Source: Sulfuricurvum sp.
Lineage (GTDB): Bacteria; Campylobacterota; Campylobacteria; Campylobacterales; Sulfurimonadaceae
Length of the DNA stretch: 64,000 nt
Assembly (NCBI GenBank): GCA_030693335.1
Contig: JAUYAU010000018.1
Span: forward strand, 1-64,000
Direction: 5' to 3'
In this document: positions 1 to 64,000 of the stretch, piece by piece
Position numbering within the stretch: the first letter of the stretch is position 1
How the letters are laid out: every line of letters starts with the position of its first letter
The notes under the pieces: model-generated
The model's database searches: none
What the model saw: only the letters and a program-made list of their open reading frames with translations
Told to the model about the DNA's origin: nothing
Position numbers and translations under genes: made by a program

Positions 1-177
1 TCAAAGCTTCTATTTGGTATCGTTGTACCATGGTCAATTGGTTGTAGCTCATATATGTCCCTTTATCTCTGGTCGGATAAAATCGACTCTTTGCTACACC
101 CTTTTGATCTCCTGTTGCACTTTAAACTTGAATTGGCGTTCTTTTTCTTATCTCTATGTGTTATCATTCATCCATGA
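1..177 (+). CDS. C-terminal end of an unidentified membrane protein (partial)
   Basis: An open frame enters from the left edge and ends at a TGA at 175-177, giving 58 residues. The tail is strongly hydrophobic (for example LELAFFFLSLCVIIHP at the very end), which suggests a last membrane helix. The stop overlaps the ATG of the next gene (ATGA at 174-177), so the two are probably co-translated. The protein family cannot be named from this fragment. Confidence 0.55.
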   Translation, partial: SKLLFGIVVPWSIGCSSYMSLYLWSDKIDSLLHPFDLLLHFKLELAFFFLSLCVIIHP

Positions 178-776
178 AACTTAATCATACCCTTTTTCTA
201 TTCTACATCGTCATATGGATAGCGTTAGCCATTAACCCATTTTATCGTGATGACTGGTGGCTTGAAAACATCATGGTCTTTATTGCGGTTCCGATCATTC
301 TCTGGTCAGATAAGCGTGTCCATTTTTCACATCTAAGCCTATGGATGCTCTTTTGCTTTTTTATTTTACACGCTATAGGTTCGCATTATACTTATAGCGA
401 AATGCCATGGTTCTCCCCCATTACCCAATTCTTTGGATTTGAGCGCAATCATTATGATCGGCTTATCCATTTCTTATTTGGATTTTTATTATTCCTCCCC
501 TTCCATGAACTCTTCAGCTCCTTTTGGAAGTCAAAACAAACAGCACTGATTATCACGTTTCTCTTTCTGTTTGCCTCTTCGGGAGTGTATGAAGTCATAG
601 AGTGGATTGCAACCGAAATGACCAATCCAGAATTGGGAACGGCATTTTTAGGGACGCAGGGAGATCAGTGGGATGCGCAAAAAGATATGGCATTGGGACA
701 TTTAGGCACCATTTTGGCTTTTCTGATCTGGTATAGAAAGAAAATCAACAAGCTTAACGACAATCCCACTCAATGA
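174..776 (+). CDS. YjdF/DUF2238-family inner-membrane protein
   Basis: A 200-residue, very hydrophobic protein with about five or six predicted membrane helices. The central segment has the conserved look of the DUF2238 (YjdF) family: FERNHYDRLIHF followed by a long hydrophobic helix, and later an EVIEW motif and a GTQGDQWDAQKDM loop that carries most of the conserved acidic residues. Family function is unknown. The start is taken at 174, where the ATG overlaps the stop of the upstream membrane gene, rather than at an in-frame upstream codon at 156. It converges with the small minus-strand gene at 770-889 and overlaps its end by 7 bases. Confidence 0.8.
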   Translation: MKLNHTLFLFYIVIWIALAINPFYRDDWWLENIMVFIAVPIILWSDKRVHFSHLSLWMLFCFFILHAIGSHYTYSEMPWFSPITQFFGFERNHYDRLIHFLFGFLLFLPFHELFSSFWKSKQTALIITFLFLFASSGVYEVIEWIATEMTNPELGTAFLGTQGDQWDAQKDMALGHLGTILAFLIWYRKKINKLNDNPTQ

Positions 777-889
777 GTGGCTATAGTACCTTTTGGATAC
801 ACTTTTTTAACCGGCTTTTTTTGACTGACATTGCTGTCTGCCGCAAAAACCAAAGTAACTAACATAACGAATGCAACTGCGACTTTCAT
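770..889 (-). CDS. Tiny exported protein (39 aa), unknown function
   Basis: A 39-codon frame begins at ATG 887-889, preceded by a good ribosome binding site (GGAG at about 8 bases). It encodes a clear signal peptide (MKVAVAFVMLVTLVFAADS, likely cleaved after FAA) and a short basic mature peptide of about 22 residues with KKPVKK and ending THE-type residues ATH. It is the last gene on the minus strand downstream of the permease and multicopper oxidase cluster, 34 bases beyond the permease stop, so it may share that transcript. No family is recognised. Signal peptide and RBS support it; nothing indicates its function. Confidence 0.55.
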   Translation of the reverse strand: MKVAVAFVMLVTLVFAADSNVSQKKPVKKVYPKGTIATH

Positions 890-923
890 TTTCTAATCTC
901 CATTCTTAACAAATTTATTTTAT

Positions 924-1994
924 TTACGAACAACATGACCCACCACTGCAGCTCTTATCTGTTTTTTTGAACCATCCGTCTATAAAATGCCATCCTATCA
1001 ATCCCAGCATCATCACCGCTGCACCTTTTTGGAGTAGACCATGATGCTCATGCATATCCACCTTCATTCCGACACTCAGAGAATCAAAGCCCATATCAAT
1101 CAATGCCCCAAACAAAATACTTCCTCCAATAATGACGCAAAGATAGATAACAAGCGCCCGCACTCCAAGCATCGATTTCACCACACCCATCGTCACGGTA
1201 TTGGTCGCAGGTCCTGCACTCAAAAAGATAAAAGCAGCACCTGGAGATACTCCGGCTAAAATCAAAGATGCGGCAATGGGCAAAGAGGCCGTTGCACATA
1301 CATACATCGGTGCCGCAATCGCTACGGCAATAATATAACCAAAAAAACGATTATCCCCAAAAAATTGGTGTAAATTTGTGGGCATTGCTGCTGTAATAAG
1401 TGCCCCAATAAGAAGTCCCCAAAAAAGAGGCTTGCTAAAACTTCCCAAAAGAGTTATGAACGCATAATGAAATACATCATACAGTGAAAACTTTTTTTGC
1501 TTTTTTTCCGTCTTTTCAAAAGAGACTTTTGGAGAAAAGACAGGGGCAGTTGTACTAAAGGAGAAGGATTTCTTTATCTCAACAGGCGCTTTTGGCTCAA
1601 AAAAATTCATCAGCAATCCTGCCGTTACAGCGATGATCACTGAACTAGCAACGCGATAGAGGGTAAATACCCCTCCAAACATACCAAAAGTTGCTAACAT
1701 CGAATCTATTCCTGTAATGGGTGTAGAGATCAAAAACGATAGCGTTGCGCCCTTGGAGGCGCCATTGCGACGAAGGGTTGCGGCAAAAGGGATGACACTG
1801 CACGAGCATAACGGTAAGGGGGTTCCATACAGTGCTGCTTTATACACACTGCCATGCGTATTCTTTCCTAAATGTTTTTGTATCCATTCTTCATGAATAA
1901 ACTGATGCAAAACACCTGCAGCTAATAAACCAAAAAGGATGTAAATACCCATATCAATGCTTAATCCCCAAAATGCCACAAAAAGTGACTCCAT
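924..1994 (-). CDS. SO_0444/ArsP-type permease (DUF318), putative metal efflux
   Basis: A 356-residue integral membrane protein of the DUF318/PF03773 permease family, which includes the organoarsenical permease ArsP and the SO_0444 Cu/Zn efflux group. Two hydrophobic halves flank a basic cytosolic loop (about residues 130-175). The hallmark PLPLCSCSVIP with a CxC pair lies near residues 59-69, and a second conserved GPATNT segment sits in the second half. The C-terminus has a cysteine cluster, CSGGSCCS, a plausible soft-metal ligand. It is the last large gene of a minus-strand cluster with a multicopper oxidase and a TolC-like protein, so copper or zinc export is the best inference. Substrate is not proven. 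Confidence 0.85.
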   Translation of the reverse strand: MESLFVAFWGLSIDMGIYILFGLLAAGVLHQFIHEEWIQKHLGKNTHGSVYKAALYGTPLPLCSCSVIPFAATLRRNGASKGATLSFLISTPITGIDSMLATFGMFGGVFTLYRVASSVIIAVTAGLLMNFFEPKAPVEIKKSFSFSTTAPVFSPKVSFEKTEKKQKKFSLYDVFHYAFITLLGSFSKPLFWGLLIGALITAAMPTNLHQFFGDNRFFGYIIAVAIAAPMYVCATASLPIAASLILAGVSPGAAFIFLSAGPATNTVTMGVVKSMLGVRALVIYLCVIIGGSILFGALIDMGFDSLSVGMKVDMHEHHGLLQKGAAVMMLGLIGWHFIDGWFKKTDKSCSGGSCCS

Positions 1995-2012
1995 CCCACA
2001 ATACCTTTAGAT

Positions 2013-2031
2013 AAAAATAATAACCATTATC
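2013..2031 (-). promoter_or_regulatory. Possible Fur-like box upstream of the permease
   Basis: On the minus strand the sequence GATAATGGTTATTATTTTT lies about 20 bases before the permease start. By hand it matches the 19-base E. coli-type Fur consensus at about 14 of 19 positions, with the left half (GATAAT) perfect. The right half is weak and the region is AT-rich, so a chance match is quite possible. Confidence 0.2.
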
Positions 2032-2063
2032 GAATTATCTCTTTTTACCCTTAATTGGCCCTT

Positions 2064-3407
2064 TTATCTTTTTTTTGCTACGGTTCCTGAGGGATGAGTA
2101 TACCATCCAGGATCAGAGTAATCCCCTTTAGGTTGGTTTTTACGAACCTTTACTAGCGTAAACATTCCTCCCATCTCTATAGGACCAAACGGCCCTTGCC
2201 CGCTCATCATCGGCAGGGTATTTTCAGGCAATGCCATTCCCATATCTGCCATGTCACTCATTTCCGCCATACCACTCTTTCCCATGGGCATATACATGTA
2301 ATCAGGTAACAGATCACTAATTTTTTGGGCTATGTCATCTTGTTTTACCCCAATCATATTGGGAATACTGTGCCCCATCGGTCCCATCGTATGATGCGAC
2401 TTATGGCAATGAATGGACCAGTCACCCTCGTGCTTCGCCACAAATTCTATCGCTCTCATCTGTCCTACGGCCACATCGGTAGTCACTTCGGGCCATCGTG
2501 CACTTTTGGGAACCCATCCTCCATCTGTACAGCTCACCTCAAACGTATGCCCGTGCATATGGATGGGATGATTGGTCATCGTAAGGTTTCCGACACGGAT
2601 ACGAACACGATCTCCTACGCGTACATTCATCGTATCAATACCCGGAAAAACACGAGAGTTAAATGTCCAGAGGTTAAATTCTGTCATGGTTGAGGGATTA
2701 GGGGTGTAGGTGCCAGGAGCAATGTCGTAACTGGAAAGCAAAAAGCAAAAATCTCTATCCACACGATGCTCTTTTGGATTTTTTGGATGGATGATGAACA
2801 TTCCCATTGCCCCCATCGCCATTTGTACCATTTCATCCGCATGAGGGTGATACATAAATGTCCCGCTTTGAACCAGCGTAAACTCATATACAAACGTCTC
2901 TTCCGGAGCAATCTGCGGTTGCGTCAAACCCCCTACTCCATCCATTCCGTTAGGTAAGATTAGTCCATGCCAATGAATCGTTGTGTGTTCAGGCAGTTTA
3001 TTGGTCACAATCAATCGCACACGATCGCCCTCAACCGCTTCGATCGTAGGTCCTGGCGATGTACCGTTATAGCCCCAGCAGTTGACCACCATACCCGGTG
3101 CAAACTCACGTACAACAGGTTCAGCAATCAAATGAAACTCTTTTACACCCTCTTTCATCTCATAAGGCAATGTCCAGCCATTGAGTGTAACCACCGGATT
3201 GTAGTTTTTGCCCTCTTGTGGTGTTATTACGGTAGCAGGTGAGAGAACACGCTTAGGATCCTCTACCCGTGTAAGATGGCGTTTTGGTGATGACGATTCA
3301 CCGTGCCCTCCATGATCATGCTCTTGTGCTTTGAGTGAAGCTCCTAAACCGGCAGATGCCAACAGTGTCGCACTAAGCCCTAAAAAATCTCGTCTATTTT
3401 GTCCCAT
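2064..3407 (-). CDS. Multicopper oxidase, CopA/CueO-like, Tat-exported
   Basis: A 447-residue three-cupredoxin-domain oxidase. The N-terminus has a twin-arginine signal (NRRDFLGLSA). Copper ligand motifs are in the expected order: HWHG at about 145-148, HPHA at 187-190, HPIHMHGH at 280-287 and HCHKSHH at 333-339, with a downstream Met as possible T1 axial ligand. The C-terminal part is Met-rich (MYMPMGKSGMAEMSDMADMG near 371-390), a feature of cuprous oxidases. It likely oxidises Cu(I) in the periplasm. Start is placed at 3407 because GGGGGGAA precedes it at 6-8 bases; a codon 21 bases upstream lies before this RBS. It overlaps the TolC-like gene by 14 bases. Confidence 0.9.
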   Translation of the reverse strand: MGQNRRDFLGLSATLLASAGLGASLKAQEHDHGGHGESSSPKRHLTRVEDPKRVLSPATVITPQEGKNYNPVVTLNGWTLPYEMKEGVKEFHLIAEPVVREFAPGMVVNCWGYNGTSPGPTIEAVEGDRVRLIVTNKLPEHTTIHWHGLILPNGMDGVGGLTQPQIAPEETFVYEFTLVQSGTFMYHPHADEMVQMAMGAMGMFIIHPKNPKEHRVDRDFCFLLSSYDIAPGTYTPNPSTMTEFNLWTFNSRVFPGIDTMNVRVGDRVRIRVGNLTMTNHPIHMHGHTFEVSCTDGGWVPKSARWPEVTTDVAVGQMRAIEFVAKHEGDWSIHCHKSHHTMGPMGHSIPNMIGVKQDDIAQKISDLLPDYMYMPMGKSGMAEMSDMADMGMALPENTLPMMSGQGPFGPIEMGGMFTLVKVRKNQPKGDYSDPGWYTHPSGTVAKKR

Positions 3408-4734
3408 TGTCAGTTCCCCCCAAAACATACTCTAAATCAGATTGCGCTTTTTGATACTCTCCAAACGCACTTATCGCTTCCATTTTCGCCTCACCATAAC
3501 GGCGATGATCTTCTAAAAGTTCGTAAACACCATCGAGCATGCCGTTATAGAAAAGTTTTGTTTCTTCCAAAATTTCTTGATTTACGGGAACAATTACTTC
3601 GTTTGTCTCAACCGCTTTATCGTACGCATAACGCGATTCTGCATACGATTCCCGTACTTGGGATCGAATATTCACCGCTACTTCGTACAGACGATGCACC
3701 TTTTGATTGTAAAGAGCTTGTGCTTTTCCCACACGCCCTTGCCCAAAATCAAAAATAGGGAGTGGAATTTTGATACCGAAACTGTTGAATCCCTGCGAAT
3801 CCGTCTCTTTTTCACTTTCAGCTGAGAATTCTATTTCGCTGAGCAATCGAGTCTTTTGGGTATACCCCGCATCGCGTGCAGCATAATCAACCGCTTTTAT
3901 CGCAGCATTCATGTCCAGACGATTTTTAATGGCTCTTGTTTCCAATCCTTTGTCATCCGAAATCGCTATTCCAAGCGCAAGCGGTGTTTCCTCCAATGTA
4001 TAGTTTGTTTGATCCCCATAGAGACCCAAAATTCGGTTAAGTGTTTCCCGCGCCATTGCATTTTTACGATTTAGCTCTATGGCTTCAAGCCGTGCACGGG
4101 CATAGGTATCCTGCATTTTGAGTAAATTGCGTTTTGAGAGATTCCCCGCCGTATGCTGACGGATTGCCAGCTGTATGGATGCTTCATGTGATTTCAATAA
4201 GCCTTCATACAAAGCCAGTTTTTTTTGAGCAACCTGTGCATCGATGTAGGCTTTTTTAACCTCTCTAACAGTTCGTAGAACCTCATCTCCAACCCTAAAT
4301 CTGGTCTCTTCAAGTGCCACACCCGCAAGATCTCTGCGAAGCGGTATCCATAACACATCCAACAATGCCACATCAAGACTCAACGTCGATTTCGTTACAC
4401 CGCCACCGCGTCCAATCGTGTAGCCTAATAAGGGATTACTCATTAATCCCGCTTGCACCAATTCACTTTGAGAAAGTCCGATCTCCTCATACATTTGCTG
4501 CAAAGAACGGTTATTAATGAGCGTAATGTGCACCGCATTCTCCTGGTTCAGCGGTTGAGAAAGGAGATCATTCACATTTTTTTTAACAATTTCGGCTTCT
4601 TGAGGCGTTTTAATCCATTGAAGGTTTTTAGATGTCTCTTCTCTAAGAGCATTAAACACCTCATTTTGAGAAATCGTTGAACAGCCCGAAAAAGCAATAA
4701 GAGCCACAAAAGAATAAATAATTTTTTGCTTCAT
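3394..4734 (-). CDS. TolC/CusC-family outer-membrane efflux lipoprotein
   Basis: A 446-residue outer-membrane factor. The signal peptide ends in a lipobox (FSGC, Cys at about residue 18). The rest is long alpha-helical repeats with a PLPIFDFGQGRV segment in the second half, typical of OEP domains. Family members form the trimeric outer-membrane channel of tripartite exporters. No membrane-fusion or inner-membrane RND subunit is encoded beside it; instead it is sandwiched between a small exported protein (ATGA overlap) and a multicopper oxidase. It may dock to a pump encoded elsewhere, or support periplasmic copper removal. Family assignment is firm; partner is unknown. Confidence 0.85.
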   Translation of the reverse strand: MKQKIIYSFVALIAFSGCSTISQNEVFNALREETSKNLQWIKTPQEAEIVKKNVNDLLSQPLNQENAVHITLINNRSLQQMYEEIGLSQSELVQAGLMSNPLLGYTIGRGGGVTKSTLSLDVALLDVLWIPLRRDLAGVALEETRFRVGDEVLRTVREVKKAYIDAQVAQKKLALYEGLLKSHEASIQLAIRQHTAGNLSKRNLLKMQDTYARARLEAIELNRKNAMARETLNRILGLYGDQTNYTLEETPLALGIAISDDKGLETRAIKNRLDMNAAIKAVDYAARDAGYTQKTRLLSEIEFSAESEKETDSQGFNSFGIKIPLPIFDFGQGRVGKAQALYNQKVHRLYEVAVNIRSQVRESYAESRYAYDKAVETNEVIVPVNQEILEETKLFYNGMLDGVYELLEDHRRYGEAKMEAISAFGEYQKAQSDLEYVLGGTDNGTK

Positions 4735-4940
4735 TTTGCTTTTCCATGCCCTGTACTGTTTTGATCTTCTTGTTGAATTTTTGATTCATCGGTGAGATTC
4801 ACAGCAGGCGAGATGGGAATATAGACTGTTTTTCCATCTTCGGCTTTGATTGATGAAGGTTCATGGTATTCGTGCCCCATTGCTAAAGCAGCCAGTACTG
4901 TTGAAGTCATCATGAGAAGTGCAAAAAATAATCGATACAT
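4731..4940 (-). CDS. Small exported protein (69 aa), first gene of the metal cluster
   Basis: The start at 4940 follows AAAAGGGA at a suitable distance. It encodes a signal peptide (MYRLFFALLMMTSTVLAALA, then MGHEYHEP) and a short polar mature chain with an HEYHEP segment and a HGKAK end. Two histidines beside glutamates could bind metal, but this is inference. Its stop overlaps the ATG of the TolC-like gene (ATGA), so it is the leader gene of the minus-strand operon running through TolC-like, multicopper oxidase, permease and probably the 39-aa protein. No named family is recognised. Confidence 0.7.
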   Translation of the reverse strand: MYRLFFALLMMTSTVLAALAMGHEYHEPSSIKAEDGKTVYIPISPAVNLTDESKIQQEDQNSTGHGKAK

Positions 4941-5074
4941 CAAAGTCCCTTTTAATTTAATTGGCAATAAGTGTAACATGAAACGCAGAAATTGCTATTA
5001 ACCAAAAATTAATGCCTAATCACTTCTTTAGAAAACTTCCCATAGAATAGAAAAATATTTCAAAAGGAACTTAC

Positions 5075-5632
5075 ATGAATGTATTTTTGATTATTCTTGG
5101 TGTTGTCACAGTGATCGCTGTCTTGATGTACAACTCACTTATTGGTAAAAAAAATCAGGTGGATAATATTTTCGCCGGTGTTGATGCCGTCCTCAAAAAA
5201 AGATTCGACCTCATTCCCAATCTCGTAACTTCCGTAGCGCAATACATGGAACATGAAAAATCGACCCTCGAAAAAGTGACAGAACTTCGCTCACTTGCGA
5301 TGAAACCGGGAATCAGCGACGATCAGAAAATTGCATTGGATGCGAAACTTACCGCTGCACTTGGGTCCATCACCGTAGCCATGGAAGCCTATCCCGATCT
5401 CAAAGCCAATGAAAACGTCATGCATCTCCAACGCTCACTCAATGAAGCAGAAGAGCAAATCTCCGCTGCACGCCGTGCTTACAATCAAGCCGTCACCGAC
5501 CTCAACAACGCCATTGAAATGTTCCCTACCAATATGATGGCAGGATGGATGAATTTACAACGCAAGGCTGTCTTTGAAATTACCACGACTGAACGTCAAA
5601 ATGTCAATGTACATGATTTATTTAATAAATAA
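5075..5632 (+). CDS. LemA family protein
   Basis: A 185-residue protein with a single N-terminal membrane helix (about residues 3-19) and a long alpha-helical domain. The segment KKRFDLIPNLVTSVAQYM after the helix is the LemA signature, and RRAYNQAVTDLNNAIEMFP is the conserved C-terminal helix. LemA proteins are membrane-anchored coiled helical proteins of unknown biochemical role, often next to TPM or DUF3137 proteins, as here. RBS AAAGGAA precedes the ATG. A plausible -10 (TAGAAT at 5043-5048) lies in the divergent gap shared with the metal cluster. Confidence 0.9.
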   Translation: MNVFLIILGVVTVIAVLMYNSLIGKKNQVDNIFAGVDAVLKKRFDLIPNLVTSVAQYMEHEKSTLEKVTELRSLAMKPGISDDQKIALDAKLTAALGSITVAMEAYPDLKANENVMHLQRSLNEAEEQISAARRAYNQAVTDLNNAIEMFPTNMMAGWMNLQRKAVFEITTTERQNVNVHDLFNK

Positions 5633-5635
5633 TTC

Positions 5636-5651
5636 TGCCCTTTCAGGGGCA
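5636..5651 (+). other. Short RNA hairpin between lemA and the DUF3137 gene
   Basis: TGCCC and GGGCA arms with a six-base loop immediately follow the lemA stop. There is no downstream T run, so it looks more like an intercistronic stability or processing hairpin than a terminator. Confidence 0.35.
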
Positions 5652-5697
5652 AGCTTCAGTGCCATAGCGGCTAGCGCAGACAAAGGGATAAATTCCT

Positions 5698-6681
5698 TTG
5701 GCGTTCAAAAATAAAATGAAATCTACCTCTGAGCTTACCGATTTTTACTATAAAGAGCTTTACCCCTCTTTGAGCAAATTGGAAAAAACACGTACCCATA
5801 TCCTCTCGCAGCTAAAATGGTATGGAGCCATGGGTGCGGTAGCATTTGTCATCGCGGCAATTTGGATGGGGAAAAACTTCGGTTTGCTGCATCCACTTAT
5901 GATGGGGATCGTGATTGGCTTTGCCGCACTGGCCTCCATGACGTACCGTTTTATGATTCAAGGATACGCAAAAGATTTCAAAGCCCATATCATCACCCCC
6001 CTTATCGGTGCTATCGATCCCCATTTGCTCTATAATCCTGATTTTGTTATCTCCCAACATCTGCTTCAACGCTCGCACCTTTTTCAAAACAAGATCGACC
6101 GTTATAGCGGCAATGACTATGTCAAAGGCTCTATTGAGGGAGTTTCCCTAGAATTTTCGGATGTCCACGCCGAATATCAAACCAAAGATTCCAAAGGACG
6201 CACCCAGTGGCACACCCTCTTTCGCGGACTGTTCGTCGTGGCCGAATTTAACAAACATTTCAAAAGCCGCACGGTCATCCTCCCCGATCTCGCTGAAAAA
6301 ACATTTGGAAACCTCATCGGTGGCTGGCTTCAATCCAAAAATATGGGGCGTGACAGTGTCATCCAACTCGATGATCCTGAATTTGAGAAAAAGTTTGTGG
6401 TATACGGAAACGACCCTATCGAAGCGCGCTATATTCTTACCCACGCGATGATGAAACGCATTGTCCAGTTTCAGAAAAAAATACCTCATCCCCTGTTTGT
6501 CTCATTTGTTAACAATCATATCCACATTGCCATCGCAACGCAAAAGGATCTCTTTGAGCCTTCTCTCTTTACATCGCTTCTGGATTACAAACAGGCTATG
6601 GAATACGTCAACACTCTCAACAATACCATCGGTTTGGTGGAAGAGCTAAAACTTAATGAGAAGTTGTGGAGCAAAGCATAA
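5698..6681 (+). CDS. DUF3137-family membrane protein, LemA partner
   Basis: A 327-residue protein with two adjacent membrane helices at about residues 42-60 and 66-83 and a large soluble C-terminal domain. The domain contains VSLEFSDVHAEYQTKDSKG, LFRGLFVVAEFNKHF and DPIEARYILTHAMM, typical of DUF3137. Such proteins commonly sit next to lemA, and the function is unknown. The start is a TTG at 5698, chosen because AAAGGGA lies about 9 bases upstream; the alternative ATG at 5716 lacks an RBS. The 65-base gap from lemA holds a small hairpin, so the two are probably one transcript. Confidence 0.8.
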   Translation: MAFKNKMKSTSELTDFYYKELYPSLSKLEKTRTHILSQLKWYGAMGAVAFVIAAIWMGKNFGLLHPLMMGIVIGFAALASMTYRFMIQGYAKDFKAHIITPLIGAIDPHLLYNPDFVISQHLLQRSHLFQNKIDRYSGNDYVKGSIEGVSLEFSDVHAEYQTKDSKGRTQWHTLFRGLFVVAEFNKHFKSRTVILPDLAEKTFGNLIGGWLQSKNMGRDSVIQLDDPEFEKKFVVYGNDPIEARYILTHAMMKRIVQFQKKIPHPLFVSFVNNHIHIAIATQKDLFEPSLFTSLLDYKQAMEYVNTLNNTIGLVEELKLNEKLWSKA

Positions 6682-6684
6682 CGT

Positions 6685-7260
6685 TTAAACAACCGTAATC
6701 GCACGTCCCATTACATTTTCAAAGGCATGCAACTGCTCCTGTGTTCCCTCTATTGTAATAACGGCTCCATGGGCAGTAAATTCTTTATTCAGTATCATAA
6801 CACCCTGTGCAAGCACTTCGTATTCAAGTTTTGATATTACAGGATACAAGCACTGCACTTTTTTTTGAAACAACTTTTTATAGGGATGCAAAACAGCTTG
6901 AGCCACTGCTGTATTTGCAGCCTCAGCATACGCTCGTACCAGCCCACCTGGCCCCAATTTTGTCCCGCCAAAATAACGCACCGTAATCATCGCCGCATTG
7001 ATGAGTTCATGCCCCTGCAAAACAGAGAGTGTCGGCTTGCCGGATGTCCCTTTGGGTTCACCGTCATCGCCACTGTATTCGACAATCTGATCGTATTCAT
7101 TGAGCATTCGATAAGCACTTACAAAATGGACTGCTTTGGGATGTTTCTTTCTAAGATGTTTCATCTCTGACTCATAGAGAGTCATCGGCATTAAATACGC
7201 CATAAATTTGGACTGCTTGATCTCAATCGTATCGGTAAAAATTGAATCGACTGTGACCAT
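6685..7260 (-). CDS. YigZ/IMPACT family protein (UPF0029)
   Basis: A 191-residue protein with an N-terminal IMPACT domain. Its motifs include EIKQSKFMAYL, the conserved YSGDDGEPKGTSGKP (about residues 58-72) and VRYFGGTKLGPGGLVRAY (about 92-109), followed by a C-terminal DUF1949-like ferredoxin fold. The family is linked to translation and nucleotide binding, with no settled biochemical role. It is transcribed convergently to the DUF3137 gene, three bases apart, and divergently from korA. Confidence 0.9.
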   Translation of the reverse strand: MVTVDSIFTDTIEIKQSKFMAYLMPMTLYESEMKHLRKKHPKAVHFVSAYRMLNEYDQIVEYSGDDGEPKGTSGKPTLSVLQGHELINAAMITVRYFGGTKLGPGGLVRAYAEAANTAVAQAVLHPYKKLFQKKVQCLYPVISKLEYEVLAQGVMILNKEFTAHGAVITIEGTQEQLHAFENVMGRAITVV

Positions 7261-7387
7261 AATACCTCTTTTTAAAGTACGTAATTATAGTATTAAAAAG
7301 CGAAAGTCATGAACCCACAAAATACTTATACTAAAATTAGCAAAAGTAATATATTATTTTTGTAAGATAGATTTTTTGAGGTGATTT

Positions 7388-9235
7388 ATGAGCACGCTTA
7401 CAGAAGTTGAAAGCGTTGTAGTCCGTTTTTCCGGTGACTCCGGAGATGGCATGCAACTGACCGGTAACCAGTTTTCAAATACTTCTGCCATGATGGGCAA
7501 TGACATTGCCACGTTTCCTGATTACCCAGCAGAAATCAGAGCACCGCAAGGAACCATTGCTGGGGTCTCCGGATTTCAAATACACTTTGGGTCTAGAGAA
7601 ATTTTCACTCCAGGCGATGCCACTGACATGCTCGTAGCTTTCAACCCTGCTGCACTCAAAGTTAACCTTAAGGATCTAAAAAAAGGGGGGACGCTGTTAG
7701 TCAACTCCGATGCCTTTACCGATAGCAAGATTGCCAAAGCAGGCTTTGAAGTCAACCCTCTGGAGAGCGGCGAACTCGAAGGATACCAAGTCATCAAAGT
7801 TCCCATGGATTCGCAAACCATCGAAGCCCTTAAAGAGATTGACCTCGACACAAAAAGCAAAAAGCGGTGTAAAAACTTTTATGCGTTAGGGATGACTTAC
7901 TTCTTATATCACCGCGATATGAAAACCACACTTCAGTGGATGGAGCACAAGTTCAGCGATCATCCCCAACTGCTTCTGGCTAATCAGAGCGCGATGAAAG
8001 CGGGAGCCCATTTTGCAGAGACTCTCGAAGAGGTTGTCTCAACGTACAAAGTGTCCAGCGCCAAAATCGATCCCGGAACCTACCGTCAAATAAACGGAAA
8101 TACCTCTACCGCATGGGGCTTTATTAGAGCAGCTCAAGCGGCTAAGTTGCCACTCTTTTTAGGTAGCTACCCCATTACGCCCGCTTCCGATATCCTCCAT
8201 GAACTCTCCAAATACAAAGAGTTTGACGTCAAGACTTTTCAAGCCGAAGATGAGATTGCAGGGATTTGCGCCGCTATGGGTGCCGGCCTTGCAGGTTCAC
8301 TGGCTATCACCACCTCTTCTGGTCCTGGAATTGGCCTCAAAGGAGAGGCCATTGGTCTGGCGATTAGCTATGAGATGCCCTTAGTCATTGTCAATGTCCA
8401 ACGCGGTGGCCCTTCGACAGGGCTTCCCACCAAAACAGAGCAATCCGATCTCTTTCAAGCATTTTATGGTAGGAATGGCGATGCTCCGCTTGTCATCGTT
8501 GCCGCATCACGTCCCAATGACTGTTTTCATATGGCCTATGAGGCGAGCCGTTTGGCGCTGGAACACATGACCCCCGTCATTATGCTCACCGATGGCTACA
8601 TTGCCAATGGGACAGAGCCATGGAAAATTCCCGATGTCGATGCACATTACGCAGACATAAAACATAAAATGCTCGATCCAACAACCGTTGATACGGAAAA
8701 TTGGAGCTGGATTTCTCGTGATCCGAAGACACACGTCAGAGATTGGGCCATTCCCGGAATGCCTGGTCTAGAACACCGAATCGGAGGGCTTGAGAAAGAT
8801 TTCACAACAGGAAACGTCTCCTATGACCCTGCCAACCATCAAAAAATGAGCAACATCCGCCAAGCTAAGATAGAAGCAGTCAGTGAGAACATCCCCCTGC
8901 AAGAACTCGAAGGTGAATCCAGTGGCGACCTTCTCATTATCTCTTGGGGCGGAACCTACGGTGCAGTTGAAATGGCGATGAGAGCATTGCAAAAAGAGGG
9001 GAAAAAAGTTTCATTGATCCACCTTCGCTACATCAATCCGATGCCAAAGAATGTAGGAGAAGTGATTAAAAACTTTAAAAAGGTAATTGTCCCTGAGCTG
9101 AATATGGGACAAATGGTCCATCTTATCAATGCCAAGTTTGGTTGTAATGCCATAGGCTTTAACAAGGTTGAGGGATTGCCTTTTAAAATCGCAGAACTCC
9201 ATGCTGCATTTACTCAAGCATTGAACGAGGTGTGA
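7388..9235 (+). CDS. korA: 2-oxoacid:acceptor oxidoreductase, fused gamma-alpha subunit (KorA type)
   Basis: A 615-residue subunit of a ferredoxin-type 2-oxoacid oxidoreductase, probably 2-oxoglutarate. The N-terminal ~190 residues are the gamma domain (RFSGDSGDGMQLTGNQFS; DYPAEIRAPQGT). The rest is the alpha domain with GSYPITPASDI, QAEDEIAG, TTSSGPGIGLKGEAIG and GGPSTGLPTKTEQSDL motifs. The enzyme makes or cleaves 2-oxoglutarate with CoA and reduced ferredoxin; in Campylobacterota the reaction serves the TCA or reductive TCA cycle. RBS GAGGTG at 7378-7383. It is followed one base later by the beta subunit. Substrate specificity (2-oxoglutarate rather than pyruvate) is by family similarity only. 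Confidence 0.82.
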   Translation: MSTLTEVESVVVRFSGDSGDGMQLTGNQFSNTSAMMGNDIATFPDYPAEIRAPQGTIAGVSGFQIHFGSREIFTPGDATDMLVAFNPAALKVNLKDLKKGGTLLVNSDAFTDSKIAKAGFEVNPLESGELEGYQVIKVPMDSQTIEALKEIDLDTKSKKRCKNFYALGMTYFLYHRDMKTTLQWMEHKFSDHPQLLLANQSAMKAGAHFAETLEEVVSTYKVSSAKIDPGTYRQINGNTSTAWGFIRAAQAAKLPLFLGSYPITPASDILHELSKYKEFDVKTFQAEDEIAGICAAMGAGLAGSLAITTSSGPGIGLKGEAIGLAISYEMPLVIVNVQRGGPSTGLPTKTEQSDLFQAFYGRNGDAPLVIVAASRPNDCFHMAYEASRLALEHMTPVIMLTDGYIANGTEPWKIPDVDAHYADIKHKMLDPTTVDTENWSWISRDPKTHVRDWAIPGMPGLEHRIGGLEKDFTTGNVSYDPANHQKMSNIRQAKIEAVSENIPLQELEGESSGDLLIISWGGTYGAVEMAMRALQKEGKKVSLIHLRYINPMPKNVGEVIKNFKKVIVPELNMGQMVHLINAKFGCNAIGFNKVEGLPFKIAELHAAFTQALNEV

Positions 9236-9236
9236 A

Positions 9237-10253
9237 ATGAGTAAAAATACAGAACTAACCTATACAAAAAAAGACTTCTCCAGCGACCAAGAGGTGAAAT
9301 GGTGTCCTGGATGCGGTGATTATGCCATTTTATCGGCTATCCAGACAGCGTTGACCCAAATAGGGAGAAAACGTGAAGAGATCGTTTTTGTCTCAGGTAT
9401 CGGATGTTCTTCCCGTTTTCCGTACTACATGAATACCTATGGCTATCATACCATTCACGGACGCGCTCCTGCCGTTGCTTCAGGGCTCAAAACTGCCAAT
9501 CCATCCTTGAGTGTTTGGGTCATTACAGGCGATGGGGACAGCCTTTCCATCGGAGGAAATCACCTTATTCATGCCATCAGACGCAACATTGACATGAATA
9601 TTGTGCTGTTTAACAACGAGATCTATGGGCTGACTAAAGGGCAGTATTCCCCAACAACACAACAAGGTCAAATCACCAAATCGACCCCTTATGGTTCTTT
9701 AGACCGACCCTTTAGCCCAGCCAAACTTGCTTTTGGTGCGAGTGCAACTTTTATTGCACGCACCTTGGATACTGATTCCAAACACATGCAAGAGGTAATG
9801 CTCGAAGCAGAATCCCACCGAGGTACTTCATTCATTGAAATCTACCAAAATTGTGTCATCTTTAATGACGGGTGTCACTCAAGCTACGTTGACAAACAAA
9901 GCCGAGAGGATCACTCGATCGTACTAACCCATGGCAAACCTATGATCTTTGGAAGCGAAATAAAAAAAGGGATTATCCTCGATCATCTCACTCCAAAAGT
10001 CGTCGAATTGGGCGAAACCTATACCGAGGGGGATTGTCTGATACATGACAAAACCAATGAGATGCTGGCTTCTTTACTCGTAGCCATGGATGCCAACAAA
10101 GCAATGCCAAAACTTTACGGAGTGTTGTATGCGGTGAATGACGTCATCTACAATGAGCAAGTAGCCGCTCAAGTAGCCGAAGTAAAAGCCAAAAAAGGTC
10201 CTGCAGACTTTCATAAACTTTTAAATTCCGGAGATACCTGGCATATTGAATAG
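9237..10253 (+). CDS. korB: 2-oxoacid:acceptor oxidoreductase, beta subunit (KorB type)
   Basis: A 338-residue thiamine-diphosphate subunit. WCPGCGDYAIL near residues 22-32 and GIGCSSRFPYY near 55-65 supply conserved cysteines for the Fe-S cluster. GDGDSLSIGGNHLIHA and LFNNEIYGLTKGQYSPT form the TPP/Mg binding motif. IYQNCVIFNDG supplies a further conserved cysteine. It forms the two-subunit holoenzyme with the gamma-alpha protein encoded immediately upstream. No separate delta ferredoxin subunit is present next to it, unlike the four-subunit OorDABC arrangement common in the class. Confidence 0.85.
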   Translation: MSKNTELTYTKKDFSSDQEVKWCPGCGDYAILSAIQTALTQIGRKREEIVFVSGIGCSSRFPYYMNTYGYHTIHGRAPAVASGLKTANPSLSVWVITGDGDSLSIGGNHLIHAIRRNIDMNIVLFNNEIYGLTKGQYSPTTQQGQITKSTPYGSLDRPFSPAKLAFGASATFIARTLDTDSKHMQEVMLEAESHRGTSFIEIYQNCVIFNDGCHSSYVDKQSREDHSIVLTHGKPMIFGSEIKKGIILDHLTPKVVELGETYTEGDCLIHDKTNEMLASLLVAMDANKAMPKLYGVLYAVNDVIYNEQVAAQVAEVKAKKGPADFHKLLNSGDTWHIE

Positions 10254-10334
10254 CCACTACAGTTTGCTTAATAAAAAAATATTTTTACGGGATAGGTGCT
10301 GAAATATAGGATTTTTGGAGGTTGTTAAAAAGGT

Positions 10335-10411
<77 letters not shown>

Positions 10412-10439
10412 GTATGAAGGTATTCGTTTGCTAAATGGG

Positions 10440-10445
10440 ATTATA
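10440..10445 (-). promoter_or_regulatory. -10 element of the initiator tRNA promoter
   Basis: On the minus strand TATAAT in the context GGGTATAATCCC lies 28 bases before the tRNA 5' end, implying a leader of about 20 nt. A -35 is not distinct, as usual in this class. Confidence 0.6.
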
Positions 10446-10515
10446 CCCGATGGTTACTTAAAACCTTCAGTAATAAATATTATCTTTTTTATAAGACATT
10501 TTGATACAATATTTC

Positions 10516-11466
10516 ATGCACAATAAAATTCATACTTCACTCCTGCAATGGTACAAAATCAACGGACGACACGCTTTACCGTGGCGCATTACAGATGATC
10601 CCTACAAAATTTACCTGAGTGAAATCATGCTCCAACAAACACAGGTCAAAACGGTATTAAAGCGATTTTATTTCCCTTTTTTAGAAAGATTCCCTACTCT
10701 TTTGGATGTTACCCAAAGCGATTTAGACGATGTACTCAAAATGTGGGAGGGACTTGGATACTACACGCGCGCTAAAAACTTACATGCAGCAGCACAACAA
10801 TGCCAAGGAGTTTTACCAAAAAACGCATCCGAGCTTTTGGAGCTACCGGGAATCGGACCTTCCACAGCTCATGCCATCAGTGCCTTTGCCTACAAAGAAT
10901 CCCTGCCGATTCTCGATGCCAACGTCAAACGTATCCTGCATCGCTATTTCGCCATTGAACAACGTGATGAAAAACAGCTGTGGAATGCGGCTTATGCACT
11001 TTTTGATGCAAAGCATCCGTTTGAGTACAATCAAGCGATGATGGATATCGGTTCCATGGTGTGTCTGGCAAAAAAACCGCTTTGTGATGTGTGCCCTTTT
11101 GAACAAGGTTGCCAGGGCAAGTCCGATCCCCTAAAGTACCCCAAAGCAAAAATCAAAAAAATTAAACCCGTCCGTAACCGTATCATCGTTGTTTATACAC
11201 GTAACGGTAAATTTGCCCTCTCCCAACGAAAAGAGCGTTTTTTGCATGGACTTTGGGGGTTTGTACAATACGAGGCAGTTGAAAAAAACGAAGCAGTTTT
11301 ATTAGGACACGTTACCCAGCATTACAGCCATTTTACCCTACAAGCGGATGTTTATCTCTGTGAGGACAACTGTGTCAATGAAGAGTGTGAATGGTTTGCT
11401 CCTAGCGAGATCATGAAGCTCTCTCTAAGCGGTGCCGATCATAAAGTGTTAAAGCTTATAGTTTAA
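10516..11466 (+). CDS. mutY: A/G-specific adenine glycosylase MutY
   Basis: A 316-residue base-excision repair enzyme that removes adenine opposite 8-oxoguanine. The catalytic glutamate lies in SEIMLQQTQV (about residues 36-45), and the helix-hairpin-helix with the catalytic aspartate in LPGIGPSTAHAISAF ... LDANVKR. The [4Fe-4S] cluster loop is CLAKKPLCDVCPFEQGC. A short NUDIX-like C-terminal domain (about 225-316) would read 8-oxoG. Start at ATG 10516; an in-frame TTG at 10501 adds five residues not typical of the family. No strong RBS is visible. The gene converges with and overlaps the ttcA-like gene by 11 bases. Confidence 0.92.
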   Translation: MHNKIHTSLLQWYKINGRHALPWRITDDPYKIYLSEIMLQQTQVKTVLKRFYFPFLERFPTLLDVTQSDLDDVLKMWEGLGYYTRAKNLHAAAQQCQGVLPKNASELLELPGIGPSTAHAISAFAYKESLPILDANVKRILHRYFAIEQRDEKQLWNAAYALFDAKHPFEYNQAMMDIGSMVCLAKKPLCDVCPFEQGCQGKSDPLKYPKAKIKKIKPVRNRIIVVYTRNGKFALSQRKERFLHGLWGFVQYEAVEKNEAVLLGHVTQHYSHFTLQADVYLCEDNCVNEECEWFAPSEIMKLSLSGADHKVLKLIV

Positions 11467-12247
11467 ATCGGCTTGGATCAAAAAAAGTATCATCGCTGAT
11501 ATGCCCGAAGGCGGAGTTAATCGAGACGAAGATATCGGGATATTTCTCCTCCATCTCTGCTAGCATTACTTTCATGCTGGCTCTTGCATGAGGCATTTTA
11601 ACATCAAATCGCATTGAGGGACATGCTTCATCACCGATGGTCGGCATTTCATTTTCCAATGCACAAGCATAGAGCTGACGTTCACGCATCTGTATCAAAG
11701 GACGGATAATAATAAGTCCATTCTCAGCTTTGTATTTCGGCGCAAGAGCACGCATGTGCCCATTGTAAATCATGTTCATAAAAAAGCTCTCTGCCGCATC
11801 ATCGAGATGATGACCCAATGCTACTTTATTACATCCATGCTCTAATGCCACACTGTAAAGCGAGCCTCTGCGCATGCGGGAAAAGAAACTGCAAAAAGAG
11901 GAGTTTTTTCGGATTTTATCACCGGCAATTTCGTAGGTATTAGTATCATGAATTACATGAGGAATGTTGTATTGGGCACAATGAGCGACCAATACGCTCA
12001 AATCTTCTCCCATCCCATACGTAACCGTTACGGCGAGAAGTTCAAAATTAAAAGGAGCGCGGCGCTGTTGTTCCATCAGCGCATGGATCATCGTGAGAGA
12101 ATCTTTACCGCCGCTGAGACCCACGAGGATTTTATCCCCCTCTTCGATCAGATTAAACGCCGCGTTGGTTTGACCCATACGGCGCATGATCTTTTTGCTG
12201 AGTTTAATAGCCAAGGCGCTTAACCATTTCCAAAATAAACTTCGCAC
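11456..12247 (-). CDS. TtcA-family PP-loop tRNA thiolase-like protein
   Basis: A PP-loop ATPase of about 250-263 residues related to tRNA 2-thiocytidine(32) synthetase TtcA. The ATP loop is LSGGKDS (about residues 44-50), and LGHHLDDAAESFFMNM matches the second conserved TtcA segment. In E. coli TtcA a CxxC plus one later Cys hold the Fe-S cluster. Here the first motif reads FCSFFSRMRRG, so the second Cys is Phe, while a later Cys (DEACPSM) is present. The start is uncertain: GTG at 12247 overlaps the nucleosidase gene by 44 bases, and TTG at 12214 overlaps by 11. The family is clear, but canonical s2C32 activity is uncertain. Confidence 0.75.
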   Translation of the reverse strand: MRSLFWKWLSALAIKLSKKIMRRMGQTNAAFNLIEEGDKILVGLSGGKDSLTMIHALMEQQRRAPFNFELLAVTVTYGMGEDLSVLVAHCAQYNIPHVIHDTNTYEIAGDKIRKNSSFCSFFSRMRRGSLYSVALEHGCNKVALGHHLDDAAESFFMNMIYNGHMRALAPKYKAENGLIIIRPLIQMRERQLYACALENEMPTIGDEACPSMRFDVKMPHARASMKVMLAEMEEKYPDIFVSINSAFGHISDDTFFDPSRFKL

Positions 12248-12896
12248 TCACTTGCGCCGATGTTTTCAAAAAGGCATCAAAGTCGTCACTCGCCCCGCCA
12301 TCGGCTGTATCACTGATCGCACGCAGGACAAAAAACGGAACCCCAAAATTTTGACAGACACACGCGACACTTGCCCCTTCCATCTCCAGTGCATCGGCAT
12401 TAAATGTTGACTCAATCCATGCCTTGCGCTCACTGCTGGCAACAAACTGGTCACCCGTGGCAATGATACCTTCATATAATTCCATCCCAAGATCAACTGC
12501 CACTTCAGATGCCAAAGAACGAAGCTGTTCATCCGCTTCAATCATCAATGTCCCCTCAGGGATAAAACCGGCAGGATGACCAAATGCGGTAATATCAACA
12601 TCATGCTGACACAATGCACTGGCCATAACCAAATCACCAATTTTCAACTCTTTGCTGATCCCGCCTGCAACACCGCTGAACAATAAAGTTTGCGCTTTAA
12701 AACGCTCCAACATAACCGATGCCGTAATGGCTGAAAAGACTTTACCAATTTTTGAATAGGCGATGACCAACTCATGACCACCATAGATACACTCATAAAA
12801 GACATTCCCCGCATATTCGGTACTCGTATATTTTTCAACCGTACTTAAAATCGGATCGATCTCTTCACGCATTGCGCCCATGATGGCTATTTTCAT
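12204..12896 (-). CDS. mtnN: 5'-methylthioadenosine/S-adenosylhomocysteine nucleosidase
   Basis: A 230-residue purine nucleosidase of the PNP/UDP phosphorylase fold. The N-terminus MKIAIMGAMREEIDPIL contains the conserved catalytic Glu region. GVAGGISKELKIGDLVMA, VASSERKAWIE, DALEMEGASVACVCQ (substrate-binding Met-Glu) and RAISDTAD (catalytic Asp) are all present. In Campylobacterota this enzyme also cleaves 6-amino-6-deoxyfutalosine in menaquinone synthesis (the MqnB role), so both activities are possible. It lies downstream of the amidohydrolase and fabD on the same strand. Confidence 0.9.
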   Translation of the reverse strand: MKIAIMGAMREEIDPILSTVEKYTSTEYAGNVFYECIYGGHELVIAYSKIGKVFSAITASVMLERFKAQTLLFSGVAGGISKELKIGDLVMASALCQHDVDITAFGHPAGFIPEGTLMIEADEQLRSLASEVAVDLGMELYEGIIATGDQFVASSERKAWIESTFNADALEMEGASVACVCQNFGVPFFVLRAISDTADGGASDDFDAFLKTSAQVSAKFILEMVKRLGY

Positions 12897-12910
12897 TTTC
12901 TGTCCTTTAA

Positions 12911-13669
12911 TTATGAATGTTTTACGATGTAGCGCTGTAGTTTTTGCAATTTATGATTGAGTGAAACCATTTTCTCTTCTCTATCCAAAAGGCTAAGAGT
13001 ATATTCACTCTCCCCCAAAGGAGTAATCACACGACTCCCGCCCCAAAATCCAAGTCCGTCTTCAAATCCGACACGATTGACAAAAACCACATACGAATGG
13101 GTTAAAAGAGCACACGATTTGAGCAACGCATCCCACTGACGCTCAATGAGTAACCCATCATCGTTAAAATCACGGGCAGGAGAGGCTGCCAAAACATAGA
13201 TAACATCCGCGTCACAAGCAGCTAAATCGGCCAATGTCTGTCCACGCCAAAGATCTTCACACACGACCATAGCCGCTTTACCATAGCGTGTATCAAAACC
13301 TTTAATTTCATTGCCTGAAGCAAAATAACGTCCTTCTTCAAACATACCATAAGTCGGAAGATGATTTTTATGATGAATATGAAGAAGTTCGCCCTCACTA
13401 AAATACAATCCGCTATTGTAAACTTTTCCATTGTCCCAAATAGCCGCACCTATAACAATATCGCATTGTAAACTTACGATACAAAGCTCCTGCAATTCAT
13501 CCACATTCCACGCATCTTCAAACAGCTTATCTTGCAGCATATATCCGCTAAGAGCCAACTCCGGGAATATAACCACATCCGCAGCTTCATGACGTTTTAC
13601 AATCGCTAACACTTCCTGCAAATTGGAACGATTTAGCTTGGGTGCGAATTGGATTAAAGCAATATTCAT
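12911..13669 (-). CDS. Nitrilase-superfamily carbon-nitrogen hydrolase
   Basis: A 252-residue C-N hydrolase with the Glu-Lys-Cys triad: Glu in FPELALSGYMLQD (about residue 37), Lys in HHKNHLPTYG and Cys in VVCEDLWRG. ASPARDF further on is typical of the branch related to the glutaminase domain of NAD synthetase. Substrate cannot be deduced. The start at 13669 overlaps the stop of fabD (ATGA), so it is translationally coupled to it. Confidence 0.8.
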   Translation of the reverse strand: MNIALIQFAPKLNRSNLQEVLAIVKRHEAADVVIFPELALSGYMLQDKLFEDAWNVDELQELCIVSLQCDIVIGAAIWDNGKVYNSGLYFSEGELLHIHHKNHLPTYGMFEEGRYFASGNEIKGFDTRYGKAAMVVCEDLWRGQTLADLAACDADVIYVLAASPARDFNDDGLLIERQWDALLKSCALLTHSYVVFVNRVGFEDGLGFWGGSRVITPLGESEYTLSLLDREEKMVSLNHKLQKLQRYIVKHS

Positions 13670-14604
13670 TTGAGTACTTCGCATACCTTTGCCAATGTTT
13701 CCATATCCGATATTCCAAATGTTTCATTATTAGGAGCATTACGCTTATTCAAGCCTTTAAGTACAGCTCCATTACCAAATTCGATCATTATATCGATCTC
13801 ATCCGTAATCGCTTCGATGGATTGTTTATACTTGACAGGCTTGATCAATTGCTCTTTTAACAAAGTCACTGCTTCAGCTTTGGTAGCATATTTTTGTGTC
13901 GATACATTAGATACAACCGGAGCAATAAACGTGTCACTCACCATTGTTTCCATGACTTGCGCTAAAGGCTCTTGTGCACTTGAGAGAAGTGGACAGTGAC
14001 TTGCAATAGACATGTTCAACAACAAGGCACGCTTTGCACCCGCTTCTTTGAACGTTGCTTCCATAGCCTGTAGATCCGCTTTTAACCCTGCTACGACCAG
14101 CTGACCGTTTTGATTAAAGTTAGCAGGCCATACTTGTTTACCTTCTGCATTAGCCGTTGCACAAAGCTGTTCAACAACATCATCTTCTAACCCTAAAATT
14201 GCCATCATCCCTGCATCTATTGCATCACACGCACTTTGCATTAAAGCTCCGCGTTTATGGACCAATTCAACTGCATCCACATAATCAATCGCACCGGCAG
14301 CACTCAAAGCACTAAACTCACCCAGTGAGTGTCCCAAGAGCATTACAGGTTTTGTTGGCATTGCATCTTGAAATAATCGATACGCAATCAAAGAGATCAA
14401 TAAAATGGCAGGCTGAGTATATTGCGTTTTATCGAGCTGATCGTTTTCTTCAAACAATAATTTTGTAAAATCAACTCCGATACGTTCTCCTGCTTTTTCA
14501 AACATTTCGCGTGCAACATCGCTATTCTCATAAAATGATTTTCCCATACCGATACTTTGGCTTCCCTGCCCTGGGAAAATCATCGCTATTCTTTTGTGAT
14601 TCAC
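13666..14604 (-). CDS. fabD: Malonyl-CoA:ACP transacylase FabD
   Basis: A 312-residue acyltransferase for fatty acid synthesis. FPGQGSQSIGMG is at the N-terminus, the nucleophile serine is in GHSLGEFSAL (about residue 93), and the catalytic histidine is in ASHCPLLSSA (about 203). NGAVLKGL is at the C-terminal end. It moves malonyl from CoA to ACP in the cytosol. It is flanked by the AAA/Fis regulator upstream (one-base contact) and the amidohydrolase downstream. Confidence 0.95.
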   Translation of the reverse strand: MNHKRIAMIFPGQGSQSIGMGKSFYENSDVAREMFEKAGERIGVDFTKLLFEENDQLDKTQYTQPAILLISLIAYRLFQDAMPTKPVMLLGHSLGEFSALSAAGAIDYVDAVELVHKRGALMQSACDAIDAGMMAILGLEDDVVEQLCATANAEGKQVWPANFNQNGQLVVAGLKADLQAMEATFKEAGAKRALLLNMSIASHCPLLSSAQEPLAQVMETMVSDTFIAPVVSNVSTQKYATKAEAVTLLKEQLIKPVKYKQSIEAITDEIDIMIEFGNGAVLKGLNKRNAPNNETFGISDMETLAKVCEVLK

Positions 14605-15374
14605 TAAATATCCTTTAAATCAAATTGATAGTCGCTGTTATCAGCGATTTTTTTACGTAACGTATTGCGATTAAGTCCCAATTTGTCCGCTAATTGTAAC
14701 TGCGATTTAAATCGCTTGATACCTGCACGAATAAGGGGTACTTCATATAAATGCAAGAATTTTCGGTAATCGTTGTTACTGCCTAACTTACCTACTAAAA
14801 AACGTTCAACAATTTCCATTAAATCATTTTCTTGTACATTGTTCAACAAATAATGTAAATAAACCTGTCGTCGCAACGAAACTGCATTTTCAGTGACATC
14901 CGGAATAAACTCTTGGGTATTTAGTCCATCACTTCTGCCAAATGTATTTTTGGCTTCTTCTACAAACAAATTTACTAAAAGCGCAATATCTTCATGCCGT
15001 TGGTTCAAAGGCGGTAACACCAAACGAATGGAAAAAATCTCTTCCAGCTGCTCTTGTGTATAACGATAGCCGCCAGTTGCGACGACCCTCGTTTTAGTCC
15101 TTTGCAGCGTATCAATTAAACGTTTAAGATTCGCCACATCATCAAGCCTGTGAATAATAATCTCTCCATTTCGTTCAATAGCTTCTAGAAGCTCTTCAAA
15201 ATGGCTTGCATCAATAATAGGAGCATTAGGGAGAATATAACGCGCTAGTGTAAGCTTTCCAGTTCCGCGCTCACCAATAATCATGGCATTGACGGATAGC
15301 GCTTTTAATAAATTCGCAGTTTTAAACGCCTCCAATGAGGCGCTTGAGGCAGTTAAAAAATTAGTGACATCCAC
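14604..15374 (-). CDS. Small AAA-type regulator with a Fis-like HTH, lacking GAFTGA
   Basis: About 256 residues when started at GTG 15374, which overlaps the 3' end of the slyD-like gene. Walker A is GERGTGK (about residues 34-40). A degenerate Walker B-like IIIHRLDD follows, then a sensor-like LPPLNQRHEDIALLVNLF typical of sigma-54 activators. The C-terminus has a Fis-type helix-turn-helix (LADKLGLNRNTLRKKI). The GAFTGA loop that contacts sigma-54 is absent and the AAA domain is compressed, so it is probably a non-sigma-54 regulator or a degenerate relative. There is no receiver domain. The start codon is not certain because no strong RBS is seen. Confidence 0.65.
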   Translation of the reverse strand: MDVTNFLTASSASLEAFKTANLLKALSVNAMIIGERGTGKLTLARYILPNAPIIDASHFEELLEAIERNGEIIIHRLDDVANLKRLIDTLQRTKTRVVATGGYRYTQEQLEEIFSIRLVLPPLNQRHEDIALLVNLFVEEAKNTFGRSDGLNTQEFIPDVTENAVSLRRQVYLHYLLNNVQENDLMEIVERFLVGKLGSNNDYRKFLHLYEVPLIRAGIKRFKSQLQLADKLGLNRNTLRKKIADNSDYQFDLKDI

Positions 15375-15870
15375 AACCAGTGCCACAACTTCCACTAGAT
15401 TCCACAGCATTTTCAGCAGGGATTCCACTTGCAGCTTCTGCGGCAGACGCATCACGGATATTACTGATCGTTACAGTAAACATTAAATCTTTACCTGCCA
15501 ATGGATGATTGAAATCAATAACAACATTATCGTCTTTCACTTCTTTAACGATTACTTGAACCGTACCGCCATCTTCACCCTGACCGTAAAGTGTCATACC
15601 TGGATTCAAATCAATACCTGCGAACTGCTCACGAGGAAGTTCTTGTTGTGCATCATTGTTGTAATCGCCGTATGCATCAGCAGCCTTAACCAAAACATCT
15701 GATTTCTCACCAATGCTCATGTGCGCAATTCCGGCTTCAAGACCTGGAATAACTTGACTTTTACCAAACATAAATACGAGTGGTGCACCACCCACATTAC
15801 TGTCTACAACATTTTGTCCGTCACGTACTTCATATTCGATCGAAACGATCTGATTTGCTTCAATTGCCAT
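15361..15870 (-). CDS. slyD: FKBP-type peptidyl-prolyl isomerase, SlyD-like
   Basis: A 169-residue SlyD-type FKBP. VSIEYEVRDGQ starts the FKBP core, an insert-in-flap domain occupies about residues 70-120, and FNHPLAGKDLMFTV is the conserved return to FKBP. The C-terminal tail CGTGCGCH is a metal-binding cluster, as in SlyD proteins that deliver nickel to hydrogenase or urease. It acts in the cytosol as chaperone and prolyl isomerase. The end overlaps the AAA/Fis regulator. Confidence 0.9.
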   Translation of the reverse strand: MAIEANQIVSIEYEVRDGQNVVDSNVGGAPLVFMFGKSQVIPGLEAGIAHMSIGEKSDVLVKAADAYGDYNNDAQQELPREQFAGIDLNPGMTLYGQGEDGGTVQVIVKEVKDDNVVIDFNHPLAGKDLMFTVTISNIRDASAAEAASGIPAENAVESSGSCGTGCGCH

Positions 15871-15946
15871 TGATTTGCCTTACAAATTTTAAGATAATGC
15901 GATTTTAGCACAATTAGCTATACCTAGGCTGAAAAGGGGCATATAG

Positions 15947-16819
15947 CTATTTTAGCTTAGAGAGTCGCTCTTGTGCCTCATTAGCAGCACCACTGCCAGC
16001 ATACTTGCTAATTGTAGCTTTATAAAATGCTTTTGCACTGATATGATCACCATTTTTCTCCATAGCCTGACCAGTATGCAAGAGTAATGTCGGCATATAC
16101 GACGCTTTATCATTAAGCGAAGCACTCTCTTTGTAAAAAGAGACTGCTTGCTTATACTCTTTACGATAAAAATAAGTCTCACCAATCCAAAAGTTAGCTT
16201 CATCAACTTTGTACTTTTTTTGAATCAACATTTGATAATAGCTCTGTGCATCTTCATATTTTTGCTGATCAAATAGCTCTTTTGCTTTTTTTTCAATCGC
16301 CTTAGTATCCATTTTACCACTTGACTCTCCCTTTGTTGGAAGCGTCATTTTAAGTTGCTTCATTAAAAGTGAAAACTCTTCTTTACTCACATAGGAGGAA
16401 TTAACCGAATCAACTACATGTGAGAGTTCTTCAAGTAATGTTTTTAACTGTGTAATGTTTTCACTGTTGGTAGAAGTTTGCTGGCGTAACTCATTGATAG
16501 AGGATGAAAGATTGCCCTCACTCACGGAGGACTCAGTGATTTTTTGCAGTGCTATTCTTTGGTCATTAACAGACTGTCCCAATCCTTCAACGATGGTTTG
16601 TAAACCATCAAGACGCTCCGTTACTGTTTCAACTTTTGCATTTTGAATATTATTTTTTTGAACCACAGCTTGAATTTCTTGTTTATTCTCAAGAATCAAT
16701 TTTTCTTCGGCAGTAAGACCATACGGGTTAGGTTGATTTAGATTACCGGCACCGAAAACCGACGGTTCCGATGCAAGTAATAATGAGGAGAGTAACGAAA
16801 AACTAACGAAAAAGCGCAT
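15947..16819 (-). CDS. CpoB/YbgF-like periplasmic TPR protein of the Tol-Pal system
   Basis: A 290-residue exported protein: a signal peptide ending LLASEP, an N-terminal helical region with coiled-coil character (about 40-165), then a C-terminal TPR array starting near KELFDQQKYEDAQSYYQ and ending YAGSGAANEAQERLSKL. This layout is that of CpoB (YbgF), which coordinates Tol-Pal with cell-wall synthesis. It is directly downstream of pal, with no gap, at the end of the tol cluster. Confidence 0.85.
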   Translation of the reverse strand: MRFFVSFSLLSSLLLASEPSVFGAGNLNQPNPYGLTAEEKLILENKQEIQAVVQKNNIQNAKVETVTERLDGLQTIVEGLGQSVNDQRIALQKITESSVSEGNLSSSINELRQQTSTNSENITQLKTLLEELSHVVDSVNSSYVSKEEFSLLMKQLKMTLPTKGESSGKMDTKAIEKKAKELFDQQKYEDAQSYYQMLIQKKYKVDEANFWIGETYFYRKEYKQAVSFYKESASLNDKASYMPTLLLHTGQAMEKNGDHISAKAFYKATISKYAGSGAANEAQERLSKLK

Positions 16820-17377
16820 TTACGGAAGTTTTACTTCAACACGACGATTTTTAGCCCAACACTCTTGTGTTTTTTCTGTACATGCAGGATTGCCCTCGCC
16901 CAAACTTACCATACTGATTGATTCAGCAGTAATTCCTTCATTCACAAGAGCTGTTTTAACCGCATTGGCACGTTTAAGTCCTAATGCAAAGTTATACTCA
17001 TCGCTGCCGAATTCATCACAATTACCTTCAAGTTTAAAGGTTTTATTTTTAAGTAAAGCAGCATTTCCTTTTACAGACGCCATCATGTCTTCACGAATAT
17101 CAAACTTATCATAGTCAAAATAAACATTAACAATTTGTGCATTAACAGCACCACTTGATCCATTAGCAGCTGAATTGTCTACTGATGAAGCATTTGTAAT
17201 TGGAGTAATTACTGCTGATCCATCAGTACCGCTCGTTTGTCCATTCGATGCACCGTTGCTACTGCCACTTCCACCGACGCTGCTATTAGCAGTTGCATCG
17301 ATAGCAGGCTCCTTACTTGAACATCCACTAAATACTAATACCGCTAATACAGCGCTTAAATATGCTACACGTTTCAT
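16820..17377 (-). CDS. pal: Peptidoglycan-associated lipoprotein Pal
   Basis: A 185-residue outer-membrane lipoprotein with a lipobox (FSGC, Cys about residue 19). A low-complexity Ser/Gly/Asn linker of about 60 residues follows, then an OmpA domain: VYFDYDKFDIRED, LEGNCDEFGSDEYN and LKRANAVKTALV, which bind diaminopimelate in the peptidoglycan. It is part of the Tol-Pal envelope bridge used in cell division. A terminal pair of cysteines (ACTEKTQEC) is characteristic of Campylobacterota Pal. Confidence 0.95.
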   Translation of the reverse strand: MKRVAYLSAVLAVLVFSGCSSKEPAIDATANSSVGGSGSSNGASNGQTSGTDGSAVITPITNASSVDNSAANGSSGAVNAQIVNVYFDYDKFDIREDMMASVKGNAALLKNKTFKLEGNCDEFGSDEYNFALGLKRANAVKTALVNEGITAESISMVSLGEGNPACTEKTQECWAKNRRVEVKLP

Positions 17378-17434
17378 GATACATTACCCCTGAATTTTAT
17401 TATTTCATTGTCATTGTATCTAAAAAAAGGTAAA

Positions 17435-18679
17435 TCACCAATCTATCGATTGCATACGTCCTATGCGCAGCGGGAAACTAAAACTTTTATTTACACCAAG
17501 TCGAATGATTCCAACCATACTTCTCGTTCCCTCATGTTTTATATGCAATACAGCTTCACCGTCATGTGAAAAACGCGGATAATCATTATCACCACTGCTT
17601 GTTAAACGACGGATAGCACTGCTATGTAAAGAAATAAGGTGTAAATTAAAAGCACTTCTACCACCTGAAGAGCCTTCACGTGCTTTATAAACGATTAAAT
17701 CACGATAGGTACTGCAGGTAGAGTTATTTTTACCCTCAAAAACTACTTGATTAATAGCATTCTCACCAATTCTTTTGGAAAAAATATTTGGGCTTCCCAT
17801 ACGATTCGAGACAAATGCAATTCTATCCTCTCCCATAAACTGACCGCTCACATCAATACCGGAATAATCGGTAAGCCGCGTTTTATTTTTGGTACGAATA
17901 TCATAAAGATAGATATCAGGCTGACCACTAGGTGCCAATGTCAACAATAACCGATTCCCATCTTCACTTACATCTGAACATACGGCCATCCCATCAGAAG
18001 AGATAACAGCTGTTTTATTACCTGTTGCCAAGTTGACTTTATAAATCGTAGGGTGAAAATCACTCAAAGATGTATAATAAAAATCGGTTTGTTCACGATT
18101 TGCCCATTTTGCAAAACCATACATACCGCCGCTGAGAACAACCTTCTGATACGATAAGGTATAGTCTGCAGCAACAATGTCAGATCGTCTTGGTCCGCTG
18201 AGACGAACAAAAAGAACTTTTCGCTTCATCCATTCTAATGGTCCGCCTCCCATCTTCGTATTAATATCATAAGCAATGGAATGCGCTAAAAAAACCAACA
18301 TTTCACTTTGCTTCAAGTAGTATATTTTACTAAAAAGTTCTAGACTGTTCTGAAATAACTTTACATCGGTTCTGTATCCACCGCTGCCATCTGCAACTAA
18401 ACGATAACGCAAAATATAAACCGCATCTTTGTGAATAACAGATGGCAGCGGATTATCAAATGTTTGTCCTGCATAACGATCATCGACATTAAACAATGAA
18501 ACCACATTCATATCAGCACTAAGCATTTTATGAAATTGTAATCCTTCATCACTGCTTGCACTGCTTCCATCTTCAATAGCTAATCGGGGTAAAGCTCCTA
18601 CGTTTTTTGTCACTTCTAACGTAGCATCATCTCCCCATAAAGAAAATGAGCATAAAAGTAAAATAATCAAAAATTGCAT
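17435..18679 (-). CDS. tolB: Tol-Pal system protein TolB
   Basis: A 414-residue periplasmic protein with a signal peptide (LIILLLCSFSLWGDD), an N-terminal mixed domain and a C-terminal beta-propeller. The propeller repeats carry motifs such as DVSEDGNRLLLTLAPSGQPD, IYLYDIRT and PRFSHDGEAVLH. It interacts with Pal and TolA. It sits one base from tolA upstream and 57 bases from pal. Confidence 0.92.
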   Translation of the reverse strand: MQFLIILLLCSFSLWGDDATLEVTKNVGALPRLAIEDGSSASSDEGLQFHKMLSADMNVVSLFNVDDRYAGQTFDNPLPSVIHKDAVYILRYRLVADGSGGYRTDVKLFQNSLELFSKIYYLKQSEMLVFLAHSIAYDINTKMGGGPLEWMKRKVLFVRLSGPRRSDIVAADYTLSYQKVVLSGGMYGFAKWANREQTDFYYTSLSDFHPTIYKVNLATGNKTAVISSDGMAVCSDVSEDGNRLLLTLAPSGQPDIYLYDIRTKNKTRLTDYSGIDVSGQFMGEDRIAFVSNRMGSPNIFSKRIGENAINQVVFEGKNNSTCSTYRDLIVYKAREGSSGGRSAFNLHLISLHSSAIRRLTSSGDNDYPRFSHDGEAVLHIKHEGTRSMVGIIRLGVNKSFSFPLRIGRMQSIDW

Positions 18680-18680
18680 T

Positions 18681-19430
18681 TTATTCCTTCGCGGTTAATA
18701 TAATCTCAAAAATTGCTTCTTCCCCTTGCGGATGTTGAGGCAGTCCAATTTGGCGCAGTCGTTCTTTTAACCAGTCAACTTCTGCATTAAATACAGCATT
18801 TCCAGAATAGCTAATAACACGATAGGCCAATAGTCTTCCATCGGCACTAAGCGTAATACGAATTCGTGCTGCAAATCCTTCTGTACCGTTTGCAGGGTGA
18901 AAATTGGCATAGATAATCCCCTGTATTTTTGCATTGTACTCATTAACTGCAGGACCTGTTGAAGATGATACCATTTTAACACCGGATTTTGCTAATTCAA
19001 GCGTTTTAACTTTATCAAAAATCTTTGAATCACGCTTTGTTGCTAAAACTTTCTCTTCAAGTGCATTCAACTCTGTCATCTGTTTTGCATTATCCATAGG
19101 CTTTGGCTTGCTTTTTGTCGTCTTTACTGTTGCAAAAAGATCATCGATTGCAGGGATAACTTCTTGTACAGGAGTTGATGGGGAAGATACACTCTTTACC
19201 TCTTCTTTAACGATCTGTTGCGATACGGGTGCAGATGGAGCAATGACTTTAGAGACAGGCGTGAGTGCGTCCTCCAAAGATATAGAGATAACATCACTTT
19301 TTCTCATCGCAAAAGCATCCGGTTTTTTGGGATGCAATAGATTATTCATAAAAAAAGAAAGGATTATTCCAAACAAGAAAAAAGTGATAATACCGCTTTG
19401 AAAAAAATAGCGTTGATAATGTAAATTCAT
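18681..19430 (-). CDS. tolA: TolA/TonB-like energy-transducing protein
   Basis: A 249-residue protein with one N-terminal membrane helix (about residues 14-30), a linker of about 130 residues rich in Ser, Pro and Lys, and a C-terminal TonB/TolA domain (NAKIQGIIYANF; GFAARIRITLSADGRLLAY). The linker is short compared with E. coli TolA. It links the TolQR motor to TolB and Pal across the periplasm. Gene order between tolR and tolB supports TolA rather than TonB. Confidence 0.85.
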   Translation of the reverse strand: MNLHYQRYFFQSGIITFFLFGIILSFFMNNLLHPKKPDAFAMRKSDVISISLEDALTPVSKVIAPSAPVSQQIVKEEVKSVSSPSTPVQEVIPAIDDLFATVKTTKSKPKPMDNAKQMTELNALEEKVLATKRDSKIFDKVKTLELAKSGVKMVSSSTGPAVNEYNAKIQGIIYANFHPANGTEGFAARIRITLSADGRLLAYRVISYSGNAVFNAEVDWLKERLRQIGLPQHPQGEEAIFEIILTAKE

Positions 19431-19465
19431 GTAAAAAATACTTATAAAACAGTTTTTAGATGAAT

Positions 19466-19861
19466 TCAGCCGCTGGTTGCGAGTGAAATATTGGTTAATC
19501 CTGAACGCTTTACAGCACTCATTACATTCATCACATCCCCATAATCGAGAGTATGATCAGCACTGATACGTACTACCGTCTCAGGTGAAAAATCATTGGC
19601 AAATAACCTGAAATTGTCACTGAAAGTTAAAAAATCAAAGGTTTGATTATTCACTTTGACCTGCTTTGAAGCATTAATGAGAATTTCAATCTCTTTTTTC
19701 TCTTTTACTTCCGTTTGAGCTGAACCTTTTGGAAGATTTATCAATTCTTCGTAAATTATATTAGGTGATATAACCATTAAGATGGCCAACAAAACCAACA
19801 TCACGTCCACCAGCGGCGTAATGTTCAGTTCCGGTTTATCATCCCAATCATACATGCTCAA
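19466..19861 (-). CDS. tolR: TolR/ExbD family protein
   Basis: A 131-residue protein with a short cytosolic N-terminus, one membrane helix with the conserved aspartate (NITPLVDVMLVLLAILMV, Asp about residue 18) and a periplasmic domain. The aspartate is the likely proton-relay residue of the TolQR motor. Its ATG overlaps the tolQ stop by 4 bases. Confidence 0.92.
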   Translation of the reverse strand: MSMYDWDDKPELNITPLVDVMLVLLAILMVISPNIIYEELINLPKGSAQTEVKEKKEIEILINASKQVKVNNQTFDFLTFSDNFRLFANDFSPETVVRISADHTLDYGDVMNVMSAVKRSGLTNISLATSG

Positions 19862-20424
19862 TCCGCCTTTGAAAGCAACGAATCACTTTGCATACGAATG
19901 AGACCTACTACTTCAAATGATTGACGTTTTAAAATCTGATGGTAACTGTAAGCAAATATTGCGACAAAGATTCCCGAAGCAGTTGCTACAAGCGCATCCG
20001 AAACCCCTGCTGCAATAATACCCATGGTACCGCTCGCCTGCCCAATATTTTTAAAGGTATCTAAAATAGAAACTACCGTTCCAAAAAGACCGATAAATGG
20101 CGTTGTCGACGCTACAACAGAAAGTATCGTCAGCCCTTTGGTTGCTTCTTTGGTTGCCGCAAAATGTGCTAAATCAAACAATGCTTTAGAATGAGCAGTA
20201 CCACTTTTTAGGAAGGGTGAAAGAAATGCATAGTCATTAAGACGCTGTGAACCCATTAAAAGAGATTCCAATGTCTCATTCTCTTGCGAAATCCACTGAT
20301 TAAGTGCCATCCATCGATAAAAGAAAACCCAATTGATTGTTACAAAATAGAGGGTCAGTATCAGTAACACACCAAGTGTTACCGGATGACTCTTATCTAT
20401 AAAATTTGAAAGAAGCTCAAACAT
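19858..20424 (-). CDS. tolQ: TolQ/ExbB/MotA-family proton channel
   Basis: A 188-residue membrane protein with three helices: one N-terminal (about 14-34) and a pair around LTILSVVASTTPFIGLFGTVVSIL and ALVATASGIFVAIFAYSYH. These carry the family's conserved Gly, Thr and Ala-Thr residues. It forms the stator-like motor with TolR that uses proton motive force. It is five bases downstream of atpC, so the tol cluster is continuous with the ATP synthase cluster. Confidence 0.92.
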   Translation of the reverse strand: MFELLSNFIDKSHPVTLGVLLILTLYFVTINWVFFYRWMALNQWISQENETLESLLMGSQRLNDYAFLSPFLKSGTAHSKALFDLAHFAATKEATKGLTILSVVASTTPFIGLFGTVVSILDTFKNIGQASGTMGIIAAGVSDALVATASGIFVAIFAYSYHQILKRQSFEVVGLIRMQSDSLLSKAD

Positions 20425-20429
20425 GAGCG

Positions 20430-20837
20430 TTAGAGCATATGTGAGTGATTTTGATGATTTGCAGCTGATTCAACTCTCGCTGAAACAGATGCTATCATTG
20501 CATGTGAATCTGCAACACTTGCGATAAGCTCTTTTGCTTCATCCAATGCTTTTGCAACTTCACTTTCACTATCGCCACGAATAGCAACAGCCCCGTCAAC
20601 AAGTACAGTAACCAAATTATTAGCAATTTGCACCACACCCCAATTAACGACGATCGATTCTTTTTTACCATTTTCTTTGATGATATCAACAACACCTGCT
20701 TGGAGCAATGTCGTTAATCCCACGTGCTCAGGTAGAACACCAAACTCTCCCTCTTCTCCAGGAACTGTTACACTTTTAACAGAACCATGAAAAATCGAAC
20801 CACTTGGTGTTAGCACTTCTAATTCTAGAGTATGCAC
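20430..20837 (-). CDS. atpC: F1 ATP synthase epsilon subunit
   Basis: A 135-residue subunit with the N-terminal beta-sandwich (LEVLTPSGSIFHG; VTVPGEEGEFGVLPEHVGL) and a C-terminal helical hairpin. It is the last gene of the ATP synthase set. The tail is short with an H-rich end (NHQNHSHML). Confidence 0.95.
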   Translation of the reverse strand: MHTLELEVLTPSGSIFHGSVKSVTVPGEEGEFGVLPEHVGLTTLLQAGVVDIIKENGKKESIVVNWGVVQIANNLVTVLVDGAVAIRGDSESEVAKALDEAKELIASVADSHAMIASVSARVESAANHQNHSHML

Positions 20838-20863
20838 TATCTATCCTTTAGGATGAAAAGCAA

Positions 20864-23166
<2,303 letters not shown>

Positions 23167-23175
23167 TAAAGATCC

Positions 23176-24693
23176 TTATTGCGCAACGAAAGTAGTTTTA
23201 AACTCTTCGAGCGCTTTTTTCATCGTAGCCATAGTGTCATCATCAATTTTTGATGAAGCACGGATGCTTTCAAAAATCTGTGGATAACTGGCTTCAATAA
23301 ATGGATATAGATCTGCTTCAAATTTAACAACAGCGGATGCAGGAAGACTATCAAGATACCCTTCATTCCCTGCAAAAATAATCAATGCCTGTTTTTCAAC
23401 AGAAAGCGGAGAATATGGAGGCTGCTTTAATACTTCAACCATACGCTGACCACGCTCAAGCTGCTTACGGCTTACTTCATCCAAATCAGAAGCAAACTGT
23501 GCAAACGCTTGAAGTTCACGGTATTGAGCAAGGTCAAGACGCAATGTTCCAGCCACTTGTTTGGTAGCTTTGATTTGAGCCGCACCACCAACACGTGAAA
23601 CAGAAAGACCAACGTTAATCGCAGGGCGAACACCCGCATTGAACAAGTCAGTTTCCAAGAAAATCTGACCATCTGTAATAGAAATAACGTTTGTAGGGAT
23701 ATACGCTGCAACGTCACCCGCTTGAGTTTCAATGATTGGAAGCGCAGTCAAAGAACCGTTGCCCAATTCATCGCTCAATTTCGCTGCACGCTCTAGCAAA
23801 CGAGAGTGGATATAGAAAACGTCACCCGGATACGCTTCACGGCCCGGAGGACGACGAAGGATCAATGACATCTCACGGTAAGCAACTGCATGCTTAGAAA
23901 GATCATCATAAACAATCAAACCATGACGAGCTGAATCACGGAAATATTCCGCCATTGTTACACCCGTATATGGAGCGAGGAATTGCAATGCTGCAGCCTC
24001 AGAAGCTGAAGAAGAAACAACGATGGTATATTCCATCGCGCCGCTCTCTTCAAGACGACGAATAACGTTTGCAACTGTTGATGCTTTTTGCCCGATAGCA
24101 ACATAGATACATACTACGCCATTACCTTTTTGGTTCATAATCGCATCAAGAGCAATGGTTGTTTTACCTGTTTGACGGTCACCGATGATCAACTCACGTT
24201 GACCTCGTCCGATCGGAACAAGGGCATCAATTGATTTGATACCTGTTGCCATTGGCTCATGAACTGATTTACGAGCCATGATACCAGGTGCTTTTTCTTC
24301 TACAAAACGTGACTCTGTAGATTCAATTGGACCTTTTCCATCGATTGGTTCACCAAGTGCATTAACAACACGTCCAAGAAGAGCATCCCCGACAGGAACT
24401 TTCAACAAACGTCCAAGACGTTTTACTGACATACCTTCACGAAGGGCATCACCCATACCTAGAATAACAACACCAACGGCACTTTCTTCAAGGTTCATAA
24501 CAAGACCGCGAGTCCCATCTTCAAATTCAACCATTTCGCCAGCCATAACATTGTTAAGGCCATATACTTGCGCAACGCCATCTCCATATGAGACGATTTT
24601 ACCGGTTTCGTTTATATCTACATTAAGCTCAAAATTACCAATTCTTTCTTTGATGATTGAACTGACTTCATCTACTTGTACTTTTGCTACCAC
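23176..24693 (-). CDS. atpA: F1 ATP synthase alpha subunit
   Basis: A 505-residue nucleotide-binding subunit with Walker [10 protein letters not shown] (about residues 172-180), [26 protein letters not shown] (split here as the family's conserved region) and the arginine-finger region [13 protein letters not shown]. The RBS GAAAGGAGAT-type sequence precedes the ATG. Confidence 0.97.
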
Positions 24694-24713
24694 TATATCT
24701 CCTTTCGTGAGGG

Positions 24714-25250
24714 TTAAATTGCTTTTAAAATATGCTCAACGATTTGAGCATTAAGGCGGCTTTTTGAAAAATCAATTTCAACATTCAAATCATCAACAAT
24801 AACACGAATGCCATCACTGTTTGAGGGAACAAACTGTAATGATATTGTCGCATTCATTTTCTTTCCTAAATCATGTGCAATTGAATCAATCGAGTCTTGC
24901 TTGATTTGGGAATTACTATAAACACGTCCATTGTAAACACGCTTCATGGAAGCAATTTGACGTTTTAAATCTTTTCCAATTGCAGGGATTAACGACAATC
25001 TTCCATTTTCACCCAAAAGTTTGATCAAATTATTGACTTCAAGGCTATTAATACCCGCAACCATTTCTAAAACCAAATTTGTTTTAACAGAAACTGCAAT
25101 ATCGTTACTGCGCATAATCTGAAGAAATTTACTATCATTAAAGGCAGTAGCAAGAACGCTAAAAAGTTCAGCCGTGTTATCCAATGAAGTTTCATCCAAG
25201 ATAGCCATAAGAGATTGAACATAACGTTTTGCGATTAGTTCTTCCTGCAT
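24714..25250 (-). CDS. atpH: F1 ATP synthase delta subunit
   Basis: A 178-residue stator subunit: N-terminal six-helix domain ([13 protein letters not shown]) and C-terminal segment [20 protein letters not shown] typical of OSCP/delta. It abuts atpF without a gap and is 20 bases before atpA. Confidence 0.93.
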
Positions 25251-25766
25251 TTAGGCCACCTTCTTTTTCAAAATGTCTGTCATAGCATCTTTGCCCATAG
25301 CAGCATCACTTGCACTCATTACATCACCCATAACTTCACTTACTACTTCACGTACCATTTTACGTTTTTCGAGATCCATTAAAGCATTGTTGTGTTTTTG
25401 TGCAATTTCAACGTCCATTTCGGTTTGTGCCATGATCTTTTCACTAAGAATTTTGCACTCTTTTTTAGTGATTTCACTCAATTCATGAGCAAAACGATTT
25501 GCATCATCTATCTTGTGCTCTGCAGCTTCTTTTAGCCGTTTTGACTCGCGCAAACGCTCTTGTACTTTTTCAAGTTCAGAAGCAATTCCTGCACTTCTAC
25601 CGCTAAAATAAGTTTTTAGCGGCTCTGCCAACAGATAATAAAGAATACCTGCAAAGATAAGAAAGTTAACGGTACGTTGTACAATATCCGTAGAACCCTC
25701 ATGCGCAGCGTCAGATCCAAACAGATAAGCACTGAGCATTAATACAGTAACCAATAATTTACCCAT
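25251..25766 (-). CDS. atpF: Fo ATP synthase b subunit
   Basis: A 171-residue peripheral stalk protein. Unusually for b it carries a signal-like N-terminus (LLVTVLMLSAYLFGSDA) before a membrane helix (VNFLIFAGILYYLLAEPLKTYF) and a long coiled coil. This pre-sequence is seen in related bacteria. It pairs with the b' protein encoded upstream. Confidence 0.9.
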   Translation of the reverse strand: MGKLLVTVLMLSAYLFGSDAAHEGSTDIVQRTVNFLIFAGILYYLLAEPLKTYFSGRSAGIASELEKVQERLRESKRLKEAAEHKIDDANRFAHELSEITKKECKILSEKIMAQTEMDVEIAQKHNNALMDLEKRKMVREVVSEVMGDVMSASDAAMGKDAMTDILKKKVA

Positions 25767-25775
25767 ATTATCTCC

Positions 25776-26198
25776 TCAAATCTGATTTAGCTTAGCTGAT
25801 ACAGCGGCTTGGAAAGATGGTGCTTCTGCAAGAAGCGCCTCTTTCAATCGTGAACGTTCTTCAGACATCACGTCTTCAAACTTAGAATATTCTAGCGCCA
25901 GTTCAGCACGTTTTGCCTCTATCTTGCTGTTTGCCAACGCCTTGGCCTCAGCAACAACTTTTTCTCTTATTCCATGCGCTTCTAGTTTAGCATCACTAAT
26001 AATCTTTTCCGCTTTTGCGTGAAATGCAGCAATCTCGGCATCGTTGTTACCAACTTGCTCGAGATCTTTTTTAAGATCTGCATCTCTTTTTTCCATATAG
26101 TTGAAAAGAGGTTTGTAAAGCAAACTATTAAGAGCGGCAATAAGGACAAGGAAGACAATCAGTGTGCTGCCTAGCAACATCGGACTTATATCTAACAT
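25776..26198 (-). CDS. Fo ATP synthase b' subunit
   Basis: A 140-residue protein with one membrane helix at the start (MLLGSTLIVFLVLIAALNSLLYKPLF) and a long amphipathic coiled coil ending KLNQI. It is the first ATP synthase gene here; having both b and b' implies a heterodimeric stalk. RBS AGGAGGTG lies right before the ATG. The genes for a and c subunits (atpB, atpE) are not in the window. Confidence 0.9.
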   Translation of the reverse strand: MLDISPMLLGSTLIVFLVLIAALNSLLYKPLFNYMEKRDADLKKDLEQVGNNDAEIAAFHAKAEKIISDAKLEAHGIREKVVAEAKALANSKIEAKRAELALEYSKFEDVMSEERSRLKEALLAEAPSFQAAVSAKLNQI

Positions 26199-26220
26199 AC
26201 CACCTCCTAAAAGTTGCGTG

Positions 26221-26226
26221 ATTATA
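26221..26226 (-). promoter_or_regulatory. -10 element in front of the ATP synthase genes
   Basis: Read on the minus strand, TATAAT (in GTTGTATAATC) lies 23 bases before the b' start in the 65-base gap after parB. It overlaps a short dyad TACAA-C-TTGTA at 26225-26235. It would let the ATP synthase be transcribed separately from the upstream run. No clear -35. Confidence 0.4.
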
Positions 26227-26263
26227 CAACTTGTAAATTGAAGGGATAGTTAAACGATAAGAA

Positions 26264-27112
26264 TTATGAAGAAAGTGTGACTAAAAATGAATCAATTTGT
26301 CCATTATTATCAAATTCAAGGGTTAATTTTGACCCTTTTTTAGATGTTTTAATACCCAGTTCTGTAAAGTACTTTTGCAATGTATCAAAATTAAGCTCAT
26401 TAAGTTTACTATTTGGACTCGTAATTATTTGAGTAGGAACCTTCATGCTTTTTGCCATTTGTTCTACATCACGAACACTCAGTTTTTGTCCTATAATTGA
26501 ATCAATCATTAATGCTTGTTCATTTTCTTCCATACCAACAACTACTTTTGCATGACCGGCACTTATTTTGCCCTCAATCAAGGCTTTACGACCCTTATCG
26601 CATAACTGCAGCAAGCGCAGTGTATTAGTAATCTGTGCACGACTTTTATGAACCGTTCCCGAAAGCTGCTCATGCGTAAGTTCATGAATTTCAATAAGCT
26701 CTTGATACGCTTGCGCCAAATCAATCGCATTAAGTTCGTCACGCTGAATATTTTCAATCAATGCATGCTGACGCATTTGTTCATCACTGACCGTAACAAT
26801 AATGGCTTTAATGGTTTTGAATTTTGCTAATTTGCTTGCTCGTAAACGTCGCTCACCCGCAATGAGTACGTAACCGTCTAAAGTTTCTTTAACAACAATC
26901 GGCTGTAAAAGACCATGGCTTTTTATTGATTCACTAAGTTCCGCAAGTGACTCTGGATCAAAGTGTTTACGCGGCTGATAAGGGTTGGCACGAATTTCTG
27001 TAATAGAAATTTCTTCAAATCCATTTCGTTTTGGGAGTTCATTGTCGTATGCTTCTTCTATTTCACTCAGTAATGCGCCCAGACCTCGTCCTAGAGCAGA
27101 TGCTTTTGCCAT
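26264..27112 (-). CDS. parB: Chromosome partitioning protein ParB
   Basis: A 282-residue CTP-dependent partition protein. GRGLGALLSE is the N-terminal ParA-interaction motif. ANPYQPRKHFDPESLAELS, GYVLIAGERRLRASKL (the GERR CTP-binding motif) and the HTH region SGTVHKSRAQITNTLRLLQL follow; a C-terminal dimer domain ends the protein. It binds parS sites and loads on origin-proximal DNA. It follows parA directly. Confidence 0.95.
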   Translation of the reverse strand: MAKASALGRGLGALLSEIEEAYDNELPKRNGFEEISITEIRANPYQPRKHFDPESLAELSESIKSHGLLQPIVVKETLDGYVLIAGERRLRASKLAKFKTIKAIIVTVSDEQMRQHALIENIQRDELNAIDLAQAYQELIEIHELTHEQLSGTVHKSRAQITNTLRLLQLCDKGRKALIEGKISAGHAKVVVGMEENEQALMIDSIIGQKLSVRDVEQMAKSMKVPTQIITSPNSKLNELNFDTLQKYFTELGIKTSKKGSKLTLEFDNNGQIDSFLVTLSS

Positions 27113-27121
27113 TAACTATCC

Positions 27122-27904
27122 TTAAGCGATGATTGCGTGAGCAAGATCTTGATAAGCTAAAGATCCGCTCGATTTTACATCATACAAAATAGCCGGTTTT
27201 CCAAAACTTGGAGACTCGGCCAATTTAACATTACGCGGTATTACAATGTATTCATCTTCACGTAATTTAAACAGTTTTCCTTGAAAATGCTGTCGTAAAT
27301 CAGCAAATACTTGTCTGGAAAGATTATTTTGTGCACTGTACATCGTAGGAAGAAATCCTTTGATAGTGAGTTTTGGATTAATGGTTTTACGTACAAGCTT
27401 AACAGTATTAAGCAATTGTGCCAAACCCTCAAGAGCAAAGAACTCACATTGTATTGGAATGATGACAGAATTAGAAGCACTTAATGCATTAATTGTCATC
27501 GGCCCAAGTGCTGGTGGCGAATCAATAATAATGTAATCGTATTCATCTTTGACTTGTGCAATAGCACGTTTGAGAATCAATTCTCTCCCTTTTGCATTTG
27601 CCGCATCATAGTATTCTTTTTCAACCCCAACCAGACCAATGTTGGATGGTGCGATAAAAAGTTTCGGTAACTCTGTTTTTAAAATAATTTCACGCAGTTT
27701 TTTAGCGCCTATAAGAACATGGTAAATATTAAATTCATAGTTGTTACGATGATACCCCAACGAAGTTGTCGCATTAGCCTGCGGATCAGCATCGATGAGA
27801 AGCACTCTTTTCTCAGCAACTGCCAAAGAAGCAGCTAAATTTACAGCCGTAGTGGTTTTCCCCACACCGCCCTTTTGGTTTGCAATAACTATTACTTCGC
27901 TCAT
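27122..27904 (-). CDS. parA: Chromosome partitioning ATPase ParA (Soj)
   Basis: A 260-residue deviant Walker ATPase: [15 protein letters not shown] (deviant Walker A with the signature Lys) near the start, [15 protein letters not shown], and [16 protein letters not shown]. The start is 27904, where the ATG overlaps the birA stop (ATGA); the more upstream codon at 27934 would lie inside birA. It positions the chromosome origin with ParB. Confidence 0.95.
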
Positions 27905-28554
27905 CGTAAACTGAATATCCTTTGTCCATTGCATTCAAGGGAACCATCTTCTAATAAGAGGGCATCTTCTAATCTAAAAACCGTTTCACTTGCATGCGTT
28001 GTGAAAGATTTACTTCTGTTGAATTCTAGCTCGAATTTACTAAAAATCTGCTTCCATGCAGGAAACTTTTTTAGTTCTGTCACATAACTATTTGTTAATT
28101 CTTGTGCACTGATCTCAATATCCACTTTAGCAAAATTCAACGGTGCCGTGAAGAGGTTCATTCCAATCCCGCATACAAGACAATCGCCTACTAAATTTGT
28201 AATCACTCCACCTACTTTTTGTTGATCCAAATAAAAATCATTCGGCCATTTCAACCACACTTGCGAACCCATTACCGTTAAAAGTTCTTTCATAATAAAT
28301 GCAAAATAAATTGAAGAGGATTCAAGTTTTAAATCATTGGGCAACTGCGATCTATGAATGGCAACGGATATAAAAAGATTCCCCTCTTCACCAATCCACG
28401 TATTTCCTCGACTTCCGCTACCGTCTGTCTGTGAAACTGCACCAATGCATACAGGGGCAGTTAACGCATGCGTTTTAAGCGCATCTATCAAATACGTTTG
28501 TGTTGATTCTAATGCATCAAACCAGTGTATTTCCACACCCGATTCGCTTTCCAT
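27901..28554 (-). CDS. birA: Biotin-[acetyl-CoA carboxylase] ligase BirA
   Basis: A 217-residue biotin-protein ligase without an N-terminal DNA-binding domain. [15 protein letters not shown] is a slightly degenerate version of the biotin/AMP loop (GRGRRGR type). [19 protein letters not shown] and VCGIGMNLF follow. It activates biotin to biotinyl-AMP and transfers it to AccB. The start overlaps the fmt 3' end by 38 bases; a GTG six codons later is an alternative. Confidence 0.88.
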
Positions 28555-29428
28555 TTAAGTAGGCTATTGCCGATGTTTCTTGCTTTGAAGGAGCCTGAAC
28601 TTTGATCAAACGCAACGATCCCTGATTGCATTGTACAACAATGCTCTCACTCTCAGCTGCAACAATCTTTCCTGCCGTTCCTTGACTTTTACTTTCTATT
28701 AACTCTATTTCTTTGAGTTTTAATCCAGATTCTAAGTAAATACCGGGCCATGGAGTAAATGCACGGTATTTATTGTATATATCGACGGCATTTTCAAATG
28801 CTATCAATCCATCTGATTTTGATATTTTGTTGCAATACGTCGCTTCTTCATCATTTTGAATAAAAGCTGTTTTTCGGTCCCAATGGCGAATGACATCGAT
28901 GGTCAGAGTACAAGCAATCTGACTCAAAGAATCATATAAAGTTGTTACCATCTCATCAGGAGAAATCTCAACGGCTACAATTTTGATAATCGCCCCTGTA
29001 TCAAGCCCTTCATCCATCCACATCGCTGTCACACCGCTTTTTGTATCATTATGGAGCAAACTTTGTTGAATTGGGCTAGCGCCGCGATACTGAGGAAGAA
29101 TAGAGGCATGCAAGTTAACACAAGGAGCGTGATCCAAAATCGATTTGGGGAGAATTTGACCATACGCTGCGACAATAATCATATCGCATTCAAGAGCGAG
29201 CAATTCCTTGACGACTTCAGGATCTCTAAGTTTTACGGGCTGCATTACGGGAATATTTGATTTTTCTGCCAAAACCTTAACAACAGGAGGTGTCATGACA
29301 GCTTTTCGTCCTACCGGTTTATCTGGCTGAGTATAAACAGCGATCACCTTAATATCATCAGTAGCTATAAGTGTTTTTAAAATATCTGCCGCATAATCAG
29401 GCGTACCCATAAAAATTATACGGATCAT
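28517..29428 (-). CDS. fmt: Methionyl-tRNA formyltransferase
   Basis: A 303-residue enzyme that formylates initiator Met-tRNA with 10-formyl-THF. FMGTPDYAADIL starts the Rossmann core, the catalytic Asn-His-Asp set lies in VNLHASILPQYRGASPIQQ, and a C-terminal OB-like domain follows. The start at 29428 forms a TAATG junction with proB. The cognate initiator tRNA lies elsewhere in this window (10335-10411). Confidence 0.95.
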   Translation of the reverse strand: MIRIIFMGTPDYAADILKTLIATDDIKVIAVYTQPDKPVGRKAVMTPPVVKVLAEKSNIPVMQPVKLRDPEVVKELLALECDMIIVAAYGQILPKSILDHAPCVNLHASILPQYRGASPIQQSLLHNDTKSGVTAMWMDEGLDTGAIIKIVAVEISPDEMVTTLYDSLSQIACTLTIDVIRHWDRKTAFIQNDEEATYCNKISKSDGLIAFENAVDIYNKYRAFTPWPGIYLESGLKLKEIELIESKSQGTAGKIVAAESESIVVQCNQGSLRLIKVQAPSKQETSAIAYLNGKRIGCGNTLV

Positions 29429-30195
29429 TAAAGGGAGTTCTCTTGAAAAAGGCTTCCGCCGCAATGTACGTCATTCAAAAGAAATGACTTCGCATCACTT
29501 AGATCAAAACCGCTTGCTAAGAACATTGCTTTACCGCGCTTGAGTAAAAAATCCGCTGCTTTTAGCTTCGTGACAATCCCACCGGTTGCAAAATTATGGT
29601 TCGGCGTTACCTCACGAGAGAGTTCTTCAGGCTCAATAACCGCAATATGTGAACGTACTTTTGCATCTTCATGTGCTCTAGGATCTTTGTCATAATAAGC
29701 ATCAATATCTGAAAGTATCACTAGCATATCTGCACCGAAGTGATATGCTGCATACGCAGATAACTGATCATTATCCCCAAGAACAAGTTCTTCAGTCGCT
29801 GTTGCATCGTTTTCATTAATAATCGGTACAACGTTATGATTCAATAAAGTTTCAATGGTATCTTTTGCTTTTTGAGACTCTTCTTGGGTATTAAAATTAG
29901 CAGCGGTAACCAAAATTTGAGAAGGGAGAATGTTATGAGATTCAAACATTTTTTTGTATTTATTCATCAATATCGGCTGACCGATTGATGCTAAAGCTTG
30001 TTTATTTGCTAAGATCTTTTTATCCAATTTTAATTCCGTGTACCCTGCAGCAACGGCGCCTGAAGAGACAAGAATGACTTCGTAACGCGATTTTAGTTCA
30101 GCGATAAAGTCAACCAGATTGTGCATCCGATCTTTTGCAATACGATTTTGCTCGCTTAAAACGGCACTTCCGACTTTAACAACCAGCCGTTTCAT
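29428..30195 (-). CDS. proB: Glutamate 5-kinase ProB
   Basis: A 255-residue amino-acid kinase for the first step of proline synthesis. KVGSAVLSE near the start, [24 protein letters not shown] and FGDNDQLSA-like [11 protein letters not shown] match the family. The C-terminal PUA domain of E. coli ProB is missing, which is common in Campylobacterota. It overlaps obgE by one base. Confidence 0.93.
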
Positions 30196-31289
30196 TAACG
30201 CTCGATTTGAACCATATGATAAAGAGCATAGGTAAGAGGCTTAATATTCAGACTTGTCGCTGAAGAGATCGGTGCAACGAAAAATGGCAAAGAAGAATCA
30301 CGAAATCCTGCATCAAAATTTTCCTGCTCAAATGCCGGATATTCTTCGTTAAATCCGAAACGACTTTTTTTAACCGGCTGAAGATTGAGTAGTTTCAAAA
30401 ATGCATGGCTTTTTTCTATTGCTTCTTCAGGGCTCATGGCATCTGAACGGGTCAATGCAATCGCAAAATTACGTTCAGCCAATAGTGGCGAAAATTTCGC
30501 AAGCTCTTCCTTAAGTGTTTCATACTGATGCTGAAGTTCATGATACGATGCCAGGTCAATCATAAACAGCAACGTTTTTGTTCGCTCTATATGACGTAAA
30601 AACTTGAGGCCTAACCCTTTTCCTTCATGCGCTCCACCAATAATACCGGGAATATCTGCCATAATATATGAATCAAATTCACCAATATTAATCTGACCAA
30701 GCTTCGGCGTCAACGTCGTAAATTCGTAGTTTGCTACTTCAGGACGTGCATTGGAGACCGTAGAAATTAAAGTTGATTTTCCAACATTTGGAAAACCTAC
30801 AAGTCCTACATCAGCAATAAGCTTAAGATCCAATCTGACAATGCGCGTTGTTTCAGGTTCACCCGGTTGTGCATACATCGGCTTTTGATTGATTGAGGAT
30901 TTGAAGTGAACGTTTCCAAGACCACCACGACCGCCCGTTAAGAACAATACTTCTTGACCATTGGTTAATAAATCAAGTAAAACTTCACCTGTCTCAACAT
31001 CGACGACTTGCGTTCCCGGCGGGACAACAATCACCAGTTTTTTACCGGCTTTACCGTACATATTCGATCCTGAACCCGGCTGCCCTTTTTCCGCTTTGAG
31101 GGTTTTATTTCCCTGAAAATTGGCCAAAGTATGGGTATTATTGTCTACTTTGAAGTAAACATCCCCGCCTTTACCGCCATCACCGCCATCAGGTCCCCCT
31201 TGGATGACAAACTTTTCGCGTCTAAACGCGACACAACCTGCTCCACCTTTACCCGAAGAAACAGTTATTACTACGCTATCGCTAAACAT
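30195..31289 (-). CDS. obgE: Obg/CgtA GTPase
   Basis: A 364-residue ribosome-associated GTPase. The Gly-rich Obg domain ([33 protein letters not shown]) covers about 1-155. The G domain has GFPNVGKST (about 164-172) and [16 protein letters not shown], and TRSD as G4. It acts in 50S maturation and stress control. It follows rpmA after a 124-base gap holding a terminator-like hairpin, so it may have its own promoter. Confidence 0.95.
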
Positions 31290-31371
31290 TCATCATCCTT
31301 ATCTGGCTTAAAACTATACTTGAATTTCAACACTATACGAAAAAGTACACTATTAAGAAAATACATAAAAT

Positions 31372-31405
31372 TGGAAAAATTAGAGATCGGGCGCAGATGC
31401 CCGAT
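31372..31405 (-). terminator. Terminator-like hairpin after rpmA
   Basis: On the minus strand, right after the rpmA stop, a perfect 7-bp stem (ATCGGGC / GCCCGAT, loop of six) at 31386-31405 is followed by TCTCTAATTTTTCC. This looks like a Rho-independent terminator or attenuator separating rplU-rpmA from obgE. Confidence 0.6.
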
Positions 31406-31413
31406 GAGGAAAA

Positions 31414-31671
31414 CTATGCAGCAGGAACGACAGAAACTTGTTTGCGCTTTTTGTCTTTACGGTGAAATAAAACAACACCGTCAACCAATGCATACAAAGT
31501 GTGGTCTTTACCCATACCGATATTTTTACCAGGGTGAACTTTTGTTCCGCGCTGACGGATAATGATATTACCCGCACGTACTACTTCACCACCATATTTT
31601 TTGACACCGAGTCTACGTCCCGCTGAATCGCGGTTATTCTGTGTACTACCCTGACCTTTCTTATGAGCCAT
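31414..31671 (-). CDS. rpmA: 50S ribosomal protein L27
   Basis: An 85-residue ribosomal protein: [20 protein letters not shown] at the N-terminus reaches the peptidyl transferase centre, and [15 protein letters not shown] is conserved. There is no cleavable N-terminal extension as in Firmicutes. It is 20 bases downstream of rplU. Confidence 0.97.
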
Positions 31672-31691
31672 GCTGTCCTCCTACTTTATAA

Positions 31692-32000
31692 TTACGCAGC
31701 GATCTTAACGATACGAACGCGTGTGTGATCTCTACGGAAACCACGTTTAACTTTACTGTCCTTACGACGACGCTTTTTGAAAATCACGACTTTACGGTCA
31801 CGACCCTCATTAATAACTTCCATAGTGACGACAGCACCCTCTACAAACGGAGTACCAGTTCTTAGTTCACCGTTATTAACGGCAAGAACTTCTTTGATTT
31901 CGACGGTAGTCTTTGGTTCAAGACTCATTCTATCGAACAAAAGGATATCACCCTCTTGAACTTTGTATTGTTTCCCGCCGTTTTTGATAATTGCGTACAT
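31692..32000 (-). CDS. rplU: 50S ribosomal protein L21
   Basis: A 102-residue ribosomal protein with [18 protein letters not shown] at the start and [20 protein letters not shown] near the end, typical L21. First gene of the rplU-rpmA unit; a strong -10 lies 39 bases upstream. Confidence 0.97.
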
Positions 32001-32038
32001 TACTGTTCCTTACTTTACAAGTCTACAAAAAGTTGCGA

Positions 32039-32044
32039 ATTGTA
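32039..32044 (-). promoter_or_regulatory. -10 element of the rplU promoter
   Basis: Minus-strand TACAAT in the context CGCTACAATTCGC, 39 bases before the rplU ATG, with an AT-rich region upstream as in Campylobacterota promoters. A second TATAAT at 32148-32153 could be a more distal start. Confidence 0.5.
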
Positions 32045-32104
32045 GCGAAATAATATTTAAGCTTAAATTAAAATGGAGTACTTGTTACATCAATCCACAA
32101 TTTT

Positions 32105-32120
32105 ACGTATCGATATACGT
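32105..32120. repeat. Inverted repeat upstream of rplU
   Basis: ACGTAT and ATACGT arms are separated by CGAT, 60 bases upstream of the proximal -10. It could be a regulator site for rplU-rpmA or the 3' end of the dsrE transcript; no protein is known to bind it. Confidence 0.35.
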
Positions 32121-32192
32121 CAATTTGACCTATAATCTAGCTGACGGATTATACAATAAACTATATTAAGCCTTACCTAGAGTATGTTTAGC

Positions 32193-32546
32193 TTAAAAAG
32201 TTAACACTTTGTTACTTAGTATTACCCATTGAGTTAACTGGTCCATAGTTGAAGAAATCTCTTCACTGAAATAAGGAGTGTTTTTATACATTCCGCAACG
32301 AGCGCTGCATGTACCGCAGGCACGAACATTCACGCCATACTCATATAATTCCTTCACCATCTGGTGTAAATCAAAATCATACTTTTCAGGTTTTATACAG
32401 ATACTACGTGCCAAATCGACGGCATCGTTCATCAAAAAAAGATTAACCTCTTCACCATGTTTACGTAAGTTTTTTACCAATCGCAGTGCATTATACGTAA
32501 CATCGCTTCCATCATAGGGTTCATGGTTTAAAATAAATGTAATCAT
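32193..32546 (-). CDS. DsrE-family protein with CxxCxxxC motif
   Basis: A 117-residue DsrE/F-fold protein. ITFILNHEPYDGSDVTYNALRLV is the fold's first beta-alpha unit. Cysteines are at about residues 50, 77, 80 and 84, the last three in CGTCSARC. Members relay sulfur (TusD/DsrE) or detoxify sulfur compounds; the precise role is unknown. Start at ATG 32546, with AAAGGA at 7 bases. Third gene after a rhodanese and a DUF302 protein, so a sulfur-trafficking task is inferred. Confidence 0.8.
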   Translation of the reverse strand: MITFILNHEPYDGSDVTYNALRLVKNLRKHGEEVNLFLMNDAVDLARSICIKPEKYDFDLHQMVKELYEYGVNVRACGTCSARCGMYKNTPYFSEEISSTMDQLTQWVILSNKVLTF

Positions 32547-32549
32547 CAC

Positions 32550-32990
32550 TTATCCTTTTAATTTTTTCATCATCTCTTGTAAAGCAATAAAAAGTCCTAT
32601 CGCTTCTACATGCAACTGCATTTGTGATTGAATAGAATCAATCATCATTTGCATATTTTGCGTAGAGATGATGGTTGTATCTCCCTCTTCATACACTGCA
32701 ATACGGCATGGCATAAACGGGGCGAAATGGGGATTGGAAGTCAATACCATCGAAGCAACTTTGGCTTGACATACTTCATAGATATAGACCTTTCGATTGA
32801 TCGGAAATCCTTTACTGGCAACAACTTCATGATAATTATAATGATGTAGCAATGCAAAGCCATATTCTGCACACGCTATCTCAACATCGTCAATAATAGA
32901 TTGAATGGTTCGTTGGCTTTTAAATTCAATCGTAAACATGTTAAGCAACTGTTTTTTGGGCAACAATGCCATCAATAACTTTAGTAACAT
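32550..32990 (-). CDS. DUF302-family protein
   Basis: A 146-residue protein; the core from about residue 18 (FTIEFKSQRTIQSIIDDVEIACAEYGF) through VYIYEVCQAKVASMVL and MPCRIAVYEEGDTTIIS is the DUF302 fold. Function is unknown, but the family often appears beside sulfur and redox genes. It has two Cys that line the core (about 71 and 94). The N-terminus (LLKLLMALL) is hydrophobic; a later Met at 32939 is an alternative start. It lies between rhodanese and DsrE genes in one operon, separated by only 2-3 bases. Confidence 0.8.
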   Translation of the reverse strand: MLLKLLMALLPKKQLLNMFTIEFKSQRTIQSIIDDVEIACAEYGFALLHHYNYHEVVASKGFPINRKVYIYEVCQAKVASMVLTSNPHFAPFMPCRIAVYEEGDTTIISTQNMQMMIDSIQSQMQLHVEAIGLFIALQEMMKKLKG

Positions 32991-32992
32991 GA

Positions 32993-33454
32993 TTATTGTT
33001 CTTTAGTGAGTACAGTAACCCCTAATCCTGTTTCAATCGGATAGCCTTCTTTGGCCCATCCTTTGAGTCCGCCTTTTAGATTTGTCGCATTGACATAGCC
33101 CAATTTTTTAAGTGTCTGAGCGGCCAATGCACCTCGCCCTCCGCTACGGCAATAGGTCACAATGACTGCATTTTTATCTTTGATCTTGTTAAGCACTTCA
33201 AATTCTAAATTTCCGCGTGTGATTGCCACAGTGGTGGTCGCATAAATTTCACCCTCGGCACGTTGATTCTCTTCGCGCACGTCCATAACGATCACGCTTT
33301 TTTCCGCATCAATCATTTTTTTCAACTCTTTAGGAGCCATTTCTCCTGCCTCTTGTTTTGCCTCAGAAACTAATTTTTCTGCTTCTGCTTGACCTGCCAT
33401 AAGTGATGAACCTATCATCAAACTTGCAACCATTAATACATTTCTAATTTTCAT
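32993..33454 (-). CDS. Periplasmic rhodanese-like sulfurtransferase
   Basis: A 153-residue single-domain rhodanese with a signal peptide (VLMVASLMIGSSLMAGQ). The active loop is YCRSGGRGA with the catalytic Cys at about residue 102. VIVMDVREENQRAEGEI provides the conserved Asp-Val-Arg. Family members transfer sulfane sulfur to thiophilic acceptors. Export to the periplasm suggests a role in handling extracellular or periplasmic sulfur. It is the first gene of the operon and diverges from an ArsR-type regulator. Confidence 0.9.
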   Translation of the reverse strand: MKIRNVLMVASLMIGSSLMAGQAEAEKLVSEAKQEAGEMAPKELKKMIDAEKSVIVMDVREENQRAEGEIYATTTVAITRGNLEFEVLNKIKDKNAVIVTYCRSGGRGALAAQTLKKLGYVNATNLKGGLKGWAKEGYPIETGLGVTVLTKEQ

Positions 33455-33484
33455 TCCATACTCCTATACCTGTTAATAACCTTA

Positions 33485-33504
33485 TTAGCTAACTGACTAA
33501 CTAA
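33485..33504. promoter_or_regulatory. Possible operator between the rhodanese operon and the ArsR gene
   Basis: TTAGCTAACTGACTAACTAA in the 94-base divergent gap is an imperfect dyad with outer arms TTAG/CTAA and repeated CTAACT units. Its location fits autoregulation by the divergently encoded ArsR-family protein. Confidence 0.35.
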
Positions 33505-33548
33505 TTTGTATGGTACAATACCGAACCTTAAAACAATCAAGGATATTT

Positions 33549-33926
33549 ATGCTCGATATGGAACAAAAGCTCAAAATCTTTAAAGCACTTAGCAATCAAA
33601 CCCGTTTTATGATTTTTAAGAATGTTTTTACTGGAGGATACACTTGCTCGCTGGATAAAATACAGCCTGGGGTTAAAGTAAATCCTATCGCGACGTGTGT
33701 CAGTACCGTCGCGGAACATTTTAACTTTTCTCTTCCAACTATCTCGGCACATATCAAAGAGCTCAAAGAAGCAAAAATTATTACCGTTGAGAAAAAAGGA
33801 AATAAAGTTTACATCGAACCCAATATTGAGACGATCCGAGAGCTTGCTGAATGTTTTCAAACTTTAGTAACAAATTTTGACAATAACAGAGAACTGTTTT
33901 TTGGCGATACGCTGTCTGTTAAATAA
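33549..33926 (+). CDS. ArsR-family transcriptional regulator with three cysteines
   Basis: A 125-residue winged-helix repressor. KIFKALSNQTRFMIFK is the first helix pair and FNFSLPTISAHIKELKEAKIITVEKKGNKVYI is the recognition helix and wing. The insert between them carries Cys33 and Cys50, and Cys102 is in the last helix. That pattern could serve thiol/persulfide or metal sensing but does not copy the known ArsR CVC motif. Start at 33549 with AAGGA upstream. It diverges from a rhodanese/DUF302/DsrE operon, which it probably controls. Confidence 0.85.
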   Translation: MLDMEQKLKIFKALSNQTRFMIFKNVFTGGYTCSLDKIQPGVKVNPIATCVSTVAEHFNFSLPTISAHIKELKEAKIITVEKKGNKVYIEPNIETIRELAECFQTLVTNFDNNRELFFGDTLSVK

Positions 33927-34530
33927 GTTTGAGGATAAAAAACGAAAATTTTTGCTCACCGCCACTTGGAGTGATATGGATATTTTCTATCACATCAATA
34001 ATTGCTATGCGACCATCCATTACCTCTTCCATACGTTCACGGTTGTATTGCTGAATACTCAAGGCACTGCAACTATCAGGTCCATCAACTGCAAAGGTTC
34101 CGATAATAGCATAGCCTTGTGGATTTAAAGAGTTACACATCGTTTGAATGTAGCTTTGCTGTTCGTTCTCATCAAGGAGAAAATGAAATGCGGCGCGATC
34201 GTGCCAAAGATCATAACGCTGCGGCAAAGAAACAGCAGTGATGTCTTCCACAAGATAGTTGGGGATATGGGCTTTATCCTTTAAACGCTTTTTTGTAATC
34301 GTAAGGGCTTCATTGGATAAATCCAATAAAGTAATATTTTTAAATCCGTATTCGATTAAACCATCTACAAATGTAGATGCACCGGCTCCTATATCAATCA
34401 CAGACACCTCTTTAGAAAGCCCTATTTTTTGTATAAGTTCCAATAAAGTGTCGCAAGAAGGCTGATACCATCCTACTTTGGTATGGTCTTTGGTTTGATA
34501 AACCGTTTCCCAGTGCTCCTGTCTTTGCAC
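33919..34530 (-). CDS. Class I SAM-dependent methyltransferase
   Basis: About 203 residues when begun at GTG 34530, two bases after the upstream stop and with AAAGAGA at 8 bases. VSVIDIGAGASTFVDGL is motif I. LLDLSNEAL, VEDITAV and HDRAAFHFLL follow, with a conserved GWYQPS patch at the N-terminus. This group often accompanies thiol, tellurite or arsenic genes, but the substrate is unknown. It converges with the ArsR regulator (8-base overlap) and is co-oriented with a second methyltransferase. Confidence 0.8.
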   Translation of the reverse strand: MQRQEHWETVYQTKDHTKVGWYQPSCDTLLELIQKIGLSKEVSVIDIGAGASTFVDGLIEYGFKNITLLDLSNEALTITKKRLKDKAHIPNYLVEDITAVSLPQRYDLWHDRAAFHFLLDENEQQSYIQTMCNSLNPQGYAIIGTFAVDGPDSCSALSIQQYNRERMEEVMDGRIAIIDVIENIHITPSGGEQKFSFFILKLI

Positions 34531-34532
34531 CC

Positions 34533-35267
34533 TTATCTCTTTTTCACGGCACGAAATGTTGCACCGATAGTCGAGGCCGAGGTTGTGTAGTGGGTATGTC
34601 CTACGCACTGTGCTTCACTGAATCTAGCACCTATGATTTGCGCAAGTAAACATGCTTCTTCCAGTGTTCCTGCCACACAATCCGCCCATGAATCTTGTGA
34701 TGAACATACGGATGTCTTAACATCACTGCGTTTGATCATATCTGCGAAATAGAGTTTACCTCCTGCGCGAAGGACACGAAACGCTTCAGAAAAGACTTTT
34801 TCTTTGGACGGTGTCAGATTGATTGCCCCATTTGAGATAATAATATCAACACTTTCATCATCAAATGGGAGAGCTTCCAGACCGGCTTCCACGACCTCTA
34901 CATTGTTCAATCCAGCATCATTGGCATGGCGCCGTGCCGTTTGAACCATTAATGGGGTAATATCAACTCCGATGACCTTTCCGCTCTCGCCCACCAATAA
35001 TGCCGCAACGCACACATCAACCCCTGCCCCGCATCCAAGATCAAGCACCGTTGACCCTGCAGGAAACTCGCCCAATGTAAATGGATTACCCACTGCGGCA
35101 CAATAATCCCACAACTCTATAGGAAGCTGCTTAATCCACTCTTCTTTATAGCCGTGACTACGCGCATTTTCAATCCCCTTGTCCCAGCCAAAGTCTTTAT
35201 GTGGATGGAGAGCTAAATCGGTATAAAGTGCAATAACCTGCTGTGAAGCGGACGATGTAGTATTCAT
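34533..35267 (-). CDS. ArsM-like methyltransferase
   Basis: A 244-residue methyltransferase with LDLGCGAGVDVCVAA (SAM motif I), GVDITPLMVQTARRHA, and SNGAINLTPSKEKVFSEAFRVLRAGG. The layout matches the arsenite methyltransferase ArsM group, including a Cys in SWADCVAGTLEE. Other relatives act on other small metabolites, so arsenic is not proven. It is followed at 2 bases by another methyltransferase and preceded at 7 bases by a SlyD-like isomerase. Near an ArsR-family gene and an ArsC-like gene. Confidence 0.75.
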   Translation of the reverse strand: MNTTSSASQQVIALYTDLALHPHKDFGWDKGIENARSHGYKEEWIKQLPIELWDYCAAVGNPFTLGEFPAGSTVLDLGCGAGVDVCVAALLVGESGKVIGVDITPLMVQTARRHANDAGLNNVEVVEAGLEALPFDDESVDIIISNGAINLTPSKEKVFSEAFRVLRAGGKLYFADMIKRSDVKTSVCSSQDSWADCVAGTLEEACLLAQIIGARFSEAQCVGHTHYTTSASTIGATFRAVKKR

Positions 35268-35274
35268 TTTCTAA

Positions 35275-35751
35275 TTAGATCTCGTACGTGTCGTTTTCTA
35301 AAACTTCTTTGATTGTTTTCTCGTCCGCTTCATGAATGTCTAAAACAGTCCCCTCAAATACAAGGTCCATTCCCGCCAAAGGATGATTGCCGTCTAATGT
35401 CGCTTTTTTACCATTGATCTCTTTGACCGTGTAAATAATGACATCTTCGTCATCGTCTTCCATGTATCCGTCAATTTCCATGCCAACGTGTAAATCTGAT
35501 GGAAGTTCGCTGATGTTTTCAGTCACAACCAACTCGGAGTCATACTCACCAAATGCTTGATCGCACGATAGGGCTACCTTAAAAGTATCTCCTGCTTTTT
35601 TCCCCTCTAACGCTTCTTCGACACCACTAAAAAGCTGCCCGTAATCACCATGTAAATAACTAATCGATTCTGGCTGCTCATACAGAAGCTTCCCCTGCGT
35701 GTCATTAATATGATAGTCGATGGTTACAATACAATTTTTGGCTACTTGCAT
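35275..35751 (-). CDS. Second FKBP-type (SlyD-like) peptidyl-prolyl isomerase
   Basis: A 158-residue SlyD-type protein with the FKBP flanks (VTIDYHINDTQGKLLYE; GNHPLAGMDLVFEGTV) and an acidic insert-in-flap with EDDDEDV. Unlike the SlyD at 15361-15870 it lacks a C-terminal Cys/His tail. It is the first gene of a minus-strand unit with the two methyltransferases, so its role may be folding a stress-related client. Divergent from an ArsC-like gene. Confidence 0.87.
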   Translation of the reverse strand: MQVAKNCIVTIDYHINDTQGKLLYEQPESISYLHGDYGQLFSGVEEALEGKKAGDTFKVALSCDQAFGEYDSELVVTENISELPSDLHVGMEIDGYMEDDDEDVIIYTVKEINGKKATLDGNHPLAGMDLVFEGTVLDIHEADEKTIKEVLENDTYEI

Positions 35752-35791
35752 AATATTTTCCTTATGTACTTTTATCGAGATTATAGCATGT

Positions 35792-35797
35792 TATAAT
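35792..35797 (+). promoter_or_regulatory. -10 element of the arsC-like gene
   Basis: A perfect TATAAT in TGTTATAATACTC, about 23 bases before the ATG at 35820, with GGAG as RBS in between. Confidence 0.5.
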
Positions 35798-35819
35798 ACT
35801 CATAAAAATGGAGACCTAT

Positions 35820-36164
35820 ATGACCACCATCTGGCACAATCCAAAATGCGCAAAATCACGTGAAGCGCTCGCACTGCTCAACGATAAAAATCAAGAAATA
35901 GAAGTTGTCAAATATCTCGAAACTACCCCTTCTCGAACAGAAATCGAAACCCTCTTGGGCAAGCTTGGTATCAGTGCTCGAGCTCTTATGCGCACCAAAG
36001 AAGATATTTACAAAGAATTGGGATTAGCAAAAATAGAGGATGAGAATCTCCTCATCGATGCCCTGGTCAAAAATCCGAAACTGATTGAACGTCCGATCTT
36101 GATTAGAGGAAACCAAGCGGTCATCGGACGACCCATCGAAAAAGTGATCGATTTTTTAGGCTAG
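35820..36164 (+). CDS. arsC: ArsC/Spx-type arsenate reductase-like protein
   Basis: A 114-residue thioredoxin-fold protein. The catalytic Cys is in HNPKCAKSREAL (about residue 9), and the C-terminal IERPILIRGNQAVIGRP is the ArsC signature including the Arg residues that bind arsenate. Reduces arsenate with glutaredoxin/glutathione in E. coli; YffB/Spx relatives have other roles, so arsenate is inferred. Start at 35820 because GGAG lies 7 bases before it (the codon at 35808 is part of that RBS). Confidence 0.82.
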   Translation: MTTIWHNPKCAKSREALALLNDKNQEIEVVKYLETTPSRTEIETLLGKLGISARALMRTKEDIYKELGLAKIEDENLLIDALVKNPKLIERPILIRGNQAVIGRPIEKVIDFLG

Positions 36165-36168
36165 GCTT

Positions 36169-37878
36169 TTACGACGAACAACTGATATGAGATATCCCAG
36201 CGATGTCAAAGAAGTGAGATGGTTTTTCCCGATAGCATTTCTCCTCTATCTGGCTGGACTGCTCATCGTAAGGGTGAGTCATCACCTCTTGCAGCTCTTT
36301 AATGAGCGTATAGTCTCCACTGACGGCTTGCTGATAGGCGGGTACCAAGAACCACTCTCGAAGCGTGTATTTTGGATTAATACGTTTCATTTGCCCTGAG
36401 AGCTTTTCACGTGATTGTGGTGCAGTAGTATCGATAAGTGATTTCCACTTTTCTAACCACGCTGACCAGCTTTTGAGAAGTTGTTCATTTAGAAACGTCT
36501 CATCGTAAAAGCTTTTTAAAAGCGGGCTGATCTCTTGCGGTAGGTATGAGAGTTCACGAAAGAAAATCGTGTAATCAACATGCGTTTGCATCATAAGCAC
36601 TACAAGCTCTTTAAACAGCACTGGATCAAAGACACTTAGGCCCAGTTTGTCAGCCCACATTTTTTCCATTTTTGCTTGCATCAATTCCAAAAAGCCATTT
36701 TCAATCTCATCCAATCGATCAAGAACATTCGAGTTTGATTCTATTAGCGGCTTCAACGCCGAGCAAAACATATGAAAATTACGCTGCGCCGCTTGTGGCT
36801 GATTGAGAAATGAGAAGTGAACTCCGCCACCTGTCCACGGCTGATATTTTGGGTCAAACATATCGATAAACCCAAACGGACCGTAATCAAGAGTGAAGCC
36901 TCCTGCTGCACAGTTATCGCTGTTGAAGTTTCCCTGACAGTAGCCTACGCGAATCCAATTTGTCACAAGGGAAGTTAGGCGACTGCGAAACTGGGTTGCC
37001 AACAAGAGCACTTTTTCTTCAAGAGGTAACTTCTGATCAATGACCTCACTGTATTCACGATCAATCAGGTGCAATACAATCTGTTCAAGCTCTTCCAATG
37101 CATTTGGGTGCTCATTTTTACGTGCACGACGGCCAAAAAGTTCGATTTGACCCACGCGAAGAAATGAAGGTGCCACCCGTGTCGTGATAGCAACATCCTC
37201 TTCGATCATCACTTCAGGGTCTCTTGAGTACGACCCTTGATTAAACCAAGGGCGTTTTACCTTTTCAGTTTTAGAGGTGTACAAACTCAAAGAGCGTGAG
37301 GTCGGTATACCCAATGCGTGCATGTGTTCCTGTGCTAAAAACTCACGGATACTGGAACGCAGCACCGCACGGCCATCAGCTCCACGACAGTAAGGTGTTT
37401 TACCGCCTCCTTTGAGCTGCATTTCCCAACGCTGTCCATTAATCTTGGCCTCGAGGATGGAAACGGCACGACCATCACCGTAACCGTTGCCTGTTTGAAA
37501 TGGACACTGCTGGTAGTATTCGGTTCCATAAATAGAAAGCGCATATCCCGTTGCCCACCCCACCTTTCTAAGTGGTTGAGGCACATCCGATAGATCACCC
37601 GAGAACATTCGAATAAAATCCTCGCTATGTGCCAAGCTATCGGAGAAGCCCAATTCACGAAAAAAAGTCTGGCTGTGTGCGATATAGTGTGGCTCTTTGA
37701 TAGGTGTAGGATTTACGGGGACATAGTGGCCGCTGAAGACTTGTCGTGGATCGTGGTCGACTCCGTTGACTTTCGCATCAGGATTTGGAGTGAGCGTGTC
37801 CATGAGTGAATAATCTGTCAAGGACGCCAGATCATTGAGTGTTTTCACAGAAGCAGGAGTTTCATTTATAGTATTCAA
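36169..37878 (-). CDS. selO: Protein adenylyltransferase SelO (YdiU)
   Basis: A 569-residue pseudokinase-fold AMPylase. Key motifs: [20 protein letters not shown] with [11 protein letters not shown] as nucleotide loop, and [24 protein letters not shown] with the catalytic Asn/Asp. It transfers AMP to Ser, Thr or Tyr of target proteins in redox stress. The C-terminus ends SCSS, where selenoprotein O relatives have Sec at the antepenultimate position, replaced here by Cys. A TATAAT at 37918-37923 and GAGGA RBS precede the gene. It converges with arsC. Confidence 0.92.
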
Positions 37879-37917
37879 TTATCGTCCTCGACTTGTATTC
37901 TTTTTGCGTTTAGGCAA

Positions 37918-37923
37918 ATTATA
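37918..37923 (-). promoter_or_regulatory. -10 element of the selO promoter
   Basis: Minus-strand TATAAT, 40 bases before the selO start. The 287-base gap 37879-38165 otherwise holds AT-rich DNA, a weak dyad (ATAGG-TGG-CCTAT at 38034-38046) and the marR operator. Confidence 0.45.
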
Positions 37924-38134
37924 TAAAAGTTTGGTCAAACAAAAGACAGTAAAAGAATCTAATTATTTTGTGCAAGATTTAGAATGATCAAGCAAAAAAA
38001 ACAAACAATAAAACTTATACTATATTTGATGTGATAGGTGGCCTATTAGGCTGTAAATGATTGAATACATTATCCAATAGTAACATCAATACTTAATGCT
38101 CATTTTAAATAGGAATAGATACAATTCTCCATAT

Positions 38135-38152
38135 TAGTTGCATAGTCAACTA
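38135..38152. promoter_or_regulatory. Palindromic operator in front of the MarR-pump operon
   Basis: Perfect arms TAGTTG and CAACTA around a six-base spacer (CATAGT) end 13 bases before the marR start. Size, symmetry and location are those of a MarR-family operator, implying autorepression and control of the pump genes. Confidence 0.65.
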
Positions 38153-38165
38153 TTTAGGAGTCTCT

Positions 38166-38636
38166 ATGAATCGATGCGAATGCCCGATGGATCTCACGCT
38201 GGGATGTATCACTACCCAAGCGGCTCTTAGTGCAAGGGCATTTCTCTCCCGTCGGTTGGAAGACAATGGGATTGACATGACCATAGAACAGTTCAAAGTG
38301 ATGGTCGTACTTTGGAAAGAAAAAAGCTCGACTCAGCAAAACATCGCCGATTTTGTCGGAAAAGACAAAACCAGTGTGACACGACTCATCGCAGGATTGG
38401 AAAAACGCTCCCTTATTCAGCGTACTTCAGATAAAAGCGACAAACGGTGCAATCTCGTTACCCTGACCCCACAAGGAATTGCATTGGAAACTCCTACCAT
38501 GGCCGTGCTCAGTGAAGCCAGTGCCTTTGTTCATAAAAACATCGACCCCAAAGAGCTTGAAATCACCCTACGTGTTTTGCAAACCATGTGCCAAACCCTC
38601 ACAACCACTATTAACTCATCCAAGGAACCCTCATGA
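38166..38636 (+). CDS. MarR-family regulator of the efflux cluster
   Basis: A 156-residue winged-helix regulator. TIEQFKVMVVLWKEKSSTQQNIADFVGKDKTSVTRLIAGLEKRSLI is the helix-turn-helix core, and RTSDKSDKRCNLVTLTPQG the wing. The N-terminus is Cys-rich: Cys4, Cys6 and Cys14. This could allow redox or metal sensing, but no known MarR sensor pattern is identical. It is the first gene of a seven-gene plus-strand run; its stop overlaps the next start (ATGA). Confidence 0.88.
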   Translation: MNRCECPMDLTLGCITTQAALSARAFLSRRLEDNGIDMTIEQFKVMVVLWKEKSSTQQNIADFVGKDKTSVTRLIAGLEKRSLIQRTSDKSDKRCNLVTLTPQGIALETPTMAVLSEASAFVHKNIDPKELEITLRVLQTMCQTLTTTINSSKEPS

Positions 38637-39763
38637 ACCACTTTACTACCATTGCTCTTTCTTCTGTTTTACTCCTCGCACTGACCGGATGCGAACGTCC
38701 TAAAGCTGCCGGAATGGAAAAACCGCCTGAGGGTCCTGTCCCTGTTACCACTGCCCAAGTAAAAACAGGTGATTTTCCTGCTATTTTGGAAGCAACGGGA
38801 CAGACTCAAGCCTTTTATACCGTACAAGTCTATGCGCGTGTCAACGGATACCTTCAAAAACGTGCTTACGTTGAAGGTGCCCAGGTACGTAAAGGACAAA
38901 CCCTTTTTACCATCGATCCCTCTGATTTGAAAAACGCACTTGAGAGTGCTAAAGCTTCCTATGAGCTTGCCATTGCCAATCATACCAATGCCAAAGCGGT
39001 TTTAACTCGTGTAAAACCTCTCGCAGAAGCCAATGCGGCAAGCCGTCAAGAACTTGATACCGCAATCGCCAATGAGCGTAATACGGCTGCGGCAGCAATG
39101 GGAGCCAAAGCCTCTTTGGAACAAGCCAAACTCAATCTCAGTTATACGACGGTCACCGCGCCGATCAGCGGATTTGTTGACAAATCCAAAATAGACATCG
39201 GTACCTACGTCGCCGCAGGAGCGAACGGTTTGCTCACAACCGTCTATCAAAACGATCCGATGTACGTTAACTTTACCTTCAGTGAAAACCAAAAAATTGC
39301 CCGTCAAAATGCGATTGCAAGCGGTAAGTTAACCACCCCTAAAAACGGCAAATACGAAGTAGAACTCACCCTCAGCGACGGAACCGTATTGGCACGCAAA
39401 GGAGAAATTAACTTTATCGCACCGTTTATCGACTCGACAACAGGCAATATCACCTATCGCGCACTGATCGACAACAGCGATCATAAACTCCTCCCTGGGC
39501 AATTCGTCCACGTAAAAGTCAAAGGGATGGAGTGGAAAAATGCCCTTTATGTTCCTCAAAAAACACTCCTTACGGGAGAAAAAGGGAAATTCGTTTACGC
39601 CATCGAAGCCAATAACACCGTCACTCCTAAACCTGTCGTTGCGGGAGAATGGATCGGTGAAAATGTTCTCATCCAAAGCGGTGTTACTGCGGGAGATAAA
39701 ATTGCCGCTGACGGTCTTCCTAAACTTAAACCGGGAGCGGAAATCATTCCGAGTGCACAATAA
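38633..39763 (+). CDS. RND efflux periplasmic adaptor (AcrA/MexA-like)
   Basis: A 376-residue membrane-fusion lipoprotein: lipobox LTGC (Cys about residue 20), lipoyl half-motif (VARVNGYL-type ARVNGYLQKRAYVEG and LSYTTVTAPISGFVD), a helical hairpin between them, and beta-barrel and membrane-proximal domains to the end. It links the inner-membrane pump encoded next to an outer-membrane channel. Starts 4 bases within the marR stop. Confidence 0.92.
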   Translation: MNHFTTIALSSVLLLALTGCERPKAAGMEKPPEGPVPVTTAQVKTGDFPAILEATGQTQAFYTVQVYARVNGYLQKRAYVEGAQVRKGQTLFTIDPSDLKNALESAKASYELAIANHTNAKAVLTRVKPLAEANAASRQELDTAIANERNTAAAAMGAKASLEQAKLNLSYTTVTAPISGFVDKSKIDIGTYVAAGANGLLTTVYQNDPMYVNFTFSENQKIARQNAIASGKLTTPKNGKYEVELTLSDGTVLARKGEINFIAPFIDSTTGNITYRALIDNSDHKLLPGQFVHVKVKGMEWKNALYVPQKTLLTGEKGKFVYAIEANNTVTPKPVVAGEWIGENVLIQSGVTAGDKIAADGLPKLKPGAEIIPSAQ

Positions 39764-42700
39764 TGTTTAGCAAATATTTCATCAACCGACCCGTTTTATC
39801 GGCTGTCATCGCCTTGATCATTATGTTGCTGGGATTCATAGCCATCAAAGCGCTCCCCATTTCGCAACTGCCTAATCTCACACCACCCACCGTTGTTGTC
39901 ACCGCGCAATACCCGGGTGCCGATGCACAAACCATCGCCAACAACATCCTAACCCCACTGGAATCGCAAATATCCGGGGCGGATGGTCTGATGTACATGA
40001 GTTCCAAAGCCGCGGCATTACCGGGGAGTGCCACGATTACGTGTACGTTTAACATCGGTGTCAATCAAGATATGGCTGCCGTGGATGTTCAAAACCGAAT
40101 CAACTCCGTCATCTCACAACTCCCTCAAAGCACGCGTGATCTTGGAGTAAAAGTAGAGAAAAAAACCTCCGATATTTTGCTCATAGTCGCCATCACCTCT
40201 CCCGATGGAAGTTTTGACGCAACGCAAATCAGTAACTACATCTCTGCCAATCTCATCGATGAAGTGAAAAAAATTCCCGGTGCAGGACGGGCACAGATCT
40301 TTGGACAGCGCGATTATGCGATGCGTGTTTGGCTTAATCCCGATCGGATGGCATCATTAGGGGTAAGCACTTCTGAAATTGCCGCGGCGATCAGAGATCA
40401 GAACCTCCAAGTCTCTCCGGGGCGTTTGGGACAAGCCCCGACCAACGATGAGCAGATGTGGACGATGCAGCTCACTTCTAAAGGGCGTTTTAGTACCCCT
40501 GAAGAGTTCCAGAACATTATTGTCCGTGCTAAACCCGATGGCTCGATGCTGCGGCTCAAAGACGTTGCCCGTGTAGAGTTGGGAAGCCAAAACTACGAAT
40601 TTTTTGGACGGGTAAACGGAAAGCCCGCCGCGATGATTGGTATTTATGCCGACACCAATGCCAATGCACTCGATACCTCTGCCGCAGTAGCCGAAAAAAT
40701 AGAAAAGCTTTCTCATAAATTCCCAAAAGGGATAACGTATGATATCCCGTATGACACAACCGATTTCGTCAAGATCTCGATCGAAGAGGTAATCTTCACC
40801 CTCATTGCATCAATCATCTTAGTGAGTTTGGTTATTTATCTCTTTTTACAAAGCTCACGAGCAGCAATTATCCCGATCCTCTCTATCCCGATCTCGCTAA
40901 CGGGAGCCTTTATCGGAATGTATTTGCTGGGATATTCGATCAATACCCTCACCCTTTTTGGACTGGTGCTTGCCATCGGTATTGTCGTCGATGATGCGAT
41001 CGTGGTTATCGAAAATATGGAACGTATTTTACAAAGTGAAAAGCTTTCACCACGAGAAGCTGCGATCAAAGCGATGACACAGATTTCAGGTCCCGTAATC
41101 GCAATAGTTCTCGTAATGTGTGCCGTTTTCATCCCTGCAACGTTCTTGGGTGGTATGACGGGACAGCTGTATAAGCAATTCGCCGCTACCATCGCCATCT
41201 CTGTTGTTTTCTCTGGTTTTATGGCGCTTACCTTTGCTCCCGCTATCGGTGCACTGATCCTCAAGCACCATGAGAATGAACCTGCGCGCTTTTTCCGTTG
41301 GTTCAACCGTATGTTTAGTAAAATGACCGAAAACTACGTCCGCCGTTCAGGATGGATGATCCGTAAATCGTTTATCTTTCTACTGATTTATCTCTCGACG
41401 TACGGTTTTATCGCCTTTTTTCACAAAACCCTTCCGAGCGCCTTTTTACCGATGGAAGATCAGGGATATTTTATCACCGCAGTGGTTTTGCCTGATGGTG
41501 CAACCGCAAACCGTACCTTGGAAGTTGTCAAACAAGTTGAAGCTATTTTGAGCCAACAAGAAGGGGTCTATAAATATACGGCCATTACAGGACTCAATAT
41601 CCTGACCTTCTCCCAAGAGCCTAATGCTGCGGTTATTTTTACCCGTCTTAAACCATGGAACGAACGTACCACAAAAGAGTTAAAAGTATTTGGTATTCTC
41701 GGATCGTTAGGACCGAAACTGGGAAGCATCAAAGAAGCAAAAGTGTTTGCCATGCCTCCACCGCCGATTCGCGGGATGGGGCCATCGGATATGTTCAGCT
41801 TGAAATTACTGCAACCGGGAGATAACGATTTTAACAAACTGGCTGCCGCAACGAATGCATTTGTCAGTGATCTGCGCAGTGATCCCAGTATTAAAAATCC
41901 GATGACGACAATGAACATCACGACGCCAACCCTCATGGTCGAAGTGGATCGTGAAAAAGCAAAGATGATGGGGCTTGCTATCAGCGATGTTTTTCAAACC
42001 CTCCAAGCCACCATCGGAACGATGTACGTCAATCAGTTTGATAAAAACGGCAAAACCTACTGGGTACAGATGCAGTCCGATTCTCCTTATCGTGCTACTC
42101 CCGAAGATATAGGTCGTGCTTGGGTTCGATCAAACGGTGGTCAACTCGTCCCTCTATCATCGGTCGTACACGTTACCATGTCCAGTGCCCCTTCGTCGAT
42201 CGAGCATTTTAATGGGGTACTCAGCACCACCGTCATGGGTTCACCCTCCCCTGGATACAGTTCAGGCGATCTGATTAAAATTTTGGAGTCTAAAGCTGAT
42301 ACCGTTTTACCCAATTCGGTGAGTTACGATTGGGATGGTTTGTACCTTCAAGAGAAGCTGGTCGGTTCCAAGGCCCTCATGATTATTGCTTTCGCATTGG
42401 TAATGGTTTATTTGATCCTTGCGGCATTGTATGAGCGCTGGACGCTTCCGATCTCCATTATGCTCGCCGTTCCGTATGGGATTGTGGGAGCCTACGCCGT
42501 TGTTTGGCTGATTCCGTTTTTAAACAACAACGTCTTTTTCCAAATCGGACTGCTCACCCTCATCGCCCTTTCGGCAAAAAATGCGATTTTGGTCGTCGAG
42601 TTTGCCGAAGAACAGCGGCAAACGGGGAAAAGTATCTACGATTCGGCTATGGAAGCGGCGCGATTGAGATACCGTCCAATGATGATGACCTCGTTTGCCT

Positions 42701-42897
42701 TTTTAGCAGGGATGCTCCCCCTCATCTTTAGCTCAGGGGCCGGTTCAATGGGACGTATGGCAATCGGAATTGCGATGTTTGGAGGGATGCTCTCGGCGAC
42801 GTTTATCGAGCGTTACTTTATCCCTTATCTTTATTATTGGGTGGCTACCTTCCAAGAAAAATTCAGCCCTACGAAAGGGGAAATCCATGAAGTTTAA
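39763..42897 (+). CDS. RND efflux pump, HAE1 family (AcrB-like)
   Basis: A 1044-residue proton-driven multidrug pump. FINRPVLSAVIALIIMLLG is TM1, LPISQLPNLTPP follows, and two large periplasmic loops flank TM2-6 and TM8-12. The TM4 proton-relay GLVLAIGIVVDDAIVVIENMER carries the two conserved Asp, and the TM10-11 segment LSAKNAILVVEFAEE the Lys. HAE1 substrates are usually drugs, dyes or bile-like compounds. It shares one base with the adaptor stop. Confidence 0.95.
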   Translation: MFSKYFINRPVLSAVIALIIMLLGFIAIKALPISQLPNLTPPTVVVTAQYPGADAQTIANNILTPLESQISGADGLMYMSSKAAALPGSATITCTFNIGVNQDMAAVDVQNRINSVISQLPQSTRDLGVKVEKKTSDILLIVAITSPDGSFDATQISNYISANLIDEVKKIPGAGRAQIFGQRDYAMRVWLNPDRMASLGVSTSEIAAAIRDQNLQVSPGRLGQAPTNDEQMWTMQLTSKGRFSTPEEFQNIIVRAKPDGSMLRLKDVARVELGSQNYEFFGRVNGKPAAMIGIYADTNANALDTSAAVAEKIEKLSHKFPKGITYDIPYDTTDFVKISIEEVIFTLIASIILVSLVIYLFLQSSRAAIIPILSIPISLTGAFIGMYLLGYSINTLTLFGLVLAIGIVVDDAIVVIENMERILQSEKLSPREAAIKAMTQISGPVIAIVLVMCAVFIPATFLGGMTGQLYKQFAATIAISVVFSGFMALTFAPAIGALILKHHENEPARFFRWFNRMFSKMTENYVRRSGWMIRKSFIFLLIYLSTYGFIAFFHKTLPSAFLPMEDQGYFITAVVLPDGATANRTLEVVKQVEAILSQQEGVYKYTAITGLNILTFSQEPNAAVIFTRLKPWNERTTKELKVFGILGSLGPKLGSIKEAKVFAMPPPPIRGMGPSDMFSLKLLQPGDNDFNKLAAATNAFVSDLRSDPSIKNPMTTMNITTPTLMVEVDREKAKMMGLAISDVFQTLQATIGTMYVNQFDKNGKTYWVQMQSDSPYRATPEDIGRAWVRSNGGQLVPLSSVVHVTMSSAPSSIEHFNGVLSTTVMGSPSPGYSSGDLIKILESKADTVLPNSVSYDWDGLYLQEKLVGSKALMIIAFALVMVYLILAALYERWTLPISIMLAVPYGIVGAYAVVWLIPFLNNNVFFQIGLLTLIALSAKNAILVVEFAEEQRQTGKSIYDSAMEAARLRYRPMMMTSFAFLAGMLPLIFSSGAGSMGRMAIGIAMFGGMLSATFIERYFIPYLYYWVATFQEKFSPTKGEIHEV

Positions 42898-44275
42898 AGC
42901 TTCTCTTTTACTCTCCTCACTCCTGCTCATGGGTGGGTGCAGCATCGGGCCTGATTATGTCAAACCTTCCAGCACAATACCCGATACCTTTCATAATGCG
43001 CAAGGACTAACCAATCAAGGCGTTATTGATAAAAACTGGTGGGAATCGTTTCATGATCCTATTCTCACACAGCTTGTTACTAAAGCTCTAGAATCCAATT
43101 ATGACATTGCCATTTCAAACGCTCAACTCGAAGCCTATTTGGGTCAATTTGACCAAATTGAATCGTCTCTCTATCCGCAGATCAACGGCACCGCTTCTTT
43201 TGATCAGAAAGAGATTCAAAATCCTATGGTAAATCGCTTTCAGCCAAAAGGTCAATTCCTAACCTATGCCGCCTCCCTCTCTATGGCCAGTTATGAAATC
43301 GATTTCTACGGAAGAGTCAAACGGACAGCCGATGCTGCACGTTCACAGCTCATGGCGAGTGAGTACAACCGTCGCAGTATTCAGCTGAGTGTTTCTGCGG
43401 GTGTATGCTTATCCTATGTTCGCCTTTCATCCCTCAATGATCAAATACGTTTAGCGCAAGACAATATCACCGCAAACCAAGAAATTGAAAAAAACACTCT
43501 TTTAAAATACAAATTAGGTTCAAACTCAGAGACGGAGTGGCTAAGCGCTTCTTCTTCGCTAGAAGCGTCTCACGCAGTCCTTTCCCAACTTAAAGCGATG
43601 CGCTCAACCGAAGAAAGCACTCTTAATACACTTTTAGGAGAAAACACTAAAAACATGAATGTTACTCAGATGGATTCAATCACGATTCCAGAAGTTCCCA
43701 TGGGTTTACCAAGTCAGCTTCTCACACGCCGACCCGACGTTGCCGCAGCAGAGCAAAACCTCATCGCTGCCAATGCCAAGATCGGTATTACCAAAGCGGC
43801 TTATTTCCCAAAATTCAGCCTCACTGCGATGCTAGGAGTACAAAGTGACACTTTATCCAATGTATTTTCCAGTCCCACAAAATTGTGGCAAATTACCCCT
43901 GTGGCTACAATCCCTATCTTTACAGCAGGACTTATAGATGCACAGATGAGAGTAGCTCGTGCAGACTACAATCAAAGTGTAGCTCTCTACCAAAAAACAG
44001 TTTTAACAGCTCTCAATGATACAGATAATGCCCTCGCCCAAAACACCAAAGCCAAAGAGCAGGTTGTCTTTAATCAAAAAAGAGCCGATGTCCTTAAAAA
44101 AGCATTTGAACACGCACAGCTTCGTTATAAAGTAGGAATGTATTCGTATACGGATCTTCTGATTGTGCAACAAAACTACATAGCAGCACAACAACAGGCA
44201 ATTATTTCAAAACAAAATGTTCTCACAACTACTATTGGCCTTTACAAAGCTCTCGGTGGCGGGTGGGAAAACTAA
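42887..44275 (+). CDS. NodT-family outer-membrane efflux lipoprotein
   Basis: A 462-residue outer-membrane factor with lipobox (MGGC, Cys about residue 18), GPDYVKPS, WWESFHDPIL and RRPDVAAAEQNLIAANAKIG motifs typical of OprM/NodT channels. It completes the RND tripartite pump. Start at 42887 follows AAAGGGGAAATCC and overlaps the end of the pump gene by 11 bases. Confidence 0.93.
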   Translation: MKFKASLLLSSLLLMGGCSIGPDYVKPSSTIPDTFHNAQGLTNQGVIDKNWWESFHDPILTQLVTKALESNYDIAISNAQLEAYLGQFDQIESSLYPQINGTASFDQKEIQNPMVNRFQPKGQFLTYAASLSMASYEIDFYGRVKRTADAARSQLMASEYNRRSIQLSVSAGVCLSYVRLSSLNDQIRLAQDNITANQEIEKNTLLKYKLGSNSETEWLSASSSLEASHAVLSQLKAMRSTEESTLNTLLGENTKNMNVTQMDSITIPEVPMGLPSQLLTRRPDVAAAEQNLIAANAKIGITKAAYFPKFSLTAMLGVQSDTLSNVFSSPTKLWQITPVATIPIFTAGLIDAQMRVARADYNQSVALYQKTVLTALNDTDNALAQNTKAKEQVVFNQKRADVLKKAFEHAQLRYKVGMYSYTDLLIVQQNYIAAQQQAIISKQNVLTTTIGLYKALGGGWEN

Positions 44276-44286
44276 AAGGGGCTATT

Positions 44287-45402
44287 ATGCGAAAAAAAAT
44301 CGGAACATTGATCATTTTGGGGCTCATTGCCCTTTTTCTCTATCAAGGAATACGGTATTTTTATTATCACTCCCAAAATGCCGTTACCGATGCCGCTTTT
44401 ATCAAAAGCGACCGATTGGCGACTCTCTCATTTAACATCAGCGGAAATATTATTTCTCTCCTCAAAAAAGAGAATGAAACGGTTAAAAAAGGAGAATTGT
44501 TAGGGATCATCGATCCCATAGACCTCTCAATAGCCAAAGAGGAACTAAACCACCGCATACAAAGTATGGATGCCCAAATACAAACGCTCGTCTTACAGCG
44601 CAATCGCCTCAGCCCTACCCTGAACCTTCAAACTTCTATTGCTGCAAAAGACATGGAGAGTGCAGACAGTGAAACAACTGCATTAAAACACCAAATCAAA
44701 GCGGCACAAGAACGGGCGAAAAAACTCTCTCTTGATGAAAAGCGCTATGCCGCTATGCTGGAAAGTCGTCTGATCGCGGTTTCAGATTACGAAGCCATTC
44801 ATCTTCAAAGCGTCATTGCCCAACAGGAGAGTGCTTCATTGGAGGCAAAACTCTCAAGCCTTAGAGCAACGCACTCAAAAGCCAAAAATGCAGTGTCCCT
44901 AAGCAGTTTAAATGAAAAACAAACCAGTGAACTGGATCAACAAATCCTCTCCATGAGCGGGCAAAAAAAGGCGCTGGAATCATCACTGAGAGATTTGGAA
45001 AACAAAGTCGGTTATACACGTTTATATGCTCCCTTTGATGGTGTGATTGCCAAAAAATTTGTGAATGCCCCAAGTATTTCCAAACAAGGTTCCCCTGTTT
45101 ATGCTCTAACAGACCCAAGGGCACTTTATGTCGAGGTACTCCTATCTGAAAAAGAACTTCACGGACTCAAAGTGGGCAATAAAGCGGTAGTTCGTACCGA
45201 GGGGGTTCCCGATACCCAATACGAGGCGCGTGTCGAATCGATTTCTGCTACCTCTGCTTCCACCTTTTCCCTCGTTCCAAGAGACATTGCCAGCGGTGAA
45301 TTTACCAAACTTGATCAGCGTTTTATCATTCGCCTCAAACTAAAAAATATCCATGATCTGCGTGCAGGTATGGGTGCATCTGTGGCCATTGCGAGAAATT
45401 AG
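44287..45402 (+). CDS. EmrA/HlyD-like membrane fusion protein
   Basis: A 371-residue adaptor with one N-terminal membrane helix (TLIILGLIALFLYQGI), lipoyl halves at ISGNIISLLKKENETVKKGE and YAPFDGVIAKKF, a long helical hairpin of about 170 residues between them, and a final beta-barrel domain. It pairs with the MFS permease encoded next. Start at 44287 with AAAGGGG upstream; a GTG at 44263 lies before this RBS. Confidence 0.9.
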   Translation: MRKKIGTLIILGLIALFLYQGIRYFYYHSQNAVTDAAFIKSDRLATLSFNISGNIISLLKKENETVKKGELLGIIDPIDLSIAKEELNHRIQSMDAQIQTLVLQRNRLSPTLNLQTSIAAKDMESADSETTALKHQIKAAQERAKKLSLDEKRYAAMLESRLIAVSDYEAIHLQSVIAQQESASLEAKLSSLRATHSKAKNAVSLSSLNEKQTSELDQQILSMSGQKKALESSLRDLENKVGYTRLYAPFDGVIAKKFVNAPSISKQGSPVYALTDPRALYVEVLLSEKELHGLKVGNKAVVRTEGVPDTQYEARVESISATSASTFSLVPRDIASGEFTKLDQRFIIRLKLKNIHDLRAGMGASVAIARN

Positions 45403-46929
45403 ATGAAGCAAGCTTGGGATATTAGCCCCAAAGAACGTGCCATCTTCACGATCATCGTCATGACGGGTGCGTTTATGGCGATTTTAGATACCACCATCGT
45501 GGATGTCATCGTCCCAAAACTCACAGGCCCTCTCTCAACCGATATGTTCGGTGCCCAGTGGATTATCACCAGCTACATGATCGCTGCCGCCATTGCTTTG
45601 CTCACCACCGAGTACCTCATCAAACGTATCGGTGCCAAGGGAGTCTTTTTAACCGGTGTTGCTATATTTTCAGCCGCATCTTTGGCTTGCGGTTTAAGTG
45701 CGACTTTAGAACAGATGATCCTCTTTCGTGTCCTTCAAGGATTTGGAGAAGCACTCATCATGGTTACCGCACACATCATGATCTTTAGCTATTTTCCTCC
45801 CGAAAAGCAGGGGCTTGCTATGGGAATTTTCGGTCTTGGGGTGAGTTTTGGACCTGCCGTGGGTCCCACATTGGGTGGATACCTTACCGAATACTACGAC
45901 TGGCGTATGGTGTTTTACGTCAATGTCCCCATCGGCATTATTCTATTTATCGCAGGGTGGATACACCTGCCAAAATCCCTGACGTTTGACAAAGTAAAAT
46001 TTAATATCCTCAGCTTTTCACTTCTCAGCATCGCAACCATCTCTTTGCTCATCATGCTTAGCCGTGGGCAACAGTTGGGGTGGTTTAATTCTCAACTCAT
46101 CGGATTTTTCTTGCTTACGGCATTGATCTCTTTTGCCCTGTATGCACTAAGCGAAATGTATTCTCACGAGCCCTTGATCGACTTTAGTTTGTTTAAAAAC
46201 ATCACCTTTGTCAATGGGATCATGATTTATTTCTTTGTCCTTGGTTTTTCGATGTATCAGTATTTTTATCTCTTACCCATCTATTACGAACACATCAAAA
46301 TGCTTCCTACCTTTGATGCAGGTATTGCCGTATTCGTCTTTGCCCTCTTCATCGGCATTTGTGCTCCGATTGCAGGGATATTAGCCGATAAGATCGGAGC
46401 ACGCATCACATTGCTTGTAGCAACCATCGTCTATGTTATCACCTCGATGACGATACTGCCATCATTGAACTACTACACTCCGCTACACCAGGCGATGATT
46501 TTGACGATTCCCTTTGGTATTGGGATGGGTCTTTTTTTCGCCCCCGTCACCGTTTTGCTACTGCAAAATGCCCCTGCCCATAAAAGCGAGCTAGCCATTG
46601 TCCTTATGGACTATGTACGGTTTGTCGGAGGGAGTTTCGGTACGGCACTGGCCACCAACAATATGGAGTATTTTAAAAACCTCTCTTTCACCCGCATGGA
46701 AGAACTGCAAAACACACAGTATCTCAGCAGTTTTCTAGCCAACGCTCAAGAACAAATGGCGATCAATGGTGAGCAAATGAGCGCTGTATTTGGCAACTAC
46801 GAAGCCCTCATGAGCTACAGCTACGGATTTTACAACACCTTTGTCCATGCAGGATATTGGGGACTGCTGGGTTCTGTCTTTGTGCTCTTACTCTTTATCC
46901 CTTACAAATTTTCCAAGGAAACCGCATGA
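45403..46929 (+). CDS. DHA2-family MFS transporter (EmrB/QacA-like)
   Basis: A 508-residue permease with 14 predicted helices. TTIVDVIVPKLTGPL near TM1, GRLLQGFGEA-like FRVLQGFGEALIM as motif B/C, and GLGVSFGPAVGPTLGGYL as motif C identify an antiporter of the DHA2 group. It is the inner-membrane pump of the EmrA/EmrB/TolC-type trio with the genes on either side. Its start is immediately after the EmrA-like stop. Confidence 0.93.
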   Translation: MKQAWDISPKERAIFTIIVMTGAFMAILDTTIVDVIVPKLTGPLSTDMFGAQWIITSYMIAAAIALLTTEYLIKRIGAKGVFLTGVAIFSAASLACGLSATLEQMILFRVLQGFGEALIMVTAHIMIFSYFPPEKQGLAMGIFGLGVSFGPAVGPTLGGYLTEYYDWRMVFYVNVPIGIILFIAGWIHLPKSLTFDKVKFNILSFSLLSIATISLLIMLSRGQQLGWFNSQLIGFFLLTALISFALYALSEMYSHEPLIDFSLFKNITFVNGIMIYFFVLGFSMYQYFYLLPIYYEHIKMLPTFDAGIAVFVFALFIGICAPIAGILADKIGARITLLVATIVYVITSMTILPSLNYYTPLHQAMILTIPFGIGMGLFFAPVTVLLLQNAPAHKSELAIVLMDYVRFVGGSFGTALATNNMEYFKNLSFTRMEELQNTQYLSSFLANAQEQMAINGEQMSAVFGNYEALMSYSYGFYNTFVHAGYWGLLGSVFVLLLFIPYKFSKETA

Positions 46930-48218
46930 AAAAATGGATCTCTCTTCTGCTTCCAACACTCGTATGGGGACAAAGTTATCATGAAATAATTGATAGTTTA
47001 AACCATTCTCTCACCGTTCAAAGCGCACAACAAATGCAAAAAGCAGCCTACGAAAACGCCAAAATGACAGAAGGTAAAAACTACCCAACCATCGACGCAA
47101 CACTCAGTGCTATTCGTTTTCAAGAAACACCCAGTGTCACCTTCTACTCTCCAACAGCGCAAACCGCCCCCATGGGGACTAAAAATCATACCGAGGGAGC
47201 TCTTAGTATCACCTACCCCCTCTTCAGCGGATTTTCTATCAGCGCCCTAAATGAAAAAGCGGCCATTGAGCATGAGAAAGCAGGACTAGCCGTTTCCGAT
47301 CTCAAACGAAACCTTTATCTGAATGCGACACAACTGTATGCCACTGTCATATCATCAGACAGTACGATCCAAGCACACCTAGAAGCTAAAAAAGCGATGG
47401 AAGATGCCCATGCAAAAGCCAAAGGGTTCTACGATCACGGACTTCTAGCCCCTGCAGAGCTTTACGCCATAGAGGCAAAACAACACAGCGTTGAAGCAAA
47501 ACTCTCTCAAGCCAAAAACCATAAACGCCAAGCCCTCAACCAACTCTCGTATCTGACCCATAGTAATATCAAAGAAGCAACCCCTTTTACCGACACCCTC
47601 GCCACCCCATCACATGACGAATTACTTAATATTGCTCTAGGCGAACGTGAAGACCTCAAAGCTCTGGCAAAAGGGCTCAATCTTGCTCAAAGCGACATAA
47701 CCCTCGCCAAAAGCCGCTACTATCCAAACATCGCCCTCATAGGTGCCATCAAACACCAAGGAAACACACTGGAACTGGGTGGTGATGGATACAGTAATGC
47801 CAACAAAAGCTACGCAGGAGCAGCTGCATCGTGGAATTTGTTTAACGGAATGTCCGACTCTCATGCCATACAAGCCGCACAGGCACAAAAACTCTCCGCA
47901 CAGCTAATTTATGAAGATTATAAAAACAAAGTCACGATGGAAATAGACAACGCCTATGAGGAACTTGGAACGCTAGAAAGTATGTTGTTCAGTGCGCAAA
48001 TGGAGGTCAAATCTGCTCAAGAATACACCCATCTCACACGAGGACGTTTTGAAAATAAACTCGCCAGTGCCGATGAGCTTAGCCGCTCAATTGCTGACCT
48101 ATCAGCTGTAAAAGCAAAAGAAGCAATGTTAAAAAGTGATCTGTTCACTCAAAAAGCAGCTCTTTGGCTGCTAGGGGGATTGAAGGTGTATGAAGAGAAG
48201 GTGTTGAAGAAGAATTAA
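46926..48218 (+). CDS. TolC-family outer-membrane channel of the MFS pump
   Basis: A 430-residue exported OEP protein with signal peptide MKKWISLLLPTLVWGQSY and helical repeats (LFNGMSDSHAIQAAQAQKLSAQ is the second equatorial/helix motif). Start at 46926 overlaps the MFS stop by 4 bases (ATGA). No lipobox, unlike the NodT-type channel of the RND pump. It converges with ridA by 4 bases. Confidence 0.9.
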   Translation: MKKWISLLLPTLVWGQSYHEIIDSLNHSLTVQSAQQMQKAAYENAKMTEGKNYPTIDATLSAIRFQETPSVTFYSPTAQTAPMGTKNHTEGALSITYPLFSGFSISALNEKAAIEHEKAGLAVSDLKRNLYLNATQLYATVISSDSTIQAHLEAKKAMEDAHAKAKGFYDHGLLAPAELYAIEAKQHSVEAKLSQAKNHKRQALNQLSYLTHSNIKEATPFTDTLATPSHDELLNIALGEREDLKALAKGLNLAQSDITLAKSRYYPNIALIGAIKHQGNTLELGGDGYSNANKSYAGAAASWNLFNGMSDSHAIQAAQAQKLSAQLIYEDYKNKVTMEIDNAYEELGTLESMLFSAQMEVKSAQEYTHLTRGRFENKLASADELSRSIADLSAVKAKEAMLKSDLFTQKAALWLLGGLKVYEEKVLKKN

Positions 48219-48589
48219 ACCAACGCGATAGCGTCAATCTCTACCAATGCATTTTTAGGGAGTGTTTTGACCGCTACCGTAGAGCGTGCCGGTTTATGAT
48301 TTCCAAAAGCCGCTGCATACAGCTCATTGACCGCCACAAAATCGTCCATATTATCGAGAAAAATAGTCGTTTTAACCACTTGGCTCATTGAGCTTCCCGC
48401 CGCTTCCAAAACCGCTTTGAGATTAGCAAGCACTTGAGCACATTGCTCTTTGACATTGCCTGTGAGCATTATCCCCTCAGGAGTCAGAGCAATCTGCCCT
48501 GAGGTAAACACCATACCGTTGGCAATCATCGCTTGAGAGTATGGACCTATTGCCGCAGGAGCATCGGGAGTTTGTACTATTGTCATCAT
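48215..48589 (-). CDS. ridA: RidA-family enamine/imine deaminase
   Basis: A 124-residue YjgF/YER057c protein with APAAIGPYSQAM at the start, ALTPEGIML, GSSMSQVVKTTIFLDNMDDF and PARSTVAVKTLPKNALVEIDAIA at the end. The Arg in PARS and the terminal Glu bind the substrate. It hydrolyses 2-aminoacrylate and similar reactive imines in the cytosol. The start has two adjacent ATGs. Confidence 0.95.
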   Translation of the reverse strand: MMTIVQTPDAPAAIGPYSQAMIANGMVFTSGQIALTPEGIMLTGNVKEQCAQVLANLKAVLEAAGSSMSQVVKTTIFLDNMDDFVAVNELYAAAFGNHKPARSTVAVKTLPKNALVEIDAIALV

Positions 48590-48598
48590 GGAAATCCT

Positions 48599-48997
48599 TT
48601 ATTTTTTGTATTTACGCAAAGCATCATCTAAAACGGAATTATAATCTTCGCTGTCCCAGTAACCTGGAATAGAGAAAATCACTTTTTCAGTGGACGGATC
48701 GATAAAGTAACTCGTAGGAACCATTTTCGCTGTTAGGTTTTTGGGATAAATACTTTTATCTTTTGTCACATTGACCGCTTGAAATTTAGTATTGATTCGT
48801 GAAATGATCTCTTTGTCTTTAAGCGTTGTACTTTCCAGTTTTCGACACCATCGGCACTCTTCACTTGTAATTAAAACCATCAACGGTTTAGATTCTTTTT
48901 TAGCTTTTGCAAGAGCCTGATCATATGAAGTATTCCATGTGATTTCTGTACCAAACACACCAATAGAAAGCATCAGTAAAATAAATATTTTTTTCAT
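48599..48997 (-). CDS. Periplasmic thioredoxin-fold protein (SoxW-like)
   Basis: A 132-residue exported thioredoxin-like protein. The signal peptide is FILLMLSIGVFGTE, the active site CRWC at about residues 48-51 in TSEECRWCRKLE, and a cis-Pro loop is in KMVPTSYFID. Such proteins keep periplasmic cysteines reduced or help cytochrome c or sulfur-oxidation enzymes. No partner is adjacent; neighbours are dapE and ridA. Confidence 0.87.
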   Translation of the reverse strand: MKKIFILLMLSIGVFGTEITWNTSYDQALAKAKKESKPLMVLITSEECRWCRKLESTTLKDKEIISRINTKFQAVNVTKDKSIYPKNLTAKMVPTSYFIDPSTEKVIFSIPGYWDSEDYNSVLDDALRKYKK

Positions 48998-49027
48998 AAC
49001 ATATCCTTTTTTTTCATTTATATTCTA

Positions 49028-50122
49028 TCAAAATTGCGCAATAAGACGACTGAAAACACCGTGTAACTGCTCTACTTCACGAATGGATGTTCGTTCATTG
49101 GGTGCATGGATCGTATCGTTAATGACGCCAAACTCAATCACGTCAATTCCATAAGTCGCTACAAAACGGGCATCTGATGTTCCACCTGCCGTAGAGTGTT
49201 TAGGAGTAATATCACACACATCACGAATCGAGTCACTCAACACTTGAACAATCCGTGTTGCGGCATCGGTCACAAAAGGCCTTGCCGATTGATCGAGGCT
49301 CAGGGTGTAATCAAGTCCGGCAAAGTGCTGTGCGATAAACGCTTCGATGGTTACTTTATCTGTCTTGGTCGAATTGCGGACATTGAACATCATTTTGAGT
49401 TTCCCTGGTGAAACATTGGTCGTCTCTATACCGGAGCGAATATCGGTTACCACGAGTTGGCTCGGAGCAAAATATTCGTCTCCCTGATCTAAAAATGCAC
49501 CGGCAACCTTGGGCAAAATCTCTGCGATTTGATGAATCGGATTGATCGCTTTTTCAGGATAAGCTGCATGCCCTTGTTTTCCACGCAGTTCGAGTACACC
49601 GTTTATCGAACCGCGTCGCCCTACTTTTATCGCATCTCCAAACGTCTTTTCACAGGTTGGTTCTGACACCACAACCGCATCAGGCAATAGATTATGCTCT
49701 TTGAGATACGCCAACACTTCAACCGTCCCAAATTTTCCAGGTCCTTCTTCATCCGATGTCAATAAAATCGAGAGGGTTCCGTTAAAATGGTCGGTATCTT
49801 TGAGCGCTTGAGTAAACGCACTTAGTCCACTTTTCATGTCCTGTGCACCGCGTCCATAGATGTATCCGTCAATCTCAGTGGCAGTATAGGGATCAGTCGT
49901 CCAACCATCCCCAGCTGGGACTACATCCACATGTCCCGCAAAACACAGATGAGGACCCTCGCCAAAACGGCGATAGGCAAAGAGATTTTTAACCCCTTCT
50001 TTGTCAATACGAATCGCCGTAAATCCAGTCAAATAGTGCTCAATAAAATCAAGCATTCCTCCATCCTCGGGAGTTTGGCTTTTGGATTCGATAAATTGTT
50101 TAAACAGCTCTATAACAGTCAA
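49028..50122 (-). CDS. dapE: Succinyl-diaminopimelate desuccinylase DapE
   Basis: A 364-residue M20 zinc enzyme for lysine and meso-DAP synthesis. Metal ligands are in CFAGHVDVVPAGDGW, GRGAQDMKSG, TSDEEGPGKFG, and the catalytic Glu-Glu pair lies in the last. STAGGTSDARF near the C-terminus binds substrate. Starts 32 bases downstream of the MutS-like gene. Confidence 0.95.
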   Translation of the reverse strand: MTVIELFKQFIESKSQTPEDGGMLDFIEHYLTGFTAIRIDKEGVKNLFAYRRFGEGPHLCFAGHVDVVPAGDGWTTDPYTATEIDGYIYGRGAQDMKSGLSAFTQALKDTDHFNGTLSILLTSDEEGPGKFGTVEVLAYLKEHNLLPDAVVVSEPTCEKTFGDAIKVGRRGSINGVLELRGKQGHAAYPEKAINPIHQIAEILPKVAGAFLDQGDEYFAPSQLVVTDIRSGIETTNVSPGKLKMMFNVRNSTKTDKVTIEAFIAQHFAGLDYTLSLDQSARPFVTDAATRIVQVLSDSIRDVCDITPKHSTAGGTSDARFVATYGIDVIEFGVINDTIHAPNERTSIREVEQLHGVFSRLIAQF

Positions 50123-50154
50123 TTGGTTTCCTTACTAATAATTATAAACACGAA

Positions 50155-52014
50155 TTATAATCTCACGTACATTGATTTTGCCTTCGGAGATTTAAGCTGT
50201 TGCCGAAGTTCAAGTCCTTCAAATTCTGACGCCAGATTTTCTCTGATGCGTTTAGCATTGGTCAAAAATCCCTCATGCATGTGCAAAGACTGTGCAAATT
50301 CCAATCCATACACACTGCTGCCTCGCCCTGCACGTAAAATACGATCATACACCAAACGGTCACTTTGTTCATCATAATGGACACTGAGATGCAAATTGAC
50401 TACACTGCGAAGTTTCGTCAACTCCTCTACGATGGAAAGCTGATGCAAATGGGTCGTTAATATAAAAAGAGGATCTTTTTGTGCAAGCTGCAAAATGGTA
50501 CTCGCCACAATAGCAACCGCGGAAAGTGTTTCCGTACCGTGACTGATCTCATCCCCCAAAACCAGTGTTTTAGGGGTAAGATTATGAAAAATAGTATTAA
50601 GTTCGAGCATCTCTACTCCAAACGTCGAAAGTGATTTGACGACATTATCTCGCGAGAGGATACGTGTATACAATGCCTCAAAAGGTGAAAACTTCATCAC
50701 TTTAGCAGGGACAAAGAAGCCTCCCTGCGCCAAAACAACGGCGATGCCGATACTTTTCATCAGTGATGATTTCCCGCTGGAATTAATACCATACAACAAT
50801 ACTCCATGAATATCCGCTCCATCATGAACTCTTGGGTCAAGCATCACCGTCTGTGGGTATGGCATATCCAGATAATCCCGATTTCCCATCACTATATCAT
50901 TGGGGACATAATCATTGCCTTGCACCTCGACCAACAGATGTCGCAATCCCATGACCTGAATAAAAGATTCGTCTTTATGCGTTTTAACCAGTGTTGGACG
51001 GCATAAACCATATCGTTTTGCTACCAAAGCCGACGTAACTGCGACATCCATTTGTGCAACCCATAAAAGAAGAGAGCCAATAAAAGCATTTTGTTCTTGA
51101 AGCCAATGTGCCCGATTATAATTATTACGAAACTCACAACACCAATCGCGTATGATAGATGCCCCAATAAACTGTACATCGACATTATGCTTCACAAAAT
51201 ACTCATCTATGAGGGCTAAGCGTTCCAGTCCCTCACATAACTTTTGAGCTTCCTTATCCCAGAACTTATGAAGCCGTACGATAGACCATGATTGGGATAT
51301 ATTTGGCAAGAGAGCCAATTCTTGATCCAAAAAATCACAATGTGAACGCAGTTTTTCTACAAGCTCATAGCGTCCGTTAAGTTCACTGATATCTACAATC
51401 GGCAAGCCAAATCGAAAGCGTCCGAGTTGTCGTCCCTCAAAGGTTCGCATCTTTAAAAACAGTTTGGCAATATTAGCTTCCCGCTCATCATGGGATACCA
51501 TTTCCAGCTGTTCAAGAGGGTTGTTTCCCATTTTCAGCAACCCGTCCATCCGTAATACAGTTGGAGCAACAAAGGGGAGCAAACTGCTATCGCTGACATG
51601 CATAGACAAAATACCCAAAGCCATAGCAGCATTAGGAGATTTCTCAAGACTTAGGTGATCGATGGGATTCAAAAGAGAACGCAATGCAAACACCGACTCA
51701 AAAAGCTCGTTTTGCTGATGAAAGGATAAAGATGAAGACTCAAAGAGCACATCAAATGATTCAAAATGATGTTTCAGTGTCTCATACAAAACAGGCGAAG
51801 AAGCTCCAATGATTATTTTTTGTGCAGAAGCAACAAACAAAAGATGCAAAATCTTGTCGATAGTGGCATAAGGATGTGTACTATCAGAAGTGATTTCACA
51901 TACCCATCCGCTCATCCCCAATGCCGCTATGGTAGCAAAACCGGCACAAAGACCATCTGCATTTTCGGTAATGTATAACCCACATAATGGATTGTTCATT
52001 AAATAGTGATCCAT
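50155..52014 (-). CDS. MutS-family ATPase resembling the MutS7 lineage, without HNH domain
   Basis: A 619-residue protein with a MutS C-terminal ATPase: YGINSSGKSSLMKSIGIA (about 407-424, Walker A variant), GVEMLELNTIFHNL, LVLGDEISHGTETLSA (Walker B) and TTHLHQLSIV. The N-terminal portion has a short core/lever region but no FYE-type mismatch recognition domain. The INSSGKSS loop and GRGSSVYGLEFAQSL end resemble MutS7, found in octocoral mitochondria, giant viruses and some Campylobacterota; those carry a C-terminal HNH nuclease that this one lacks. Start at 52014 follows AGAGGT. Role in repair is uncertain. Confidence 0.75.
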   Translation of the reverse strand: MDHYLMNNPLCGLYITENADGLCAGFATIAALGMSGWVCEITSDSTHPYATIDKILHLLFVASAQKIIIGASSPVLYETLKHHFESFDVLFESSSLSFHQQNELFESVFALRSLLNPIDHLSLEKSPNAAMALGILSMHVSDSSLLPFVAPTVLRMDGLLKMGNNPLEQLEMVSHDEREANIAKLFLKMRTFEGRQLGRFRFGLPIVDISELNGRYELVEKLRSHCDFLDQELALLPNISQSWSIVRLHKFWDKEAQKLCEGLERLALIDEYFVKHNVDVQFIGASIIRDWCCEFRNNYNRAHWLQEQNAFIGSLLLWVAQMDVAVTSALVAKRYGLCRPTLVKTHKDESFIQVMGLRHLLVEVQGNDYVPNDIVMGNRDYLDMPYPQTVMLDPRVHDGADIHGVLLYGINSSGKSSLMKSIGIAVVLAQGGFFVPAKVMKFSPFEALYTRILSRDNVVKSLSTFGVEMLELNTIFHNLTPKTLVLGDEISHGTETLSAVAIVASTILQLAQKDPLFILTTHLHQLSIVEELTKLRSVVNLHLSVHYDEQSDRLVYDRILRAGRGSSVYGLEFAQSLHMHEGFLTNAKRIRENLASEFEGLELRQQLKSPKAKSMYVRL

Positions 52015-52067
52015 AGCTTTACCTCTTGTGAACTGATTATACCAAAAGCAGTACTTAATAAAATCAG

Positions 52068-52349
52068 CTAAGACTGTACGATAGTAGAAATTTTACTCAT
52101 CGCCCCAAAAAGCTCATCTTTTGTTTCAAACCGTATCTCCACACGATTAACCGGCACTTCTCCCACAGGATCAAAATCGCAGATCAAAACATACGCCTCA
52201 AGTGTTACCTGCTCTTTTTTCATCTCCGCCCATTCCAAAGAAACCTGTGCACTCTCTCCTCCAGCACTGATCAATGCTGCAGGGTACAAACGGGTCACAA
52301 GAGACAAATCAATTTCTCCTCCATCATACACATACATTTTTTGTGTCAT
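52068..52349 (-). CDS. Hypothetical 93-aa protein coupled to the MFS gene
   Basis: A small soluble protein (YVYDGGEIDLSLVTRLYPAAL; EVPVNRVEIRFETKDELF). No family is recognised. Its ATG overlaps the stop of the MFS transporter upstream (ATGA at 52346-52349), and 53 bases separate it from the MutS-like gene, so it is expressed and coupled. It looks like a mixed alpha/beta domain without signal peptide. Confidence 0.7.
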   Translation of the reverse strand: MTQKMYVYDGGEIDLSLVTRLYPAALISAGGESAQVSLEWAEMKKEQVTLEAYVLICDFDPVGEVPVNRVEIRFETKDELFGAMSKISTIVQS

Positions 52350-53587
52350 ATCCCAATCTCCTGTAGTTCATAATGTTGACGCAACCATCGATAATAAAAA
52401 GCTGCGATGAGAAATGCACCTCCCAACACCAGAGTGATTGATTCAAGCGTCCATGCCAATTTAACCAAAAAACCAATCATAAGAGAAACCAACCCTCCTA
52501 CGGTTAAAAAAATCATATCATTATACGCAACCACCCGCCCGTAATAATCAGAATGTGTGTGTTTTTGTATCAGAGTATACGTATAAGACCACAGTGTCGT
52601 TGTTGTAAATCCGACCAATACCGATGCCGCCAGCGAAACATAAAAATTAGACATAGCCACTGCCCATAAACCTATACCAACAGCTTGGGCAAACAACAAA
52701 AATTCCAGTCGTCTGATATTTATCCACTCTCCCAAAAACAGTGGTCCGATCGCCAATCCTACAGCACGTGCCGCATGTACTAATCCAATTCCCAATGATA
52801 CGGCAATAATATTCATATAATACTTTTGCGCGCTCAACGCAACCAAGGCATCAAAAGCCGTAAATGCGACTACCGAGTGCAGTAACATCAAATGCCAAAC
52901 GATCCGTTCTTTGCGTATGTAACGCAAAGCATCTCTCATCATCGTCCCGAAACGTGATGAACTGTCACTTTTTGCCAATGTCAAATGCAAATTAATTTGC
53001 AGTACGAGTACAATCACAAATAAAAATGCATCCAACAAAAAAGCGTACGTCACCCCAACACTGTAAACCAATAGCCCACTTAACGCCATACCCAATGTGT
53101 ACGATAATGACCAAATAATTGAATGTATTTCATTCGCACTTTGCAACGATTTACCGCTTAAAATTCGTGGTAAAAGGGACATTTCAAGGGTAAATTGGAA
53201 ACTGGCTGCTGCCATTCGGATAAATACCAATGCATACAACAACGGTAATTTTGACACTTCATCAATACTCACCAGCATCAACGTACAGCAGATTTCTATA
53301 ATGGTTAACAGTATCATTAATTTTTTAGGAGAAATCCGATCAATTATAACACCACTCAAAGGCGCTTGTAACACTCCTGCAAAGAAATGAAGCGCAGCCA
53401 CAAAAGCAATGATCGAAGCATCTACTTCTAAAGTAATCAACAACGTGTAAATAGCCACATTGCTAAACCATGCTCCAAAATAAGCAATTAACTGTATTAA
53501 AGAAAGTTTAGCCAACAATGGCTCACTGCGTAAAAGTTTCCAATATCGTTTCATAAACGGAAGATTAGCATAGTAAAATCGATTCAT
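52346..53587 (-). CDS. MFS transporter
   Basis: A 413-residue permease with about 12 hydrophobic helices. LSLIQLIAYFGAWFSNVAIYTLL is TM1; GVIIDRISPKKLMILL carries the GxxxDRxxRR-type loop 2-3 motif. Similar to the MDR-type MFS proteins with a small cytosolic N-terminus (KRYWKLLRSEPLLAK). Substrate unknown. Start at 53587 or the later Met at 53554; neither has a clear RBS. Diverges from flaG. Confidence 0.85.
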   Translation of the reverse strand: MNRFYYANLPFMKRYWKLLRSEPLLAKLSLIQLIAYFGAWFSNVAIYTLLITLEVDASIIAFVAALHFFAGVLQAPLSGVIIDRISPKKLMILLTIIEICCTLMLVSIDEVSKLPLLYALVFIRMAAASFQFTLEMSLLPRILSGKSLQSANEIHSIIWSLSYTLGMALSGLLVYSVGVTYAFLLDAFLFVIVLVLQINLHLTLAKSDSSSRFGTMMRDALRYIRKERIVWHLMLLHSVVAFTAFDALVALSAQKYYMNIIAVSLGIGLVHAARAVGLAIGPLFLGEWINIRRLEFLLFAQAVGIGLWAVAMSNFYVSLAASVLVGFTTTTLWSYTYTLIQKHTHSDYYGRVVAYNDMIFLTVGGLVSLMIGFLVKLAWTLESITLVLGGAFLIAAFYYRWLRQHYELQEIGI

Positions 53588-53590
53588 TAT

Positions 53591-53617
53591 TAAAGTTTTG
53601 ATTTTACCGGTCGATTT
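53591..53617 (+). promoter_or_regulatory. Sigma-28 (FliA) promoter for flaG-fliS
   Basis: TAAA at 53591-53594, then exactly 15 bases, then GTCGATTT at 53610-53617. This matches the sigma-28 consensus TAAA-N15-GCCGATAA with one substitution in the GCCGAT core. The Campylobacter -10 form CGATwT also fits. It lies 48 bases before flaG, a late flagellar gene of the expected class. Confidence 0.75.
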
Positions 53618-53664
53618 AGCCTTACTTAGAACGAATACGCCTATCGCGTCAAAGGAGAAGCATT

Positions 53665-54051
53665 ATGGAAGTCTTACAGTCAACAGCAAAATTACAACAA
53701 GCCCAAATGGGAACTGCGAAAGCAGCAGCAACAGAAGTTCCTGCTGCCCAAAGTGTTCAGCAACTGCAAAAAGCACAAATCAATCAAGATAAAGTAGCTG
53801 AAGCAAATACTGATGCGAAAACCACCAAAGTAAGTTCAAAAGAAAGTATGGACGCCCTGATTGAGAAACTTAACAAGTCTCTTGATCCTTTTAGTACTTC
53901 ATTGCGATTTGGTTACGATGATTCATTTTATGTCTCCGTTATCGACACGCAGCGCAATGCAGTCCTTAGACGTTTCCCGCTTGAACAAGCAGAGCAATTA
54001 CTGCCAAAAATGCAAGAAGTGACAGGAATGCTTTTTGATATAAAAGGGTAA
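53665..54051 (+). CDS. flaG: FlaG family flagellar protein
   Basis: A 128-residue protein. The N-terminal ~70 residues are polar and Ala/Gln-rich. The C-terminal FlaG domain contains LNKSLDPFSTSLRFGYDDSF, SVIDTQRNAVLRRFPLEQAE. FlaG influences filament length in Campylobacter. RBS AAAGGAG precedes the ATG. fliD, which commonly follows flaG in this class, is not between flaG and fliS here. Confidence 0.88.
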   Translation: MEVLQSTAKLQQAQMGTAKAAATEVPAAQSVQQLQKAQINQDKVAEANTDAKTTKVSSKESMDALIEKLNKSLDPFSTSLRFGYDDSFYVSVIDTQRNAVLRRFPLEQAEQLLPKMQEVTGMLFDIKG

Positions 54052-54099
54052 ATTTTACTTATTCATAAATTTTTAATGAATACAATTGAGGATAATTTC

Positions 54100-54483
54100 A
54101 TGTATAACAACAATCTTGCTTATAATACCTATACTCAAAACAGTATTGGAGTCGAATCTCCTGAAAAGCTCATCCAGATGATGTATGAGGGTATCTTGCG
54201 TTTTAACATGCAAGCAAAACGCTCTATCAATGATGCCGATATTGAACGACGAACGTATTGGATCAATCGCTCAAACGCTGTTATTAGTGAGCTGATTACT
54301 ATTCTTGATTACAATCAAGGTGATATTGCTCATTATCTAGCAGGACTTTATCAACGCCAATTGGTCCTTCTTTTGGAAGCAAATGTCCATAATGATTCTG
54401 CCAAACTTGATGAAGTGAATCAAGTGATGAAGGGACTTCTTGACGCATGGAGAGAGAGTACTAATGTGGCTAACCAGCTTTAA
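54100..54483 (+). CDS. fliS: Flagellin chaperone FliS
   Basis: A 127-residue four-helix chaperone: AYNTYTQNSIGVESPEKLIQMMYEG at the N-terminus and LLLEANVHNDSAKLDEVNQVMKGLLDAWRE at the C-terminus. It binds the flagellin C-terminus before export. Start at 54100 has GAGG as RBS; an upstream codon at 54076 would precede it. Forms a unit with flaG (49 bases apart) and the next small gene. Confidence 0.92.
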   Translation: MYNNNLAYNTYTQNSIGVESPEKLIQMMYEGILRFNMQAKRSINDADIERRTYWINRSNAVISELITILDYNQGDIAHYLAGLYQRQLVLLLEANVHNDSAKLDEVNQVMKGLLDAWRESTNVANQL

Positions 54484-54718
54484 AAAAGCAATCATTCTTA
54501 AAGAACTTGAAACATTGTCGCATCTTATTGATGAAATGCCGCATTTTGAATCTCTTTTAGAAATGGAAGAAGCTGCCTATTTACTAAATCATGCCAAAAC
54601 CCTTATAGAAGCAGAGAAATCAACTGCTTTCGCTTCTTTGAAACAGATAAAAAAAACACTCAATTTTTTAAAAGCAACTGAAAATTCCCCCGTATCTTCT
54701 ATCAACTTCAAACTTTAA
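54464..54718 (+). CDS. Small protein following fliS, possible flagellar chaperone (FliT-like position)
   Basis: An 84-residue, mostly helical, Leu/Glu-rich protein (TSFKKAIILKELETLSHLI; EEAAYLLNHAKTLIEAEK). It overlaps fliS by 20 bases, which suggests translational coupling. In many flagellar loci fliT follows fliS and codes for a small helical chaperone; sequence similarity is not obvious, so this is positional inference. Confidence 0.55.
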   Translation: MWLTSFKKAIILKELETLSHLIDEMPHFESLLEMEEAAYLLNHAKTLIEAEKSTAFASLKQIKKTLNFLKATENSPVSSINFKL

Positions 54719-54741
54719 CCGCACACTCATCTATTTTTTGC

Positions 54742-54747
54742 TAAAAT
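54742..54747 (+). promoter_or_regulatory. -10-like element before argG
   Basis: TAAAAT in TTTTTTGCTAAAATCGCG, 50 bases before the argG start, after a T-rich stretch. A tiny dyad CCAC-CTTA-GTGG follows at about 54761-54772. Confidence 0.35.
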
Positions 54748-54796
54748 CGCGCTATTTACTCCACCTTAGTGGAAAATATATTGATAGGAATAATGA

Positions 54797-56014
54797 ATGA
54801 AAAAAGAAGTCAAAAAAGTAGTACTGGCCTATTCTGGCGGCCTTGACACCAGTGTTATCCTAAAATGGCTTCAGGATGAATACCACTGTGAAGTCGTCAC
54901 TTTTACAGCAGACATCGGTCAGGGCGAAGAGGTAGAACCTGCGCGTGCAAAAGCAATCAGTCTAGGAATCAAACCTGAAAATATTTACATCGAAGACTTG
55001 CGTGAAGAGTTTGTCCGTGATTATGTTTTCCCTATGTTTCGTGCCAATGCCATCTATGAGGGTGAATATCTACTGGGGACATCTATCGCACGCCCTTTAA
55101 TTGCAAAACGCCAAGCAGAAATTGCACGTATTACCGGTGCCGATGCCGTAAGTCACGGAGCAACAGGCAAAGGCAACGATCAGGTGCGTTTTGAGATGGG
55201 TTATTTGGGACAAGACAGTACACTCACTATCATCGCTCCATGGCGTGAATGGGATCTCAATTCCAGAGAAAAATTATTGGCATATGCCGCAGAGCACGGT
55301 ATTAAAATCGAAATGAGCGGTACAAAATCCCCGTATTCAATGGATGCCAACCTTTTGCATATTTCTTATGAAGGCGGTATTCTTGAAGATCCTGCCGCAG
55401 AACCGGAAGAGAGCATGTGGCGCTGGACAACTTCACCTGAAAATGCTCCCGATAAGGCTGAATACATTGAAATTGGCTATGAAAAAGGTGACCCTGTTAC
55501 TTTAAATGGCAAAACACTTTCCCCTGCAGTAATGCTGGAACAACTCAACATCATCGCAGGACGCCACGGTATCGGACGTGCTGATATCGTTGAAAACCGT
55601 TTTGTAGGAATGAAGAGCCGCGGATGCTACGAAACACCGGGCGGCACTTTAATGCTAAAAGCACACCGTGCAATAGAATCATTGACACTAGACCGTGAAG
55701 AAGCACATCTCAAAGATGAGTTAATGCCACGCTATGCAAAACTCATTTATAATGGATTTTGGTTTGCTCCTGAACGTGAAATGCTCCAGGCCGCTATCGA
55801 TAAGACACAAGAAAATGTTCGTGGAAGCGTCCGTTTAAAACTTTACAAAGGCGGTGTTTACGTTGTAGGACGTTCCTCAGATCTTTCTTTATTCAATCCT
55901 GAATATTGTACGTTTGAAGAAGATTCTGTTTATGATCAAAAAGATGCCGGTGGATTTATTAAACTCAATGCACTTCGCTTTATCATTGCTGGAAAAGCAC
56001 GAAAAAATAAATAA
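54797..56014 (+). CDS. argG: Argininosuccinate synthase
   Basis: A 405-residue ATP-dependent enzyme of arginine synthesis. [18 protein letters not shown] is the PP-loop, [15 protein letters not shown] and [17 protein letters not shown] are conserved substrate-binding segments. Catalyses citrulline + aspartate to argininosuccinate. Followed at 10 bases by the FTR-rhodanese gene. Confidence 0.97.
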
Positions 56015-56023
56015 GGATATATT

Positions 56024-56755
56024 ATGAGTACAACTATTACAAAAATCGATCCAGAATCCGTTGAGTTTAAAACCGAACTTGAAAAAACCATCAAATTTAC
56101 AGATAAAGTTTGCAGTCAATTTGGTTTTGTTTACAATCCTGATGCTCAAATCAACGAAGGTATTCAACTAGGTTTAACGCGCAATAAAATGATGCACGGA
56201 AAGCGCTACTGCCCTTGTTTCTTTATCACTGGGAACAAAGAAGAAGACCGTATCTGCCCATGTAAACCGGCGTTAGAGCATGAAATCCCCGTTGACGGTG
56301 TTTGCCATTGCCAAATTTTTTGTACACCTGAATACGCAGCAGCGCAAGCAAAAACCGAAGAGCTTCAAGAAGTAACACACCAACATTCACGTGGCCTTAC
56401 CACCGAAGAGTGTGAATATTTACTTAAAAAACAAAATATTGATGCTGACGAGCTAACATCTCTCTTGGAAGCACGTGAATTGGGAATGGTTAATTTTAAA
56501 CTCGTTGACGTGCGCGAATGGATGGAGTGGAAATCCGCTCGAATTGAAGGAACGGATGTCCTTGTACCAACAAGCAACTTCTTTCAAACATTAACCGAAG
56601 CCAACTTAAGTATGGATGAGCATATTATTGTTTACTGTCATGTTGGAAGCAGAAGTGCCCATTGTCAGCGTATTTTGACAGATATGGGCTATTTAAAAGC
56701 TTCCAATCTTTATGGCGGTATCGTCGCCTACAGCGGTAAAACCATTCGTGGTTAA
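56024..56755 (+). CDS. Ferredoxin:thioredoxin reductase catalytic domain fused to a rhodanese
   Basis: A 243-residue two-domain protein. Residues 1-110 are an FTR beta-like domain with cysteine motifs CPC (63-65), CPC (78-80) and CHC (94-96), the signature for the 4Fe-4S cluster and active disulfide; spacing is CPC-X12-CPC-X13-CHC. Residues 125-243 are a rhodanese domain with LVDVREWMEWKSARIEGT and catalytic Cys205 in YCHVGSRSAHC. Neither domain has a signal peptide, so it works in the cytosol. It could pass electrons from ferredoxin to a sulfur or thioredoxin substrate bound by the rhodanese. Lies 9 bases after argG and 12 before rplI. Domain calls are firm, combined role is inference. Confidence 0.82.
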   Translation: MSTTITKIDPESVEFKTELEKTIKFTDKVCSQFGFVYNPDAQINEGIQLGLTRNKMMHGKRYCPCFFITGNKEEDRICPCKPALEHEIPVDGVCHCQIFCTPEYAAAQAKTEELQEVTHQHSRGLTTEECEYLLKKQNIDADELTSLLEARELGMVNFKLVDVREWMEWKSARIEGTDVLVPTSNFFQTLTEANLSMDEHIIVYCHVGSRSAHCQRILTDMGYLKASNLYGGIVAYSGKTIRG

Positions 56756-56767
56756 TCAAGGAGCATT

Positions 56768-57214
56768 ATGAAAGTATTACTAACCAAAGACGTCAAAGGT
56801 GTCGGTAAATCCGGAGAAATAAAAGACGTAGCAGATGGTTATGGCAAAAATTTCCTTATCGGAAAAGGGCTCGCCCTTGCTGCAACCAATGAAGTATTAA
56901 AACGATACGAATCAGACCAGCGCAAAAAAACAGCGAATGACGCAGCAGAAATTGAACGTCTCACTGCTATCAAAACCACTTTGGCTAATATTAAAGTGGT
57001 GATTACTAAAAAGCTAGGCGATACAGGCCATCTTTTTGGTTCCGTTACCAAAGATGAAATCACCCATGCACTGCAAGAACAGCACGGAATTGAAATCGAT
57101 AAGAAAGAACTGGATGCGAAACATGGTATCAAAACTGTCGGTACGCATGATCTGGATTTGAAATTAGGGCATGGTATCCATGCAACCCTTCACGTAGAGA
57201 TCAAAGGTGAGTAA
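56768..57214 (+). CDS. rplI: 50S ribosomal protein L9
   Basis: A 148-residue ribosomal protein: [21 protein letters not shown] and the conserved DGYGKNFLI in the N-domain, a central helix and C-domain [10 protein letters not shown]. Overlaps era by 8 bases. Confidence 0.97.
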
Positions 57215-58085
57215 GGCCGGGTTCGTAGCTCTAATCGGGCGTCCAAACGCTGGAAAAAGCACCATGATGAATTGGATCTTAGGTGAAAAAATTGCCCTGG
57301 TCAGCCAAAAAGCCAATGCAACACGCAAACGCTCCAATGCCATCGTCATGCACAATGATGATCAGATTATTTTTGTAGATACCCCAGGTCTTCATCAAGC
57401 TGAAAAACTTCTCAACCAGTACATGCTCGAAGAAGCTTTAAAAGCTATCGGAGATTGTGATATTGTTGTTTATTTGGCACCGGCATCGGATAAAACAAGT
57501 TTTTATGAAAAATTTTTGGAGATCAATGGCGACAAACGTAAACACATTATTGTTCTAAGTAAAATCGACCAAATTTCCCAAAGTGATCTTCTTAAAAAAA
57601 TCGGTGAATATAACCAATACAGCGATAAGTTTGAAGCTCTCATCCCCATGTCAGTAACCAAAAATGTGGGTAAAGAAGATTTACTCAATACCATCGTCAA
57701 ACATCTAAACGAATCCCCTTATCTCTATGACCCCGAAAACATTACGACTGAGATGATACGGACTATTTATAAAGAGTTTATACGTGAAGCGATTTTTGAT
57801 AACATCAGTGATGAAATCCCCTATGAATCTGACGTATTAATCGATAAAATTGATGAAGACGCACCCACTGAACACATCCGCGCTACGATCATTGTTGAAA
57901 AAGAGTCCCAAAAAGGGATCATTATCGGAAAAGGCGGTGTTGCCATCAAGCGCATCGGTAAAAGTGCGCGTGAAAAAATTGAGCGGCTTGCTTCTAAACC
58001 TGTTTATTTGGAACTTTTTGTTTCTGTTAAAAAAGGGTGGAGCACCGATAAAAAGTTCTTAAGCGATTTAGGATACGAATGGTAA
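57207..58085 (+). CDS. era: GTPase Era
   Basis: A 292-residue GTPase for 16S rRNA and 30S maturation. GRPNAGKST (about 11-19) is G1, DTPGLH G3, LSKID G4; the C-terminal KH domain has [23 protein letters not shown]. The start is a GTG at 57207, overlapping the rplI stop. It is followed by the Pgp2-like gene with a 7-base overlap. Confidence 0.95.
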
Positions 58086-59041
58086 AAAAACTTTTATTAC
58101 TTCCCATCTTCATTACCTCTTTATTTTCAGGCGAGGTTATGGACCTTTACCGTAGTGGTGGAATGAACGCCATACAAAAAGAGATTGACCACGGCATTTC
58201 GGATCCTTCCTTTTGGCAAATAAAACTCGCTCAAAAAGACCTCCGATTTGGCTATTATGAATCCACTAATTCTCTTTTAATTTGCGGAAAAGATCACTCC
58301 AGTCTTAACCTTTATCGAAAAGATAAAAATGAACGTTTTACTCTTCTAAAAACTATCCCCGCATTTACCGGAAAATATGATGGTGACAAAGTAAATGAAG
58401 GGGACAGAAGAACCCCTATTGGTGCTTATACCATAACGCAAAAACTCAATACCGTCAACCCTTTTTACGGTCCAATGGCATTTGTTACTTCTTACCCTAA
58501 TCTTTATGATCGTATTCGCGGTAAAAACGGTTCCGGTATCTGGATTCACGGTGTCCCCTTAGAAGGAGATCGTGACAACTTTACCAAAGGATGTATCGCT
58601 ATCAATAACGATGAGCTCACAGGCTTAGATCAATCCATCGATTACAAAAATACGATATTATTAATTGATTCAAAACTAAGAGAACATGCAACCTCCCCTT
58701 ACGTAACAATCACCTCGCAACTGTATAAATGGAGATATGCATGGAAATACAACGATTTTCAAGCTTACCTTTCTTTTTATGATACCACTTTTGTACGTTA
58801 CGATGGAATGGAATACTATGATTTTAAAAATTACAAACAACGTATTTTTGATAAAAAAGAGTCCAAAGAAATTCTTTTTTCAAATCTCAATATTATCCCC
58901 TACCCCGGTGAACGCCCAAATTTATATATGGTGACTTTTGATGAAACTTACACCAGTGATAGCCATAATTTTTCCGGACAAAAAGTGCTAATGCTCTTAC
59001 TCAATAACGACCATACTATTTCCATTATTTCTGAGCAATAA
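58079..59041 (+). CDS. pgp2: L,D-carboxypeptidase/transpeptidase-fold protein, Pgp2/Csd6-like
   Basis: A 320-residue exported protein: signal peptide (LLLLPIFITSLFSG), a YkuD domain with His157 in GIWIHGVP and catalytic Cys172 in TKGCIAINN, and a C-terminal NTF2-like domain (about 215-320). In C. jejuni Pgp2 and H. pylori Csd6 this architecture trims tetrapeptides to tripeptides and is needed for helical shape. The next gene is the Pgp1/Csd4 partner. Strong by architecture and context. Confidence 0.85.
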   Translation: MVKKLLLLPIFITSLFSGEVMDLYRSGGMNAIQKEIDHGISDPSFWQIKLAQKDLRFGYYESTNSLLICGKDHSSLNLYRKDKNERFTLLKTIPAFTGKYDGDKVNEGDRRTPIGAYTITQKLNTVNPFYGPMAFVTSYPNLYDRIRGKNGSGIWIHGVPLEGDRDNFTKGCIAINNDELTGLDQSIDYKNTILLIDSKLREHATSPYVTITSQLYKWRYAWKYNDFQAYLSFYDTTFVRYDGMEYYDFKNYKQRIFDKKESKEILFSNLNIIPYPGERPNLYMVTFDETYTSDSHNFSGQKVLMLLLNNDHTISIISEQ

Positions 59042-59042
59042 G

Positions 59043-60329
59043 ATGCGGTTGTTACTCTCTCTATTTCTACTAAACTCACTTACACAAGCCCTCCCTTTTT
59101 CTCTTATCAAACATGAGTCCTCCTCAGAGCAAGGGCCTACCCTTTTCGTTATAGGCGGTATCCACGGTAACGAACCCGGAAGTTATTTTGCAGCATCTGT
59201 CTTAGCCCAATATTACACAATAACCAAGGGAAATCTATGGGTTATACCTAATTTAAATCATAAAAGCATTATGATGAACAGTCGCGGTATCAATGGCGAT
59301 ATGAATCGAAAATTTGCAGATATAGACATTAGTGATGCAGATTATCCCATTGTTAATGAACTGAAAAAAATAATAACCGACCCGCAAGTTGACCTTATCC
59401 TCAATTTACATGACGGGCATGGTTTTTACCGTAAAGAATACAAAAATACTATCTTTAATCCAGGAGCTTGGGGGCAAACTTGCGTAATAGACCAAGGGAC
59501 TTTGGACTGTGATCACCAATATAAGGACCTAAGCACTATCGCTTCGCAAGTCAGCCAAGGACTCAATGATGGATTGATTCAAGATCATCACATTTTTGAT
59601 GTACGTAATACAAACACTCGCTTTGATGATGAAGCAATGAAGCATTCTCTAACATTTTTTGCCATCAATAATAACAAACCAGCTTTTGCAATTGAAACTT
59701 CCAAAAATCTGCCTACCTTAGAAGAAAAAGTTTTTTATCAACTCAGGGCTATTGAGGGATATATGCAGTATATGGGAATTTCTTATCAGCGCCCCTTTGA
59801 ATTAACCGCTGAAAATCTAAAAAAGATTATAAAAAACAATGGCAATGTTACAATTAATAACAAAATCAATCTAAGTTTAGAAAACTTAAGAAAAGATTTA
59901 AGTTTTATTCCGCTAGAATCAAAGAGTAATGGTTTCAGCTTTACCCATCCGCTAGGAGGTATGCTGCAAGATGGAGGAAAGTACAATCTCTATATTGGGA
60001 ATCAAAAGATTTCATCGCTATCGCCAAGTGTTCATGCGCCTGGGCAATGTAGTGAGCAAATAGGTATAGAGATTGATGGTAAAGTAGAAAAACTTGATTT
60101 TGCTAAAGAATACATAATAACAGCCGATGTTAGCATTATTAATAAGTCACTAACACGAACAAATATCATCGGATTTACCCATGAAAGTAAAAAAGATGAA
60201 AGTAATATCCATGTTACACTAAAAGATTTTGATCCAAAGTACTCAATCGACAAAGAGGCAAAAACCTATCGGATTGAGTTTTACCGAGAGAATGACTTTT
60301 GCGGCATGACATTGATACATTTTAAATAG
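59043..60329 (+). CDS. pgp1: D,L-carboxypeptidase, Pgp1/Csd4-like M14 peptidase
   Basis: A 428-residue exported M14 metallopeptidase. Signal peptide (LLLSLFLLNSLTQAL), zinc ligands His41 and Glu44 in IHGNEPGS, His123 in NLHDGHGF and a catalytic Glu in FAIETSKN. The C-terminal half is beta-rich (about 260-428), as in Csd4. It removes the terminal residue of peptidoglycan tripeptides and determines helical shape with Pgp2. H. pylori Csd4 is reported to use Gln as the first zinc ligand; here it is His. Confidence 0.87.
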   Translation: MRLLLSLFLLNSLTQALPFSLIKHESSSEQGPTLFVIGGIHGNEPGSYFAASVLAQYYTITKGNLWVIPNLNHKSIMMNSRGINGDMNRKFADIDISDADYPIVNELKKIITDPQVDLILNLHDGHGFYRKEYKNTIFNPGAWGQTCVIDQGTLDCDHQYKDLSTIASQVSQGLNDGLIQDHHIFDVRNTNTRFDDEAMKHSLTFFAINNNKPAFAIETSKNLPTLEEKVFYQLRAIEGYMQYMGISYQRPFELTAENLKKIIKNNGNVTINNKINLSLENLRKDLSFIPLESKSNGFSFTHPLGGMLQDGGKYNLYIGNQKISSLSPSVHAPGQCSEQIGIEIDGKVEKLDFAKEYIITADVSIINKSLTRTNIIGFTHESKKDESNIHVTLKDFDPKYSIDKEAKTYRIEFYRENDFCGMTLIHFK

Positions 60330-60338
60330 GAAAATAGG

Positions 60339-61874
60339 ATGAGCAAACAGCAAACGTTTTCAACTATCATATCAGCCAATCCTTATCGGAAAGACTTTTG
60401 TGTTGGTACGTTAAACAGCATTTCTAGCATTGCTTCACCGTCATTTTCAAAAGAGCAGTACGCTGTCTCTTTTTTAAATACTAAGGGATTTATCTCTGCT
60501 TTAATCGGTATTAGTAAAAATGTCCCTGAAGATGATGTGTACGATGCCCTAGAGAATAAAGTTTATGAAGAACTGGCCCTTGATATAGCGGTTGAATACC
60601 AATTTCAGTACATTGAAGCTATTCACAGCTCTACAGAAAGCGAGCGTTTTTACCACGTATTTATTGTAGATCCTCTTACATTGGAACAAGAATTTGTTCC
60701 AACTGTTCAAGCCATCAAATACATTGATCAAATCGTACCTGTACCGCTATTACTAAAATCACTTTATGTCAAAGAAATATTAGACAGCAGTGGAACTCAC
60801 GGATTTGTCTACTTTCAAGAAAATGACGCATTTTTTACGATTTACAGAGATCAAGAATTCGTCTATACGAAATCCCTGAAATACTCTCTAAAGCAAATGC
60901 ATGAGCGTTTTTCTGAGATACTGGGTGAAGTAATTGATTTAGAAAGTTTTGAAAATATTTTATCGATGCAAGGATTGAACCCAAGTAATTCAGAATATCA
61001 AAAAGCTTTTTTCAAACTTTTTGGAGAGGTTTTTCTCCACATTAATGATATTATCACTTATGCTAAACGGGCTTTTGAAATAAAGCAGTTTGATGCTATA
61101 TACACAGGTACATCTGTCGGTAGTATCGGCGGCTTGGATGAGTATGCACAAACCTATCTTGGGCTCAAAGCACATCCGTTTGAATTTGATTACGGATTTA
61201 AAACAGCTGATAAGGTTGTCGATCAAATTCATCAATTAATGCATCTCTACGCACGTCTTGAATCCGAAGATCGCTACGAGTGTAATTTTACAATATTTCA
61301 CCGCCCTCCGCCATTTGCCAAACGTGACAGCGGAAAGCTCATTTTAGTTGTAGCAGCTTCTTTGGCAGCGGCATTGCTTTATCCAGGTACCTATTGGGGA
61401 CTGTCGTATGTTGAAGAGTTTCATTATGCTCTTATGAATCAAGAATATGAAAAAGTACATATTGAAAAAATAACCCGCGAGCAAATCATTAATTTGAAAA
61501 CGGCAAACAAAAATGCCGCTCAAACACTTTTGGATGCCCAAAAAACAGCTTATAAGCAAAAGCAAGACACCTTAACTCAAGTTCATGACAAAAAAGTCAA
61601 CTATCCTATGAAAGCCAAAATTGCAGCTGATTTTACACGCAGTTTCAATCAGTATCGTGTCAAATTACAATCCATGGGGTACAGTGAAGAGAGCAACTCA
61701 ACCGTGAAAACGTTTAATTTTATGCTTACTGCTGCAAAAACACAAGACATTACCGCACTTCTCAAACATTTAACCGATACCAAAAGAGATCGATATGATT
61801 TTGATCTTCAGTTAATTTCCTATGATGGCAACACTTCGTCTTATCTTAGTGAGCTCAAGGCGGTACTCAAATGA
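60339..61874 (+). CDS. Fused PilM/PilN-like (GspL/MshI-like) pilus assembly protein
   Basis: A 511-residue protein. The first ~325 residues look like a cytosolic actin-fold domain (PilM/GspL type; VPLLLKSLYVKEIL; AIYTGTSVGSIGGLDEYA). A membrane helix lies at about 333-352 (LILVVAASLAAALLY), and a periplasmic coiled-coil part follows to the end, like PilN. Similarity is weak; gene order supports the call because PilO-like, PilP-like and secretin genes follow. It would join the inner-membrane platform of an MSHA/type IV-like system. Confidence 0.65.
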   Translation: MSKQQTFSTIISANPYRKDFCVGTLNSISSIASPSFSKEQYAVSFLNTKGFISALIGISKNVPEDDVYDALENKVYEELALDIAVEYQFQYIEAIHSSTESERFYHVFIVDPLTLEQEFVPTVQAIKYIDQIVPVPLLLKSLYVKEILDSSGTHGFVYFQENDAFFTIYRDQEFVYTKSLKYSLKQMHERFSEILGEVIDLESFENILSMQGLNPSNSEYQKAFFKLFGEVFLHINDIITYAKRAFEIKQFDAIYTGTSVGSIGGLDEYAQTYLGLKAHPFEFDYGFKTADKVVDQIHQLMHLYARLESEDRYECNFTIFHRPPPFAKRDSGKLILVVAASLAAALLYPGTYWGLSYVEEFHYALMNQEYEKVHIEKITREQIINLKTANKNAAQTLLDAQKTAYKQKQDTLTQVHDKKVNYPMKAKIAADFTRSFNQYRVKLQSMGYSEESNSTVKTFNFMLTAAKTQDITALLKHLTDTKRDRYDFDLQLISYDGNTSSYLSELKAVLK

Positions 61875-62506
61875 AATTTAATATCGAGAACTACCTCTAT
61901 ACTCTAGATCAGGCACTTTCGTCGAAAAGTGAACGCGATAAAATGATGATGTTTGTAATGATCTTCGCTTCGTTGTTTGCATTTTCATATCTTCTTTTAT
62001 GGGAAAGTTCTGAAGCGTCTTTCAAAATATCCCATGAAAAAGCCATTAAGATGGAGAGCGATCTCTCTCATGATAAAAATTACTTAGAAGCTAATCCTGT
62101 TGAAAGAATTGCTCAAATTGAACAAGAAACCGTTGCTATCCAAATGGAAGAACAGCGTTACATTCAATACAACAACTACATCAAAGATCAGCTTGAACAA
62201 ATTTCATCACTCTATTATGATGAAAAAGTATGGGGTGGTTATTTGGATTCAGTTTCCAAATACGCACGCACTTATAATGTTAAATTACTTAACTTTGGAA
62301 ATACACTTACAATGGACAATAGCGCATTTGGACATGTCCTAGACATAAGTATCAAGGCAGAGGGAGCCTACAAAAATACCCTAAAGTTCATCAATGCATT
62401 AGAACAAAGCTATCTTGTTGTTGATCTTCATGATATGGATTTAACAGCAGATAAAAAATTAACAAGTGATTTAAACATCTCAGTATGGGGGATCGTACGA
62501 CAATGA
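61871..62506 (+). CDS. PilO/MshJ-like pilus assembly protein
   Basis: A 211-residue protein with one membrane helix (about 26-45, MMMFVMIFASLFAFSYLLL), a coiled coil, and a C-terminal ferredoxin-like domain (VLDISIKAEGAYKNTLKFINALEQ) typical of PilO/MshJ. Start overlaps the preceding stop (ATGA). Forms the inner-membrane ring with PilN. Confidence 0.7.
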   Translation: MKFNIENYLYTLDQALSSKSERDKMMMFVMIFASLFAFSYLLLWESSEASFKISHEKAIKMESDLSHDKNYLEANPVERIAQIEQETVAIQMEEQRYIQYNNYIKDQLEQISSLYYDEKVWGGYLDSVSKYARTYNVKLLNFGNTLTMDNSAFGHVLDISIKAEGAYKNTLKFINALEQSYLVVDLHDMDLTADKKLTSDLNISVWGIVRQ

Positions 62507-63027
62507 AAACACTTGCTATCACCTCAATTGTTCTAACACTGACACTTCAGGCGTCTAATCCTATTAATACTCCAATGACCTTACCGTCTGTTGGAAATGT
62601 TACAGTTCTACAAGCTAAGAGCGATAAAGAAGTGGCATGGGTAGATGAACAAATTCAAGCAATTCTTCCATCAAGGATCGGTGTTGCGGATGGGTTTATA
62701 AATTCACTCAATGATCCTATAAAATATGTATCCCTTGCACTCAAAGATGGGAATGGTGGCATAAAGCTTTTAGCACCTCCTAAATTAGGTGGACTTCCTA
62801 GCATGCCTCTAGTTGCACAAATTGTGGAAGAGCCGTTACGTCTACAGGGCTTGATGAATAAATCTGCCCTCATAAATGGAAAATGGTATCGTATGAATGA
62901 TGCTGTTCGCAGCTATACATTAGCTGAGATAAAACCAGATTCGATTTTGTTATCTGGTAGTAAAGGTCAAAAACTGATCTTATTTATCAGTAAGCAAAAT
63001 ACTAATATCAAAATTAATACCAAATAG
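62503..63027 (+). CDS. PilP/MshK-like periplasmic protein
   Basis: A 174-residue exported protein: signal peptide (MKTLAITSIVLTLTLQAS) and a small C-terminal beta domain (LINGKWYRMNDAVRSYTLAEI; SILLSGSKGQKLILF), the homology-region-like fold that connects inner platform to secretin. Start at 62503 follows GGGGGAT and overlaps the PilO-like stop (ATGA). Name from context plus fold-like features. Confidence 0.65.
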   Translation: MKTLAITSIVLTLTLQASNPINTPMTLPSVGNVTVLQAKSDKEVAWVDEQIQAILPSRIGVADGFINSLNDPIKYVSLALKDGNGGIKLLAPPKLGGLPSMPLVAQIVEEPLRLQGLMNKSALINGKWYRMNDAVRSYTLAEIKPDSILLSGSKGQKLILFISKQNTNIKINTK

Positions 63028-63036
63028 GGAAGCACC

Positions 63037-64000
63037 ATGAGACCAGTATTTACTTTAAATGCACGAGCATTCTTATTATCCGTTGCTACAGCTACACTCC
63101 TAACAACATCAGCTTACGCTGACTGCACCTATGAGTTATTTTCAATATCGCTTCCGTTAAAGGGACCAGTGTCGGTGATTTCATCGATCAGATCAGTGAT
63201 GAATGCGGTATGAGTGTCATCGTAACGGATGAAGAAGCTGAAAATATCCTCAAAAAACAGATGAACAAAACGTATCTGAAAAACTTGACGATCAATGAAG
63301 TTCTTGACTTAATCATCAAAGAAAATAATCTTCAATATACGCTTCAAAACAATGTTCTAAAAATTGCTTATTTAACAACTAAAACCTACCATGTTAATTA
63401 TATCGCTGGAGAACGCAAGGGGAATGCCAGTACCAATATCCGCTTGAGTTCTAATACAGGAATGGCACCTGGTGGTGCCACTGGTGGTACGATGGGTGGT
63501 GCCACTGGTGGTATGATGGGTGGTGCCATGGGTGGAGGTATGAGTGGTGCTTCCTCTGCATCTGGAACCAATATCACCTCAACAGATGAAGTCACCTTTT
63601 GGAATAAGCTAAATGAGGAAATCAAAAGTATTCTTAATCGCCCTGAAGATAGCTATAGACAAAATAATGCATTAGACCAAAACAGCAGTGATGTTCATCA
63701 CATCTACATAAATAAAAATGCAGGACTGGTCACAGTCACCGCAACCAATAAGCAAATGCAACGTCTCGATAAATACATAGAAGATTTAGAAAAAAAGATG
63801 CAAACTCAAGTTATGATTGACGTAAAAATCTACAGTGTCACATTTTCTGATGCTAGCTCAACGGGTATCGATTGGGCGCAACTGTATGCTTTGCAAAATG
63901 TAAATCTAGGATTTAATCTATACAATACCAAAAACATAACCGAGTTTACCGGTACTGCCAGAGATAATATAATAAGTGATATTGAAACAGTTACTCTGGG
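63037..64000 (+). CDS. MshL/PilQ-type secretin, frameshifted near the N-terminus and cut by the window end
   Basis: A signal peptide (RAFLLSVATATLLTTSAYADC) starts at ATG 63037 with AGGGA as RBS, but that frame stops at TGA 63211-63213 after 58 codons. From about 63141 a different frame reads secretin N-domain residues (GTSVGDFIDQISDECGMSV, then NKTYLKNLTINEVLDLIIKE) and continues open to the edge with TQVMIDVKIYSVTFSDA. A missing or two additional bases in TTATTTTCAATATC (63137-63150) restores one frame. This could be a sequencing error, a real mutation, or rarely programmed slippage. An alternative downstream ATG is at 63210. Secretin would form the outer-membrane pore. Confidence 0.75.
63471..63542 (+). 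repeat. 24-bp tandem repeat, three copies, inside the secretin gene
   Basis: Copies at 63471-63494, 63495-63518 (both GGTGGTGCCACTGGTGGT plus a variable ACGATG or TATGATG-like end) and a diverged third at 63519-63542. They encode GGATGGTM, GGATGGMM and GGAMGGGM, a flexible Gly/Met linker between secretin domains. Units of 24 bp keep the frame if the number changes. Confidence 0.85.

Follow-up and report, generated by a model that had tools for sequence, protein, structure and literature searches.

A ferredoxin:thioredoxin reductase-rhodanese fusion in Sulfuricurvum, a candidate ferredoxin-linked persulfide reductase

The fusion gene and its two domains

The DNA analyzed here (the window) is a stretch of 64,000 nucleotides from a Sulfuricurvum genome. 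It carries a gene for a single protein in which the catalytic domain of a ferredoxin:thioredoxin reductase (FTR) is followed by a rhodanese domain (Table 1). The gene starts 9 nt past argG and ends 12 nt ahead of rplI, all three being on the same strand. The only domains that Pfam detects in the 243-residue protein are FeThRed_B (PF02943; E = 2.2e-31, 108.5 bits against a cut-off of 22) and Rhodanese (PF00581; E = 5.9e-13, 49.6 bits against a cut-off of 22.2). A preliminary description had assigned these two identities to one chain, which Pfam bears out with both scores above cut-off, and the positions it gave for the CPC, CPC and CHC motifs and for Cys205 are exact. A search of the genome finds no FTR gene other than the fusion, and seven other rhodanese matches. 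Within the window, besides the fusion, a single-domain rhodanese gene lies at 32993-33454 (minus strand).

Table 1. Features of the fusion gene, in window coordinates
Feature	Residues	Position	Strand	Basis
FTR-rhodanese fusion gene, ATG ORF, stop included	243 aa	56024..56755	+	
FTR catalytic (FeThRed_B) domain	18-118	56075..56377	+	Pfam PF02943, Foldseek
CPC: Cys63 predicted cluster ligand, Cys65 predicted active-site Cys	63-65	56210..56218	+	sequence
CPC: Cys78, Cys80 predicted cluster ligands	78-80	56255..56263	+	sequence
CHC: Cys94 predicted ligand, His95, Cys96 predicted active-site Cys	94-96	56303..56311	+	sequence
Cys100, seventh invariant cysteine, four residues past Cys96	100	56321..56323	+	alignment
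Inter-domain linker, conserved H-S-R-G-L-T motif	119-142	56378..56449	+	alignment, model
Rhodanese domain	143-237	56450..56734	+	Pfam PF00581, Foldseek
Rhodanese active-site loop Cys205-H-V-G-S-R-S	from 205	56636..56656	+	sequence

The FTR site and the rhodanese site, with its six-residue loop, are both complete; they stand in one chain and are conserved together. An alignment of 71 fusions shows no variation at eight cysteines (Cys63, 65, 78, 80, 94, 96, 100, and 205) or at D162, R164, E165, G208, R210, and S211, and at least 90% of these sequences keep His95. The full CPC/CPC/CxC set is found in 136 of 137 unique fusions, the exception (L133) being a broken gene; the third motif is CHC in 135 of 136, and the rhodanese loop reads C..G.RS in all 137. 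The ligand and active-site roles of Cys63, 65, 78, 80, 94, and 96 are transferred from plant FTR numbering, which we take to apply here. Cys100 is absent from the plant-type and archaeal chains aligned.

The motifs are separated by 12 and then 13 residues, and this spacing was noted at the outset as unlike the 16 and 8 of plant FTR. The observation is correct, but the spacing is not special to this protein: over 136 fusions the first gap ranges from 11 to 18 and the second is constant at 13, which makes the difference from plant FTR a family trait, and a long second gap is seen in other non-plant FTR-type proteins among the aligned chains. That the odd spacing might mean a fold other than FTR is ruled out by the fusion alignment, the AlphaFold2 model and the Foldseek matches.

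Structure prediction, proposed earlier as a check on both domains, recovers an FTR fold and a rhodanese fold. The AlphaFold2 model built with 71 sequences has a mean pLDDT of 92.9 and a pTM of 0.66 (pLDDT was 82.1 with ten sequences), with helices at residues 102-120 and 127-134, around the linker. In Foldseek searches the N-terminal half matches 1dj7 (TMt 0.64, rmsd 2.6 Å) and superposes on 7c2b (FTR) and 4tpu (a ferredoxin:disulfide reductase, FDR), the best FTR structural match being a glutaredoxin/FDR fusion (7pwe, rmsd 2.1 Å). The C-terminal half aligns with many rhodaneses, including those of fusions that act on persulfides (3icr, 4ocg, 8a56, and 5ve3), and in profile and fold it is similar to MoeZ/Uba4-type rhodaneses, which act as sulfur donors.

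Distribution and genomic setting

An FTR gene is present in 164 of 397 sampled Campylobacterota species genomes. When 126 of the FTR-positive genomes were searched again with a full-length fusion profile, at least 105 were found by hand counts from the tables to encode an uninterrupted, full-length fusion. The same two-domain frame occurs at no fewer than 80 loci of other assemblies (the best 80 matches of a contig search), among which the nearest relatives come from Sulfuricurvum-like genomes and the informatively named ones are all Campylobacterota. The preliminary description had called for a survey of conservation in this phylum and had allowed for a join by assembly error; the fusion proves common to much of the phylum, and the same join recurs in other assemblies. 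An assembly or gene-calling artefact that joined two genes, which the separate adjacent genes of some relatives might bring to mind, has a vanishingly small probability and is refuted by the full-length fusions of the re-searched genomes: join and linker are the same, without stops, in more than 100 species genomes and the loci of other assemblies, and the fused rhodaneses all group together in a tree. A plasmid search gave one match over both domains, from Sulfurovum. A stand-alone FTR of 107 residues with the extra cysteine is found on one viral contig in IMG/VR (L121:5986-6309), where it adjoins an ORF that by eye is DNA ligase-like.

ATP-citrate lyase (ACL) is a marker of the reverse TCA cycle. 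Over the 397 genomes, 113 have both FTR and ACL, 51 FTR only, 6 ACL only and 227 neither, an odds ratio of 84 in a test that ignores shared ancestry, which inflates the value. Among the re-searched genomes the fusion is found in 58 of 75 with ACL and in 47 of 51 without it, and its retention in the latter argues against a role in regulation of the reverse TCA cycle only. TrxB-type thioredoxin reductase, the NADPH-dependent type, is matched in 20 of 20 genomes checked (the gene of G299 is apparently cut at contig ends). The fusion is therefore not simply the missing thioredoxin reductase.

Gene neighbors are uninformative as a guide to function. In the best-matching set, argG precedes the fusion at 73 of 79 loci and rplI follows it at 70 of 78, the arrangement of the home family; elsewhere the neighbors are unrelated housekeeping genes that differ by family, and no conserved sulfur-metabolism neighbor other than paralogues of the fusion itself was found across the families compared. 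At one locus (L187) the fusion gene follows genes for a ferredoxin, POR_N, TPP, and POR-gamma, which form an operon for a 2-oxoacid:ferredoxin oxidoreductase. This is a direct link of the fusion to ferredoxin, in a single lineage. The FTR variable subunit (PF02941) has no match in the Sulfuricurvum genome, the Synechococcus control being positive. According to published work, only oxygenic phototrophs have this subunit, and both ferredoxin and thioredoxin bind to the catalytic subunit (PMC9025218), so that its absence is compatible with the use of ferredoxin. Downstream of the fusion, rplI and era overlap (57207-57214 of the window) and hslVU is missing; hslVU fits the gap of 1.5-2.5 kb that separates rplI and era in many relatives. 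No HslU above cut-off was found in the Sulfuricurvum genome or in many genomes of the same genus that were searched.

Other arrangements of the two domains

FTR and rhodanese are also found as separate, adjacent genes. In Sulfurovum mangrovi a gap of 65 nt separates them, the replicon that carries them being recorded as a plasmid, and split pairs in G219, G221, G224, G264, G284, G364, and G388 bring the total to at least eight genomes. The separate rhodaneses mostly have CRTGNR-like loops. In a rhodanese tree, a single branch (SH-aLRT 98) splits 72 fused domains from seven separate ones, and an FTR tree requires no fewer than four switches between the fused form and the others, so that loss, splitting or exchange may have affected some FTR domains; each tree rests on about 100-120 columns and is suggestive only. 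The rhodanese tree would fit one fusion event together with an independent association of FTR with a sister rhodanese lineage. The pairing thus seems to have arisen twice, by fusion and as adjacent genes.

In most members of family f5 a stand-alone FTR gene lies directly 5' of the fusion, usually with an overlap of a few bases, and such a gene overlaps or abuts the fusion gene at L129, L131, L132, and L157 (families f5 and f9). The arrangement suggests a complex with two FTRs. Tandem fusion genes are found in L104 and G327. In two places (L183:4160-4513 and L129:2823-3158) the sister subfamily supplies one more single-domain rhodanese, at or near the fusion gene. Broken FTR genes are seen in G039, where the fused copy is affected (L133/L148), and in G371, where a short piece interrupted by stops is left (L136).

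A second FTR architecture has a C-terminal domain of about 95 residues (L149:1441-2064, L150:1426-2103, L135:1207-1854, and L147:1204-2016). This domain is weakly similar to TusA/UPF0033 (E = 0.0028 in Pfam, below family cut-offs; E = 0.0082 against 3hz7, 0.33 with a profile); it has the LDxRG motif and lacks the sulfur-carrying cysteine of CPxP. The tail of this separate FTR lineage is possibly TusA-like.

Possible functions of the fusion

FTR is known mainly as the photosynthetic link from light to thioredoxin, and little is understood of what it does in bacteria that do not photosynthesize. We infer, with a little under an even chance of being right, that the fusion is a cytoplasmic ferredoxin-dependent reductase of sulfane sulfur (persulfide or polysulfide), by sequence, structural model and analogy. 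Cys205 would take sulfane sulfur from thiosulfate, polysulfide or a low-molecular-weight persulfide to form Cys205-S-SH. The reduced dithiol of Cys65 and Cys96 would attack this persulfide in a putative contact between the domains, so that sulfide is set free and a Cys65-Cys96 disulfide forms. Two single electrons, relayed through a [4Fe-4S] cluster on Cys63, Cys78, Cys80, and Cys94, would then reopen this disulfide. The putative electron donor is reduced ferredoxin, as in plant FTR, and Cys100 may serve as a relay or resolving thiol. In cells that handle much zero-valent sulfur, such an enzyme could restrain reactive sulfur or return it as sulfide to biosynthetic pathways.

Reductase-rhodanese fusions that are linked to NADH reduce per- and polysulfides (PMC7969121, PMC9405070). 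For NADH persulfide reductases, shuttling of sulfur by the rhodanese cysteine has been proposed (PMC7969121), and in cells this cysteine has been observed in persulfide form (PMC9405070), which supports the Cys205 persulfide step by analogy only. Reduction of persulfide is also favored by the invariant catalytic residues of both domains, the match of the model to FTR/FDR structures and to rhodaneses of persulfide enzymes, the apparently independent split pairs, the possible TusA-like tail, retention in ACL-negative genomes, the presence of TrxB, and the L187 ferredoxin operon. Counted against it are the want of a conserved sulfur neighbor, the pTM of 0.66, at which contact of Cys205 with Cys65 and Cys96 is putative, the missing variable subunit and rubredoxin, the TusA-like tail that is below cut-offs and without its cysteine, and the strong FTR-ACL correlation. 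The fuller proposal, that in a hitherto undescribed ferredoxin-linked persulfide reductase of Campylobacterota an FTR-type [4Fe-4S] center hands low-potential electrons to a rhodanese persulfide of the same chain, and that the pairing was reached independently by fusion and as a two-gene operon, is offered tentatively, as one that would fail somewhat more readily than hold.

The fusion may instead reduce thioredoxin or another protein disulfide, with the rhodanese as a docking, sensing or targeting module, and in autotrophs CO2 fixation could then be tuned through thioredoxin. The FTR half keeps all catalytic residues, including the plant-type CHC histidine, and FTR genes track ACL, yet an invariant rhodanese cysteine and loop would be superfluous in a module that serves passively for docking, and the ACL-negative hosts and the ubiquity of TrxB among the genomes checked also speak against this role, which we consider unlikely. 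Delivery of sulfur is a more doubtful possibility still: the rhodanese would pass its persulfide to an acceptor in biosynthesis (for Fe-S, or for thiolation of tRNA or cofactors), with the FTR half resetting a disulfide of the rhodanese or acceptor, or freeing sulfide on the spot. Likeness to MoeZ/Uba4 and the possible TusA-like tail of the second FTR type agree with such a role, but no biosynthetic neighbor gene is conserved, and the fusion is absent in most of families f2 and f3, which would still need such pathways. Sulfurimonas and Sulfuricurvum are sulfur oxidizers by known physiology, and many hosts among the best 80 matches belong to these genera, as would suit an enzyme that oxidizes sulfide or persulfide and passes electrons to a high-potential acceptor in the course of sulfur oxidation. 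This is very improbable, however, as known FTRs reduce disulfides with low-potential ferredoxin and the protein is without a cytochrome or quinone module.

Both domains are already known, as are fusions of FTR to a single module (rubredoxin or glutaredoxin); no description of an FTR-rhodanese fusion was found in the openly accessible literature that was searched. With FTR-beta (PF02943; 1dj7, 2pu9, and 7c2b) the fusion shares the fold, the CPC/CPC/CHC set and the CHC histidine; it differs from plant FTR in its spacing, the extra Cys100, the C-terminal rhodanese and a genome without the variable subunit. The FDR of Methanosarcina acetivorans (4tpu) likewise joins an FTR domain with a long second gap to an extra module, which is rubredoxin rather than rhodanese, and has CYC rather than CHC at the active site; Pfam finds no rubredoxin domain in the fusion protein. 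In Desulfotalea psychrophila (7pwe) an FTR-type domain is likewise joined to a thiol-active module, a glutaredoxin that stands ahead of the FTR domain, whereas the Sulfuricurvum rhodanese stands behind it. The NADH-dependent persulfide reductases and CoA-persulfide reductases Npsr, CoADR-RHD, and CoAPR (6pfz, 3icr, 4ocg, and 8a56) also combine a reductase with a C-terminal rhodanese that has an active cysteine. The analogy is functional only: the reductase half of Npsr and CoAPR is FAD- and NAD(P)H-dependent and unrelated to the FTR-type iron-sulfur half of the fusion, in which Pfam detects no FAD/pyridine-nucleotide disulfide oxidoreductase core. Persulfide dioxygenase-rhodanese (5ve3) likewise couples a rhodanese to an enzyme that has persulfide sulfur as its substrate, but is oxidative and oxygen-dependent, with non-haem iron. 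If the fusion does reduce persulfides, it would stand beside the NADH-driven persulfide reductases as an equivalent driven by ferredoxin, widespread in bacteria that process much sulfur, and it would offer for FTR a concrete, testable substrate other than thioredoxin, a bound persulfide. Of the NCBIfam models, the closest over the FTR domain is the FtrB double-selenoprotein NF041072 (E = 1.8e-19, 69.7 bits against 160), from which the fusion differs in having cysteine in place of selenocysteine at the active-site positions and in its rhodanese. In-frame TGA codons, considered as selenocysteine, were taken as ordinary stops that end stand-alone FTR genes (L030 alone was read).
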